A stretch of DNA of 64,000 nucleotides from an uncultured Pelagibacteraceae bacterium (lineage in GTDB: Bacteria > Pseudomonadota > Alphaproteobacteria > Pelagibacterales > Pelagibacteraceae), in contig CACOWO010000002.1 of the NCBI GenBank assembly GCA_902630925.1, positions 55,445-119,444 of the forward strand, in the 5' to 3' direction. Shown piece after piece: positions 1-64,000 of the stretch. The notes under the pieces were generated by a model. That model saw only the letters and a program-made list of their open reading frames with translations. It made no database searches and was not told the origin of the DNA. How positions within the stretch are numbered: position 1 is the first letter of the stretch; each line of letters opens with the position of its first letter. The translations under genes and the position numbers were made by a program.

Positions 1-628
1 CGTAAAGAGCGTCATACAAAGGTCTTAGATATGGATCAACTTTTTCTTTCATATCGCCTGGTAAAAAACCTAATTTTTCACCAGCTTCTACTGCAGGTCT
101 TGATAAGATCACTCTATCGATTTTTTTCTCCATTAATAATGTTATTGCGACCGATACAGCTAGAAAACTCTTACCTGTTCCTGCAGGCCCAAGAGACATT
201 ATAATATCGTTTTCTTTCAAAGCCTTTATATACTCTGATTGTTTTTCAGAACGAGCAATAACTGATTTTTTTGGAGTTTTTATTAATTGTTTAAAACTTT
301 TAATATTAGAATTTTCTATCTCTAAATTTTTTTTCACAGATGAAACTATATCTTCTTTTTCAATTATATTCGTTAAAAAATATTTATTTATCAAAAATTT
401 AATTGCATCGCAAAAAATTGTTAGATTTTCTTTTTTTCCTTTACAAGTTATAGAATTGCCTCTGAAATAAACATCTGTATTAGTCAATTTAGATAAATTT
501 TTTAGATTCTGGTCGAATTGACCGACTATAGCCATTAACATTTCATTATCGTTTACTGATATGTTGACTGTTTCTTTATCAATTTTTTTAATAATTAGGT
601 TTTGTTCTAATTTACTTATTTCAGACAT
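1..628 (-). CDS. phoH: PhoH-family ATPase, partial (runs off left edge)
   Basis: Minus-strand translation from ATG at 628: MSEISKLEQNLIIKKID...IIMSLGPAGTGKSFLAVSVAITLLMEKKIDRVILSRPAVEAGEKLGFLPGDMKEKVDPYLRPLYDAL; P-loop and PhoH signature; next to miaB. Confidence 0.9.
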   Translation of the reverse strand, partial: MSEISKLEQNLIIKKIDKETVNISVNDNEMLMAIVGQFDQNLKNLSKLTNTDVYFRGNSITCKGKKENLTIFCDAIKFLINKYFLTNIIEKEDIVSSVKKNLEIENSNIKSFKQLIKTPKKSVIARSEKQSEYIKALKENDIIMSLGPAGTGKSFLAVSVAITLLMEKKIDRVILSRPAVEAGEKLGFLPGDMKEKVDPYLRPLYDALY

Positions 629-635
629 TTAATAA

Positions 636-1970
636 TTAAGCAGCACAATTAGTTTGTTTTAAATTTGAGGTAATTTCACCATACAGTGTGTTTTGATTTC
701 CATTTATAATTTTAACATTTCTTATCGTACCCACTAAATTATCATCACTTTCGACAATAACTGAATTAAAATGTTCATCTCTACCAAAATATCTGTCTCC
801 AGTTTTCATCTTATTTTCAAATAAAACATTTACTGTTTTATTAATTAATTTTTTTCTGTAACTGTTTTTTATATCTTCTGCAATAAGTTGAAATTCTATC
901 AATCTATTTTTAGCCTCAGCATGATCTAACCTAGGTAAATCAAAAGCTGGAGTTCCTGGCCTTGGGCTAAACATAAAAGAATAGGAGTTTATAAAACCAA
1001 CTTGATTTAATAATTTAACTGTATTTTTAAAATCCTCATTTGTCTCACCTGGGTAGCCAATTATAAAATCACTGGAAAATTTGATTTCAGGCTTTACTTT
1101 AATAAGTTTTTTTAAAATCTCTAAATACTCTTCAACTGTATGTTTTCTATTCATTGCCTCTAATATTTTGTTGGATCCACTTTGCACAGGCAGGTGTATT
1201 AACGGCATTAACTTTTCACAATTTTTGTGCGCATCAATTAAATCTCTTGTGAAATCCTTCGGGTGTGATGTGGTATATCTAATTCTTTTTAAATCTTTGA
1301 TTTTAGAAATTTCTAAAATTAAATCTGAAAGTTTACTTTTTTCAAAATTATATGCATTTACATTTTGTCCAAGTAAAATTATTTCTTTTGCACCATTTTC
1401 AACTAATTGATTTGTTTCTAAAACTAACTCTTTCATAGATCTTGAATATTCTGCTCCACGTGTATAAGGAACAACACAAAATTTACAAAACTTATCACAT
1501 CCCTCCTGAATTGTTAAAAATGAAGAAACTTTATTGTCAGTATTTTTTAAAGAATTTAAGCTATCAAATTTTTCTATAACATCAAACTCGGTTATATTGA
1601 TTGGTGATTTTTTTTTCTCTAATTTTAAAATCGTTTTATTGATTTGGTGATAAGATTGTGGACCTAAGACTGCATCAATATATTTTTCATTTTTTAAAAG
1701 AATGTTACCTTCTGCTTGAGCGACGCAACCAGCAATCAATACAATAGGTTTAGGTTTGTTTCTAAAATTTTTTTTCAATCTTCCAATATCATGGTAAACT
1801 TTATCAGTTGCTTTTTCTCTTATGTGGCATGTGTTTAAGATATAACAATTAGCTTCATTCAAATCTTTAGTGGGTTCGTAATTAATTTTTTTAGTCAAAT
1901 CAAAAATACGATTGCTATCATACTCGTTCATTTGACACCCAAATGTTTTAATAAAAATTTTTTTTGGCAA
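636..1970 (-). CDS. miaB: tRNA-2-methylthio-N6-dimethylallyladenosine synthase MiaB
   Basis: KTFGCQMNEYDS start, radical SAM CDKFCKFCVVPYTRG motif. Confidence 0.95.
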   Translation of the reverse strand: MPKKIFIKTFGCQMNEYDSNRIFDLTKKINYEPTKDLNEANCYILNTCHIREKATDKVYHDIGRLKKNFRNKPKPIVLIAGCVAQAEGNILLKNEKYIDAVLGPQSYHQINKTILKLEKKKSPINITEFDVIEKFDSLNSLKNTDNKVSSFLTIQEGCDKFCKFCVVPYTRGAEYSRSMKELVLETNQLVENGAKEIILLGQNVNAYNFEKSKLSDLILEISKIKDLKRIRYTTSHPKDFTRDLIDAHKNCEKLMPLIHLPVQSGSNKILEAMNRKHTVEEYLEILKKLIKVKPEIKFSSDFIIGYPGETNEDFKNTVKLLNQVGFINSYSFMFSPRPGTPAFDLPRLDHAEAKNRLIEFQLIAEDIKNSYRKKLINKTVNVLFENKMKTGDRYFGRDEHFNSVIVESDDNLVGTIRNVKIINGNQNTLYGEITSNLKQTNCAA

Positions 1971-1971
1971 G

Positions 1972-2391
1972 TTATTTTTTTATTTTTGAACCATATAGTT
2001 CTAGTTTATGATCTACGAGATTGTAACCTAATTTTTTTGCAATTTTTTTTTGTAATTCCTCTATATCTTTGTCTACAAATTCAACTATTTCCCCACTATT
2101 AATATCTATAAGATGATTATGATCATCATTGATTTCATATCGTGCTTTCCCAGCTTTAAAATCATGTTTGATTAATATTCCGGCTTCTTCAAAAAGTTTT
2201 ACTGTTCTGTAAACAGTTGCAATACTAATTTTATCATCTAAAGAAGATACTCTTTTGTGCAGCTCGTCTACGTCTGGATGATCTTTTGAACCATATACTG
2301 CTTTTGACTCAGAAAGAACTTTAGCAATAGTTTTTCTTTGATCAGTAAGTCTTACACCTTTTTGTTGGCATTTTTCTTCGATTGAATTCAT
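1972..2391 (-). CDS. fur: Fur-family metal-responsive regulator
   Basis: RLTDQRKTIAKVL...ISIATVYRTVKLFEEAGI...HNHLI; Fur fold and metal motif. Confidence 0.9.
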   Translation of the reverse strand: MNSIEEKCQQKGVRLTDQRKTIAKVLSESKAVYGSKDHPDVDELHKRVSSLDDKISIATVYRTVKLFEEAGILIKHDFKAGKARYEINDDHNHLIDINSGEIVEFVDKDIEELQKKIAKKLGYNLVDHKLELYGSKIKK

Positions 2392-2400
2392 TGAATTAAT

Positions 2401-2784
2401 CTAACTTAAATATAAGGGTTTAATCAAATTTTTTTGCATTGAATTTTTTTTAATTAAAATGTCAATATTAACAAGGCTAAATTGACCAAGATCAGCATTA
2501 TTATATCCATATAAGTTGATATTTTTGGATATTTTTAATCCTTTTGCTACAGCTAAAGAAGCTCTTATTGATGAAAAACTACCAGGACCATTATTAACAA
2601 GAGTTGAAAAACTATGATTAATATTTACTTTGTGTTTTTTTAATAGATTTAATATGTTTATTACTAACTTATCATTATTATTTACTTTTTGATTAAGATC
2701 GTGGACATAAAAATCATTGTTAATTCTCAAACCAATTTTATCATCTTTACCTATGCAATTTATAATTAAAAAGTCCTTTATCAT
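2401..2784 (-). CDS. tsaB: tRNA threonylcarbamoyladenosine biosynthesis protein TsaB (short form)
   Basis: NNGPGSFSSIRASLAVAKGLK motif; synteny with fur/miaB/phoH. Confidence 0.8.
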   Translation of the reverse strand: MIKDFLIINCIGKDDKIGLRINNDFYVHDLNQKVNNNDKLVINILNLLKKHKVNINHSFSTLVNNGPGSFSSIRASLAVAKGLKISKNINLYGYNNADLGQFSLVNIDILIKKNSMQKNLIKPLYLS

Positions 2785-3808
2785 AATTTTGTTTTTTTCT
2801 TTTTTAACTTTTTATAATAATTTGTACTCAAGTTCCAAAACTAATAACATTGAAGATTATGGTATTATATCTTTAATGTATCATAGATTTGAAGAAAACA
2901 AATACCCATCTACTAATATAAGGATTGATGATTTTAAAAAACATCTCTCTATTATAGAAAATAGTAATATCAATTTTGTAAATCCAAAAAATTTTGAGGA
3001 AGAATTAAAAAATAATAAATTACAGAGAAAAATTCTTTTGACTATTGATGATGGATTTTTATCATTTTATGAAAATGCATGGCCTATTCTTAAAAAGAAA
3101 AGAATCCCATTTATTTTATTCGTAAGCACCAGAGAAGTCGGTGCGTATAATTATATGTCTTGGGACCAAATTAAAGAATTAAGTAAGGAAAATTTTGTAG
3201 AAATTGGTAACCATAGTCATACGCATGAATATTTAGTTGATGAAAGCAAAAAATTAATAGTAGATGATATAAAAAAATCAATCTCAATTTTTAAAGAAAA
3301 ATTAGGAAAAAATTCAGATTTTTTTTCTTACCCATTTGGTGAATACAGTTTAGAATTTAAAGATATTATTAGATCTCTCGGATTTAAATACGCCCTGGGA
3401 CAACACTCTGGCGTAATGGATGAAACCAAAGATTTTTTGGAATTACCAAGATATCCAATTAATGAAAAGTATGGTGAGATAAAAAGATTCACTTCTTTAA
3501 CAAAAACATTGCCTTTTAAATTTAAAAAAGTTTTACCTGAAGAAAGATATCTATTGTTAAGTAAAAACCCCCCAAAAGTAAAAGTAGAATTTTATGAAAA
3601 TATTAAAAATCTTAAATCTGTTAATTGCTATTCTAATGAAGGAAATAGATGGAGACAATCTAACATAGTATTTGAGGATGCAATTACTTTAAATATCAAT
3701 ATTGATGAAAAATTTATTGGTGAAAGAGGCAGGATTAATTGTTCCTTAAGGGACCCTAGTGGCTATTGGAGATGGCTAGGTATTCAATTTGTGATAAGTG
3801 AAAAATAA
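2753..3808 (+). CDS. Polysaccharide deacetylase family protein, exported
   Basis: MYHRFEE, LTIDDGFLSFYENAWPILKK, IGNHSHTHEYL NodB motifs; start moved to internal Met giving a signal peptide (MQFIIKKSFIIILFF). Confidence 0.8.
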   Translation: MQFIIKKSFIIILFFSFLTFYNNLYSSSKTNNIEDYGIISLMYHRFEENKYPSTNIRIDDFKKHLSIIENSNINFVNPKNFEEELKNNKLQRKILLTIDDGFLSFYENAWPILKKKRIPFILFVSTREVGAYNYMSWDQIKELSKENFVEIGNHSHTHEYLVDESKKLIVDDIKKSISIFKEKLGKNSDFFSYPFGEYSLEFKDIIRSLGFKYALGQHSGVMDETKDFLELPRYPINEKYGEIKRFTSLTKTLPFKFKKVLPEERYLLLSKNPPKVKVEFYENIKNLKSVNCYSNEGNRWRQSNIVFEDAITLNINIDEKFIGERGRINCSLRDPSGYWRWLGIQFVISEK

Positions 3809-3809
3809 A

Positions 3810-5309
3810 TCAAGAACTTAGCTCTATCTTTTTAACTGAATTAACTAATCTTACTGGCTCAAAATCTGTTAGTCTATTTTGTCTAATAATTTGATTTAAA
3901 ATTTTAGTATATTCAGATCCTGTTTGGGCATAGTTATTTAAAGTCTCCGTCAATTCTAGACCTGATATTTTTTTCTTTTTCTCTCTTAAACTTGATCTTT
4001 TCTTTCTAAATTTTAAATAACTTTTATGCGTGTTAAGATTATTCTGATAAGCTTTTACCGAAGCTCTTAAAATTGGGAACTTTAAAATCTTATGATTTTT
4101 GTTACTTTCCCTGTCCAGTGGTGCAATACCTTGTCCGCTCCATGTCCATTGACCAAAAATAGCATTACCCTCTAAGGCAAATCTGGATGTTCCCCAACCA
4201 CTTTCTTTCGCAGCCTGTGCCAACGCAATAGAGGTTGGAATAATATCCATTCGTAAAAGTAGTTCATTTATATTACCTTTTTTAACTTTATATTCTAACA
4301 ATTTTTGTCTAAGCCACTGTTTTTCTAAATCTGTAGTAAATTTTTTATCGGATAAGAGAATTAATTTCTTTCTATCAGCTATTATCCTCTCATTCTCAGC
4401 AACTATAAGTGGTAAAACTATTTTGATAAAAGTTTCCTTTTTTAGCTTTGTGTTTTGTAAAGCATCTAAATCTCTAGGAAATTGAGTAAAGTAAATTGGC
4501 TTTACTAATTTTTGCGATCGAACTTTACCAAGGTCGTATTCCACATCTTTAAAAAGATTAAGAACTGTTTCCGTTTTTAAATTTAGGTTTGGTAGAATTA
4601 CTTCATCAACACTTTTCCTTTTTACTTCAAGTTTAGGTTTTTCTTTAGATTTTTTAACTTCTTTTTTAGTTTCTGGTTTTTCTATCTGTGGTTTTTTTTC
4701 TTTTTTCTCAAGTGGTTGTTTTTTTTCATATTTTTTCACTATTGGTTTTTTAACCAAATCATTTTCAGAAAAGTAATTTATACCGCCATATGTAACTGAT
4801 CCTATAATTGCAACTGCAGCAATTGTAATTATTACTTTTTTTGCCTTTTGTGGCTCTATTTGTTGTTCATATATTCCATGAAATAAGTCAGTAAATAGCT
4901 CTCCAAAAAATTCATAAATGACCTTACCTAATTTTGGAATAATATTTAAAAAATTTAAACCAATTTTTCCAAGCTGTATCCAGAGATCTTTGAAAGCTCT
5001 TCCAATTTTTCTATTAGTGTCTAATTTAAAATTTTCTAACTTTCTGATTGCTTTGTTTTTATCTTTAATCTTATTTTCTTTATATTCAATTAGATTAGAT
5101 TTTATTTTTCCAACAGGTTTTAAAATGTTGTCTCTTAAAAAATTGGATTTGAAATCTTTAGGTATTACAATTTTATTTTTTTTTAATATAAGTTCTAATT
5201 GACCGGATGTTAAATTTTTTCTACTCTTTACATAATCTTTAATTTCTTTTACATCATAAATATACGCTAACTCTATGAGCTTATCTCTATAGCTTAGTTT
5301 TTTTTTCAT
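3810..5309 (-). CDS. Bax-like glucosaminidase (peptidoglycan hydrolase) with N-terminal cytoplasmic region, TM and charged linker
   Basis: C-terminal SIALAQAAKESGWGTSRFALEGNAIFGQWTW typical of the glucosaminidase/Bax family; one TM at VIITIAAVAIIGSVTYGGINYF. Confidence 0.8.
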   Translation of the reverse strand: MKKKLSYRDKLIELAYIYDVKEIKDYVKSRKNLTSGQLELILKKNKIVIPKDFKSNFLRDNILKPVGKIKSNLIEYKENKIKDKNKAIRKLENFKLDTNRKIGRAFKDLWIQLGKIGLNFLNIIPKLGKVIYEFFGELFTDLFHGIYEQQIEPQKAKKVIITIAAVAIIGSVTYGGINYFSENDLVKKPIVKKYEKKQPLEKKEKKPQIEKPETKKEVKKSKEKPKLEVKRKSVDEVILPNLNLKTETVLNLFKDVEYDLGKVRSQKLVKPIYFTQFPRDLDALQNTKLKKETFIKIVLPLIVAENERIIADRKKLILLSDKKFTTDLEKQWLRQKLLEYKVKKGNINELLLRMDIIPTSIALAQAAKESGWGTSRFALEGNAIFGQWTWSGQGIAPLDRESNKNHKILKFPILRASVKAYQNNLNTHKSYLKFRKKRSSLREKKKKISGLELTETLNNYAQTGSEYTKILNQIIRQNRLTDFEPVRLVNSVKKIELSS

Positions 5310-5857
5310 TGTTCAGCCTCTACAGAACTTACTTCTTTAACATAATGTTTTAAAAGATTTTGTACCCCTTGTTTTAAAGTCATAAGGGAGCTAGGACAAC
5401 CTGAACAACTTCCTTGTAACTGAACTTTCACAACTCCATTTTCAAAGGATTTAAACCTTATATCTCCACCATCTCTTGCCACAGCTGGACGTATTTTTGT
5501 ATCTAAAACTTCAATAATTTTATTCACAGTTTCATCATCGATATTGCTATTTTTCTCTGTTTTTTTGCTCTCTTTAAGTATTGGCTCATCATTTTTCTCG
5601 AGATAGTCATTTAAATGGGAAATCACCATTGGTTTTAGCTCATTCCATGAGACCTCACTAGTTTTTTTAACAGAGAGAAATTTCTCTGATAACAAAATCA
5701 ATTCCACACCTTTAAAGTTTAGTAATTCTTTTATGAAAGGAATTTTTATTTCTTTCTCTTTCTCTTTTTTAAATTCCTCCGTTCCAATAGCAGATAAAGT
5801 CTTTTCAGACATAAATTTTAGAGAATTTGGATTTGGTGTATTTTCTATTTGTATCAT
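5306..5857 (-). CDS. NifU-family Fe-S scaffold protein (Nfu N-terminal plus NifU C-terminal domain)
   Basis: IENTPNPNSLKF N-term; RPAVARDGGDIRF...LQGSCSGCPSSLMTLKQGV. Confidence 0.92.
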   Translation of the reverse strand: MIQIENTPNPNSLKFMSEKTLSAIGTEEFKKEKEKEIKIPFIKELLNFKGVELILLSEKFLSVKKTSEVSWNELKPMVISHLNDYLEKNDEPILKESKKTEKNSNIDDETVNKIIEVLDTKIRPAVARDGGDIRFKSFENGVVKVQLQGSCSGCPSSLMTLKQGVQNLLKHYVKEVSSVEAEQ

Positions 5858-5869
5858 TATGGCTTTATA

Positions 5870-6874
5870 TTATATCAAGCCTACTTTTTCACGTATATTC
5901 TTAAGGTTTTCCTCAGCAATTATGCTAGCTTTTTCAGTACCTTTTTTTAAAATATTTTTTAAGTGCGACTTATCTTCAAGTAATTTTTGTATTTCTTTTC
6001 CAACGGGAGTTATTTCGTTGATTAAAATTTCAGCTAATTTTTTTTTTAAATGTGAATATTCTTTTCCTGCCATTTCTGAAATTGTTTTTTCTAAACTACT
6101 TTTAGTTAACTCAGAATAAATAGTGATAAGATTTAAAGACTCTGGTTTTTTTTCAAGTGACTTTATCTCTCCAGGTATTGAGTCAGAATCTGACTTTGCT
6201 TTTTTTATTTTTTTATTTATTTCATCAGCGGTATCTCTTAAGTTTATTCTTGAATAATCAGACTCCTCAGATTTGCTCATTTTATTTTTTCCATCTCTTA
6301 AACTCATTACTCTAGAAATATTTTTAGGTATTAAAGGTTCTGGTAAAGGAAAAAAGTCTTTGCAATTAAAATCCTTATTAAATTTCTGAGCTATATCACG
6401 AGATAATTCTAAATGTTGTTTTTGATCAGCTCCAACTGGAACATGTGTAGCTTTATAAAGTAAAATATCTGCGGCCATAAGATTAGGATAAATATAAAGT
6501 CCTACACTAGCCTTTTCTTTATCTGATCCAGCTTTATCTTTAAATTGTGTCATTCTATTTAACCAACCTATTCTTGAAACACAGTTTAAAATCCAGGCAA
6601 GCTCAGCATGACCAGAAACTGAGGATTGATTAAATATTATACTTTTATTAGGGTCTAAACCAGTAGCTAAAAAACTCGCTGTAGTTTCTAATACATTATC
6701 ATGTAAATGCCTTGGATCTTGAAAAACAGTAATGGCATGTAAGTCAACAACACAATAAATACATTCCATCTCTTTTTGTAACGATACAAAGTTTTTAAGT
6801 GCTCCTAAATAATTTCCTAAATGGAGATTTCCCGTAGGCTGAACTCCTGAAAAAACTAATTTTTTATTGCTCAT
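5870..6874 (-). CDS. trpS: Tryptophanyl-tRNA synthetase
   Basis: FSGVQPTGNLHLGNYLGAL, KMSKS. Confidence 0.95.
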   Translation of the reverse strand: MSNKKLVFSGVQPTGNLHLGNYLGALKNFVSLQKEMECIYCVVDLHAITVFQDPRHLHDNVLETTASFLATGLDPNKSIIFNQSSVSGHAELAWILNCVSRIGWLNRMTQFKDKAGSDKEKASVGLYIYPNLMAADILLYKATHVPVGADQKQHLELSRDIAQKFNKDFNCKDFFPLPEPLIPKNISRVMSLRDGKNKMSKSEESDYSRINLRDTADEINKKIKKAKSDSDSIPGEIKSLEKKPESLNLITIYSELTKSSLEKTISEMAGKEYSHLKKKLAEILINEITPVGKEIQKLLEDKSHLKNILKKGTEKASIIAEENLKNIREKVGLI

Positions 6875-8401
6875 TTAATTTGTTTTATAATTTTTTAGTT
6901 TCAATATTCCTAATAAATAACACGATAATAAATAAAACATACCCACAAAAGCTACAATTGATATTAGAAAAACAGCTTTATAATTATAGCTATAGTCTAG
7001 ATAATTTGCGAACCTGTTTAAAGAAAATATTAATATGGACACCATAATAATTGTTGAAATTAATATCTTAATAAAATTTATCATTAATTGATTTTTTAAT
7101 AGTAAAATTTTTTTACTATTTAATAAATAGACATAAATAAAAACTCCAATCCAAGTTGAAATTGATGTTGCAATTGGAATAATAATAAAACCAATTTTAT
7201 TAAAAAAAATTACGCTAATCAAAATATTTAAAAAAACAATGAATGTAGAAATATAAAAAGGTATTTTAGTATTATCTCTTGCAAAAAAGAAATTTGATAA
7301 AATTTTTATTAATGCAAATGCTGGAACTCCAAATCCAAAAAACTTTAAGGCAGCGGCTGTCATTTCAACATCTTTTACAGAAAAAGATCCATATCCAAAT
7401 AGTGCATTTACTATTTCGTTTGATGCAAAAATTAATCCGAGGCTAGCAGGAATAGAAAATAAAAGTGAAAGTTCAAAAGACTTATTTTGTATATCTGATA
7501 TTTTTTTAACATTTTTCATTTTAAAAGCTTTAGAAAGGACTGGTAAAGAAACAGTTCCAACAGCTATTCCTGCTATAGCGAGATTAATTTGATAAACTCT
7601 ATCAGCGTAATACAAATAAGATACTGCACCTGATTGAAAAGAAGCAATAATTGTTCCAACTAAAATATTTATTTGTGTCACCCCAGAAGATAAAATACTA
7701 GGTAATAGTTTTTTGAAAAAAAATCTTACTTTATTGCTAAACTTTAAACTAAAATTAATAGCTGGATTGTAGAATTTTTGTGTAACATAAATTAAAAAAA
7801 GTAATTGGATTGTACCTGCTATAGTAACACCATAAGAAAGTTGTTTTACATATTCTAAGTCTTGCGTGTATGAGTAAATTAAACTTAAAATCAAAACTAT
7901 ATTCAAAATAATAGGTGCGGCTGCGGCTGCAGCAAATTTGTTATTTGAGTTTAATATTCCTGCAAAAAAGGATGATAGACTAACAAATAATAGAAAAGGA
8001 AACGTAATTCTCGTGAGCTCAACTGCTAAGTCAAATTTGATTTGATCCCCTAAAAAACCTGGTGCAATAATATATATCAAATAAGGTGTAAAAATCTCTG
8101 CTAAGGTGATTATAAATAATAAAATTAATAATAAGGAGCTTAAAATATCATCAGCGAACTTTTTTCCTTTTTTTTTATTTTCAATTTTTGCAGATGTATA
8201 GCTGGGTATGAAGGCTGCATTAAATGTCCCTTCAGCAAATAATCTTCTAAAAGTATTGGGTAATCTAAATGCTACAAAAAAAGCATCGGCAAAAATTGAT
8301 GCTCCAAGAAATATTGCAATCAAAATATCTCTAAAATAACCTAAAATTCTACTGATTAATGTAAAAAAACTAAATACTGTTGTAGAAGATAGTAAGTTCA
8401 T
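6875..8401 (-). CDS. murJ: Lipid II flippase MurJ
   Basis: Polytopic; SRILGYFRDILIAIFLGAS...AFRLPNTFRRLFAEGTFNAAFIP. Confidence 0.95.
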   Translation of the reverse strand: MNLLSSTTVFSFFTLISRILGYFRDILIAIFLGASIFADAFFVAFRLPNTFRRLFAEGTFNAAFIPSYTSAKIENKKKGKKFADDILSSLLLILLFIITLAEIFTPYLIYIIAPGFLGDQIKFDLAVELTRITFPFLLFVSLSSFFAGILNSNNKFAAAAAAPIILNIVLILSLIYSYTQDLEYVKQLSYGVTIAGTIQLLFLIYVTQKFYNPAINFSLKFSNKVRFFFKKLLPSILSSGVTQINILVGTIIASFQSGAVSYLYYADRVYQINLAIAGIAVGTVSLPVLSKAFKMKNVKKISDIQNKSFELSLLFSIPASLGLIFASNEIVNALFGYGSFSVKDVEMTAAALKFFGFGVPAFALIKILSNFFFARDNTKIPFYISTFIVFLNILISVIFFNKIGFIIIPIATSISTWIGVFIYVYLLNSKKILLLKNQLMINFIKILISTIIMVSILIFSLNRFANYLDYSYNYKAVFLISIVAFVGMFYLLSCYLLGILKLKNYKTN

Positions 8402-8469
8402 AAATTCTTAATTAGGCCATAAATTTTTAGTGAATTATCATTTTTTATATTACATACTCATTTAATTAA

Positions 8470-10752
8470 ATGCCAAAAAAAACAGAAATAGATCACTATT
8501 CAGATAAAGAAGCACTTGATTTTCATATAAATGGTAAGTCAGGCAAAATTGAGATAGGTTCATCAAAACCCCTTACAACTAAGAGAGATTTGTCTCTTGC
8601 TTATTCACCGGGTGTTGCAGCGCCAGTAAAAGAAATCGCGAAAAATCCTGAACTTGCTTATGATTATACAAGTAAAGGTAATCTTGTAGCGGTAATAAGT
8701 AATGGTAGTGCAATTTTAGGATTAGGAAATTTAGGTTCACTTGCATCTAAACCAGTAATGGAAGGAAAGTCAGTTTTATTTAAACGTTTTGCTGATATAG
8801 ACTCAATTGATATTGAAATAGATAACAAAGATACAAATTCAATTATTGAAACAATAAAAAATATCAGTGGTACATTTGGTGGCATCAATCTTGAGGATAT
8901 TGCAGCACCAGACTGTTTTATTATCGAACAAAAGTTAAAAGAAACTTTGGATATTCCAGTTTTTCATGATGATCAGCACGGCACTGCTATTATAACGACA
9001 GCGGCTTTGATTAATGCTTTAGATATTTCAAAGAAAAAAATCTCAAACGTTAAAATAGTTGTTAATGGTGCTGGAGCTTCAGCTCAAGCTTGTGCAAATT
9101 TATTTAAAAGCACAGGGGTAAAAAATGAAAACATAATAATGTGTGATAGTAAAGGTGTTATTTATAAAGGAAGAAAAAATATCGATCAATTCAAATCTGC
9201 TTTTGCTATTGATACAAAACTTAGAACGCTTGCTGAAGCTATAAAGGGAGCTGATGTATTTCTCGGTTTATCAGCTAAAGATGTAGTAAGCAAAGATATG
9301 GTTAAGTCTATGTCAAAAAATCCGATTATATTTGCGTGCGCTAATCCTGATCCTGAGATAAAACCTGAATTAATTCAAGAAGTAAGGGATGATGCAATTA
9401 TTGCTACTGGACGTTCTGATTATCCTAATCAGGTTAATAATCTAATTGGTTTTCCTTATATATTTAGAGGTGCCCTCGATGTAAGAGCAAAAGCAATCAA
9501 TGAAGAAATGAAAGTTGCTGCTGCTAATGCAATAGCATTATTAGCTAGGGAAAATGTGCCAGATGAAGTTGTTGCTGCGTATGGAGGAGATCGACCAAGA
9601 TATGGAAAAAATTACATCATACCTTCAACTTTTGATCCAAGATTAATCAGTGTTATTCCTGCAGCAGTTGCTGTGGCTGCAATGAAAAGTGGAGCAGCTA
9701 GAAAAAAAATTGAAGACGTGGAGATATACAAAGATCAATTATCAAATCGTTTAGATCCATCAATGTCAATAATGCAAGGGATAAATGCCAAAATAAGAAA
9801 AAGTCCAAAAAGAGTCATTTTCGCAGAAGGTGAAGATGAAAATATGTTAAAAGCAGCAATTGAATTCGGAAGAAATAAATTGGGTATACCAATATTAATT
9901 GGTGCAGAAAATAGAGTTAAAGAACAACTTAAAAAAATAGGTTTAGATGAAAATTACAAAATCGAAATTGTTAACTCTACAGATAAAGAAAAAAGAGAAA
10001 GGTACGTTAACCATTTATACAAGAAACTTCAAAGAGAAGGACAACTTGAAAGGGATGTGGATCGGTTGGTTAGAAATGATAGAATTGCATGGGGATCGTC
10101 AATGATAGCATGTAAAGATGCTGATGCCATGGTAACAGGTAATATTAGACATTACGCTGCTTCCATCGAGAAGTTAAAAAAAGTCGTTGATGCAAGACCC
10201 GGAGAGGAAATTTTTGGTATGACAATGATTGTATCTAAAGGAAAAACAATTCTTGTAGCGGATACTAATGTAACCGAGCTACCATCTGCTGAACGGTTGA
10301 TTAATATTTCAAAATCTTGTGTAAGAATAGCACGTTTATTTGGATTTGAACCTAAAGTAGCTTTTTTATCTCATTCAACTTTTGGAAAACCTTTATCTAG
10401 GAATACACGACATGTGAGAGATGCAATTGAAAAATTAAAAAAAGAAAAAGTAGATTTTGACTTTGATGGTGAAATGCAACCAGACGTGGCTTTAAATCCA
10501 ATTTATAAAGAAATTTATCCATTTTCTAAAATAGTTGGTAATGCAAATGTTTTAATCATGCCAGCATTACATAGTGCTGCGATTTCAACTAAACTTATGA
10601 AGGTTTTTGGTGGAGGAAAAAATATTGGACCATTATTAATTGGGTTAGGGCAACCTATTGAGGTTGCGCCATTAAGGGCAAGTACATCGGAAATTTTGAA
10701 CTTAGCATCTATTGCTGCTTACTCTTCTGATGTCATTGATTATTCTAATTAA
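8470..10752 (+). CDS. maeB: NADP-dependent malic enzyme with C-terminal phosphotransacetylase-like domain
   Basis: LAYSPGVAAPV, HDDQHGTAIITTAAL; C-terminal PTA-like region from about residue 430. Confidence 0.95.
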   Translation: MPKKTEIDHYSDKEALDFHINGKSGKIEIGSSKPLTTKRDLSLAYSPGVAAPVKEIAKNPELAYDYTSKGNLVAVISNGSAILGLGNLGSLASKPVMEGKSVLFKRFADIDSIDIEIDNKDTNSIIETIKNISGTFGGINLEDIAAPDCFIIEQKLKETLDIPVFHDDQHGTAIITTAALINALDISKKKISNVKIVVNGAGASAQACANLFKSTGVKNENIIMCDSKGVIYKGRKNIDQFKSAFAIDTKLRTLAEAIKGADVFLGLSAKDVVSKDMVKSMSKNPIIFACANPDPEIKPELIQEVRDDAIIATGRSDYPNQVNNLIGFPYIFRGALDVRAKAINEEMKVAAANAIALLARENVPDEVVAAYGGDRPRYGKNYIIPSTFDPRLISVIPAAVAVAAMKSGAARKKIEDVEIYKDQLSNRLDPSMSIMQGINAKIRKSPKRVIFAEGEDENMLKAAIEFGRNKLGIPILIGAENRVKEQLKKIGLDENYKIEIVNSTDKEKRERYVNHLYKKLQREGQLERDVDRLVRNDRIAWGSSMIACKDADAMVTGNIRHYAASIEKLKKVVDARPGEEIFGMTMIVSKGKTILVADTNVTELPSAERLINISKSCVRIARLFGFEPKVAFLSHSTFGKPLSRNTRHVRDAIEKLKKEKVDFDFDGEMQPDVALNPIYKEIYPFSKIVGNANVLIMPALHSAAISTKLMKVFGGGKNIGPLLIGLGQPIEVAPLRASTSEILNLASIAAYSSDVIDYSN

Positions 10753-11326
10753 CCTTAGTTCTACTAAGCTCTGAGGCAAGGTAAATTGAAGGTATTACTT
10801 CTTTAACATCATATATTTTATTAGCCTCATCTATAACTTCTTTTTTTTCTTCATCATCCATAGCAATACCAAATATATAAATATTTTTATTAACTGTCTC
10901 TAAAGTATAATTTCTCGCTTTAGTTTTTTTGTTTAAAATCAACGCAGTTCTTAGTTGACTTGTTATTAAAATATCTTTTGCAGTACTTTTGAAATTACTT
11001 TGACCTCTAATAGTAATGGCATTTTTTACAGACCGCGCACCAGGTATTTCCCAAGCCATTTTTGTTATTTTAATTTTCTCTTCAGGACCGTCAACTTTAC
11101 CTGATAAAAAAATTCTTCCATCCATTACTTCAGATTGGATTGATAGAAAATATTTTTTATCAGCTAGTGCTAATCTTGCTGAAAGATTTTTTTGCATAAT
11201 TGTATCATCAATTTGCATACCTATTGTCCTAGGATCAAAAGTAATATTTACACCTGCCCCGAATTGAGTAGCTGATGAACAAGATATCAAAAAAAATACT
11301 AGAAATAGGCTAAAAATTTTTCTCAT
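10745..11326 (-). CDS. BON-domain lipoprotein
   Basis: Lipobox LISCSS; two BON-like repeats (GRIFLSGKVDGPEEK..., KNIYIFGIAMDDEEKK...). Confidence 0.75.
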   Translation of the reverse strand: MRKIFSLFLVFFLISCSSATQFGAGVNITFDPRTIGMQIDDTIMQKNLSARLALADKKYFLSIQSEVMDGRIFLSGKVDGPEEKIKITKMAWEIPGARSVKNAITIRGQSNFKSTAKDILITSQLRTALILNKKTKARNYTLETVNKNIYIFGIAMDDEEKKEVIDEANKIYDVKEVIPSIYLASELSRTKVN

Positions 11327-12149
11327 TTTTAATCTCTAAACATAAATTATAAATTTTCTTTTTGCTAATTTTTTCTGTTTCTAAAATTAGATTTACAGTA
11401 TCTTTCAAACTATAACTTTTTAAATATTTTTTAATTTTATTCACAATTTTTTTTTCATCAAAAATTTCATTTTTATTTTGTTCTTCTGAAATTACTATGG
11501 TCAATTCTCCTTTTAGGGGATTCTTAAACAATGATAATTCTTCGACTTTCTCTCTTATAAAAGTTTCATGAATTTTAGTAATTTCTTTTGCAATAAGTAT
11601 TTCTCTACCAGTAAAAAATTTCTTAAACATACTTATATAAAAATTTATTTTTTTTGATGGTATAAAGAAAACTTGCGTAAATTTATTTTGTGATAGATTT
11701 GATAAAACATTTTTAAGCTCATTTTCAGTTTTTGGTAAAAAACCATAAAATAAAAATTGATCTTTAAAACCTGATACGCTTAAAGCAGAGGTTATAGATG
11801 AAACACCAGGTACAGGAGTTACAAATATATCGTTTTTCAAACATTCTTTTACTAAAAGTCTTCCGGGGTCTGAAAGCAAAGGTGTTCCGGCGTCCGAAAT
11901 TAAAGACAAAATTTTGCCCTCATTAATATGTTTTATAATAGCTGTGAGTTGTCTTTTTTCATTAAATTTGTGATAGGAAATAAGCTTTTTTTTAATTTTA
12001 TAATGTTTCAAAAGTTTAATTGAACGTCTTGTATCTTCACAAAGTATTATGTCAGAATTTTTTAAAACATCTAAGGCCCTTAATGTTATATCATCCAAAT
12101 TTCCTATAGGGGTAGAAACGATGTATAAGTGTTTTGTAGAAAGTTTCAT
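11310..12149 (-). CDS. rsmI: 16S rRNA (cytidine1402-2'-O)-methyltransferase RsmI
   Basis: LYIVSTPIGNLDDITLRALDVLK...CEDTRRS...LISDAGTPLLSDPG. Confidence 0.95.
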   Translation of the reverse strand: MKLSTKHLYIVSTPIGNLDDITLRALDVLKNSDIILCEDTRRSIKLLKHYKIKKKLISYHKFNEKRQLTAIIKHINEGKILSLISDAGTPLLSDPGRLLVKECLKNDIFVTPVPGVSSITSALSVSGFKDQFLFYGFLPKTENELKNVLSNLSQNKFTQVFFIPSKKINFYISMFKKFFTGREILIAKEITKIHETFIREKVEELSLFKNPLKGELTIVISEEQNKNEIFDEKKIVNKIKKYLKSYSLKDTVNLILETEKISKKKIYNLCLEIKNEKNF

Positions 12150-12150
12150 T

Positions 12151-13305
12151 ATGAAAATTAAAATTATTTTACCATTAATTTATATATTATTTTTATTAAA
12201 TTCTAATCTATTAAGTGACGAAAATAATAAAACACTAAAGGTTGGTTTGCTTGCCCCTCTTTCTGGACCTTACAGCGAAATTGGTAACTCACTTTTGTAT
12301 TCTCTTCAATTGGCGCTCGAAGAAATAAACGACGAAAATGTTTCTATTATTCCAAGAGACTCCGGTTTTAATGATGAAGAAAAACTTACTTCCGCTATAA
12401 ATGAGATGCGAAAAAACGATGTAAAAATTATAATTGGTCCAACATCATTTGAAGAATTTGATAAAGTTAAAAGGTATAATGATTTAATATTTATTTCACC
12501 TTCAAATATAAATCCAGAATTTTCTAATAATATAATAAGTATTGGAGTTAGTTTAGACTCACAGTTATTAGCCTTATCCAATTTTATAAAAAAACAAAAA
12601 AAAACAAAAACAGTTATAATGTATCCCAAGAATGAATACCTAGATCTTATAGAAAAAAAACTTGAAAACATTGGTCTAGAGAATGTAAAAAGATTTATAT
12701 ACAGTCCTAATCCAGAGGTGCTTACTGGTGAAATCGAAACTCTAACCAATTATGCACAAAGAAAAAGGAATTTAGAATTAAGGAAGAAAATCTTTGAAGA
12801 TAAAGAAGATGAACAATCATTAAAAGAATTAGAACGTTTGGAACAACTTTATACTTTAGGAGACGTTAATTTTGACTCGGTTATAATCATTGATTTTGGA
12901 AGCAACCTCAAAAGTGTACTAACCTCACTAGTCTACACAGATGTAAATCAAGATAAAGTTTTATTTACAACAATAAATCAATGGTTTGATGAAAGTATTT
13001 TTTATGAAAATACTATTCAAAACCTTTTTTATCCATCAGTAAATTATAAAGAATTTAAAAAATATAATAATAAGTATTTTAAAAAATTTAATATATATCC
13101 CAATGAAATAACAATACTAGCTTATGATGCACTTGGTTTAATATATTATGCTTGGAAGAAAAATGGAAAAATAAATTCAATCAATGATTTTTTATTTAAA
13201 AATAAAATTAAAGGAAAAATTGGAACTTTTAGTTTTAAAAACGGGAAAGTTACTCAAGACCTTGATATTTATAAAACTGATAACAAAAAATTTATAAAGT
13301 TTTAA
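12151..13305 (+). CDS. LppC/LpoA-type penicillin-binding protein activator (periplasmic binding fold)
   Basis: Start moved from track 12049 to ATG 12151 (signal peptide MKIKIILPLIYILFLL); KVGLLAPLSGPYSEIGNSLLYSLQLAL; next to rsmI as is common for this family. Confidence 0.8.
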   Translation: MKIKIILPLIYILFLLNSNLLSDENNKTLKVGLLAPLSGPYSEIGNSLLYSLQLALEEINDENVSIIPRDSGFNDEEKLTSAINEMRKNDVKIIIGPTSFEEFDKVKRYNDLIFISPSNINPEFSNNIISIGVSLDSQLLALSNFIKKQKKTKTVIMYPKNEYLDLIEKKLENIGLENVKRFIYSPNPEVLTGEIETLTNYAQRKRNLELRKKIFEDKEDEQSLKELERLEQLYTLGDVNFDSVIIIDFGSNLKSVLTSLVYTDVNQDKVLFTTINQWFDESIFYENTIQNLFYPSVNYKEFKKYNNKYFKKFNIYPNEITILAYDALGLIYYAWKKNGKINSINDFLFKNKIKGKIGTFSFKNGKVTQDLDIYKTDNKKFIKF

Positions 13306-13870
13306 TTTTTTTCTTTAATTTTTGAAATGCTATAAATCTGTGATCCATTTTTATTTTTTTTGACTTTAGCATTTGACCAAATGTAATTCTTTTTTTTAGT
13401 GGAATAAAAATTGGATCATATCCAAATCCATTTGTTCCTCTTATATTCATTGAAATGTTTCCCATTAATTTTCCTTCTACAGAAGTAATTTTTCCATTTT
13501 CATCATAATAAGAAAGGCTACATATAAAAAAAGCTGACCTATTTTTTTTTGTTTGCATTTTTTTTAGAATAAATTTCATTGCTTTTAAAAAACTTCCATG
13601 CCTTTTAGCCAATCTTGCTGAATAAATTCCTGGTTTATTATTAAGAGCTTTAATGCATAATCCTGAGTCATCAGATATTACTGGGTAGTCTACATACTTA
13701 GAAAAAAATTTAACTTTAAGTCTAGAGTTGGCAATGAAAGTTTTTCCTGTTTCTTTTGGACTTTTAATTTTAAGTAATATTGGTGATATTTTTTTGTATT
13801 TATTAGAAATTAGATAACTAATTTCTTTAAATTTCCCCTTATTATGAGTGCCAACCAAAATTTTCTTCAT
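13292..13870 (-). CDS. rdgB: XTP/dITP pyrophosphatase (RdgB/HAM1)
   Basis: KILVGTHNKGKFKEI...SDDSGLCIKALNNKPGIYSAR...GTNGFGYDPIFIP. Confidence 0.92.
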   Translation of the reverse strand: MKKILVGTHNKGKFKEISYLISNKYKKISPILLKIKSPKETGKTFIANSRLKVKFFSKYVDYPVISDDSGLCIKALNNKPGIYSARLAKRHGSFLKAMKFILKKMQTKKNRSAFFICSLSYYDENGKITSVEGKLMGNISMNIRGTNGFGYDPIFIPLKKRITFGQMLKSKKIKMDHRFIAFQKLKKKIKTL

Positions 13871-13915
13871 TTTAAACCTAGTAATTTAATAATTACTTAC
13901 TATATAGCAAATTAA

Positions 13916-14527
13916 ATGAGTACAAATAATAAAGAAGAAAATATAAAAAAAAATCAAATATCCGATGAAGATAGCAATTTAGAAGCTAAATCATCAGAAA
14001 AAAATAAGGAAGACGTAAAAGAAAAAACTGTCGAAGAAAAGCTTAAAGATGCTGAAGAAAAACTACTTCGTTCTTTAGCTGAGATTGAAAACCAAAGAAG
14101 AAGATTTGAAAAAGAAATTAAGGACGCTTTTGAATTCGGGTCATATAATTTTGCAAAAGAGAGTTTAGCAATCTTAGACAATCTTCAAAGGGCTAAAGAG
14201 GCTATTAAAAATGATGAAACTCTTAAAATCAATAAAGACTTAGACAAATTTTTAGAGAATATTACAATTATTGAAAAAGATTTAATTTCTATATTTGAAA
14301 AAAATAATATTAAAAAAATAGACTCTAAAAATAAGAAATTTGATCCTAATTTTCATCAAGCTATGTCTGAAGTAGAAGATGATAAAGCGGATCCTGGTAC
14401 CATCCTTCACGAAATACAAGCTGGTTATTTGCTTGGAGAAAGACTTTTGAGACCAGCATTGGTAAGTGTTTCAAAGAAAAAAAGCTCTAAAGACCAAGAA
14501 AATAAAGATAAAAAAGAGGAAAAATAG
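13916..14527 (+). CDS. grpE: GrpE nucleotide exchange factor
   Basis: LLRSLAEIENQRRRFEKEI...FDPNFHQAMSEV; precedes dnaK. Confidence 0.95.
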   Translation: MSTNNKEENIKKNQISDEDSNLEAKSSEKNKEDVKEKTVEEKLKDAEEKLLRSLAEIENQRRRFEKEIKDAFEFGSYNFAKESLAILDNLQRAKEAIKNDETLKINKDLDKFLENITIIEKDLISIFEKNNIKKIDSKNKKFDPNFHQAMSEVEDDKADPGTILHEIQAGYLLGERLLRPALVSVSKKKSSKDQENKDKKEEK

Positions 14528-14528
14528 C

Positions 14529-14556
14529 CTTGTAGATAAAGAAATAACACCCATAT
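14529..14556 (+). promoter_or_regulatory. Candidate RpoH (sigma-32) promoter for dnaK
   Basis: CTTGTA (14529-14534), 14-nt spacer, ACCCATAT (14549-14556), compared with CTTGAA-N13-15-CCCCATNT. Confidence 0.65.
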
Positions 14557-14580
14557 CTAATAACGAATAGGAATTAAATT

Positions 14581-16515
14581 ATGAGTAAAGTAATAGGTAT
14601 AGATTTAGGAACAACTAATTCATGTGTTGCCATCATGGATGGTACACAAGCTAAAGTTTTAGAAAACGTTGAAGGAGCTAGGACTACTCCTTCTGTTGTG
14701 GCCTTTTTAGAAAATGAAGAAAAATTAGTAGGTCAGCCTGCAAAAAGACAAGCAGTAACCAACGCAGGAGACACTATATTTGCAGCTAAAAGGCTTATAG
14801 GTAGAAAATTTGATGGTCCTTCAGTTCAAAAAGACATCTCAAAAGTACCTTATAAGATTGTTAAATCAGATAATGGCGATGCTTGGGTTGAGGGAAAAGG
14901 AAAAAAATATTCACCAGCTCAAATTTCAGCTTTCGTATTACAAAAGATGAAAGAGACAGCTGAAAAATATTTAGGACAATCTGTAACAAAAGCTGTAATA
15001 ACTGTTCCTGCATATTTTAATGACTCTCAAAGACAAGCAACTAAAGATGCTGGAAAAATAGCTGGACTAGAAGTTTTAAGAATTATAAATGAGCCAACAG
15101 CAGCTTCACTTGCATACGGATTAGATAAAAAAGGTGGAAAAAAAATAGCTGTATACGATTTAGGTGGTGGTACATTTGATATATCGATCCTAGAAATTGG
15201 TGACGGTGTATTTGAAGTAAAGTCTACTAACGGTGATACTTTTTTAGGAGGTGAAGACTTTGATGATGCAATTGTTGAGTACCTTGCGAATGAATTTAAA
15301 AAAGATAATGGTATAGATTTAAAATCAGATAAACTTGCTCTTCAAAGATTAAAAGAAGCAGCAGAAAAAGCAAAAATAGAACTTTCTTCAGCAGCGCAAA
15401 CAGAAATAAATTTGCCTTTTATTACTGCTGATAAAACTGGTCCGAAACATCTAAATTTAAAATTTACTAGAGCAAAGTTAGAGGCTTTAGTCCAAGGACT
15501 TGTGGATAGAACTTTAGAGCCATGCAAAACCGCTTTGAAAGACTCAGGTTTTTCAGCAGCGGAAATCAATGAAGTAGTCCTTGTAGGCGGAATGACAAGA
15601 ATGCCTAAAATTATTGAGACAGTAAAAAACTTTTTTGGAAAAGAACCTAACAAGAGTGTTAATCCTGATGAGGTTGTAGCTATGGGCGCAGCTATACAAG
15701 GTGGAGTACTCCAAGGTGATGTAAAAGATGTATTGCTTTTAGACGTAACACCTCTTTCTTTGGGAATTGAAACTTTAGGCGGCGTATCTACAAAATTAAT
15801 TGAAAAAAATACAACTATACCAACTAAAAAGAGTCAGGTTTTTTCTACTGCAGAAGATAATCAACCTGCAGTGTCGATTAGAGTTCTTCAAGGTGAAAGA
15901 GAAATGGCTGCAGACAATAAAATTTTAGGAAATTTTGAGTTAGTAGGTATACCTCCTGCTGCAAGGGGAACGCCTCAAATTGAGGTTACATTTGATATTG
16001 ATGCAAACGGTATTGTAAACGTTTCTGCTAAAGATAAAGGAACTGGAAAAGAGCAAAAAATTCAAATTCAGGCCTCTGGAGGACTTTCTGAAGAAGAAAT
16101 TAATAAAATGGTTAAGGATGCTGAAGCTAACAAAGAAGCTGATAAAAAGAAAAGAGAAAATGTTGATGCTAGAAATCAAGCAGATAGTCTTGTTTTTTCA
16201 ACAGAAAAAAGTTTGAAAGAACATGGAGATAAAATTTCAGCTGAGGAGAAGAAAGCTATCGAAAACGGTATTGCTGATCTTAAAAAATCTTTAGAGGGTA
16301 CAGATTCAGAAGATATTAAGAAAAAAACGCAGAATTTAATTCAAGTTTCTATGAAATTGGGTGAAGCAGTTTATAAAAGCCAACAAAAACCTGGAGCAGG
16401 TAAAACTGAAAATCCAAAAGATGCTAAACCTAACGACAAAGATAATGTAGTTGATGCAGATTTTGAAGACGTAAAAGAAAAAGAAAAAGAAGAAGATAAA
16501 GAAAAAAGCGCCTAA
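14581..16515 (+). CDS. dnaK: Chaperone DnaK
   Basis: [16 protein letters not shown] and full-length Hsp70. Confidence 0.99.
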
Positions 16516-16535
16516 GAAAATAAAGGAGACGTCCT

Positions 16536-17654
16536 GTGGCTAAAAGAGATTGTTATGATGTCTTAGGTGTACCGAGATCCGCATCCAAAGACGATATTAA
16601 AAAAGCTTATAGAAAGCTCGCACTTAAATATCATCCAGACAAAACTAAAGGCGACAAAACCTCCGAAGAGAAATTTAAAGAAGCTAGTGAAGCATATCAC
16701 ATTCTTTCAGATGAAAAGAGAAAAGCAAACTACGATCAATTCGGCCACGCAGCTTTCGAGGGAGGTGGTGGAAGTCAAGGCTTTGGTGGATTTGATACGT
16801 CTTCTTTTTCAGATATTTTTGAAGACTTCTTCAGTGATTTTGGTGGAAGCGGTTCCGCTAGAAGAACAAGTAATAGAGGAAATGACTTAAGGTATGATGT
16901 AAGTATAGATTTAGAAGAAGCTTACAAAGGTATCCAAAAAAACGTAAAATATACTACTTATAAAGCATGTTCTTCTTGTTCTGGAAGCGGTGCTGCAAAA
17001 GGTTCGAAACCTGTTAGATGTGATTATTGTTCTGGAAGAGGAAAAGTAAGAACCAACCAAGGATTTTTTACCGTTCAACAAACTTGCCCTCAATGTAGTG
17101 GATACGGAGAAATGGTTAATGAACCATGTAATAAATGTAGCGGTAATGGAAAGGTTCAATCAAATGAAAATGTAACTGTAAAAATTCCAAAAGGTGTTGA
17201 TGATGGTACAAGAATAAGAGTATCGGGTAAAGGTGAAGCGGGATCAAAAGGCGGTTCTAGTGGAGACTTGTATTTATTCATATCTATAGACAATCATGAA
17301 ATCTTTAAAAGAGCCGATGAGAACTTGTACTACGAACTTCCAATTTCATTTACCAATGCTGCGCTTGGGACATCTGTTGAAGTACCTTCAATTGACGGAG
17401 GTAAATCTAAAATTAAAATTCCTGCTGGAACACAGCATGGTAAGCAATTCAGACTTAGAGGAAAAGGGATGCCAGTTTTAAGAGGAAATGCTTTTGGCGA
17501 TTTATACATAAGAATAAATACTCAAGTTCCTACCTCATTGACTAAAAAACAAAAAGAGATCCTTGAAGAATTCAATGATATTGAAAGTAATAAACCTGAT
17601 CCAGTCATTAAAAGTTTTTTTGAAAAAGCTAAAAAATTTTGGAGAAATTCTTAA
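16536..17654 (+). CDS. dnaJ: Chaperone DnaJ (GTG start)
   Basis: J domain HPDK, four CxxCxGxG repeats. Confidence 0.98.
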   Translation: MAKRDCYDVLGVPRSASKDDIKKAYRKLALKYHPDKTKGDKTSEEKFKEASEAYHILSDEKRKANYDQFGHAAFEGGGGSQGFGGFDTSSFSDIFEDFFSDFGGSGSARRTSNRGNDLRYDVSIDLEEAYKGIQKNVKYTTYKACSSCSGSGAAKGSKPVRCDYCSGRGKVRTNQGFFTVQQTCPQCSGYGEMVNEPCNKCSGNGKVQSNENVTVKIPKGVDDGTRIRVSGKGEAGSKGGSSGDLYLFISIDNHEIFKRADENLYYELPISFTNAALGTSVEVPSIDGGKSKIKIPAGTQHGKQFRLRGKGMPVLRGNAFGDLYIRINTQVPTSLTKKQKEILEEFNDIESNKPDPVIKSFFEKAKKFWRNS

Positions 17655-17659
17655 ACTAA

Positions 17660-17830
17660 ATGAGCACTGATCAAATAATGTCTGCAATTTTTCTTGTTGC
17701 AGTGCTAATTTTAATCTTACCTAGTTTTCTTTCTACAAATTACAAATTAAAAGAATTTTTAAGAAATTTATCTATTTGGGCTATAATTACGCTAGTTATT
17801 ATTGTAATCATTTATTTTATTAGTTTATGA
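17660..17830 (+). CDS. Small two-TM membrane protein, 56 aa (not in ORF track)
   Basis: MSTDQIMSAIFLVAVLILILPSFLSTNYKLKEFLRNLSIWAIITLVIIVIIYFISL; stop TGA overlaps dapB ATG (ATGA). Confidence 0.65.
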   Translation: MSTDQIMSAIFLVAVLILILPSFLSTNYKLKEFLRNLSIWAIITLVIIVIIYFISL

Positions 17831-18603
17831 GAAAAATAAATTTATCTATTTCTGGATGTATGGGAAGAATGGGTCAACAACTCATTAAATCCTCAAAAAA
17901 AAATAAAAATTTTAAATTAGTCTCTTTAACAGAAAATAGAATAATAAATAAAAAGATTGCAGGGATAAAACCTTTTAAAAATAGTGTTGATGCATTTAAA
18001 AAATCAAATGTGATAATAGACTTTACTGTTCCTAAATGTACATTAGAAATATTAAAAATTGCATCTAAATTAAAAAAAAGAGTTGTTATTGGGACAACAG
18101 GTTTTTCAAAAAAAGAGGAAAATTTAATAAAACAATATTCTAGAAAAATTCCTATACTTAAAGCAGGTAATATGAGTTTAGGCGTAAATTTACTTATGTA
18201 TTTAACTGAGATTGCTTCGAAATCTCTTGGAAATAATTTTTTAAGTAAAGTCTATGAAGTACATCATAAGCATAAAATTGATTATCCGTCAGGCACAGCT
18301 CTGATGTTAGGTAGAGGAATAGCCGATGGGAAAAATAAAAATTTTTACAATTTAATTGGTAGAAAATATTTAAATAAAAGATCATTTCCTTACGCGAGAA
18401 AAATTAATTTTAATTCTATTCGTAAAGGCGAGGTGATTGGTGAGCATGAAGTAAGATTTTCTAGTGGAAAAGAAATTATAAAACTTAACCACGAGTCTTT
18501 TGATAGAGCTTTATATTCAGAGGGTGCATTAACCGCTGCAAATTGGTTAATGTCTAAAAAAGCAGGTCTTTATTCCATGCGAGACCTTCTTAACTTTAAG
18601 TGA
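17827..18603 (+). CDS. dapB: 4-hydroxy-tetrahydrodipicolinate reductase
   Basis: GCMGRMGQQL, EVHHKHKIDYPSGTAL. Confidence 0.95.
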   Translation: MRKINLSISGCMGRMGQQLIKSSKKNKNFKLVSLTENRIINKKIAGIKPFKNSVDAFKKSNVIIDFTVPKCTLEILKIASKLKKRVVIGTTGFSKKEENLIKQYSRKIPILKAGNMSLGVNLLMYLTEIASKSLGNNFLSKVYEVHHKHKIDYPSGTALMLGRGIADGKNKNFYNLIGRKYLNKRSFPYARKINFNSIRKGEVIGEHEVRFSSGKEIIKLNHESFDRALYSEGALTAANWLMSKKAGLYSMRDLLNFK

Positions 18604-19253
18604 ACAATAAACAAAAAGCTAAAATTATTTTAAGGATATTAAATAAAACATATCCTACAGTTCCTATACCACTAAATTACAAAAATACTTTTACTCTTTT
18701 AGTTTCTGTATTACTCTCTGCACAATGTACAGATGTGAATGTTAATAATGTTACAAAAGATATTTACCCGAAATATAATAAACCAACTCATTTTGTAAAA
18801 CTTGGAAGAAGAAAAATTGAGCGATTAATAAAAAGAATAGGAATATTTAGAGTAAAAGCTAAAAGTATATTTTATTTATCTAAAACCTTAGTTGAAAAAT
18901 ACAAAGGGAAAGTACCAAGCACTTATGAAGAATTAGAGCAGTTACCTGGCGTAGGTCATAAAACTGCAAGTGTTGTAATGTCTCAAGGTTTTGGTTTTCC
19001 TGCTTTTCCAGTAGACACTCATATTCATAGATTAGCTCAAAGATGGGGTTTAACGAATGGCAAAAATGTTGTGCAAACCGAAAAAGATTTAAAAGCAGTC
19101 TTTCCAAAAAAATACTGGAACAGACTTCATCTTCAAATAATTTGGTATGGCAGAGAGTATTGTAAGGCTAGAGATTGTTATGGAATAACTTGTAAAATTT
19201 GCAAAAGCTGTTATCCAAACAGAAAAAAACCTTTTAAAACAAAAAAAGCTTAA
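18600..19253 (+). CDS. nth: Endonuclease III (GTG start)
   Basis: LPGVGHKTASVV, VDTHIHRLAQRWGL, C-terminal 4Fe-4S cysteines (C..DCYGITCKICKSC). Confidence 0.93.
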   Translation: MNNKQKAKIILRILNKTYPTVPIPLNYKNTFTLLVSVLLSAQCTDVNVNNVTKDIYPKYNKPTHFVKLGRRKIERLIKRIGIFRVKAKSIFYLSKTLVEKYKGKVPSTYEELEQLPGVGHKTASVVMSQGFGFPAFPVDTHIHRLAQRWGLTNGKNVVQTEKDLKAVFPKKYWNRLHLQIIWYGREYCKARDCYGITCKICKSCYPNRKKPFKTKKA

Positions 19254-20183
19254 ATGAAAATCTTAGGAATCGGCAACGCTATCGTTGATGTAATTTGTAA
19301 AGTTGAGGAAAATTTTATTACTCAAAATAAATTAACAAAAAGTACGATGAAGCTTGTAGACGAGGCTGAATTTAAAAAATTATTATCTAATCTTAAAATT
19401 GAAGAAACTGTTTCAGGCGGTTCAGTAGCAAACTCAATAGTAGGTCTCGCGCAACTTGGAAATAAAGTTGGCTTTATAGGAAAGGTCAGTGATGATGATT
19501 TAGGTAATAAGTATGAAGAAGGACTGAAAAAAGAAAAAGTACAATTCTTTTATTCTAAAAAAAAAGAAGTAATTCCAACGGGAACTTGTTTAATATTAAT
19601 TACCCCTGACTCTGAAAGAACAATGGTAACATTTCTTGGTACTGCAGGTAAAATTAATGAAAACGATATTGACAAAAGTGCTGTGAAGAATAGTGAAATT
19701 TTATTTTTAGAAGGTTATCTTTGGGATGAAGGTGAACCAAAGAAAGCATTTGATAAAGCTATAAATAATGCAAATAAAGTTGCAATGTCATTATCGGATC
19801 TGTTCTGTGTAGAAAGACATAAATCAAGTTTTCTAGAATTAGTTAAAAATAAATTAGATATAACGTTTGCAAATGAGCAAGAAATTATGTCGTTAATTGA
19901 TACTAAAAAATTCGATGATGTTATTAGTTTTGCTAAAGAAACAAACAAATTAATTGTTATTACACGTGGGGAAAAAGGTGCGATCGCAATTAATAAAAAT
20001 GAAATTGAAGAATGTTCTGCGAAAAAGAATCTTCAAATAAAAGATTTAACGGGTGCAGGAGATTTGTTTGCTGGTGGTTATTTGCATGGTTTAATTAATA
20101 ATAAATCTACAAAAGAAAGTTTAGAAACTGCAACAGAAATGTCCTCTAAAGTCATTCAAATAATAGGAGCAAGACTTAATTGA
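19254..20183 (+). CDS. PfkB-family carbohydrate/nucleoside kinase (adenosine-kinase-like)
   Basis: GIGNAIVDVIC...GGSVANSIVGLAQLG...DLTGAGDLFAGGYLHG. Confidence 0.88.
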   Translation: MKILGIGNAIVDVICKVEENFITQNKLTKSTMKLVDEAEFKKLLSNLKIEETVSGGSVANSIVGLAQLGNKVGFIGKVSDDDLGNKYEEGLKKEKVQFFYSKKKEVIPTGTCLILITPDSERTMVTFLGTAGKINENDIDKSAVKNSEILFLEGYLWDEGEPKKAFDKAINNANKVAMSLSDLFCVERHKSSFLELVKNKLDITFANEQEIMSLIDTKKFDDVISFAKETNKLIVITRGEKGAIAINKNEIEECSAKKNLQIKDLTGAGDLFAGGYLHGLINNKSTKESLETATEMSSKVIQIIGARLN

Positions 20184-20206
20184 TCAAATATATAACAATT
20201 TTTTAT

Positions 20207-20329
20207 TTATAAATAATCTGAATTAGTTTTTTTTCTTTTAAAACTTCCTTTACCCTTTTTTGGTTTGATAACCCTTTTCCTATACTTAGTCGTAAAAAGA
20301 TCTTTTGCTATCTTGTTTCTTTTTTTCAC
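20207..20329 (-). CDS. ArfA-like alternative ribosome-rescue factor, 40 aa (not in ORF track; GTG start)
   Basis: Minus-strand VKKRNKIAKDLFTTKYRKRVIKPKKGKGSFKRKKTNSDYL*; matches the remembered ArfA core LFRQRVEKNKKGKGSYMRK; GTGA overlap with upstream stop. Confidence 0.75.
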   Translation of the reverse strand: MKKRNKIAKDLFTTKYRKRVIKPKKGKGSFKRKKTNSDYL

Positions 20330-20928
20330 AAATAATACCCATCTTTATTATTAAGAATAAAGTTATTATCCATAAATTTTTCAGAAATCTTTTTTCTTAA
20401 TCTATAAATGTGCGTCTCAACTGTGTGTGTATCTGCATCAGAAGAATAATTCCAAACATGAGACAAAATATTGTCCTTTGAAATTGGTTTATTTCTTTTT
20501 AAAAATAACTCGAGAAGATGAACCTCTTTTTCTGTTAGGATTATATGATCATCTAAATAAGATAATTTTTTTTCATTTTTATTTAGTAAGTAATTTTTAA
20601 TCTTAATTGAGGAGTTCAAATTAAATTTTTTTTTTGCTTCTGTGCTCTCAATTACAGAGTTTAACTCTTTTATAGATGTAGGTAATTCTAAGTCTGCATC
20701 ACAATTATAATTAAAATCTTTTGATTTTCCTGCACATATTTTTATACAGTCAATGTTTTTAATTAATTGTGCTTGTTCTTTATTTTGTAAAGCATGAGTA
20801 TGAAAAAGTATAATATTTGGATTATTCGTATAATCTAATATAGGATTAAACTTTAAAAATTTTTTAATTTCATTTAAAGTTGAAATAAATGAGGTAGGAC
20901 CTAGAAGTAAAACATTTAACTTGTGCAT
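20326..20928 (-). CDS. OmpR/PhoB-type winged-helix regulator with degenerate receiver domain
   Basis: C-terminal ILTEKEVHLLELFLKRNKPISKDNILSHVWNY...THTVETHIYRLRKKI; N-terminus VLLLGPTS...NIILFHTHAL lacks receiver acidic residues. Confidence 0.8.
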   Translation of the reverse strand: MHKLNVLLLGPTSFISTLNEIKKFLKFNPILDYTNNPNIILFHTHALQNKEQAQLIKNIDCIKICAGKSKDFNYNCDADLELPTSIKELNSVIESTEAKKKFNLNSSIKIKNYLLNKNEKKLSYLDDHIILTEKEVHLLELFLKRNKPISKDNILSHVWNYSSDADTHTVETHIYRLRKKISEKFMDNNFILNNKDGYYL

Positions 20929-21423
20929 ATTCTAATAAACAAAAAAAAACTCACTTATAATAACTATAAAGTAAAATGTTCTATAGGTAAAAGGGGAATT
21001 GGCAATAAAAAGCGAGAAGGAGATCTAATAACACCAAAGGGCGTCTTTAAAATTAAATATATACTTTACAGAAAAGATAGAATTAAAAGAATTCAAACAA
21101 AAATTAACAAATTCATAATAAAGAAAAATATGGGCTGGTGCGATGACCCTAAGTCAAAGGAGTATAATAAACTTGTTAATTTACCGTTTAAATACAGTTA
21201 TGAAAAACTTTATAGAAGGGATAACATTTACGATATTCTATTAGTGCTTAATTATAATATGGCCCCTATTAAGAAGAGTAAGGGTAGTGCAATTTTTATT
21301 CATGTGGCTAAAAAAAACTACCAAAAAACTGAAGGATGTATAGGTCTAAAAAAAAATCATTTGGTAAAGATTATTCAAGATTTGAAAAAAAATACCAAGG
21401 TTAAGATCGTGAACCAAAAATAG
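20923..21423 (+). CDS. L,D-transpeptidase (YkuD) family protein (GTG start)
   Basis: GKRGIGNKKREGDLITPKGVFKI...SAIFIHVAKKNYQKTEGCIGL (HVA...GCIGL catalytic region). Confidence 0.8.
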   Translation: MHILINKKKLTYNNYKVKCSIGKRGIGNKKREGDLITPKGVFKIKYILYRKDRIKRIQTKINKFIIKKNMGWCDDPKSKEYNKLVNLPFKYSYEKLYRRDNIYDILLVLNYNMAPIKKSKGSAIFIHVAKKNYQKTEGCIGLKKNHLVKIIQDLKKNTKVKIVNQK

Positions 21424-22051
21424 AACTACCTACTCTTACGAAGTTTGATCCATGCCTTACAGCATCTAAGTAATCTGCTGACATACCCATGCTTAAATTT
21501 TCAAGTGATAATGATTTATTTAACTCATTTAAAGTCTTAAAATATTTATCAGTATTTTCGTCATTAGGAGGAATTATCATTAAGCCTTTAATGTTTAAAT
21601 TAATTTCATTTATACAATAGTTATAAAAACCCTCTAATTCGTTTACGGGTATTCCTGATTTTTGAATTTCATTACCAATATTAATTTGTATGAAATATTT
21701 TAAATCTTTATTTAAGCTCTTTTGGTGTTTTGAAAGATTATCAGCTAATTTTTGATTATCTACAGAATGAATATAGTCAAATAATTTTACAGCATCTTTT
21801 GCTTTATTCGTCTGTAATTTGCCAATCATATGAAGTTTAAGTTCTTGATTAATTTTTTTTTGTTCTGTCCATTTTGACATAGCTTCTTGAACTTTATTTT
21901 CCCCAAAATGTAAGTGTCCGTGATCAATTAGTGGCTGTATGTATTCTAAAGGGAATGTTTTGCTCACGGCTATAATATTTACTGTTTTGCTCGGTTTTAA
22001 AGATGATATTTTAGATTTTATTTTTTCAAATCTATCAATTATTGTGTTCAT
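21401..22051 (-). CDS. YggS/PROSC-family PLP homeostasis protein
   Basis: IAVSKTFPLEYIQPLIDHGHLHFGENKVQE...LSMGMSADYLDAVRHGSNFVRVGSSIFG. Confidence 0.93.
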   Translation of the reverse strand: MNTIIDRFEKIKSKISSLKPSKTVNIIAVSKTFPLEYIQPLIDHGHLHFGENKVQEAMSKWTEQKKINQELKLHMIGKLQTNKAKDAVKLFDYIHSVDNQKLADNLSKHQKSLNKDLKYFIQINIGNEIQKSGIPVNELEGFYNYCINEINLNIKGLMIIPPNDENTDKYFKTLNELNKSLSLENLSMGMSADYLDAVRHGSNFVRVGSSIFGSRS

Positions 22052-22624
22052 ATGTTTACTAAAAAAAATAAATATTTTTTATTTATAGAAAGTATCAAAG
22101 ATATAAGTTTAGAAAACATAAAAATACGAAATAAATTTTCAATAATTTATCGAAATACTAAAAAAGCAGAAGATTTAAACAATCTTCTTAAATTTAGGCG
22201 ATATTGCAAGTTAAAAGCGATAAAATTTTATATAGCTAACAATTATCAACTTGCTGCTTCATTAAACGCTGATGGAATTTATTTATCCTCCTTTAATAAA
22301 AGTCTCGCTAGTTTATTTTATAGAAAAATAAATTTTAAAGTAATCGGATCTGCACATAATTTTAGAGAAATAGCCTTAAAGAAAAAACAAGGTTGTTCTT
22401 TTGTTTTATTATCTAAATTGTTTATGGTTGATTATGATAAAAAAGCTCCCTACTTGGGAATTTTAAAGTTTAATAACTTCTCAAAAATTTCTGGAAAGCT
22501 GATACCCCTTGGTGGAATAAATACAAATAATTTAAACTCTTTAAGAAATGTGAGTTGTGAAGGATTTGCATTATTATCTGAGGTAAAAAAAAAGCCGGCT
22601 AAAATTTTTAGCCGGCTTTTTTAA
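22052..22624 (+). CDS. Divergent thiamine-phosphate-synthase-like (ThiE/TenI) protein
   Basis: ADGIYLSSFN...VIGSAHNFREIALKKKQGCSFVLLSKLF...IPLGGINTNNLNSL barrel-type signature; several positions diverged. Confidence 0.6.
   Translation: MFTKKNKYFLFIESIKDISLENIKIRNKFSIIYRNTKKAEDLNNLLKFRRYCKLKAIKFYIANNYQLAASLNADGIYLSSFNKSLASLFYRKINFKVIGSAHNFREIALKKKQGCSFVLLSKLFMVDYDKKAPYLGILKFNNFSKISGKLIPLGGINTNNLNSLRNVSCEGFALLSEVKKKPAKIFSRLF
22594..22617. terminator. Bidirectional intrinsic terminator between thiE-like gene and porin
   Basis: AAAAAAGCCGGCTAAAATTTTTAGCCGGCTTTTTT; GCCGGCTaaaa/ttttAGCCGGC stem with T tracts on both strands. Confidence 0.93.
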
Positions 22625-22646
22625 TTATTTAATATACACGTTTAAA

Positions 22647-23735
22647 CTAGAACGCCATTTCTACTGTAAATACAGTGTCTTTAACGTCTTTGTTAGTTGT
22701 GTATGAAGCATTCTCGTGATCGTTCATTGCCACACCTAAAGTCATACCACCCATTGTGTACGAAGCTTGGATACCTGTTGACTCCATAGTGTACTGAGTT
22801 GTAGCTTTTTTCTGTGTTTTTGGCTCTGACTCTTCTTGCTCATAAGAAATTGATAAGTTGTCATTTACGTTAATACCGATTGAGTATTTAGTATTTTCAA
22901 CTGTTTCAACTTGCTCTGTTGCGATTGAGCTCAATGCTAATGCAGCGTACGATTTGCTGTAACCAATTACTGCTGGTCCAACTGCGTATGTTGCATAGTA
23001 AGCGCCTGATTCAGGTGCTTGATCTGTTGCTCCGATTACTCCACTGAATTCTATGTAGTCGGCACCTAATGTTAAACCGTCAACCATTGGAACTTCAGTC
23101 ATTTTTACTTGGTAATGCGTCGCACTATCTCCACCACCATCTAAAGTGATTCCACCTGCAGATGCTGTATCTGGAGTAGCTACTCTGTCGTTCACAGCTC
23201 CTGATTTCAATGCATCTTCAGCAGTAGATCCTGCTGCGTCTGGTGTGTAACCAACTTTAAATGTTACACCATATGGCAATAAACCAGCTGGTGTGTGGTA
23301 TTGAACGTTATCAAAACCATCGATGTCGAATGTATCTGTCATCGCTTCTGCGTATGAAGTATCAGATGGTCTAGCTACTACTGATTGAGAACCAGCGTTA
23401 TCTACACCTAATCCACCTTCACCTAAGAATACTCCAAATGTACCAATTGGAGTTCCGACAGCTAATTTAGCGTCATCGTTTGTTGCACTTGACTCCACAG
23501 TATCGATATCAACTGCGTAAGACCATGTGAAACCGTTATCTAACTCACCGCTAGCACCTAAGGTAAATTCGTTCTCAATACCTAATTGTGGTGTAGCGTT
23601 TGAAGCTGCAGCAGTTCCATCAGATGATGTAATTGCATACGAAGCTTTTGCTGTACCAGTTACAGTTAATTCACCAGCTTTTGCTACGCCGAATGAAAAT
23701 AACACAACTGACAACAATGCTATTAGTTTTTTCAT
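22647..23735 (-). CDS. Outer-membrane porin
   Basis: Signal peptide MKKLIALLSVVLFSFGVAKA; beta-rich; terminal FTVEMAF; strong terminator follows. Confidence 0.8.
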   Translation of the reverse strand: MKKLIALLSVVLFSFGVAKAGELTVTGTAKASYAITSSDGTAAASNATPQLGIENEFTLGASGELDNGFTWSYAVDIDTVESSATNDDAKLAVGTPIGTFGVFLGEGGLGVDNAGSQSVVARPSDTSYAEAMTDTFDIDGFDNVQYHTPAGLLPYGVTFKVGYTPDAAGSTAEDALKSGAVNDRVATPDTASAGGITLDGGGDSATHYQVKMTEVPMVDGLTLGADYIEFSGVIGATDQAPESGAYYATYAVGPAVIGYSKSYAALALSSIATEQVETVENTKYSIGINVNDNLSISYEQEESEPKTQKKATTQYTMESTGIQASYTMGGMTLGVAMNDHENASYTTNKDVKDTVFTVEMAF

Positions 23736-23952
23736 GTTTTATCCTTTTGTTAATTGAAAATTAATTTAATTAATTTCAGATCATTTTTATGGTTTTCCAT
23801 CCTGAATTTCCTTAAAAATGTCCCGTAAAATCGAGATTATTTGGCTATGTGATAATTTTACAACACGTAAAAAAACATTGAAAAACCTAGAAAATGGCCG
23901 TATTTCAGTGTTTTTTAAATGTATTGTCGTATAAAATCAAAATATTAAAAAA

Positions 23953-24489
23953 ATGAACTATAATATTATCAAAAATATCGTTTTTTCTTGTTTTTTTTTC
24001 ATCTTTTTAAACTCATGTGGAAAAGATTTTTTTAAATATTCTTCTGCAAAAGATAATCCAGTTAGAGGGATTGAAAGAGCAAAAAAAAATGTGTCTGAAG
24101 GTAGAGGGATGAGTTTAAACAAAATGAGAAAGTCTAAAACAACATATGAATTTAGCACATCAAATCCGTTATGGAGGGCATCTTTAGATATTTTAGATTT
24201 TATTCCCATGTCAACGGTTGATTATTCTGGCGGCACAATAGTTTCTGATTGGTATACTGATGGTACTCAAAATGACGAGTCAATTAAAATAACATTGAGG
24301 TTTTTATCAAACGAAGTACAAGCTGGAAGTTTAAAAGTAGTTGTACATAAAAAGAAATGCTCAGCTAATCAAAATTGTTCTATAAGCTTAATTAACAATT
24401 CTATTCTTGTAGATGAGTTACAAAGATCCATTTTAAGAAGAGCGGCTTTGATACAAAAAGAGCAAGCAGAAAATAAGAAAAAAAATTAA
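23953..24489 (+). CDS. DUF3576-type lipoprotein
   Basis: Lipobox FLNSCG; NPLWRASLDILDFIPMSTVDYSGGTIVSDWY; next to leuS. Confidence 0.8.
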   Translation: MNYNIIKNIVFSCFFFIFLNSCGKDFFKYSSAKDNPVRGIERAKKNVSEGRGMSLNKMRKSKTTYEFSTSNPLWRASLDILDFIPMSTVDYSGGTIVSDWYTDGTQNDESIKITLRFLSNEVQAGSLKVVVHKKKCSANQNCSISLINNSILVDELQRSILRRAALIQKEQAENKKKN

Positions 24490-24504
24490 ATTATCTTTAA
24501 TTTT

Positions 24505-27024
24505 ATGGAAAGAATAAGTTTTCAAGCAATTGAAGAAAAGTGGCAAATAAAATTTGCTAAAGAAAAATTGTATAATAAAAATGGAAAAAAGTTTTATTGT
24601 CTAGAGATGTTTCCTTACCCATCGGGAAAAATACATATGGGTCATGTTCGAAACTATACAATTGGAGATGTGGTTGCTAGATACAAATTTTTAAATGGAT
24701 TTAATGTTTTACATCCTATGGGATGGGATTCTTTTGGTTTACCTGCCGAAAATGCATCGAAATTAAATAATTTACATCCTAAAGAGTGGACTAATAAAAA
24801 TATAAAAATAATGAGAGATCAATTAAAAATGCTTGGTCTTTCTATTGATTGGGATTTGGAAATTTCAACTTGTGATGAACAGTATTATAAGCATCAACAG
24901 GAGTTATTTATTGATTTTTACAATCAAGGCTTTGTGTCTAGAAAAGAGACGTACGTAAACTGGGACCCTGTTGAAAAAACTGTTTTAGCTAATGAACAAG
25001 TTATAAATGGCAAAGGTTGGAGGTCTAATGCTGTTGTAGAGCGAAAAAAGCTCTCACAATGGTTTTTTAATATTACTAAATTTTCTGAAGATTTACTAAA
25101 TGATTTAAAATTACTTAATGGATGGCCTGAAAAAGTAAAGCTAATGCAAAAAAATTGGATTGGCAAATCTTACGGTTGTGAGATTAATTTCCAAATCGAT
25201 GAAAAAAAGGAAAAATTAAATGTTTTTACAACTAGGCCAGATACAATTTTTGGTGCTACCTTCTTAGCTATTTCAACTGATCATCCTTTAAATGAATTCT
25301 TTTCTGATAATAAAGAGTTTAGTAAATTCAAAAAAGAATGCGATAAAACTGGCACAACTGAGGAAGCACTAGCAAATGCAGAGAAACTAGGTTTTGACAC
25401 AAAATTGTTTGCACAACATCCTTTCATTAAAGATAAAAAAATACCGATATTTTTTGCTAACTTTGTTTTAATGGATTATGGAACTGGTGCAATATTCGGT
25501 TGTCCTGCCCACGATCAAAGAGATTTTGATTTCGCCAAAAAATATAATTTAGAAATAATTAAGGTAGTTTCAAACGGTAAAGATAATAAAACTCTTAATG
25601 AAGCATACAGTGGTGATGGCAAAATTATAAATTCTGAATTTTTAGATGGTTTAGCTATAACTGAGGCAAAAAAAAAGATAATAGATGTTATTGAAGAAAA
25701 AAAGTTAGGAGAAAAAAAGACATTATTTAGATTAAAAGATTGGGGAATTTCAAGACAACGCTATTGGGGATGCCCCATACCAATGATTTACCTTGAGGAC
25801 GGATCTGTTGTTCCGGTTGAAAAAAGTGAATTACCTATTAAATTACCGGAAGATATCGATCTTAAAACATCTGGAAATCCTCTTGATAAACATCCCTCTT
25901 GGAAAAATACAGTGCATAAAGCATCTGGTCAAAAAGCAACGCGCGAAACTGATACTCTAGATACTTTTGTAGACTCTTCTTGGTATTTTTTAAGATTTTG
26001 TAGTCCAAAGCACTCTCGATCCCCTTTTGATGAAGAAAAAATTAATTATTGGATGCCAGTTGATCAATACATCGGTGGAATAGAGCATGCTATTTTACAT
26101 CTGTTATACTCACGTTTTTTTACTAAAGGATTGGATAAATATAATAAGAAATTAAATATTTCTGAGCCTTTTAAAAATCTTTTTACACAGGGCATGGTTT
26201 GCCATGAATCATACAAAGATAAAAACGGAGAATGGTTGTATCCATCAGAAGTGGAAAAACTTAAAGATAATACGTACGTAAAAATACATGACAAAAGTAA
26301 AGTTATTGTTGGTCTTCCTGAGTCTATGTCTAAATCAAAAAAAAATACTATTGATCCTCAAGTCATGATCGATCGATACGGTGCTGACTCTGTAAGATGG
26401 TTTATTCTTTCTGACAGTCCGCCAGATAAAGATATTCAATGGTCGGATGTTGGAGTAGCTGCTGCGCATAAATTTTTACAAAAAGTTTGGAACTTAAATT
26501 TTACTTTATCTACGAAAAAGCAAAATTTTTCTGATAAAAATCCTGAAAGTGAATTTATTAAAACGGTTAATACTTTTATTGAAAAAATTGATAATTCAAT
26601 TCAACAATTTAGATTTAATGTTTCAATAGCGCTTTTTTATGAATTGTTCAATTTTTTAAATCAAAATTTAAAACTAAAAATCGATAATAAAATTTTTAAG
26701 AATAAACTAATCGATATTATGAAATTAATGGTTCCATTTACACCTCACCTAGCACGAGAATGTCTTGAACTTTTAAAATGCGAAAATCCAAATAAATGGC
26801 CAATAATAGATAAAACCAATGTAAAAAATACTATTAATTTTGCAGTTCAGGTCAATGGAAAAACAAGGGATATTATTGTAGTAAATAAAGACACAAATGA
26901 GAAAGAAATTTTAGAATTAATTTTAAAAAAATCTAAGGCTAAAAAATATATAGAAAAACAAAAAATAATTAAAACCATTTTCGTAAAAAATAAAATACTA
27001 AACTACATCTTAAAAAAGCAATGA
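24505..27024 (+). CDS. leuS: Leucyl-tRNA synthetase
   Basis: [33 protein letters not shown]. Confidence 0.98.
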
Positions 27025-27497
27025 AAAAAATATGTAAATTTATCTTATCATTTGTTTTAACTTTAATGCTTATAGGTTGTGGCTATAAAGTAATTGATAA
27101 AAACCAAGGGAGCCTTTACAAAATAACTGAAATAACTTTTTCTGGCGAAAAAAAAATTAATCATAAAATTAAAAACAAACTTTTATTTAGCTCTTCTAAA
27201 ACAAGTAAAAATGAATTTATAATCCAATTAAACTCAAAAAAAATTAGGAGTATAAAAGAAAAAAATATTAATAATGAAGTAATAAAATATAATTTAAAAA
27301 TTACATCTAAAATAATTTATAATATTCTAGGTAGTACTAATAAAGGATCTTTTGAAGTTCAACGAACAGGTGATTATAAGGTATCAAACCAAAGAATAAA
27401 CACGTTAAACAATGAAAAAAAATTGTCTGAGAGTTTGACAGAACAAATATTTAAACAAATTTCAGCACAATTAAATTCGATAGCCAGTGATAGTTAA
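27021..27497 (+). CDS. lptE: LPS-assembly lipoprotein LptE-like
   Basis: Lipobox MLIGCGYK; position between leuS and holA. Confidence 0.75.
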
Positions 27498-28476
27498 GAG
27501 TTATATTTTTGAAAATGATTTAAATAAATTTAACGAGTTTAAGTCCTTTTTATTTTATGGTGTAAATTTAGGATTAAAGTTAGAATTTAAAAAAAAGGTT
27601 AAGGCAAGTAATAAAAAGGATCTAATTTTAAATCTTAATCAAGATGATGTGTTAGAAAATGATATTTTGTTTAAAGAAATTAATACTTCATCACTTTTTC
27701 AAGAAAGAAAAATAGTATTTATCGAAAATTGTAACGATAAGATAATACCAGATGTTCAAAATATAATTAATAAACTCGATAATAACAAAATTATTTTATT
27801 TTCTGACTCACTAGACAAAAAATCAAAATTAAGGAATTTTTTTGAAAAAGGAAAAAATATTGCCTGTATTGCTTGCTATGAAGATAATGAAATTACATTA
27901 AAAAAAATAATAAATAATAAGTTAAGAGGTTTTAACGGACTAGATAATCATAATATCAATATGATCCTAAATTCTGTTGGTTTTGATAGAGTAAAACTTA
28001 ACAACGAACTCGATAAAATAGTTGCATGTTTTCTGGATAAATCTTTAGATCCTAATAAACTTGAAGCTTTATTAAATATAAAAACAAACGAAGATTTTAA
28101 TTTATTGAAAGATGAGGCAATTGTTGGCAATAAAATTGAAACTAATAAATTGCTTAGTGATACAATTTTAGAACCAGAAAAAAATATCTTATATTTAAAC
28201 ATTATAAATCAAAGATTAAATAAAATTAGAGAAATTCATGAAAAAGCAGACTTATCAGATTTAGAAAAAGTAATTGACAATTTGAAGCCACCAATTTTCT
28301 GGAAAGATAAACCAATGATATTATCTCAAGCAAAAAAATGGAATATCGAAAAAATTAATTTTTTTTTAAATAAAACTTTCAAAACGGAATTAATATTTAA
28401 ATCAAATAATCAAATTGATAAAATTGTCTTATTGAAGAAATTATTGCTAGATATGTGTAAAATAGCAGCTACTTAG
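27487..28476 (+). CDS. holA: DNA polymerase III delta subunit (GTG start)
   Basis: FLFYGVNLGLK...LFQERKIVFIENCND; leuS-lptE-holA order. Confidence 0.85.
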   Translation: MIVKSYIFENDLNKFNEFKSFLFYGVNLGLKLEFKKKVKASNKKDLILNLNQDDVLENDILFKEINTSSLFQERKIVFIENCNDKIIPDVQNIINKLDNNKIILFSDSLDKKSKLRNFFEKGKNIACIACYEDNEITLKKIINNKLRGFNGLDNHNINMILNSVGFDRVKLNNELDKIVACFLDKSLDPNKLEALLNIKTNEDFNLLKDEAIVGNKIETNKLLSDTILEPEKNILYLNIINQRLNKIREIHEKADLSDLEKVIDNLKPPIFWKDKPMILSQAKKWNIEKINFFLNKTFKTELIFKSNNQIDKIVLLKKLLLDMCKIAAT

Positions 28477-29317
28477 TCAATAAATCAGAAATAAGAGTAA
28501 ATTGGTCCAAATCTTTATACTCAATTACTACCCTTCCAGAATTATTTTTTTTATTTGAGATACTAACTTTTAATCCTAATTTTTTTTCTATCTTCTCTTG
28601 AGCTTTTATAATGTTTGCATCGTATTTTTTTTCAATTTTACTATTCTTTTTTGATTTAACTATATATTCAACTTTTCTCGCACTATAATTTTTTGATACA
28701 ATTTCCTCGGCTATGCTTGATGCGTTACCTAATCCTATTAAAGGTCTAGCTTGACCTGAAGATAATGTTCCTTCCTCAAGCATCGCTATAACATCTTTTG
28801 GTAAAGTTAATAATCTCAAGGTGTTACTGATGTGACTTCTACTTTTAGACATTAATTTAGAAATACTTTCATGATCATATTTAAATTCGTCAGATAATCG
28901 TTTGTATCCTCTAGCTTCCTCAATTGGATTTAAATCATCTCTTTGAATATTTTCTACTATGGCAACTTCTAAAGACTCTACGTCACTTAGATCTAAAATT
29001 CTAACTGGAATTTCATGTAACCCTGCTCTTTGAGCTGCAATCCATCTTCTTTCTCCGGCTACTATTTCGTATTTACCAGTTTCGGTTTGATTTGGACGCA
29101 CAGCGATAGGCTGAATAATTCCATTTTTTTTTATTGAATTAGCCAATTCTTCAAGTTTTTCTTCACTAAAATACTGCCTAGGCTGATAAGGATTTCGACT
29201 TAAATCACTAATTGAAACGGAATTTAGTTGCTTTATAGCTTGTGGTTTATCCATAGGTTTTTCATCACCAAATAACGCTGACAAACCTCTTCCTAATCCT
29301 TTTTTTTTTCCACTCAT
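28469..29317 (-). CDS. parB: Chromosome partitioning protein ParB
   Basis: KKGLGRGLSALFGDE, IVAGERRWIAAQRAGL. Confidence 0.97.
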   Translation of the reverse strand: MSGKKKGLGRGLSALFGDEKPMDKPQAIKQLNSVSISDLSRNPYQPRQYFSEEKLEELANSIKKNGIIQPIAVRPNQTETGKYEIVAGERRWIAAQRAGLHEIPVRILDLSDVESLEVAIVENIQRDDLNPIEEARGYKRLSDEFKYDHESISKLMSKSRSHISNTLRLLTLPKDVIAMLEEGTLSSGQARPLIGLGNASSIAEEIVSKNYSARKVEYIVKSKKNSKIEKKYDANIIKAQEKIEKKLGLKVSISNKKNNSGRVVIEYKDLDQFTLISDLLTK

Positions 29318-30099
29318 GCAGCGCTCACTATTTTGTTTTTAAATTCTTCAGCTAACTTGAAATAAGATTTACTTCCCACACAACTTTTATCATAGATAAC
29401 ACAAGGCAAACCATGAGATGGCGCCTCGGAAAGCCTTACATTTCTTTGGATGACGGTTTTGTAAACTTTATCTTTGAAATAATTTCTTGCTTCTTTATCT
29501 ACTTCTGATGAAAGTTTGTTTCTTTTGTCAAACATAGTTAAAAGTATTCCTCTTATAGAAAGTGATGGGTTAAGATTTTCTTTTATTCTATCTATTGTTT
29601 TAACTAACTGTGTAATTCCTTCCAAAGCAAAAAACTCCGTTTGCAAAGGAACTAATAACTCATCTGATGCTACTAAAGACATAATGGTGAGCAAACTTAA
29701 GGACGGCGGACAATCAATAAATATGTTGTCATATTTTTTTAGTAATTTTGATTTTTCTGATGCTAATATTTCTTTCAAAACAAAAGCTCTTTTAGAGTCA
29801 TTAGCTGTTTCAACTTCTAAACCAGATAAATTTACATGGGATCCTATGATGTCTAAATTTCGTATGTTGGTTTTTTGTATTGTCTGCTCAAGACTATTTT
29901 TTTTGATCAATAAGTTGTAAATATTTTTATCTTCATCACTATTATTTTTACCAAACCCAGTTGTAGCGTTCCCCTGTGGATCTAAATCAATTACAAGATT
30001 TGTTTGACCCATAATGGACAGTGAAGCTGCTAAATTAATAACAGTTGTGGTTTTTCCTACTCCACCCTTTTGATTAATCACCGAAATAGTTGTCGTCAT
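29314..30099 (-). CDS. parA: Chromosome partitioning ATPase ParA
   Basis: VINQKGGVGKTTTVINLAASL. Confidence 0.97.
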   Translation of the reverse strand: MTTTISVINQKGGVGKTTTVINLAASLSIMGQTNLVIDLDPQGNATTGFGKNNSDEDKNIYNLLIKKNSLEQTIQKTNIRNLDIIGSHVNLSGLEVETANDSKRAFVLKEILASEKSKLLKKYDNIFIDCPPSLSLLTIMSLVASDELLVPLQTEFFALEGITQLVKTIDRIKENLNPSLSIRGILLTMFDKRNKLSSEVDKEARNYFKDKVYKTVIQRNVRLSEAPSHGLPCVIYDKSCVGSKSYFKLAEEFKNKIVSAA

Positions 30100-30710
30100 T
30101 TTTTAAAATCGACTATAATTATTTTAGATTCTTTATTCGTTATACTGTTTTCAAGTTTATAGTCGTATTTTTCTTTTTTAAAAGCTTTTTCTAAATCTTT
30201 CTGTGCGTTTTGACCTTTTAAAATTATTAATTTATGTGACTTTTGAGCGATTTCACGTGAAACTTGTATTATTGCATCTAATTTCTTAAAAGCTCTACAT
30301 ACTATGTAATCTGTACTTATAGAGGATTGGTAAACATTACCTAGGATTTCTATTTTTAATGATAATCTATCACTTATATCCCTCAAAAAGGCCCTTTTAA
30401 CTGGTGATTTTTCAAATAATTTCACGTGAAAGTCTTCATTTTTGTTAAATAAAGCTAAAATTAACCCTGGAAAGCCTGCTCCAGATCCTAAATCTGATAA
30501 AGAATCTTTTGAAAAGTTAATAAATTTTACTAATTGGGCTGAATCGAGAATATGTCTCTGCCAAATTAAGTTTTCAGTGCTTTTAGAGATAAAATTATGC
30601 CTTTTATTAGCTCTAAGCAGTTCGTCGATAAATTTTTTTATGTCAGATATATTTTTTTCAGTAAAGTTAAGTTGATTTTGAAGAATTCTTATAACTTCAT
30701 TATCTTGCAT
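30096..30710 (-). CDS. rsmG: 16S rRNA (guanine527-N7)-methyltransferase RsmG
   Basis: DLGSGAGFPGLILAL; next to mnmG/parA. Confidence 0.95.
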   Translation of the reverse strand: MQDNEVIRILQNQLNFTEKNISDIKKFIDELLRANKRHNFISKSTENLIWQRHILDSAQLVKFINFSKDSLSDLGSGAGFPGLILALFNKNEDFHVKLFEKSPVKRAFLRDISDRLSLKIEILGNVYQSSISTDYIVCRAFKKLDAIIQVSREIAQKSHKLIILKGQNAQKDLEKAFKKEKYDYKLENSITNKESKIIIVDFKK

Positions 30711-32578
30711 TAAGCAGTAGCTTTGAATTTTAACTTTTTAATATGAGATAATAAGATTATTATAGCTGCAGGAGTGATACCGTCTATTCTAATTGCCTGT
30801 CCTAACGTTTTAGGTCTTATAGAAATCAGCTTAGACTTAACCTCGTTAGACAAACCACTTAAATTTTCATATTTTATATTCTTTGGGATGATAACTGACT
30901 CATCTTTTTTAAAGGATTTTATATCTCGCTCCTGTCTCTTCAAGTAACCAATGTAATGAGCGTCGGTTACAACCTGCTTTTCTATTGACACAGGAAATAC
31001 AGGTATATCGCTAAATATTTGCCTTATTTTAGCCATATTTACTTTTCGTTGACCCATAACTTCTAAACAGGATCTTTTGACTCCGTCCATAGCGATTTTA
31101 ATATCATATTTTTTTGCTTCATTTGGAGTTAGAAATTTTGTTTCTAAAAAATTATTTAAAGAAGAAATATTTTTTTTCTTTTCTATGTAGTTTTTTTCTC
31201 TCTCAGATCCTACTAAACCCAGACTCATACCAAGATCAGTTAACCTTTGATCTGCATTATCAGCTCTTAAAGTTAATCTGTATTCTGCTCTAGAGGTAAA
31301 CATACGATAAGGTTCTGTAACTCCTTTGGTTATTAAGTCATCTATCATCACACCAATGTAAGAAGTTGATCTATCTAAAACAAATTCAGATTTTTTTTTA
31401 ATTTTTAAAGCAGCATTAATTCCTGCTATCAAACCTTGAGCAGCTGCTTCCTCATAACCAGTAGTACCGTTAATTTGTCCTGCCAAAAACAATGATTTAA
31501 TTTTTTTGGTTTCTAACGTAGCGTTAAGCTCTCTTGGATCTACATAATCATACTCTATTGCATACCCGGCTCTTTTCATTTTAACATGCTCTAAACCCTT
31601 AATTTTAGCCAATATTTTAAGCTGAATCTCTTCTGGAAGGGAAGTCGATATTCCATTTGGGTAAATAGTATTGTCCTTTAATCCTTCCGGTTCAAGAAAG
31701 ATTTGATGCTGTTGTTTCTCTTTGAACTTTACAATTTTATCTTCAATGGATGGACAATAACGAGGTCCTACACCTTTAATGTTTCCCGAATACATTGCAC
31801 TACGAGAAATATTGTCACTAATAATTTTGTGAACTTCGTTATTGGTATAAGTCATTCCACATTTAATTTGTTTGTTTTCTATTTTATTTGTAAGGAAAGA
31901 AAAATAATAATGATCATCATCAGCAGGCTGCATTTCTAGGTCATCATAATTAATTGTACTTCCATCTAATCTTGGTGGAGTACCTGTCTTTAATCTTCCT
32001 ATTTGCATTTTAAATTTTGCTAATTGTTCACTTAAACCTGTAGATGGTTTCTCATCATATCTACCCGCTGGTATTTGAGTTTCACCAATATGTATTAATC
32101 CATTTAGAAAAGTACCAGTAGTTAAAATTAATTCCTTTGTCCTTATTTCTTTTCCACTTTGACATATAAATCCTATTACTTTGTCTCCTTCAAATAAAAA
32201 TTTAACAACAGGATCAGCTATAACCTCTAAATTTTTGTAATTTAATAAAATCTTTTGCATATACTCTTTGTAAAGAGCTCTATCTGACTGGGTACGTGGC
32301 CCTTGCACCGCTGGACCTCTGCTCCTATTTAATAATCTGAATTGAATACCTGATTTATCAGCTACAACCCCCATTACACCATCTAAAGCATCTATTTCTC
32401 TTACAAGATGTCCTTTTCCGAGACCTCCTATAGCAGGATTGCACGACATCTCACCGATTGTTTCTATTTTATGTGTAAAAAGGGCAGTATTAACGCCCAT
32501 TCTAGCGGATGCAGCTGCTGCTTCACATCCAGCATGCCCACCCCCTATTACTACAACATCATAGCTTTGTTTAATCAT
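30710..32578 (-). CDS. mnmG: tRNA uridine-5-carboxymethylaminomethyl modification enzyme MnmG
   Basis: [22 protein letters not shown]... Confidence 0.98.
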
Positions 32579-32620
32579 TAGATGAATGTAGCGCGGTATA
32601 TTAGGAATACAAGAGGTATT

Positions 32621-33949
32621 TTATTTGCCTATACAAAAGTCTTTAAATATAGATTCAAGGATCTCCTCGACATCAACCTTACCTACAATACTTCCAAGAT
32701 GTCGTGTAGCCATTCTTAGATCTTCGGCAGCTAATTCTAGATCTTTATTTTGATCTTTTTTAAGAAAGTTGTCTATTTCTTTTAAACATTGATTAAGTTT
32801 AATTCTATGTCTTTCTCTCGTAATTAAAGCAGTATTATTTGCTGTAAATTTCTTACTTAATTTTTCTTTAATTTTTTGAATCAAGATATCAATATTTTTA
32901 TTTTTAATAACTGAGGCTAACACCGTATCAGCATCAAATTTATGATTCTGTTTATCTTGTATGTCTGATTTGTTCAACAAAACTATTGTGTCTTTATTAA
33001 TCATTTTTTTAACTTCGTTGTTTATATTTTTTGAAGAATTATCAATGACAACAATGTTCAAATCAGCTTCTTCTGATTTTCCTAAGGCTAAAGATATACC
33101 TTTTTTTTCAATCTCATTTTTTGCATCTCTTATGCCTGCAGTATCAGCTAAAATCACGGGAAAACCATCTATATTCAAGTATGTTTCGATTATATCTCGT
33201 GTAGTTCCTGCTTCATCTGAAACAATAGCAACATCTCTTTTTGCTATCAAATTTAAAAGAGAAGATTTACCTGCATTAACTTCACCTGTTATAGAAACTC
33301 TAAATCCATCTCTTATTTTTTCTCCTATTTTATTGTCCTCTATTATCTTATGAATATCCTTATGTATCTCTTTAATAGAGTTTTGTACTTCTTTTAAAAC
33401 TTTTTCTGGTAAATCATCCTCAGCAAAATCAATTTTTGCTTCGATATAAGACAACGATTTAATTAATTTTTCTCTTAAATCATTATAATAATTAGAAGCA
33501 TTACCTTGAACTAATTTAACAGCTTGAACTCTTTGAAGCTCTGTTTCTGCATGAATTAAATCACCAATGCTTTCAGCTTTTAGAAGATCAATTTTATCAT
33601 TTTGAAAAGCTACCTTGGTAAACTCTCCAGGTTCAGCTAATCTACAATTATCTTGTTCTGATAGTGCCTTTAATAATGCGGTGATAACAGCATTACTTCC
33701 ATGAACCTGAAACTCAGCTAAATCATCACCTGTATAGCTATTAGGCCCAGGAAACCACAATAATAGAGCCTCTGGGTCTATTATGTTGTCGTTTTTGGGA
33801 TCATAAAATTTACAGTAATTCACTTCATTAGAATTAATTTCTTTTAGTTTAGTTAAATTCCTACAAACTTTAAGAGTATCTTTACCTGATATTCTTACGA
33901 TGGCTATTCCTGACGGACCTCTTCCTGATGAAAGTGCGTAAATGTTCAT
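32621..33949 (-). CDS. mnmE: tRNA modification GTPase MnmE
   Basis: SGRGPSGIAIVRISG; GEVNAGKSSLLN; C-terminal FCIGK. Confidence 0.98.
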   Translation of the reverse strand: MNIYALSSGRGPSGIAIVRISGKDTLKVCRNLTKLKEINSNEVNYCKFYDPKNDNIIDPEALLLWFPGPNSYTGDDLAEFQVHGSNAVITALLKALSEQDNCRLAEPGEFTKVAFQNDKIDLLKAESIGDLIHAETELQRVQAVKLVQGNASNYYNDLREKLIKSLSYIEAKIDFAEDDLPEKVLKEVQNSIKEIHKDIHKIIEDNKIGEKIRDGFRVSITGEVNAGKSSLLNLIAKRDVAIVSDEAGTTRDIIETYLNIDGFPVILADTAGIRDAKNEIEKKGISLALGKSEEADLNIVVIDNSSKNINNEVKKMINKDTIVLLNKSDIQDKQNHKFDADTVLASVIKNKNIDILIQKIKEKLSKKFTANNTALITRERHRIKLNQCLKEIDNFLKKDQNKDLELAAEDLRMATRHLGSIVGKVDVEEILESIFKDFCIGK

Positions 33950-33953
33950 TGAT

Positions 33954-35051
33954 TTAAATTGATAAACCCTGATTAGAAATATATTTGCTTATTTTTTTAA
34001 GAGTATTATTTTTCGAAATGTTTTTTAAAATTATTTCTTTGAATGGATCTAATAATTTATTTTGTTTGAAAAAATTATGAGTTAGGTCTATTCCTATACC
34101 GGTAATAATATTCTCAGATTTTCTATTATTAGTAAATTCTTCAAGAGCAGAAGTACTTTTTAAAGACATGCCTAATTCTGTGTAATATTTAAAAATTTTT
34201 TGTAATTTATTAATATCTCTTAACACAAGATTAAAACCTTGACCTGCTACAGGATGAACTGTGTGAAGCCCCTCACCTAAAATAAGAGTATCATTTTTAT
34301 AATAAGTTCTTTTTAAATTTAGCTTCAGCGGATAAGATTGCAAATTGGAAATCTGTATTTTATTTGTTTTTAGAACTTTGCAAATTTTAGATTTAACAGA
34401 TGAATTTATATCTTTTTTTAAAAACTCTTTTTTTACACTCCACACGAATGAAAAATTATTTTTTGAAAAAGGGAGAATAGCTAACGGTCCTTCTTTAAAA
34501 AAATATTGAGCGGTATTCAAATTCTTCAAGTCGTGTTTAACATAACCTGTAATAGCTATTTCTTTGTAATCTTTATTTAAAGATCTTTTATCAGCTATAC
34601 CTTGATAGATTTTTGAGGATCTTCCTAAACATAATATTTTTATGTCATAACCATTTAAATCTTTTAATTCATTAATATTTTTTTTAAAAGTTTTTAATTT
34701 TTTCTTTTTAATTTCTTTAATTAGAATTTCTTTAATTTTATTATTCTCAAAAACGTACATAAGATTTTTGCTATCTTCATTAAAGTTTAAGAAATTAATG
34801 TTCTGATCTTTTGTCTCGTAGAAAAGGTCGATCTTTTTGGTAGGCCAAAATAATTTTTTATCGAGTTTATCTATTACATTTTTAAAAAACTCATAGTTTG
34901 AGGCAGAAATGGCTGTTGTTCGTTTATCGTTGGAATGCTTGTTTTTTTTGGATATTAAGTGGACTTCTAAGCCTTTTAATTTGTTTAAAGCTATAGCAGT
35001 CATTAAACCTGAAAGACCGTCTCCAACAATACAAATTCTCTGTTTTTTCAT
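33954..35051 (-). CDS. UbiH/COQ6-family FAD-dependent monooxygenase
   Basis: CIVGDGLSGLMTAIAL; LGEGLHTVHPVAGQGFNLVLRD; start moved to MKKQRICIVGDG. Confidence 0.88.
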   Translation of the reverse strand: MKKQRICIVGDGLSGLMTAIALNKLKGLEVHLISKKNKHSNDKRTTAISASNYEFFKNVIDKLDKKLFWPTKKIDLFYETKDQNINFLNFNEDSKNLMYVFENNKIKEILIKEIKKKKLKTFKKNINELKDLNGYDIKILCLGRSSKIYQGIADKRSLNKDYKEIAITGYVKHDLKNLNTAQYFFKEGPLAILPFSKNNFSFVWSVKKEFLKKDINSSVKSKICKVLKTNKIQISNLQSYPLKLNLKRTYYKNDTLILGEGLHTVHPVAGQGFNLVLRDINKLQKIFKYYTELGMSLKSTSALEEFTNNRKSENIITGIGIDLTHNFFKQNKLLDPFKEIILKNISKNNTLKKISKYISNQGLSI

Positions 35052-35107
35052 ATTAAAATTTTTCTCACTTTCATAAAAATGGTAAAAAGTATGTAAAATG
35101 ATTCGAT

Positions 35108-37204
35108 ATGAATACAAACTTTTTAAATAGTGTAACAAATTTTTTGAAAAAACGAACCTTTGAATTTATAGGATTAATCTTAATTTCAACCAGTATAGGT
35201 TTAGCAATAGCTTTTACAACATATTCTCCTGAAGATCCTTCATTTGTCTATGGTGATAGAGAATTTGAGATCAAAAATTTCTTTGGAATCTATGGCAGTA
35301 GTATTGCTGATTTTCTCTTACAGAGTTTTGGTCTCGTTTCATTTTTAATTTTAGCTAATTTCTTATTTTGGGGAATTAATTTGATAATTCGGAAAGAAAT
35401 CAAAAGAATAATTTTAAAATTATTTCTAGTAGTTTCATATTTGGTCTTCGGTACAATTTTTATTTATATTACCTTTAATAATTCGTTCTGGCTTATCGAT
35501 AATGGTAACTCAGGTTTTGTTGGAAAGATTGGTTATGAATTTTTAAGCACATGGTTTCCATATATAGATAATACGTATTCTGCTTACGGTTTGTTATTAC
35601 TAACTCTTATCTTTTTTATTTTTTCAGCAGATTTAAATATAAAGAAAATTATTACTGGCACTTTTTCTATAATTGTTTCATTATTTAGAAGAAAAGAAAA
35701 TACTATTCCTGACGTAAATTTAGAAGCAAATACTACAGAGAAGATAGATGAAATCATTGAAAGACCACAACAATCATTTTCTTTTGGTGACTTAACTCAA
35801 TCAGAAAAACCATCAACTGGTTTAAAATCAAAATATAAACTGCCGGCAATAGATTATTTGGACAAAAGTTCTACAAAACTTAGCGCTTCAGAATTAAATA
35901 AAAATCGTCCTGATAGTGAGTTTATGGAAAAAATTCTTTTAGATTTTGGTATTGATGGGAAAATCAAAACTATTAATAATGGTCCAGTTGTTAGTTTATA
36001 TGAATTTGAACCAGCTCCTGGGGTGAAGGTTTCGAAAATAATAAATTTGTCTGAAGATCTAGCTCGAAATACTAGTTCAACATCAGCAAGAGTTTCAGTA
36101 ATTCCTGGTAAAAATACAGTAGGTATCGAGATACCAAATGAGACAAGAGAAAGTGTATCGCTTCGAGAAATAATCTCTTATGAAAAATTTCAAAAGAAAG
36201 ACATAAAATTACCTATTGCACTTGGAAAAAGTATCTCTGGAATGCCTATCGTTGGAGATCTAACATCAATGCCTCACTTATTAATTGCAGGAACAACAGG
36301 TTCAGGTAAGTCAGTATGTATTAATACGATAATTGTTTCATTGCTTTACAAATTAAATCCTGATCTTTGTAAATTTATTTTAATTGATCCTAAGATGTTA
36401 GAGCTATCAACTTACGAAGGTATTCCTCATTTATTAACACCAGTAATCACCGATGCAAAGAAAGCAACATCTGCTCTGGCTTGGACTGTGAAAGAAATGA
36501 ATAGCAGATACAAACTTATGAGTAAGGTGGGAGTAAGAAATATCGATGGTTACAATGCTAAACATAAATTAAAGATGCCTTACATAGTTGTAGTAGTTGA
36601 TGAAATGTCAGATTTAATGCTTGTTGCTGGAAAAGAAATCGAAAATTACATTCAGAAATTATCACAAATGGCTAGAGCTGCTGGAATACACATTATTATG
36701 GCAACGCAAAGACCAAGTGTTGATGTAATAACGGGTACAATTAAAGCAAACTTTCCAACAAGAGTTTCTTTTCAAGTGAGCTCTAAAATAGATAGTAGAA
36801 CAATATTAGGAGAGCAGGGCGCAGAGCAGTTATTAGGTAAAGGTGATATGCTATTCATGTCATCAGCAAATAGAATAGTTAGAATTCACGGTCCGTTTGT
36901 TTCAGAGAATGAAATAGAAAAAATTGTTAACTCCATTAGAGCGCAAGGCGAGCCGGATTATATGGATGAAATTACAGCCCAAACAAGTAATGAATCTTCT
37001 TCCACTTTAGAAGGAGATGGCAGTGAAGACGAACTATATACTCAAGCGGTTGATATTATTAAATCAGAGGGAAAAGCTTCAACAAGTTTCTTACAAAGAA
37101 AACTACAAATCGGTTACAATAGAGCAGCTAGAATTATTGATATGATGGAAGAAAAAGGTATTGTCAGTAAAGCAAATCATGTTGGTAAACGTGAGGTTCT
37201 ATAA
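35108..37204 (+). CDS. ftsK: DNA translocase FtsK (short form)
   Basis: TM N-terminus; LIAGTTGSGKSVCINTIIVSL; C-terminal gamma winged helix STSFLQRKLQIGYNRAARIIDMMEEKGIV. Confidence 0.97.
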   Translation: MNTNFLNSVTNFLKKRTFEFIGLILISTSIGLAIAFTTYSPEDPSFVYGDREFEIKNFFGIYGSSIADFLLQSFGLVSFLILANFLFWGINLIIRKEIKRIILKLFLVVSYLVFGTIFIYITFNNSFWLIDNGNSGFVGKIGYEFLSTWFPYIDNTYSAYGLLLLTLIFFIFSADLNIKKIITGTFSIIVSLFRRKENTIPDVNLEANTTEKIDEIIERPQQSFSFGDLTQSEKPSTGLKSKYKLPAIDYLDKSSTKLSASELNKNRPDSEFMEKILLDFGIDGKIKTINNGPVVSLYEFEPAPGVKVSKIINLSEDLARNTSSTSARVSVIPGKNTVGIEIPNETRESVSLREIISYEKFQKKDIKLPIALGKSISGMPIVGDLTSMPHLLIAGTTGSGKSVCINTIIVSLLYKLNPDLCKFILIDPKMLELSTYEGIPHLLTPVITDAKKATSALAWTVKEMNSRYKLMSKVGVRNIDGYNAKHKLKMPYIVVVVDEMSDLMLVAGKEIENYIQKLSQMARAAGIHIIMATQRPSVDVITGTIKANFPTRVSFQVSSKIDSRTILGEQGAEQLLGKGDMLFMSSANRIVRIHGPFVSENEIEKIVNSIRAQGEPDYMDEITAQTSNESSSTLEGDGSEDELYTQAVDIIKSEGKASTSFLQRKLQIGYNRAARIIDMMEEKGIVSKANHVGKREVL

Positions 37205-37739
37205 AATTTTAACAATATTTATTTTATTATCAGTAAATCTTTCTGCTGATGAAAAAGATCAAATAGTAACTCAATTAAATAATTTAAATTCATTAGAATT
37301 TACGTTTGATCAGGTAGTAAATGACAAAACTGAGAAGGGAATTTGCCTTTTAGAGTTTCCTGGGAAATTAAAGTGTAATTATTTTGATGACAAAAAAAAA
37401 GAATTAATAATAAATAAAAAAAGCTTAGCTATAACTCAGAAAAGATACAATAAGACATATTATTATCCTATTTCAAAATCACCATTCCTAAATATTTTAT
37501 ATAAGGACAAACTTTTAGAAATTGTAAAATCTGGAGAGGTAGAATTATCTGATAAAGTTGTAAAGTTAATTTATTTGGATGAAAACCAGATAACAGTTTT
37601 CTTCGATAAAAAAACATTGGATTTAAAAGGTTGGCAAATAATTGATCAGTATAACAATAATATAAATTTCTCTTTAAACATTGTTGCTAAAAACGATGTC
37701 TTTAAAAAAGGAACCTTTAAAATTCCTGCGATGAATTAA
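37179..37739 (+). CDS. lolA: Outer-membrane lipoprotein carrier LolA-like
   Basis: Signal sequence; LNNLNSLEFTFDQVVNDKTEKGICLLEFPGKLKCNY; directly after ftsK; exact start uncertain. Confidence 0.82.
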   Translation: MLVNVRFYKILTIFILLSVNLSADEKDQIVTQLNNLNSLEFTFDQVVNDKTEKGICLLEFPGKLKCNYFDDKKKELIINKKSLAITQKRYNKTYYYPISKSPFLNILYKDKLLEIVKSGEVELSDKVVKLIYLDENQITVFFDKKTLDLKGWQIIDQYNNNINFSLNIVAKNDVFKKGTFKIPAMN

Positions 37740-38242
37740 GCTACAAAATCGATTTCTTCTTCTTTAAATATTTTAAAACCTTTTGACTTATAATTTTGCA
37801 ATGCATGTTTATGATCTAAGCTACAAGTATGAACCCACATTCTTTCCGGATTCTTTCTCGATGCGCTAGCAATAGCGTGATTAACAAGAGTTGATCCAAG
37901 TTTTAGACCCCTAAATTCTTTTAATACTCCCAAATTTATCAATTCTACTTCATTAGAACTTGGATGATATTCTTGTTCGTAATAACCAACAAGATCTTCT
38001 CCTTTTTTTAATACGTGAGTTTCTAAATTTTTGTTTGTTACATATTTAACCCATTCACTATCTGACCATAACAACCTATCTCTCCAAAAATGATCTAAAC
38101 CTATTTGCTTGTAGAAAAATTTATTTAAATAAAAATTATCTTTATTATCTAAAACAATTTTATAATTCTTAGGTAGATTTAGATCTATGGTATTTGAAAA
38201 ATCTTTAATTTCTAAAAAATATCTTTTAACTCTTGAAACCAT
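37736..38242 (-). CDS. GNAT-family N-acetyltransferase
   Basis: LGVLKEFRGLKLGSTLVNHAIASAS acetyl-CoA loop. Confidence 0.8.
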   Translation of the reverse strand: MVSRVKRYFLEIKDFSNTIDLNLPKNYKIVLDNKDNFYLNKFFYKQIGLDHFWRDRLLWSDSEWVKYVTNKNLETHVLKKGEDLVGYYEQEYHPSSNEVELINLGVLKEFRGLKLGSTLVNHAIASASRKNPERMWVHTCSLDHKHALQNYKSKGFKIFKEEEIDFVA

Positions 38243-38598
38243 TAGCTTACCATCTTTCCTATCTTTTCACCGGCAAAAATATGAAAATGCAGATGAGGGA
38301 CTTCTTGTCCTCCATCACTACCAATATTTGTAAGAGCTCTATAACCTTTTTCTTTTGAGCCCAATAAGTTTGCTACATGTGTAACCGCTTTATTTAATTC
38401 AATGATCTCTTTATCAGAGGCTTTATTATTGAAATCATCTAGATCAACATATTCACCTTTTGGTATTACCAATACATGCACTTTCTTTTGAGGATTGATA
38501 TCATGAAAAGCTAAAACATGATCGTTTTCATAAACTTTCTTGCAAGGAATTTCTCCTCTAAGAATTTTTGCGAATATATTATTTTTATCGTAACTCAT
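38242..38598 (-). CDS. HIT-family protein
   Basis: IFAKILRGEIPCKKVYENDHVLAFHDINPQ...HLHFHIFAG. Confidence 0.95.
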   Translation of the reverse strand: MSYDKNNIFAKILRGEIPCKKVYENDHVLAFHDINPQKKVHVLVIPKGEYVDLDDFNNKASDKEIIELNKAVTHVANLLGSKEKGYRALTNIGSDGGQEVPHLHFHIFAGEKIGKMVS

Positions 38599-38867
38599 TT
38601 TTGTCTTTTTTTTAGTTCGCTCATAACATCTTCGATCTTAATATTATTAGCCTCAAGATAAACCATCAAATGATAAAATACATCTGCTGCTTCGTGTATT
38701 TTATTAGAGTTTTGTTCAACAGCCTCGATTAACTCTCCTATTTCCTCTTTAACTTTTGCAACATTTAAACTTTTATCGTTGAGAAGTTTATTCGTATAGG
38801 ATTTGTCAGGAGATGAATTTTTTTTCTCTCTAATAATTTGCATTAACTGTTCAAGGTTTTCAAACAT
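38595..38867 (-). CDS. hisE: Phosphoribosyl-ATP pyrophosphatase
   Basis: KVKEEIGELIEAVEQ...HEAADVFYHLMVYLE; in his cluster. Confidence 0.92.
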   Translation of the reverse strand: MFENLEQLMQIIREKKNSSPDKSYTNKLLNDKSLNVAKVKEEIGELIEAVEQNSNKIHEAADVFYHLMVYLEANNIKIEDVMSELKKRQK

Positions 38868-38868
38868 T

Positions 38869-39627
38869 TTATAATCTTACAGATACATTCTTAGAATTCA
38901 AATATTCTTTAGCTTCTTTAATTTTATATTCACCATAGTGAAAAATAGAAGCTGCTAGAACTGCACTCGCTCCGCCTTTAACTATACCATCGTAAAGATG
39001 ATCTAAAGTGCCTACACCACCAGAAGCAATAACGGGAATATTCGTACTATCTGTAATTACTTTTAATAATTTAACATCATAACCAGACTTTGTTCCATCT
39101 CTATCCATAGAAGTTAGTAGGATTTCTCCTGCTCCATTTGTTTCCACTTGTTTAGCAAATTCTATAGCATCAATGCCTGTTTTGTTTCTTCCACCGTGTG
39201 TAAAAACTTCCCATTTATTATCTGAAACTTTTTTAGCGTCTATTGCTACAACAATACATTGAGAGCCAAATTTTTTAGATGCCTCTTTTACAAAACTGAC
39301 ATCTTTAACTGCTGCTGTATTAATAGAAACTTTATCTGCCCCGGCTAATAGTAAATCAGTTATATTTTGAATAGTTCTAACTCCACCACCGACAGTTAAA
39401 GGAACAAAACATTCTTTTGCAGTTTTTCTTACAATATCAATAATTGTCTCTCTGTTTTCATTCGATGCGGTAATATCCAAAAAACAAATCTCATCAGCTC
39501 CACCTTCACTATAAATCTTAGCTTGTTCAACTGGATCTCCAGCATCTTTTAATTCAACAAAGTTAATGCCTTTAACTACTCTTCCATTCTTAACATCAAG
39601 ACAAGGTATAATTCTATTTTTAAGCAC
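38869..39627 (-). CDS. hisF: Imidazole glycerol phosphate synthase subunit HisF
   Basis: [19 protein letters not shown]. Confidence 0.97.
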
Positions 39628-40345
39628 TGATCTCCTTTGCTAACTCATCGAGTTTAATATCACCATCATAAATAGCTTTACCAACAATGATACCTTCAAT
39701 TTTTTTATTATTTAATTCTTTTGCTTTCTTAATGTCATTAAGTGAAGAAACGCCTCCAGAAATAACTACAGGACAATTAGATAACTCTGTTATTTTAACA
39801 GTCTCATCGAAATTGGGGCTAATCTTCATTCCATCTCTATTTATATCTGTGTAGATAATTCGGCTAACTCCATAGTTATTAACTTCTTTAAGGAAGTCTG
39901 TAGTTTTAATATTGAGATTTTCTTTCCAGCCTGACACAGACAGATTTCCGTCCTTTGCATCTAATCCTAAAGCAATTTGACTTTTAAATTTTACACAGGC
40001 CTCTTTTAAAAATTCTTTATTTTTAATTGCACCACTTCCTAAAATTACTTTCTCAACACCTGTATCAATATATTGCTTAATGCTATCGAGAGATCTAATG
40101 CCACCACCTATTTCAATTTTCAAATCGTATTTACTTACTATTTCTTTAATAATATCTAAGTTAACAGTCTTACCAGTTAAAGCCCCATCTAAATCAACAA
40201 TATGTAAATTTTTAAAACCGTGATCTTTATATTTACCTGCTTGATCAATAGGTGAGGTTTCATATTCGGTTTTATTTTCAAAGTCTCCTTTAAGTAATCT
40301 CACACATTTTTTATCTTTTATGTCTATAGCTGGAAATATTTTCAT
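39620..40345 (-). CDS. hisA: Phosphoribosylformimino-5-aminoimidazole carboxamide ribotide isomerase
   Basis: [20 protein letters not shown]. Confidence 0.96.
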
Positions 40346-40346
40346 T

Positions 40347-40976
40347 TTAAATTTTCATAAAATTTTCAATTATTTTTAATCCCATTTTGTCACTCTTCTC
40401 AGGGTGAAATTGTGTTCCAAACAAATTGTCCTTCTCAACAGCACAAACAATCTTTGATGAATAATCTGTTGTAGCTGAAATGACTGCTATGTCTTCGGGT
40501 ATAAACTCATAACTGTGTACGAAATACATATGAGATTTATTTTTTATGTATTTAAATATTTTACTTTCTTTTTGAATTTCAATTTCATTCCAACCGATGT
40601 GCGGAAGTTTAAATTTTCCTTTTTGATTATCAATTTTGGAAACTTTGCCAGAAATCCAGCCTAATCCTTTTGTTTCTGCTTCTTCATAGCCAACGTCAGC
40701 GAACATTTGTAACCCAACACAAATGCCTAATAAAGGTTTTTTATTTGCGATTGCAAATTCTTTTAACGTATCTACTAATCCGTTAATACTATTAAGAGAG
40801 TCTACGCAGCTTTTAAAAGATCCTTGACCAGGTAAAACAATTTTGTCACTGGATTTAATTTTTTTAATATCCGAAGTTACCTCTATATTAACTTTACCTT
40901 TAGCGACCTCAGTAAAAGAGTTAATGACTGAGCTTATATTGCCCGATTGGTAGTCAACAATTGTGACGTTCATCAA
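40347..40976 (-). CDS. hisH: Imidazole glycerol phosphate synthase subunit HisH
   Basis: LGICVGLQMF; FGTQFHPEKS. Confidence 0.96.
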   Translation of the reverse strand: MMNVTIVDYQSGNISSVINSFTEVAKGKVNIEVTSDIKKIKSSDKIVLPGQGSFKSCVDSLNSINGLVDTLKEFAIANKKPLLGICVGLQMFADVGYEEAETKGLGWISGKVSKIDNQKGKFKLPHIGWNEIEIQKESKIFKYIKNKSHMYFVHSYEFIPEDIAVISATTDYSSKIVCAVEKDNLFGTQFHPEKSDKMGLKIIENFMKI

Positions 40977-40978
40977 AT

Positions 40979-41569
40979 TTAAATAGAGCCTTTTGTCGAA
41001 GGTATTGAGTTTTTAATTCTTTTATCTATCGCTAATGCATCTTTTAATGATCTTGCTAAACCTTTGTAACAAGACTCAATTTTGTGGTGGCTATTTTCAC
41101 CATAAATATTTTCTATGTGTAAAGTAACTCCGGCAGATTGGGAAAATGCTTGAAACCATTCTTTAAACAATTCTGTATCCATCTCACCAAGTTTCTCAAC
41201 CGGTAAATTAACTTTCCAAATCAAATAAGGTCTATTGGACACATCTATTGAAACTCTGCTTAAAGTTTCATCCATTGGTATCATTGTTGATGCGTATCTT
41301 GTAATTCCTTTTCGATTGCCAGCAGCTTTTTTTATAGCTTCACCTATAGCTATACCTGTGTCTTCTGTAGTATGATGTAAATCAATGTGGGTATCGCCTT
41401 TTGCATTTACTTCTAAATCAATTAAAGAATGTTTGGACAGTTGTTCTAACATATGGTCAAGAAAACCTATTCCAGTTTTTATTTTATATTTACCCTTACC
41501 GTCTAAATTTACAGAAACAGAAATACTGGTTTCTTTTGTTTTTCTACTAATTTTTGCTTTTCTCGCCAT
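40979..41569 (-). CDS. hisB: Imidazoleglycerol-phosphate dehydratase
   Basis: [28 protein letters not shown]. Confidence 0.97.
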
Positions 41570-41671
41570 AAATTAACTCTGGTTTATCTTTGATATATAT
41601 ATAATCGGTCATTTTATCAATAAATCAGATTTACTATTGAAGATCTTGAATTAATCTCCACATATAACATT

Positions 41672-42211
41672 ATGAATACAGCTGAAAAGTGGCATGGAAC
41701 AACTATTGTCTTGCTTCGAAAAAATGGTGAAACTGTTGTTGCTGGAGACGGTCAAGTTAGTTTAGGTAATACAGTTTTAAAAAGCAAAGCTAAAAAGGTA
41801 AGAAAAATTGAAAGCAGAGGAGTAATTGCGGGATTTGCTGGATCAACAGCCGATGCTCTGACACTATTTGAAAGGCTAGAGGCTAAACTTGAAAAACATG
41901 CAGGTAATTTACAAAGAGCAGCAGTGGAGTTAGCAAAAGATTGGAGAAGTGATAAATTTTTAAGAAGATTAGAGGCATTAATGGCAGTAGCAGATAAAAA
42001 ACATAGTTTTATAATTTCTGGAACAGGAGATGTTTTAGAACCAGAAGATGGAATAATTGGGATTGGATCAGGTGGAAATTACGCCCTTGCGGCAGCTAAA
42101 GTTTTAGCTGAAACTGATATGAGTGCTGAAGATGTAGCGAGAAAATCTATTAAAGTTGCTTCAGATATATGTGTATTTACTAATAACAACGTTACAGTGG
42201 AAAAAGTTTAA
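41672..42211 (+). CDS. hslV: ATP-dependent protease subunit HslV
   Basis: [29 protein letters not shown]. Confidence 0.97.
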
Positions 42212-42212
42212 T

Positions 42213-43586
42213 ATGGCACCGACTAATAAAGTTACAAATTTAAAGGTAGTGAAAAAAGATAGAGATACTTCCAAGGTTAGTGCTTTATCTCCAAGGGAAA
42301 TAGTTTCTGAATTAGATAGGTACGTAATTGGTCAAAAAGAAGCAAAAAAAGCTGTAGCAGTTGCATTAAGGAATAGATGGAGAAGACAAGCGCTTTCAGA
42401 TGAGATGAGAGACGAAGTTCTCCCAAAAAATATTTTAATGATTGGGCCAACAGGTGTTGGTAAAACTGAAATTTCTAGAAGACTTTCAAAATTGGCGGAG
42501 GCTCCTTTTATAAAAGTTGAAGCTACCAGATTTACGGAAGTAGGTTACGTAGGAAGAGATGTAGAGCAAATTATAAGAGATTTAATTGAAATTGCTATAG
42601 CAATGGAGAGAGAGAAAAAAAGAAAAGAAGTCAAAGCTAAGGCAGAGTTAAAAGCAGAAGAAAAAGTATTAGATGCACTTGTTGGTAATAAAGCGAGTGT
42701 TGCTACACGAGAGAGCTTTAGAAAAAGATTAAGGACAGGTGATTTAGATAACAATGAAATTGAAATAGAAGTTCAAAATTCTTCTAATCCACTTCAAAGT
42801 TTTGAAATACCTGGAATGCCTGGTGGAAATGTTGGAATGGTAAATTTAGGAGATATTTTAGGTAAATCCATGGGTGGTAAAAAGGGTAAAAAGAAAAAAA
42901 TGACGGTAAAAGAATCCCACGATATTTTAGTTGCTCAAGAGTCAGACAAAATGATCGAGGAGGACAAAATAATTACTGAAGCAAAAAAGGCAACAGAGGA
43001 AAACGGAATAGTTTTCTTGGATGAGATTGATAAAGTTTCTGCAAGAAGCGACAGGGTTGGAGGTGACGTTTCAAGAGAAGGTGTTCAGAGAGACCTTTTA
43101 CCTCTTATAGAGGGAACAACAGTAAGCACTAAGCACGGCCCTATTAAAACTGATCATATTTTATTTATCGCTTCAGGAGCATTTCAATTAGCCAAACCCT
43201 CAGATTTATTGCCAGAATTGCAAGGTAGATTGCCAATAAGAGTTGAGTTGGATGCACTTAAAGAAGAAGATTTCAAAAGGATTCTTAAAGAACCCGATAA
43301 CAGTTTGATAAAACAATATAAAGAATTATTAAAAACTGAAAATGTAACTCTTGAGTTCACAGATAATGGAATTGATATGCTTGCTAAAATCTCAGCAGAA
43401 GTAAATTCATCTGTTGAGAATATAGGTGCCAGAAGACTTCATACTATAATTGAAAAAGTATTAGATGATATTAGCTTCAATGCAACTGATAGAGCAGGAG
43501 AAACAATCACTGTCGATGAAAAATATGTGCAAGATAATTTAGGTAACTTAGTAAAAGATACTGATTTATCAAAGTTTATATTATAA
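42213..43586 (+). CDS. hslU: ATP-dependent protease ATPase HslU
   Basis: [33 protein letters not shown]; start set at MAPTNK just after hslV stop. Confidence 0.97.
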
Positions 43587-44000
43587 ATTTTTTAGCTTAA
43601 TTATTATTGCTCCAGCACCACCATCTTTATTTTCAGCATCATTAATAGAAATAATAAATTTATTTAAATCTGAATTAGTTTTTATAAACTCAGGAACAGA
43701 ATATTTTAATTTGCCTAAATCCTTTGATACATAAGTATCAACTTCATTTGTTGAATGAATACCTTTTCCAGTAATAAGTAATAACTCTTTGAATTTATTT
43801 TTCACACAATATTCTATAATTGATTTAACTTTTTTATTTGCTTCATCTAACGAAAAACCATGTAAATCAAATTTATAACGATACCTATTTTGCTTATTTT
43901 TAGAAGTGACTTTTTCTTTATCGAATATGTCCGATGGGTCTTTTATATAATTTTCCCAAGTTTCTTTATCTTGTTGATTAAGTTCTTTCTTTTTTATCAC
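43581..44000 (-). CDS. Smr-domain protein
   Basis: [15 protein letters not shown]...[11 protein letters not shown]...[11 protein letters not shown]. Confidence 0.92.
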
Positions 44001-44599
44001 TTGCTGATAATTTCAGACAAATACCAATTAAGATCTTTTTGATTTATATTTCTAGTAAACTTCCAACTATCAGTAACGAACTTAATTTTATCAGGATTTC
44101 CCTCAATTATTTTATCATCTTTGTCTTTTTTGACAGAGATAACCTCTGCAACAAATTTAACAGTTGCAAATAAATTGTTACTAATTTTTTCATATTTTTC
44201 TACAGAAGACTCCTTTACACCAATAAATGTAAATTCAGATTTTATACCATCTTTATTCCTAGACTTTATAGCCTCTGAAAAATTTGAAAACATATTTGAC
44301 GAAAGTAAACTTTTTAATTTAATCAGATCCCCGGTTGCAAAAGAGGTTAATATGCTTTCATAAGCAATTTCAGCACCTCTAAGAAATTCTTTTTTATCTT
44401 TACCTTCTAAAGTATCTAAATTTCGTTTTACTGGCTTCGATTCATTTTTCGGTATGTTAAATTCTTTTTCTGCAAAACCTGGATATACTTTTGACTCATG
44501 GCCAGTTTTTCTCCCTAGTATGCTTCGAAGTCGCAAAATAATAAATCCTGCGATCATACCTAATAAAATAATATCTATATAGCCAAAACTATTACTCAT
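43997..44599 (-). CDS. Tim44-domain membrane-associated protein
   Basis: N-terminal TM YIDIILLGMIAGFIILRLRSILG and Tim44-like domain; start moved to MSNSFGY. Confidence 0.85.
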   Translation of the reverse strand: MSNSFGYIDIILLGMIAGFIILRLRSILGRKTGHESKVYPGFAEKEFNIPKNESKPVKRNLDTLEGKDKKEFLRGAEIAYESILTSFATGDLIKLKSLLSSNMFSNFSEAIKSRNKDGIKSEFTFIGVKESSVEKYEKISNNLFATVKFVAEVISVKKDKDDKIIEGNPDKIKFVTDSWKFTRNINQKDLNWYLSEIISK

Positions 44600-44643
44600 A
44601 ATTTGATAAATATACATTAATCATATATTTTTGTATCAGACAA

Positions 44644-45066
44644 ATGAACCCATTTTTTATAATATTTATTGGGATACCAGCCCTTGAAATATTCCTATTA
44701 ATTAAAATAGGAGAGAAGATAGGTGCATTAAATACCGTCTCTCTAATTTTCCTAACTGCATTAATCGGTGTCTATTTTGCAAGATTACAAGGGATAAAGA
44801 CATTAAAGTCAGGAATGGTAAATTTATACCAAAATAAGATGCCAATTTACGAAATTGTGTCAGGAGCATCTATAGCAATGGCAGCATTATTACTTATCGT
44901 GCCGGGTTTCTTTACAGATTTCGTTGGGTTTTTATTACTGGTTCCCTTTACCAGAAAGATTTTATTTGCTCTTATATTTAAAAATAAACCAAAATCTCAT
45001 ACAACAAATCACAGTGAAACCATTGATGGTGAAATAATAGATAACAAAAAAAAAGATGAGCTATAA
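44644..45066 (+). CDS. FxsA-family membrane protein
   Basis: IFIGIPALEIFLLIKIGEKIGALNTVSLIFLTALIGVYFARLQG. Confidence 0.88.
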   Translation: MNPFFIIFIGIPALEIFLLIKIGEKIGALNTVSLIFLTALIGVYFARLQGIKTLKSGMVNLYQNKMPIYEIVSGASIAMAALLLIVPGFFTDFVGFLLLVPFTRKILFALIFKNKPKSHTTNHSETIDGEIIDNKKKDEL

Positions 45067-45475
45067 AATTATTGGTAAGTATATTAAAGATTTAAAATTT
45101 AATATTCCTAATCCAAAAGTGTTTTTTCTTCTTTCAAAAGATATATCTAACTATAAAATAAATATTGATATTAATAGTATTCAAGTAAAACAAAACATAA
45201 TAGAAGTTTTAACTAGTTTAAGCCTTACACCAAACAACAATAACTTTGAAAAAATTGAAACTAAAATAATTTATTCAACCATAGTTGAGATAAATAGTGA
45301 AAAAACTCTTAAAGAAGAAATGGAAAAGATAATTCTTATAAAAGTGCCAAACGAAATTTATTCAGAGCTTAGACAAATATTCGTCTTTTTATTTGAAAAT
45401 TCAGGTTTCAAAGATGTCAAAATAAATGAAACTATAGATTTTGAAAAATTATATAAAATGAAAAAAACTCAATAA
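45056..45475 (+). CDS. secB: Protein-export chaperone SecB (divergent)
   Basis: GKYIKDLKFNIPNP...N-terminal signature; next to fxsA/dnaQ as in alphaproteobacteria. Confidence 0.75.
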   Translation: MSYKIIGKYIKDLKFNIPNPKVFFLLSKDISNYKINIDINSIQVKQNIIEVLTSLSLTPNNNNFEKIETKIIYSTIVEINSEKTLKEEMEKIILIKVPNEIYSELRQIFVFLFENSGFKDVKINETIDFEKLYKMKKTQ

Positions 45476-46128
45476 AAATTTTTTTTTAATTCTGATTTTA
45501 AAAAATCTTTATGTTTTTTAATTTCCTCATCTGAAATTTTTAAGATTGTCTTACAATAGTCTTTTGTTTTGCTAATGCTTTGCTCTGAAATATTATTTGT
45601 CAAATTAAATTTTGGTTCTTTTACATCAAGTAAATTAATATAAACTTCTCTTAGTAATTCACAATCTAATAGTGCATTATGCTTTGTCCTTCGAGAAAGA
45701 TCTACACTAAATTTTTTACATAAAGCATCTAAAGAATTTGACGTTCCTGGAAATTTGTTTCTAGCTATTTCTAAAGTATCAACAACAGATATCTTGTCTA
45801 TTTTACTTTTTTTAATTAATCCTAATTCTCCATCCAAGAAACTTAGATCAAATGGTGCATTATGTATAATAATTTTTTTGTCCCTAATAAAATCGAGAAA
45901 TTCATCGGCAATCATGTCAAAAGTTTCCTTATCTTTTAAGAATTCTTCAGAAAATCCGTGAACTTTAAAAGCTTCGTTTGGCATATTCCTTTTTGGATTA
46001 ATCAATTTATGAAAAACATTTCCGGTGGGGATCAGATCTTTTGTTTCAATACAAGCTATTTCAACAATTTTATGTCCCTCTTTAAACGATAAGCCCGTAG
46101 TTTCTGTGTCTAAAAAAACTTCATTCAT
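45469..46128 (-). CDS. dnaQ: DNA polymerase III epsilon subunit
   Basis: EVFLDTETTGLSFKEGHKIVEIACIE, IHNAPFDLSFLD. Confidence 0.95.
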   Translation of the reverse strand: MNEVFLDTETTGLSFKEGHKIVEIACIETKDLIPTGNVFHKLINPKRNMPNEAFKVHGFSEEFLKDKETFDMIADEFLDFIRDKKIIIHNAPFDLSFLDGELGLIKKSKIDKISVVDTLEIARNKFPGTSNSLDALCKKFSVDLSRRTKHNALLDCELLREVYINLLDVKEPKFNLTNNISEQSISKTKDYCKTILKISDEEIKKHKDFLKSELKKNFY

Positions 46129-46687
46129 ATTTAGAGATTATAGTATAAAGTTTTTTTTTTAAAATCTTTAAATCTTTTTCATTCACAACTACATAATCGC
46201 AAAATCTAATTTTTTTTTTTTCATTCATTTGTTTTTTGTTAAGTAATGTAAATAATTTTTTTTCACCATTTTTTGACTTAAAACGTTTTAATCTCAATGC
46301 TTTTTTAGACTTTATAAAGATTATGATATTAAAAAATTTCATAAGCTTGCTCTCAATTAATAGTGGTATTTCGTAAAAAAGAATTTTTTTATTTTTATTC
46401 TTTGAAGTAAATTCTTTCATCTTTTTTCTTACTAATGGATGAATTATTTTTTCAAGTTTTTTTAAATTATCTCTCTTTTTATGAATTAATTTTTTAATCG
46501 ATTTTTTTATTTGATTATTATTTTCAATTTTGAACTTTTTACTTATATAAGATTTAAAGCTTTTCTTCTTGTAAAGTTCTAAAACAGCTCTATCGGCACT
46601 AAATAACGGTCCACGTTTGTAAGACAAAATTTTGCTAGCTGTAGTTTTGCCTGACGCTAGAGAGCCTGTAATACCAACTTTTATCAT
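46121..46687 (-). CDS. coaE: Dephospho-CoA kinase
   Basis: KVGITGSLASGKTTASKIL; FSADRAVLELY. Confidence 0.9.
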   Translation of the reverse strand: MIKVGITGSLASGKTTASKILSYKRGPLFSADRAVLELYKKKSFKSYISKKFKIENNNQIKKSIKKLIHKKRDNLKKLEKIIHPLVRKKMKEFTSKNKNKKILFYEIPLLIESKLMKFFNIIIFIKSKKALRLKRFKSKNGEKKLFTLLNKKQMNEKKKIRFCDYVVVNEKDLKILKKKLYTIISKYE

Positions 46688-47505
46688 TTAAGCTTTGATT
46701 TTAGTAATTCTATCAATGTTTCATCTATCTCGGGGTTTATCTTGTTCCATAGGTAAAACGATTTTTGCCCTTGATAAATGAACATATCTAAACCATTAAA
46801 AACTTTTTTTCCCTCTTCTTTTAAGTATTTAAATGTCTTGGTTTCTAAAGGGTTATATATTGTGTCTATATATATAACTTCATTTCTTGTGTTTAGAAAA
46901 TTAAATTTAAAATCCTCTCCATTCTTTAGACCCAAACTTGTAGCGTTGATAATTATATCAAAATTTTGAACTTCTGACTCAAGTTTTTCCCAAGGAATTA
47001 TATTTAAATTTTTAAATTTTTTCTTTAAAAAAATACATTTTTCACTTGTTCTATTAGTGATTGAGATGTTTTTGATCCCAGATTTTTGAACAGAAAAAAT
47101 TACAGAAGGTGAAACTCCTCCCGCACCAATTACTAAAACTCTTTTATTTAAATTATTATCTATTTCTTTTAAATAAGCGGCTTGGAGTCCAAATACATCA
47201 GTATTCTCGCCAATTAAGGTTTTTTCTTGATCCAGAAGCAAAGTATTAACTGATCCTGTTAATTCAGCATCATTAACAACCTTATCTAGGTAATTAATAA
47301 TTATTTGTTTAAATGGAAGAGTTACATTGAGGCCGGAATAAGTTCCTTTTTTAATTTCTTTTATAACCTTAGGTAACTCGTCACTTGTTGTTGCAATAAT
47401 GGAATAATCAGCATCGATATTATATTTCTTAAACCAATAATTATGTAAGACAGGGGATAGGGAGTGTTTGATAGGGTTGCCTATTATTCCAAAAAATTTT
47501 TTCAT
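46684..47505 (-). CDS. aroE: Shikimate dehydrogenase
   Basis: GIIGNPIKHSLSPVLHNYWF, GLNVTLPFKQ. Confidence 0.96.
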   Translation of the reverse strand: MKKFFGIIGNPIKHSLSPVLHNYWFKKYNIDADYSIIATTSDELPKVIKEIKKGTYSGLNVTLPFKQIIINYLDKVVNDAELTGSVNTLLLDQEKTLIGENTDVFGLQAAYLKEIDNNLNKRVLVIGAGGVSPSVIFSVQKSGIKNISITNRTSEKCIFLKKKFKNLNIIPWEKLESEVQNFDIIINATSLGLKNGEDFKFNFLNTRNEVIYIDTIYNPLETKTFKYLKEEGKKVFNGLDMFIYQGQKSFYLWNKINPEIDETLIELLKSKLK

Positions 47506-48086
47506 TTATTAAATTGTCCAATGTACTTGCTGATTTGTTTTACAGGTAATCCCATGATCGAATCTTTATCACCTTTAATATACTCGAAAAGCTCTAAACC
47601 ATCTGCTTCTATTTGATAAACACCGTAAGCAAGTAAAATTCTGGTTTCTATCTTTTCTAAATATGTTGATAATTCGTTGTCGGTTAGATTCTTCATTTTA
47701 AGCTCTGATGTTTCTGAATAATTCCATACCATTGAACCGTTTTTAGAAATACAAACCGAACTAATTAAATGATGTTTAGAGTTATTTAGTTTTTTTAAAA
47801 TAATGAAAGCTTCCTCTCTTGTATTTGGTTTGTTAATTAATTCATTATTTAAAGATATTACACTATCAGCACCTAGGACGAGTCTATCAGGGTTTTTGCT
47901 ACTTACCTTGATAGATTTAATTTCTGCTAGGTTTTTTGAAATTATTAATGGGTCTGCTCCCTCTGCTATTAAAGATTCTTTTACTTCATCTTCGTCTACA
48001 TTTGATATAATAACTTCACTATCAATTTTATACTTATCTAATATCTTTTTTCTTACCCCGCTTTTAGATGCTAATATAATTTTCAT
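47502..48086 (-). CDS. maf: Maf-family nucleotide pyrophosphatase
   Basis: IILASKSGVRKKIL...GADSVISLN. Confidence 0.93.
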   Translation of the reverse strand: MKIILASKSGVRKKILDKYKIDSEVIISNVDEDEVKESLIAEGADPLIISKNLAEIKSIKVSSKNPDRLVLGADSVISLNNELINKPNTREEAFIILKKLNNSKHHLISSVCISKNGSMVWNYSETSELKMKNLTDNELSTYLEKIETRILLAYGVYQIEADGLELFEYIKGDKDSIMGLPVKQISKYIGQFNK

Positions 48087-48901
48087 TGATTTTTTTTTAT
48101 TTCTATAATTTTTAGTATCGATGCAGCAGTTTCTTCTACAGATCTTCGGGTAACATCAATAATTGGCCAATTATTTTTTTTAAATAACTTTTTAGAATTT
48201 TCGACTTCTTTTTGAATTGATTCCAAATCTATGTACTCTCTTTGATTTTGATCTTTCATAAGTGCAACACGATTGCGCCTTATATCTGATAATCTTTTTG
48301 GATCAGCAATAAGTCCTACAATGCAAGAGGTTTTATTTGATTTTAAATCTTCTGGAACTTTCTGATCTAGAACTAACGGTATATTAACTGTCTTAAACCC
48401 TCTATTAGCTAAGTAAATAGAAGTAGGGGTTTTACTTGTTCTACTAACACCAAGTAAAACAACGTCAGCACTATTTATATCGTCAACTTTTTTTCCATCG
48501 TCATGTGACATGGTGAACTGAATAGCTTCAATTCGTTTATAATACTCATCATCAAGCACATGTTGTGCACTAGGTTTATGTATAGCTTTCTGATTTAAAA
48601 GTTTTGAAAAACTTAAAATTAGATTCCCTAAAACTCCAAAGCACGGAACTGAATTTTTATCACTTTGACTAGCAAGGTACTTGGCTAACTTAGTTTCTAC
48701 AATAGTGTAAAGTATTATAGCGTTTTCAATTTGAGTACACTCCTTAATTATTTTATCAATTTGGTGCTCGGTTCTTATAAAAGCAAATTCTTTCTTTTCA
48801 TAATCAAAGTTTGCAAACTGTGACTTTAACGATAAAAAAATTCTATCCAAGGTTTCACCGGTAGAATCAGACACAAGATATACATTGTATTTTTCGTTCA
48901 T
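48083..48901 (-). CDS. Pyruvate,phosphate dikinase/PEP synthase regulatory protein (PPSR; DUF299/RP001 homologue)
   Basis: NVYLVSDSTGETLDRIFLSLKSQF...VLLGVSRTSKTPTSIYLANRG. Confidence 0.93.
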   Translation of the reverse strand: MNEKYNVYLVSDSTGETLDRIFLSLKSQFANFDYEKKEFAFIRTEHQIDKIIKECTQIENAIILYTIVETKLAKYLASQSDKNSVPCFGVLGNLILSFSKLLNQKAIHKPSAQHVLDDEYYKRIEAIQFTMSHDDGKKVDDINSADVVLLGVSRTSKTPTSIYLANRGFKTVNIPLVLDQKVPEDLKSNKTSCIVGLIADPKRLSDIRRNRVALMKDQNQREYIDLESIQKEVENSKKLFKKNNWPIIDVTRRSVEETAASILKIIEIKKNQ

Positions 48902-49173
48902 ATAATTGTTAATAAAGTATTAATTAATCTAAGTTTTACATATTTATTAGAGACTTAAAAAAAATAGTTAACATTAATTAACACAATTTAAACATGTTAT
49001 TGATTGTTGATAATAATGTTTTTTTAATGTTTATAAAATGATTAAAAACAAAAAAAATAGATAAAACTTGTGAAACATATTAACCGCAGAATGTATAAAA
49101 CTTGTAAAATTCGTTATATAACTAATTAACAGGGTCTAGAGCGTTTAATACACTTATAAACTTATAATATTTA
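48902..49173. other. Putative chromosomal replication origin (oriC)
   Basis: 272-bp AT-rich gap between PPSR/RP001 homologue and hemE, the known oriC position in Rickettsia and Caulobacter; three TTATNAACA motifs; divergent flanking genes. Confidence 0.7.
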
Positions 49174-50178
49174 ATGAGTAATATTAAAAAAATTTTGATT
49201 GATAAAAAGATTTGTAAATCTGTCTGGTTCATGAGACAAGCAGGACGTTATCTCCCTGAATTTAAAGAAATTAGAAAAAAGAACCAAGACTTCATCCAAC
49301 TTTGTTTAAATAGTAAATTAAGCTCAGAAATAACCTTACAACCTTTAAAAAGGTTTGACTTAGACTCAGCAATAATATTTTCAGATATTTTAATGGTTCC
49401 TTACGCCTTAGGTCAAAAAGTAGAGTTTGTTAAAGATCAAGGGCCAATCTTAGAGGATTTTAATTTTAAAAAATTTGTAAATAATGATAAAACTACTTTT
49501 ACTCAAAAACTACATCCTGTTTACAAAGCTATCGAAATTACAAGAAAAAAATTAGAAAGGGAAAAATCTTTAATTTCTTTTGTAGGAGCTCCTTGGACAT
49601 TATTTATTTATATGATGGGAGTAAAGGTTAATAAAAAAGAAGTTGATTTAAATAGAATAACAAAAAAAGATTCTGAAGTTAAGTTGATTTTAAATAAATT
49701 ACATGAATATCTTTGCGTGCACATAGAAAATCAAATAAATGCAGGCGCTGATGTAGTCCAGGTATTTGACTCTTGGGCTGGTTTATTGTCGCCAAAAGAT
49801 TTACCAAATTACTGCTACATACCAAATTTAAAAATAGTAGAGTTCTGCAAAAAAAAGAAAATCCCAATCATTTGTTTCCCAAGAGGTATTAAAGATAAAT
49901 ATAAAGAATTTAATGATGTAGTGAAACCGGATGGATTAAATATTGATTATAGTATTGATCCTCTGTGGGCTATAAAGAATCTTAAGAATACTATTATTCA
50001 AGGGGGTCTAGATCCCAAAAATCTATTATCATCAGAACAAAAAATGATTCAAGAAGCGAAAAAATATTTAGACGCATTTAGAGGATTACCTTATATTTTT
50101 AATTTAGGACATGGTATGTTACCTCAAACGGATCCAGATCAAGTAAAGAAATTATTGAAGTTTTTTAGGGAATACTAA
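49174..50178 (+). CDS. hemE: Uroporphyrinogen decarboxylase
   Basis: VWFMRQAGRYLPEFKEIR; QGGLDP; NLGHGMLPQT. Confidence 0.97.
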   Translation: MSNIKKILIDKKICKSVWFMRQAGRYLPEFKEIRKKNQDFIQLCLNSKLSSEITLQPLKRFDLDSAIIFSDILMVPYALGQKVEFVKDQGPILEDFNFKKFVNNDKTTFTQKLHPVYKAIEITRKKLEREKSLISFVGAPWTLFIYMMGVKVNKKEVDLNRITKKDSEVKLILNKLHEYLCVHIENQINAGADVVQVFDSWAGLLSPKDLPNYCYIPNLKIVEFCKKKKIPIICFPRGIKDKYKEFNDVVKPDGLNIDYSIDPLWAIKNLKNTIIQGGLDPKNLLSSEQKMIQEAKKYLDAFRGLPYIFNLGHGMLPQTDPDQVKKLLKFFREY

Positions 50179-51171
50179 ATGAAAGATGATCATCCAAAAA
50201 TAAATTTTGGTAAAAAAGGCATATTATTAATTAATCTTGGAACCCCAGACTCAACAGGTTGGTGGGATATAAGAAAATATTTAAAAGAATTTTTATCCGA
50301 TAAAAGAGTAATAGAAGTTAATCCTTTTATATGGCAAATCATTCTGAACTTATTCATTCTTACTTTAAGACCATCAAAAACAGCTCATGCATATAAAAAA
50401 ATTTGGAGAAAAGAAACAAACGAATCTCCACTCCTTTACTACACTAGAACCCAGGCTGAAAAATTAAAAAATAAAATTGGAAATGAAAAAATAATTGTCG
50501 ATTTTGCAATGAGATATGGAAACCCTAGTATTAAATCAAAACTAAACCATCTTAAAAATCAAGGATGTGAAAATATAACTATTCTTCCCCTCTACCCACA
50601 GTATGCAGCAGCGACAACAGCAACTGTTTGCGATGAGGTTTATAGATCATTGATGGGCATGAGATGGCAACCTAGTTTACAAATTATTCCACATTATGAA
50701 AGTGAGCCGATCTATATTGAGGCTTTAATAAATAGTATTAAAAGAAAAATAGAAAGTATTTCTTGGAAACCAGACTTAATTATATCTTCCTACCACGGTA
50801 TCCCAAAGAAATACTTTGACAAAGGCGACCCGTATCATTGTTATTGTCATAAAACTACTAGACTAATGAAAGAGAAGTTCAATCAAATAGATATTCAGAC
50901 AACTTTTCAATCAAGGTTTGGTCCTCAAGAATGGCTTACACCTTATACTGACAAGACACTAGAAGACTTACCAGATAAAGGAATTAAAAATTTATTAGTA
51001 ATTTGTCCAGGATTTGCATCAGACTGCGTGGAAACTTTAGAGGAAATTAATATTCAAGGAAGAGAAAGCTTTCTAAGCAAAGGTGGTAAGAATTTTGACC
51101 TCATCCCATGTCTTAATGATAATCCAGACCATATTAATCTATTTGAAAAATTAATAAAAAAATATATTTAA
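50179..51171 (+). CDS. hemH: Ferrochelatase
   Basis: GILLINLGTPDS; SYHGIPKKYFDKGDPY; QSRFGPQEWLTPYT. Confidence 0.97.
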   Translation: MKDDHPKINFGKKGILLINLGTPDSTGWWDIRKYLKEFLSDKRVIEVNPFIWQIILNLFILTLRPSKTAHAYKKIWRKETNESPLLYYTRTQAEKLKNKIGNEKIIVDFAMRYGNPSIKSKLNHLKNQGCENITILPLYPQYAAATTATVCDEVYRSLMGMRWQPSLQIIPHYESEPIYIEALINSIKRKIESISWKPDLIISSYHGIPKKYFDKGDPYHCYCHKTTRLMKEKFNQIDIQTTFQSRFGPQEWLTPYTDKTLEDLPDKGIKNLLVICPGFASDCVETLEEINIQGRESFLSKGGKNFDLIPCLNDNPDHINLFEKLIKKYI

Positions 51172-51173
51172 TA

Positions 51174-51605
51174 ATGAATTATTATCTTTTATTTAAATCA
51201 TTACACTTAATAGCGGTTATTTCTTGGATGGCAGGATTATTATATTTACCAAGAATATTTGTTTACCATGCAGAAGCCGATCACGACTCTCAAAAAAAAG
51301 TATTTAAAATAATGGAGCGAAAACTTTATAATTATATAATGATGCCGGCCATGTTGCTTTCTTGGCTTTTTGGTTTATTGTTGATTCATAGTATTGGATT
51401 AGACGTTCTCTCGGAGCTATGGATGCAAATTAAAGCTGTGTTGGTTGTAATTTTAACTTATTATCATTTCATTCTTGGCAAATATCTTGGAAAATTTGCG
51501 GTAGATATTAATACTAAAAGTTCAAAGTTTTTTAGAATAATCAACGAAATTCCCACAATTATACTTATTGTTGTTGTATTTGTTGTTATTTTTAAGCCAT
51601 TATAA
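51174..51605 (+). CDS. hemJ: Protoporphyrinogen oxidase HemJ
   Basis: KSLHLIAVISWMAGLLYLPRIFVYH; next to hemE/hemH. Confidence 0.92.
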   Translation: MNYYLLFKSLHLIAVISWMAGLLYLPRIFVYHAEADHDSQKKVFKIMERKLYNYIMMPAMLLSWLFGLLLIHSIGLDVLSELWMQIKAVLVVILTYYHFILGKYLGKFAVDINTKSSKFFRIINEIPTIILIVVVFVVIFKPL

Positions 51606-51671
51606 AATGTCTTGAATTTTTTTTAAAAAGTCATATATTTTAAAAACTTTCCTATTAATCAATAATATTCC

Positions 51672-52946
51672 ATGAACTTACAAGAACTTAAACAAAAAAA
51701 CCCAGCAGAACTTATTAACGAAGCCGAAAAGCTTGGCATAGAAAATCCAAGTACGTTAAGAAAGCAAGAAATTCTTTTTGCAATTTTAAAAAAGTTAGCT
51801 GAAAAAAATGAACAGATTACTGCAACCGGTGTACTTGAGGTTCTACAAGATGGTTTTGGTTTTTTAAGAGCCATAGAGTCAAATTACTTGCCAGGGCCGG
51901 ATGATATATATGTTAGTCCAAGTCAAATTAGAAGATTTGGCTTACGAACTGGTGACTCAGTTGAGGGAGAGATAAGAGGCCCGAAGGATGCAGAGAGATA
52001 CTTTGCCCTCTTAAAAGTAAATAAAATTAATTTCGACGAACCAGAGAAAGGCAAAAACAAAATTGCCTTTGATAACCTTACCCCCCTTTACCCTAATGAA
52101 AGAATTAAATTAGAAGTTGAAACCTCTAAGGTAGAGAAAAAACCTGATAATACAGCTAGGTTAATAGATCTGGTGAGTCCAATTGGCAAAGGTCAGCGTT
52201 CATTAATTGTATCACCGCCACGAGCTGGTAAAACTATAATTCTTCAAAATATTGCTCAGTCAATAACTGCTAACCATCCAGAATGTTATTTAATGGTTCT
52301 CCTTATTGATGAAAGGCCTGAGGAAGTGACCGATATGCAGCGCTCTGTAAAAGGTGAGGTGGTAGCATCAACTTTTGATGAGCCTGCCTCTAGACACGTT
52401 GCTGTAGCAGAGATGGTAATAGAAAAAGCAAAAAGATTAGTAGAACATAAAAAGGATGTCGTTATTCTTTTAGACTCAATTACGAGGTTAGGAAGAGCAT
52501 ATAACGCAGTTATTCCGAGTTCAGGAAAAGTTTTAACCGGAGGAGTTGACGCAAATGCCCTTCAGAGACCAAAAAGATTTTTTGGTGCTGCTCGTAATGT
52601 AGAAGAGGGAGGATCATTGACTATTATATCTACAGCACTTATTGACACTGGAAGTAGAATGGACGAAGTGATTTTTGAGGAATTTAAAGGAACCGGCAAT
52701 TCAGAATTAATTTTAGATAGGAAAGTAGCTGACAAGAGAATTTATCCAGCATTAGATATCACTAGATCGGGCACTCGAAGAGAGGAGCTGTTATTCGAAA
52801 AAGACGATTTATCTAAGATGAATGTTCTTAGAAGAATTATTAGCCCGATGGGTACTATGGATGGTATTGAATTTTTAATTGCGAAATTAAAAAACACAAA
52901 GAATAATGCCGATTTTTTTGACTCAATGAATAAATCAGCAAATTAA
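51672..52946 (+). CDS. rho: Transcription termination factor Rho
   Basis: [34 protein letters not shown]. Confidence 0.99.
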
Positions 52947-52948
52947 TA

Positions 52949-53566
52949 TTATTGTATTGTTTCATTATTATTACTAGTTTGATGAAGGTAAAAACTTATT
53001 ATACTTTCAAGAGTTTCTATTTTTTCCTCTAAAGTAACTGACTCAAGAAGTTTTTGTTTTTCCTCATTAGTAATTGGCGAAATCATTGCTAAAGTATTTA
53101 TTCTTTGAGAATGTTCAAGTTTTTCAAATTCTTTCCAATTAAGCAATAAGCCATTCCTTTTAAAAAAAATTTTAGCTTTTTCTATCATGGAGTTTGCATC
53201 AATATCATTGTAGATGTTAGTTATATCATTTGTAAAATTTTTATAGTCAACTTGAAATTCACGATATAATTTATTGTTAGAAATTTCTTTTAAAATCTTA
53301 AATCTTGATATTCCTGTTAAATTAATTAAAATTCTACCATCGGCACTTTTTTGAAAATCACTTATTTTACCTAAACACCCAATGCTGTATACATTATCAT
53401 CTTCTTTTTTTGATTGCACCATTCCCATAAATTTATCTTTTTTATAAGCATCATTGACTAAATCCAAGTATCTTTGCTCAAAAATATTTAATGGAAGATT
53501 TGTTTTAGGAAAATATATAACGCCGCTTAATGGAAAAATTGGTATTGTCTCTGGAAATTTTTTCAT
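52949..53566 (-). CDS. LON-substrate-binding-domain protein
   Basis: IPIFPLSGVIYFPKTNLPLNIFEQRYLDLVNDAYK. Confidence 0.9.
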   Translation of the reverse strand: MKKFPETIPIFPLSGVIYFPKTNLPLNIFEQRYLDLVNDAYKKDKFMGMVQSKKEDDNVYSIGCLGKISDFQKSADGRILINLTGISRFKILKEISNNKLYREFQVDYKNFTNDITNIYNDIDANSMIEKAKIFFKRNGLLLNWKEFEKLEHSQRINTLAMISPITNEEKQKLLESVTLEEKIETLESIISFYLHQTSNNNETIQ

Positions 53567-53669
53567 GTTTTAATTATATAAAAAAAATTAGCTAGTAGGT
53601 AGTGACATTTTATTAATGTTGCTGCTAAAACTTGCTTTCTCTAAATTATATGGTTAAACTTAAAAATAT

Positions 53670-53744
53670 GCGGGCATAGCTCAGTGGTAGAGCGTCTCGT
53701 TGCCAACGAGAAGGTCGAGGGTTCGAACCCCTTTGCCCGCTCCA
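53670..53744 (+). tRNA. tRNA-Gly (GCC), CCA encoded
   Basis: gcgggcatagctcagtggtagagcgtctcgttGCCaacgagaaggtcgagggttcgaacccctttgcccgctcca; cloverleaf with GCC anticodon. Confidence 0.97.
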
Positions 53745-53748
53745 AATT

Positions 53749-54090
53749 ATGAGCGATTTATCAAAAAAAAAATGTGTGCCTTGTGAGGGAAATATTCCGC
53801 CATTTGATACAAGTGAGATACATAAATACTTGAAAAAAATTGATGGTTGGGATGTTAAAAATAATGATGATAAAAGTTTTTATTTAATAAAGGAATTTAA
53901 GTTCAAAAACTTCGAAAAAAGTCATCAATTTGTAAATAAAGTTGGCAACATAGCCGAAGAAGAAAATCATCACCCAGACATTTATTTTGGTTGGGGTTAT
54001 TGCAAAATAAAGATCTTTACTCACGCTATTAAAGGTTTAGCCGAAAGTGATTTTATATTAGCTGCAAAAATAGATAAAATTAATCAGTGA
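53749..54090 (+). CDS. 4a-hydroxytetrahydrobiopterin (pterin-4a-carbinolamine) dehydratase
   Basis: GWDVKNNDDKSFYLIKEFKFKNF...AEEENHHPDIYFGWGYCKIKIFTHAIKGL. Confidence 0.93.
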   Translation: MSDLSKKKCVPCEGNIPPFDTSEIHKYLKKIDGWDVKNNDDKSFYLIKEFKFKNFEKSHQFVNKVGNIAEEENHHPDIYFGWGYCKIKIFTHAIKGLAESDFILAAKIDKINQ

Positions 54091-55634
54091 TTAAAATGCC
54101 TAATACCAGTAAAAAGCATTTTTATTTTAGCTTTGTTCGCAGCATTAATGATTTCGTTATCTCTCATTGATCCGCCTGGCTGAATTATAGTTTTTACACC
54201 AGCTTTAATAAGTACGTTTATACCGTCCGCAAAGGGAAAAAAAGCATCTGATGCAGCTATAGAGTTCTTAATTTTTACAGATTGAAACTGTTTTGCTTTT
54301 TGAACTGCAATTTTACAACTATCTAATCTACTAGGTTGACCAGCACCAATACCAATTGTTGAAAAACTATTACATAAAACGATTGCATTTGATTTAACAT
54401 ATTTACAAATATTAAAAGCAAACTCAATTTCAGCTAGGTCTTTTTTGCTAGGTTTTAATTTAGTAACACACTTCAATTTTTTTCTATCTATAATAATATT
54501 ATCTTTGCTTTGTACTAAAAAAGAACCGTCGAAAGATTTAATTGAAGAAAGATTCTTAGGTTTAAAATTAGAAATATCAATTATTCTTAAATTTTTTCTT
54601 CTTTTTAATATCTTTAAGGACTCTTTGTCAAAACCTTTAGCAAGAATGACCTCTAAAAAATTTTTGTTTATTTCATAAGCAATTTTTTTATTAATCTTAT
54701 AATTACAAGCAATTACTCCACCAAAAGCACTTATGGGGTCGGATGCAAAAGCATTTTTAAACGAAGTTAATGGCACCTTGTTTGTAGAGACACCACAGGG
54801 ATTTGCATGTTTAATTATTACAGTTCCAGTGTTTTTTTTTAATGAACTTAATATCTGCAATGATGCAAACATGTCATTATAATTGTTAAAGCTTAATTCC
54901 TTTCCATGAATTTTGTTAAATCCAAGCTGTTGATCTTGATAATCACTTACATAAATAGAACTATGTTGATGAGGGTTTTCCCCATACCTTAACTCTTGCA
55001 ACTTTCTACCAAATATTGTTTTTCTTTCTGGAAATTGAATATTAAGTTTCGTGTTGAACCAATTTGCAATCATAGCATCATAATAAGCTGTTAAACCAAA
55101 TGCTTTTGAAGACATAAATTCTCTGAATTTTAAAGAAGTTTTTCCTTTTAAAGTCTCTAATTCCTTAATTAAAGATCTATAATCATTTATATTAGTAATT
55201 ATAGCAACATTTTTGAAATTTTTTGCAGCGGCCCTAACCATTGTTGGACCACCAATATCTATATTTTCAATTATTTGTCTTGGATTATTTGTATCCCTTA
55301 TTATTTTTTGAAATGGGTAAAAATTTACTATTATTAAGTCAATAGCAGGAAAATTTTGTTTGGACATTTCACTTTTATGCTTCCTATTTCTTCTATCATG
55401 AAGAATCCCAGCGTGTATTTTAGGATGGAGAGTTTTAACTCTTCCATCTAACATTTCTTTAAAACCAGTAAATTTTGACAACTCTGTACAATCGTAGCCT
55501 AATTTTTTTATTGAAGCATAAGTTCCACCTGAACTAATGATTTTAATATTAAACTTTTTTAGAGTTTTAAGCAATGAGACGAGATTTTCTTTATTAGAAA
55601 CAGATATTAAAGCAGTTTTGACACTTAATTTCAT
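54084..55634 (-). CDS. purH: Bifunctional AICAR transformylase/IMP cyclohydrolase
   Basis: LISVSNKENLVSLLKTL; FKEMLDGRVKTLHPKIHAGIL; KHANPCGVS. Confidence 0.98.
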   Translation of the reverse strand: MKLSVKTALISVSNKENLVSLLKTLKKFNIKIISSGGTYASIKKLGYDCTELSKFTGFKEMLDGRVKTLHPKIHAGILHDRRNRKHKSEMSKQNFPAIDLIIVNFYPFQKIIRDTNNPRQIIENIDIGGPTMVRAAAKNFKNVAIITNINDYRSLIKELETLKGKTSLKFREFMSSKAFGLTAYYDAMIANWFNTKLNIQFPERKTIFGRKLQELRYGENPHQHSSIYVSDYQDQQLGFNKIHGKELSFNNYNDMFASLQILSSLKKNTGTVIIKHANPCGVSTNKVPLTSFKNAFASDPISAFGGVIACNYKINKKIAYEINKNFLEVILAKGFDKESLKILKRRKNLRIIDISNFKPKNLSSIKSFDGSFLVQSKDNIIIDRKKLKCVTKLKPSKKDLAEIEFAFNICKYVKSNAIVLCNSFSTIGIGAGQPSRLDSCKIAVQKAKQFQSVKIKNSIAASDAFFPFADGINVLIKAGVKTIIQPGGSMRDNEIINAANKAKIKMLFTGIRHFNH

Positions 55635-55636
55635 TA

Positions 55637-57274
55637 TTAAATATTTTTTCTAATTTCCCAGTTAAAGGTTTTATTTTTATTAACTAAATTACCACTGATC
55701 GTTATACAAGTATTATCTATTATTTTTTTTTCACCTAAAAATATGCTTTTTTCTATCTCTAAGTTTTCGTTAATTACAGTAAAGAGTAAAGATTTATTTT
55801 TTGATATTTGAATTAAAGCGCTGTTTCCACTCATAGTTTTTACCACATTTAATTCTGGGTTTATGTGGAACCTTAACGTATATCTAATTGGGTAACCGTC
55901 TTTTGCTTTAAATATATGGTCTATGCCTTTTAAGTAATTATTTTCCTTGTCAATATACACTTCTCTTTTATGTATACATCCAAATTTTTTCTCGTAACCA
56001 TTATTAGATGCGGAGCAACCAATTATTCCATCTTCATTTTTCGATATAAGATCAAAAGATTTAAAACTATTTTGAATTGAGCTTCCAAAAACATTATTAA
56101 TCATCTTATTTGTCTCAAATTTAGTTATGGATGTATCGTTGATAGTTAAAGTAGATTGACATGCTGTTACTCGACTTAATAGTTCTATTTTTTTTGATAT
56201 ACTGCTTCCAAATCCAGAATTTGAAATTATTTTTACTCCATCTAAAAAATATTCAAAAGATAGAGGTCCAGATTGATAAGACTTTGAAAATCTTTTTTGA
56301 GGTGGTTCATCAATATCCATAATCAAAAAATGATTTTTATGTTTAATTCTATATAACCCACCTAGACTGTGAATTTTTGTATTTATTTTTAAATTTTCTA
56401 AATATTTTTCAATTTGTTTAAGTTTGATGGATTTAGCTCCATTAAATAAAGGGAGTTGATCATCTGGTGTTTTAATAAAATTAATACATTCAAGATTTTT
56501 TTTGATTATATCTTCTAAAAATTCTGGAACATATTTCTGACTATCTTTAATAACTTCTTTACAGAATATTAAATACTTTGTGATATAGACTAGATCCCCA
56601 GGATTACGAGAAAGAGGGAATCCATTATCATCAAAAAAATCTTTAACAAATTTTTCCAACTCTTTAATACCTAAATCAAAATTTTCTTCGTATTCTTTAA
56701 ATACTAAACCTGTTATAATGATTGCAGCAAGTATTCTTATTTTCTTAATGAGATCTTTTTCAAATTTTATGTTTTTTTTTAAATGATTTGTTTGATTTAT
56801 AATGCTATTCAAAAAATTTTTTTTAAAATCAAAAGTGCTGTTGGTTAAAATTATATCAATATTTAAAATCCAACTTATTACTCTTGCACTTAAGGTTGAG
56901 GCATCCCATATTTTTCTTTTATATTTTGAATTTTTCAAGAGCCAAATATAAATAATCTTTTTAATATTTTTATATTCACTCTTTCTATCTATTAAATTAA
57001 GCCAAAAAAAATTATGTAGTTGCTCTGTATCTTTTTTTTGGTCTTCAACCCAAAAAATGTTTGCATCAATCTCATTAATTTTGAACGATTGACCACTATA
57101 GGAAGTAATTATTGATAGTAAAAATGGATTAGGATTATAATAAACTTGTTGAGGAGTTTTAGATTCAAGAGATTTATTATAATTTTCAGACGAAAAGTAA
57201 AATTTTTTGAAAAATTTGATGAGTGAAATTTGACATGCAATTAAATAAAGATAGACACTTTTAAGTCCAAACAT
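55637..57274 (-). CDS. Heparinase II/III-family protein
   Basis: GFPLSRNPGDLVYITKYLIFCKEV...LSFEYFLDGVKIISNSG; next to rpe/purH. Confidence 0.85.
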   Translation of the reverse strand: MFGLKSVYLYLIACQISLIKFFKKFYFSSENYNKSLESKTPQQVYYNPNPFLLSIITSYSGQSFKINEIDANIFWVEDQKKDTEQLHNFFWLNLIDRKSEYKNIKKIIYIWLLKNSKYKRKIWDASTLSARVISWILNIDIILTNSTFDFKKNFLNSIINQTNHLKKNIKFEKDLIKKIRILAAIIITGLVFKEYEENFDLGIKELEKFVKDFFDDNGFPLSRNPGDLVYITKYLIFCKEVIKDSQKYVPEFLEDIIKKNLECINFIKTPDDQLPLFNGAKSIKLKQIEKYLENLKINTKIHSLGGLYRIKHKNHFLIMDIDEPPQKRFSKSYQSGPLSFEYFLDGVKIISNSGFGSSISKKIELLSRVTACQSTLTINDTSITKFETNKMINNVFGSSIQNSFKSFDLISKNEDGIIGCSASNNGYEKKFGCIHKREVYIDKENNYLKGIDHIFKAKDGYPIRYTLRFHINPELNVVKTMSGNSALIQISKNKSLLFTVINENLEIEKSIFLGEKKIIDNTCITISGNLVNKNKTFNWEIRKNI

Positions 57275-57277
57275 CTA

Positions 57278-57940
57278 TTAATTATTTCTGAGAATTTCTA
57301 TGTTTTTTTTTAGGTCGCCTTTGTTTTCTTTAAAGATAGTGGACCCTGATACAATTATATTTGCGCCCGCTTCTTTTGCTTTTGAACAATTTTCAAAATT
57401 AATTCCACCATCTATTTCAACATCAACACTTAATTTTTTCTTATTAATCAAATCTCTAACATCTTTTGTTTTTCTAAGGACTTCAGGCATAAATTTTTGT
57501 CCTCCAAATCCAGGTTCTACGCTCATAATTAAGACTAGGTCTATTTCACTTATAAAGTTTTCAATTAAATTTATTTTGGATTTTGGTTTTAGAGAAATAC
57601 CAACTTTTTTATTTTGCTCCTTAATTAATTTTATAGTTTTTGAAACATTCGAAGTCGCTTCTGGATGAAAAGTAATAATATCTGCTCCAGCATCAGCAAA
57701 ATCTTTTACGAAATTATCCACCGGGGATATCATTAAATGAACATCGAAAGTCTTTTTTGTTAGAGGTCTAAGTTTTTTTATTACTTCTGGACCGATAGTT
57801 AAATTTGGAACAAAATGCCCGTCCATTACATCAATATGAATATAATCTGCTCCAGCTTTTTCTAAAGAAACAACTTCATTCCCAAGTTTGCTGAAGTCAG
57901 CTGATAAAATTGAAGGAGAAATTTTAATTATACTGCTCAT
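57278..57940 (-). CDS. rpe: Ribulose-phosphate 3-epimerase
   Basis: ISPSILSADFSKLGNEV; DVHLMI; VEPGFGGQKFMP. Confidence 0.97.
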   Translation of the reverse strand: MSSIIKISPSILSADFSKLGNEVVSLEKAGADYIHIDVMDGHFVPNLTIGPEVIKKLRPLTKKTFDVHLMISPVDNFVKDFADAGADIITFHPEATSNVSKTIKLIKEQNKKVGISLKPKSKINLIENFISEIDLVLIMSVEPGFGGQKFMPEVLRKTKDVRDLINKKKLSVDVEIDGGINFENCSKAKEAGANIIVSGSTIFKENKGDLKKNIEILRNN

Positions 57941-57946
57941 ACTCTG

Positions 57947-57974
57947 TTTATATTTTAAACTAAAACTTTGTCAA
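57947..57974 (-). promoter_or_regulatory. Predicted sigma-70-type promoter for rpe
   Basis: Minus strand TTGACA (57974-57969), 16-nt spacer, TATAAA (57952-57947), 7 nt upstream of the rpe ATG. Confidence 0.6.
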
Positions 57975-57987
57975 AAAAATTACAGTT

Positions 57988-58323
57988 TTAGTTGAATAAC
58001 TGATAAAGTTGTCTCGAAAAATCACTTTCAAGTGGAAATGCTAACATGCCCCAGACATCATACCCTAAAATATATGGCATTGCATAAAACCTGAATAAGT
58101 AAAAAAACCAAGCAACATAGAGAGCTATAAAGGGCCCCCATAGAAAACTTGGTGTGATAAATTTAAATAAATTAATTATTGGGTTTGTATATTTGACAAA
58201 GACCCTCATAAAAAAGAAAGTTGAGTCTTCTCTTTGAAAGATATTCATAAATGCTCTACCTATTAAGGTCCACATTATAGTTCCAAGTATGTAATCTAAA
58301 ACAATAGCCCAAGTTGGTATCAT
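57988..58323 (-). CDS. Small multi-TM membrane protein, YggT-like (tentative)
   Basis: RAFMNIFQREDSTFFFMRVFVKYTNPIINLFKFITPSFLWGPFIALYVAWFFYLFRF. Confidence 0.6.
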   Translation of the reverse strand: MIPTWAIVLDYILGTIMWTLIGRAFMNIFQREDSTFFFMRVFVKYTNPIINLFKFITPSFLWGPFIALYVAWFFYLFRFYAMPYILGYDVWGMLAFPLESDFSRQLYQLFN

Positions 58324-58348
58324 AGATTTAAAGTATCATGATTTAGGT

Positions 58349-58376
58349 AAAAAAAAAGGGGCGAAAAAATCGCCCC
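58349..58376 (-). terminator. Intrinsic terminator downstream of SSS symporter
   Basis: GGGGCGA-aaaaa-TCGCCCC (58358-58376) with T tract on minus strand at 58357-58349. Confidence 0.9.
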
Positions 58377-58399
58377 TTATTATTTTAATTAATTAGTTA

Positions 58400-60256
58400 T
58401 TAGTGTTGCTTACCAAGAATAGCCTTACCTGTAGGTATTCTTGTATCGTCTACCATTTTTTGTACAGCTGGACTTGGTTCTTTAGTCATTAAACTAACTA
58501 CAACCATTACAACTAAACAAATTGGTGCACCGATTAAACCAAATCTTAAGTGGTCAATACCTAAGAATGGAGTATTTACACCACCGAATATTGGTACAGA
58601 GAATTTAGGGAACACCCACAATAAGTATAATGTTCCTGAAGCAATTCCCGCTACAATACCAGCGATAGCACCTGCTCTAGTAGCTCTCTTCCACCATACA
58701 CCAAGTACAAGTGGGAAGAACAAGCCTGACATTGCAAAGTCGAATGCCCAAGCAACCGAACCTAAGATACTTGTTAGCCTGAAAGAGGCTATGTAAGCAC
58801 CAGCAGCTCCGATTATTACTAGAAGTACACGAGCAACTAAAAGTCTTTTAGCTGTATCAGCTTTTGGATCTATGATTTTGTAGTAAATATCATGAGATAA
58901 AGCATTTGATATCGCTAACACAAGACCGTCAGCAGTTGACATGGCAGCAGCCATACCTCCAGCAAACACTAGTCCAGAGATTACAAACGGTAGTCCCGCT
59001 ACTTCTGGAGTAGCTAATACTACAACGTCACCTCTCATGAACCATTCGTTCAACTGAAGTATACCGTCACCATTAAAGTCTGCGATAAACACTTGTTTAA
59101 CTTCAGACCATCTTTGTACCCATTCTATTGACTGAACTTCAGAAATAGATTTTCCGATAATTCCAGTTGGTAGATTTGGATCCATCAATGCCAACTTAGA
59201 CAATGTCGCTAACATAGGCGCTGAAGAGTATAGTAAGAAAATAAAGAATAGCGACCAAGCTACTGATTTTCTTGCTGCTCTAACAGAAGGAGTTGTAAAG
59301 TATCTCATTAAGATATGAGGTAACGATGCAGTTCCTACCATCATACAAATCGCTAACGATAAGTATTTCCAGACAGCCATTCCACCTTCAGGTACTCCAG
59401 AGTGAGTTCCAGAGATGTATTTCAATCCTCCTGGTACTCCAGCTGCTTTCATATCTGCGGCGCTGTTTTTAACTAGTCCAAATTGTTGTTCAAGTTCACC
59501 AAGTCTTGCAACCTCATCACCTAACATTAAGTGAGGGAAAATTCCTCCACCTACGTTTGAACTGATCCAGAATACTGGTATCAAGTATGCGATGATTAAT
59601 ACAATGTACTGTGCAACCTGAGTCCAAGTTACTGCTCTCATTCCTCCAAGCATTGAACAGATAAGAATACTTATTAATCCTACCCATACTCCTGCTTCGA
59701 ACGGAATACCAAGAGCTCTAGAAGCAATTGTACCCGTAGCATTAATTTGTGCAGTTACGTAAGTAAATGATGCTATGAAAAGCACAAATACAGCGCAAGC
59801 TCTTACGAGATTACCACCGTATCGTGTTCCGATAAAATCAGGAACTGTGTAACATCCAAACTTTCTTAGGTACGGAGCCATTAAAGTTGCAACAAGTACG
59901 TATCCACCTGTCCAACCTACTAAGAAAGCCATATAAGTATAGCCACCAAAGTAAACTCCACCCGCTAAAGCTACGAATGAAGCACCTGACATCCAGTCAG
60001 CTGCTGTTGCCATTCCGTTAAATACGGTAGGCACTTGTCTTCCTGCAACATAGTAGGCATCTACTTGTATGGTTCTTGATAAATAACCGATTAAGGCATA
60101 AATCAAAACCGTGAAAGCCACAAACATCACTCCGATGTTTTTAGCTGACACACCAGCTTGTTCCGCAATAGCCATCAAAATGATGAATACTATGAAACCG
60201 CCTGTGTAGGTCCCGTATATTTTAGGAAGGTTTTTTATAAAATCTCCTTTAAACAT
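58400..60256 (-). CDS. Sodium:solute symporter family protein (acetate permease/VC_2705-like)
   Basis: 12-13 TM SSS protein; partner DUF4212 subunit upstream; acsA nearby. Confidence 0.88.
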   Translation of the reverse strand: MFKGDFIKNLPKIYGTYTGGFIVFIILMAIAEQAGVSAKNIGVMFVAFTVLIYALIGYLSRTIQVDAYYVAGRQVPTVFNGMATAADWMSGASFVALAGGVYFGGYTYMAFLVGWTGGYVLVATLMAPYLRKFGCYTVPDFIGTRYGGNLVRACAVFVLFIASFTYVTAQINATGTIASRALGIPFEAGVWVGLISILICSMLGGMRAVTWTQVAQYIVLIIAYLIPVFWISSNVGGGIFPHLMLGDEVARLGELEQQFGLVKNSAADMKAAGVPGGLKYISGTHSGVPEGGMAVWKYLSLAICMMVGTASLPHILMRYFTTPSVRAARKSVAWSLFFIFLLYSSAPMLATLSKLALMDPNLPTGIIGKSISEVQSIEWVQRWSEVKQVFIADFNGDGILQLNEWFMRGDVVVLATPEVAGLPFVISGLVFAGGMAAAMSTADGLVLAISNALSHDIYYKIIDPKADTAKRLLVARVLLVIIGAAGAYIASFRLTSILGSVAWAFDFAMSGLFFPLVLGVWWKRATRAGAIAGIVAGIASGTLYLLWVFPKFSVPIFGGVNTPFLGIDHLRFGLIGAPICLVVMVVVSLMTKEPSPAVQKMVDDTRIPTGKAILGKQH

Positions 60257-60513
60257 TAGTCATCCTCTCTTTCTGAGAAACCATGTTCTTCGTCGATTTT
60301 TTCTTGTTTATTTGCAGTCCAAAACAAAATTATCACAAAGGCAAGAAGTGAACCTTGCGCTGTCATGTAATATGCTAGTGGATAGCCAAGAAAAGACATC
60401 GTGTTCAGTTCAGAACCAAACATGAAGATCACTAATGAGAAGAAAGCCCAAAGAACCAATGTAACTATCATATGGTTTTTGGTCTTATTCCAATATGCGT
60501 CTTTATTTGACAT
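60256..60513 (-). CDS. DUF4212 small symporter subunit
   Basis: YWNKTKNHMIVTLVLWAFFSLVIFMFGSELNTMSFLGYPLAYYMTAQGSLLAFVIILFW. Confidence 0.92.
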   Translation of the reverse strand: MSNKDAYWNKTKNHMIVTLVLWAFFSLVIFMFGSELNTMSFLGYPLAYYMTAQGSLLAFVIILFWTANKQEKIDEEHGFSEREDD

Positions 60514-60539
60514 ATTTCCCCCTATTTATTTTTAACTTT

Positions 60540-60665
60540 TTACGTAAAAGTATTATTAGTTGTAGGAACCTTACCCATTATGAGTTTAATTGAAAGTGAA
60601 AAAAGGACCCCAAAACCAATTTGAAATGCTATAAGTTCAATAAAATAAGGGTTTTTAAAATACAA
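60540..60665 (-). CDS. Candidate 41-aa single-TM peptide upstream of DUF4212 gene (not in ORF track; TTG start)
   Basis: LYFKNPYFIELIAFQIGFGVLFSLSIKLIMGKVPTTNNTFT*; fills most of the 153-bp gap; stop 26 nt before the DUF4212 ATG. Confidence 0.3.
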   Translation of the reverse strand: MYFKNPYFIELIAFQIGFGVLFSLSIKLIMGKVPTTNNTFT

Positions 60666-60666
60666 C

Positions 60667-61296
60667 GTGAAATTGAATCTAGAAAAACTGCGAATTACTC
60701 TCAAAACTATGGGCGAGTATTTATTTCCTATAGAAAAAGTAACAAGCTATTTTAAAAGCATCAAATCTAAAAGCGATCTTAAAAAATTTATTCAACAGAG
60801 ATCTGCCCATGTCACTCAAACAACTTTGTATGGTTATCTAAAGACTAGAATAGGTGTGAAGTACACAGCAATGGTTGAAGACGAAGTTTTTTCTAAATCA
60901 ATTAATATTGCAAAATGGAATATTTATATGATCGCAATTGCAGACTGTGCTTTTTACACTTTTTCTTATTTAATAAGTGAAAAAAATCTTAAAGAGAACG
61001 ATTGTAAGGAGATTTATTTAGATATTATAGAAAAAGAAAAAGTTAATGGCTTAAGTGATGAAATTCATCTAAAAGCTATGAAAGAATTTTTAAATCGATA
61101 CGAAAAAATAGATTTTCATAAATACCATTCTGACAATCCATTCAAAGAAAGTTGTTTAGCACTTTATAATTGGGCTCCTATTGCAGATGAGTTAAAAATT
61201 TTAGATAAAGAAATAGTTTTGAATTCAATGAGATTGAAATGGAATTTAAAAGTTGATGAATTTAAAAAATTAACAAAAAATTTAAATTTTGATTAA
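60667..61296 (+). CDS. Conserved hypothetical protein (GTG start)
   Basis: Long ORF, charged soluble protein; convergent 4-bp overlap with acsA. Confidence 0.7.
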
Positions 61297-63449
61297 TCTC
61301 TATTTTGTCTATTTTCAACTAATGAGGTCACAACACTTGGGTCTGCTAAAGTTGTAGTATCTCCAAGATTATCAGGTTCATTCGCTGCAATTTTTCTCAA
61401 AATTCTTCTCATAATTTTACCTGATCTAGTTTTAGGCAAACCGGGGGCAAATTGAATTACGTCAGGATAGCAAATGGGACCAATTTGTTTTCTTACCCAT
61501 TGTTTTAGATCTCTTTCTAAATCACCTGTAGGATTTTCTCCTGCGTTTAAAGTGACATAACAATACAAACCATTTCCTTTTATACTATGTGGAAATCCAA
61601 CTACGGCTGCCTCAGCTACTTTAGGATGAGCAACAAAAGCACTTTCAATCTCTGCAGTCCCAAGATTATGCCCTGAGACAATTATAACATCATCTACTCT
61701 ACCAGTAATCCAATAATAACCGTCTTTATCTCTTTTACATCCATCACCAGTAAAATATTTTCCATCAAATTGAGAAAAATAAGTGTCAATAAATCTTTGG
61801 TGGTCACCATAAACAGTCCTCATCTGACCTGGCCAAGAACTAGCCATACACAACCTTCCTTGTCCTTCGCCTTTAATAATTTTACCATCTTTATCTACTA
61901 AAACAGGTTTAATTCCGTAAAATGGTTTTGTTGCTGAACCAGGTTTTAAATCTATAGCGCCCGGTTGAGGTGCTATTAATATTCCTCCAGTTTCAGTTTG
62001 CCACCAAGTATCTACAATAGGACATCTAGCGTCTCCAACTGTTTTGTAATACCACATCCAAGCCTCTGGATTGATGGGTTCACCAACGGTGCCTAATAGT
62101 TTTAAAGATTTTCTGCTTGTTTTTTTAACAGGACCATCTCCTTCTCTCATTAAAGCACGAATAGCAGTAGGAGCAGTATAAAAAGTGTTGACTTTATATT
62201 TATCTACGATTTGCCACCATCTTGAATTATCAGGATAATTTGGAACTCCTTCAAACATAATTGTAGTTGCGCCATTAGCTAGCGGACCATAAATAATATA
62301 ACTGTGACCAGTCACCCAACCAATATCTGCAGTGCACCAATAAATATCATTAGGTTTATAATCAAAAATATATTGATGAGTCATTGAGGCATAAACCATG
62401 TAACCACCTGTAGTATGTAAAACTCCTTTTGGTTTTCCAGTGGAACCAGAAGTATAAAGAATAAATAATGGATCTTCAGCACTCATTTCTTCAGGATCAC
62501 ATTTTGTTGGAACAGAAGAAATTAGTTTCTTGTACGAAACATCTCTTTCTTCATTCCAATTAACTTGATTACCTGTTCTCTCAACTACAACACACTTCTT
62601 AACATTTGGGCATTGATCTAAAGCTTCATCTGCTATTTTTTTGAGAGGAATAATTTTTCCACCTCTAACGCCTTCATCTGCAGTAATTAAATATTCTGAC
62701 TCACAATCTGTGATCCTAGTAGCAATCGAATCTGGCGAGAAACCTCCAAAAATAATTGAGTGGACCGCACCTATCCTAGCACAAGCAAGCATAATGTAAG
62801 CTAGTTCAGGAATCATAGTTAAGTAAATTGTAACCCGGTCTCCTTTTTGAACACCCAAACTTTTGAGTCCATTTGCAGCTTTACTTACGTTTTGATGCAG
62901 TTCTTTGTAAGATATTTTCTTCGAGTCAGCCGGATCATCACCTACCCAAATTATTGCAGTTTTACTTGGATTTTTTTTAAGATGTCTATCAATACAATTA
63001 GCTGAAGCATTTAGCGTTCCATCATAAAACCATTTGATTTTAACTTCCTCTTTACTGTATTTAACATCTTTAATTTTTGAATATTTTTTAATCCAAGTAA
63101 TTCTTTTCCCTTCTTTAGCCCAAAATTTATCGTTTTCTTTGATTGAAAGCTTGTATTTCTTTTTATATTTTGACTCATTCACATAGGCATGATTTGCCCA
63201 ACTATCTGAAACTTTTATTAAAGATTTTCCATCTCCATCTTCTAATAGCTTTGGTGCTTTAAAATTAAACTTTCTAGGCTTGGTTTTTTTTGATTTAGAT
63301 TTTGATTTTTTTCTTTTTTTTGATTTCGATTTTCTCGTTTTTTTTACTTTTCTAGACTTATTTCTAGATCTAATAATTTTTCTAGACTTTTTTCTTCTAG
63401 TCTTTTTGGTCTTTTTTGATTTTTTTTTCTTTTTTTTTCTCTTAGCCAC
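61293..63449 (-). CDS. acsA: Acetyl-CoA synthetase with long basic N-terminal extension
   Basis: [52 protein letters not shown] start with AGGAGA Shine-Dalgarno. Confidence 0.95.
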
Positions 63450-63457
63450 AAATTCTC

Positions 63458-63880
63458 CTAATTGGGTTTTATTTTACCCATCTTACAAATAATTTTCCAG
63501 CTTTTAAAATCGATTGGCATAACTGATAATCTACTCTGTTTGATAAGTGGTAAATGAGAAATAGTCTTTGTTTTTTTAATTTTTTCAAGTGATACAGGGT
63601 ATTTTATATACTCTTCGAACCTAACCTGGACAGCTACAAATCTTTTTTTTTTATCAGTTTTGTCAATAAAAGCCTCTTTAATAACCTTTACTATGCCAAC
63701 AATTTCCTTTCCAATATTCGAATGATAAAAAAAGCAGAGATCACCCGTTTTCATTGCTTTTAAATTATTGGCTGCCTGATAGTTTCTAACACCATCCCAA
63801 GCTGCACCTTTTTTCCCAGCTTTTTTTTGTTGTTGAATTGACCAAACGTCAGGTTCTGATTTCATTAACCAATATTGCAT
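63458..63880 (-). CDS. EVE-domain protein
   Basis: [13 protein letters not shown]...[28 protein letters not shown]. Confidence 0.93.
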
Positions 63881-64000
63881 TATAATTTTAATCCAGGCCC
63901 TTTCATGTAAGGAGCGTTTTTATCAAGAGGCCATCTTGATTTTGCGGATACTGTGATATCGTCAATCATATTTTTTTTAAATCTTTGTATACCTGCCCAA
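63880..64000 (-). CDS. C-terminal end of an unidentified protein (runs off right edge)
   Basis: Open minus frame ...AGIQRFKKNMIDDITVSAKSRWPLDKNAPYMKGPGLKL*; TAATG overlap with the EVE gene start. Confidence 0.6.
   Translation of the reverse strand, partial: WAGIQRFKKNMIDDITVSAKSRWPLDKNAPYMKGPGLKL

Follow-up and report, generated by a model that had tools for sequence, protein, structure and literature searches.

The window, the whole stretch of 64,000 nucleotides (64 kb) that was analysed, belongs to a Pelagibacteraceae (SAR11) genome of 818 kb that is 72% complete. Its plus strand carries an open reading frame with a TMP-TENI Pfam match (E = 1.8e-12, residues 23–177) and a C-terminus reading ...GAGGTAAAAAAAAAGCCGGCTAAAATTTTTAGCCGGCTTTTTTAA. 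This ThiE/TenI-like frame converges with a porin gene on the minus strand. The features of the locus and its surroundings are as follows.

20207–20329, minus strand: ArfA-like small ORF of 40 aa, placed outside the proposed mechanism (profile search against solved ArfA chains, best E = 2e-5)
22052–22624, plus strand: ThiE/TenI-like coding sequence of 190 aa (ORF and Pfam match; 354 of the 397 family genomes searched gave a match)
22585–22593, minus strand: U9 tract of the porin-strand terminator, A9 on the plus strand (length 9 in 117 of 117 orthologs of the window's clade)
22594–22616, both strands: GC-rich stem-loop with a 10-bp core and a 3-nt loop, usable in either direction (sequence and fold; a hairpin in the corresponding position at 238 of the 255 loci)
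22617–22622, plus strand: U tract, T6 (sequence; includes a four-fold degenerate site with just two changes on the tree)
22622–22624, plus strand: TAA stop of the ThiE/TenI-like coding sequence, occupying +6 to +8 counted from the stem (a stop codon in all 117 orthologs of the clade)
22647–23735, minus strand: convergent porin gene, apparently the gene mainly served by the terminator (Porin_4, E = 3e-8)

The core stem-loop at 22594–22616 reads GCCGGCTAAA-ATT-TTTAGCCGGC, and the terminator encodes the final 12 residues (KKKPAKIFSRLF) of the ThiE/TenI-like protein. The TAA begins on the sixth and final T of the plus-strand U tract and is in frame with the ORF at 22052–22624. An earlier note on this DNA had placed a terminator within the 3′ end of this coding sequence and the stop on the last T of the tract, and both the sequence and the frame agreed with that description. 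The T tract of the other strand is longer (U9 vs. T6). The hairpin folded with −22.2 kcal/mol on the plus strand and −21.7 kcal/mol on the minus strand (z about −5.5 on each), and none of 200 shuffled sequences folded as well. When the full 64 kb was scanned stringently for six GC pairs with a U tract, only two hairpins emerged, this one and another at 58358–58376. Given both the fold, far better than that of the shuffles, and this rarity, the hairpin is not attributable to chance. With a weaker terminator pattern, the number of hits in the window was no higher than expected by chance. The other strong terminator (58358–58376, minus strand), again with U9, lies 3′ of a solute-symporter-like gene (58400–60256, minus strand), and its stem, GGGGCGA...TCGCCCC, is very similar to porin terminators found in relatives, L102, L105, L117 and L118 among them.

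Orthologs of the ThiE/TenI-like gene were searched in the 397 family genomes, and 255 distinct orthologous 3′ ends were read, 117 of which constitute the window's clade; owing to shared ancestry, raw counts of these orthologs overstate their independence. The architecture of the window's clade, consisting of A9, a GCCGGC-type stem, five T-tract bases and the stop, was common to 117 of the 255 loci, and the overlap of the porin terminator with the end of the facing gene was kept in more than 100 species. A Pelagibacter record, HIMB058 (locus L041, corresponding in place to L020), also has this arrangement. Porins were recognised using an iterated profile, which recovered them at 13 loci where a single tblastn query had not. 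A porin and the hairpin occurred together at 237 of the 255 loci and were both absent at 16, whereas a porin without the hairpin was found only once, and one further locus was cut by a contig end (Fisher p = 3e-23, kinship ignored). An independent-pair test on the tree offered three pairs only, all of which agreed (3/3). Thus, 237 of 238 porin-bearing loci kept the hairpin, the exception being L121, the sole locus where the porin converges yet the stop has no hairpin within 150 nt. In the 16 porin-less relatives (including L166, L167, L171 and L176), the next gene was a long co-directional TPR-like ORF, and no hairpin was present.

The comparison also indicated which strand the hairpin serves. 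In the 8 bases following the stem, the T count was higher on the porin strand than on the plus strand in 237 of 238 hairpins, and non-Watson–Crick stem pairs corresponded to G·U on the minus (porin) strand in 68 cases and on the plus strand in three. The minus-strand stem was also more stable than the plus-strand stem on average within the window's clade. Stem pair 6 changed at least 26 times on the tree, with nearly all changes among CG, CA and TA, and TG was never observed. As CA on the plus strand is G·U in the porin-strand RNA, this pattern suggested that pairing has been kept in the porin transcript, although protein constraint (Ser and Asn being tolerated, Val less so) could explain part of the bias. 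Judged from the sequences compared, the hairpin is above all the terminator of the porin gene. The earlier proposal that the same hairpin, through its T tract on the other strand, serves the convergent porin gene was supported by the minus-strand U9 and by the way the hairpin tracks the porin across loci.

Relative to the stem, the stop of the facing gene lay upstream at 60, inside the stem-loop at 28, 1–8 nt after it at 138 and beyond that at 12 of the 238 hairpin loci, and the upstream stops were mostly merged with the A tract. This stop-position class changed at least 46 times on the tree when the absence of a hairpin was counted as a class. A stop lying always within or past the U tract, a pattern raised in the earlier note, was therefore found only in part: it held in the window's clade, with the stop at +6 to +8 in every locus (TAA in 112, TGA in four and TAG in one), and failed among wider relatives, where the stop also occurred upstream of or inside the stem-loop. 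Within the 117 loci of the clade, the three stop columns had undergone zero, four and one changes, all variants being stops, whereas each of the next 21 columns had undergone 21–48 changes. The retention of the stop beside bases saturated with changes suggested that ribosomes use it, and translation appears to reach the stop often enough for selection to keep the codon. A T run ending in a stop was found in 117/117 loci of the window's clade vs. 45/60 loci where the gene's own stop is upstream and the T run precedes AA or AG (Fisher p = 2e-8, kinship ignored). However, a T run followed by AA was common after the stem even when it was not the gene's stop (44/60 loci with upstream stops and 22/28 with the stop in the stem-loop). 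Our claim of selection on the stop is therefore restricted to the excess over this control, and part of the conservation may have another cause than selection as a stop.

The plus-strand T tract also showed constraint. Its second base (U2), the four-fold degenerate third position of a Leu codon, changed twice on the tree vs. 27–47 times at upstream third positions, implying that the tract is constrained beyond the protein. This constraint fits termination on the plus strand, but could also reflect A–U pairs that extend the porin-strand stem. Intrinsic terminators release RNA 7–9 nt after the stem (PMC8060035). The stem ends 5 nt before the stop, which at +6 to +8 straddles this expected release window, and plus transcripts released there should consequently contain either the complete stop codon or its first two bases. 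Mature 3′ ends have a median position of +5 in Escherichia coli and Zymomonas, probably via trimming (PMC12207403), and trimmed plus transcripts of the ThiE/TenI-like gene may lose the stop. A non-stop fraction among these transcripts is plausible from the spacing. The earlier note had predicted non-stop mRNA from the plus strand. Its prediction survives insofar as the stop is completed at +8, inside the +7 to +9 release window, such that some transcripts may lack a full stop; as the purpose of the arrangement, non-stop mRNA found no such backing, given that hairpin and porin occur together, that the wobbles suit pairing in porin-strand RNA and that the stop is conserved.

We consider it likely that the convergent porin gene has this element as its intrinsic terminator (stem and U9 on the minus strand), that the facing ThiE/TenI-like frame is overprinted on it, and that it probably ends plus transcripts as well. 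The facing gene's frame would have extended into the porin terminator in SAR11 genomes. In the window's clade, the frame would then have crossed the A9, the stem and the T tract before taking the first stop met past the hairpin, with TAA presumably formed by the last T of the tract and the AA that commonly follows. The hairpin and T6 probably also stop plus-strand transcription, near +7 to +9, which is where the stop codon ends or one base earlier. A minor share of plus transcripts would thereby lack a full stop and might be cleared by the general rescue machinery (tmRNA/SmpB). Both the termination in two directions and the minor non-stop share are predictions.

Whether the hairpin acts on the plus strand at all depends on translation. 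Trailing ribosomes suppress terminator hairpins (PMC5021804), and, by analogy, a translating ribosome on the plus strand would interfere with this one. The hairpin might accordingly end porin transcripts only, being held open by the ribosome on the plus strand while ThiE-like transcripts continue into porin antisense and end translation at an ordinary stop. The T-richer minus tract and the more stable minus stem described above are consistent with such one-sided use. Nevertheless, it appears rather unlikely, as the plus T tract is constrained at U1–U4, the four-fold degenerate site included, and a stem this strong followed by T6 would be expected to terminate transcription if few ribosomes are present. 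The same interference weighs against the opposite proposal, that most ThiE-like mRNAs have their 3′ end in the U tract, short of the stop, and that tmRNA tagging or ArfA release sets the protein level, as for arfA: once at the stop, a ribosome coupled to transcription would sit over the hairpin and impede termination. This proposal could draw on the completion of the stop three bases past the median mature end, on the presence of tmRNA, SmpB and an ArfA-like gene, and on the 12 relatives in which more than 8 nt separate stem and stop. Three of these (L215, L274 and L287) carry T5 directly after the stem and have the stop 12–13 nt past it, which makes their types the best candidates for real non-stop messages. 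No avoidance of a good plus-strand U tract was seen among these 12 loci, a small set, of which eight had at least five T in 8 nt, like the other classes. However, purifying selection strongly keeps the stop codon as a stop, the hairpin tracks the porin, stops upstream of or inside the stem in many relatives indicate that non-stop ends are not a conserved feature, and the ThiE/TenI-like gene does not encode a rescue factor. A predominantly non-stop message is thus improbable. There is a similarly slim chance that the stop is held exactly in the release window to leave a set share of messages 1–2 bases short of a full stop, which would tie the level of a thiamine-pathway-like protein to rescue capacity (tmRNA, ArfA-like).

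The coding tail itself offers another possible target of selection, with the hairpin as a by-product of the peptide KKKPAKIFSRLF. The tail is recognisable in 117 loci. However, its codons hardly vary: Lys is AAG in 117/117 loci, and the stem codons for Arg (CGG in 117/117) and Pro (CCG in 116/117) show zero and one synonymous change, respectively. Moreover, hairpin-encoded tails vary with the sequence of the hairpin (KKKGPISRAF, KKTAPKRGR and others besides that of the window's clade), indicating that the tail is overprinted on the terminator; lineages with an upstream stop do without it. Selection of the tail as a peptide is barely credible and was rejected on the codon invariance and on its absence from lineages with an upstream stop.

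Bidirectional intrinsic terminators between convergent genes were reportedly described by Ju et al. in 2019. The locus has the sequence features of this type, i.e., convergent genes (ThiE/TenI-like on plus, porin on minus), T6 on the plus strand, U9 on the minus strand and a strong fold on both. Such terminators are also known between convergent genes in Zymomonas mobilis (PMC7566282). As in those systems, one GC-rich hairpin stands between the genes and its leading A tract is the U tract of the other strand; unlike there, one of the two genes contains the hairpin within its 3′ coding sequence, and the element finishes on that gene's stop codon. In other bacteria, transcripts end at medians of 37–91 nt after the coding sequence (PMC12207403). 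Among the papers searched for terminators overlapping stop codons, no direct precedent was found. In E. coli arfA and Bacillus subtilis brfA, a stem-loop or terminator before the stop yields non-stop mRNA (PMC8012679), and the present element is comparable in that its stem-loop, also located in 3′ coding sequence, could end the transcript before a full stop. However, here the stop lies within the U tract and is strongly conserved, the facing gene is the main owner of the element, and the product is a TMP-TENI family protein rather than a rescue factor. The earlier note had invoked arfA as a precedent, from which the present case differs: arfA encodes a rescue factor, its stem-loop precedes the stop, and its non-stop mRNA gives a working product (PMC8012679). 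Regulation through non-stop mRNA, as in arfA, was not supported for this gene. A report on Bacillus cereus describes compensatory evolution of intrinsic terminators (PMC5381666), and stem pairs here likewise change with pairing kept. What differs from the case described there is that the direction of the wobbles shows which strand's RNA is selected, inside the coding sequence of another gene.

The locus represents a clear natural case of one DNA stretch with two simultaneous duties, strong termination on one strand and completion of a coding frame on the other, and it has been retained throughout a genus of marine bacteria that are very abundant. The series of stop positions (upstream, loop, stem base, U tract and beyond) provides a comparative set for asking how near the transcript end a stop may lie before messages become non-stop. 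The same series could be used to probe whether the extent of gene overlap in streamlined genomes is held down by rescue load.

The host genome encodes tmRNA and SmpB. An ArfA-like ORF about 2.3 kb from the terminator, as claimed in the earlier note, was indeed present at 20207–20329 on the minus strand; reading its nearness as a mechanistic hint is meaningless, since rescue factors act in trans, and nothing but nearness suggests a relation between the two. The ORF is conserved, its own profile matching 85 of 118 Pelagibacteraceae genomes in 11 of 14 genera. A survey reported no arfA in 2,376 Alphaproteobacteria (PMC11633108), and an ArfA of a pelagiphage has been reported (PMC12753301). In 21 Pelagibacterales genomes, the PF00472 matches lay in frames of RF1/RF2 size, with one in a far longer open frame, and no ArfB-sized protein was seen among them; the ArfA-like protein may therefore be the sole alternative to tmRNA there. 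At its start, the ArfA-like ORF shares bases with the end of a gene for an OmpR-type DNA-binding protein.
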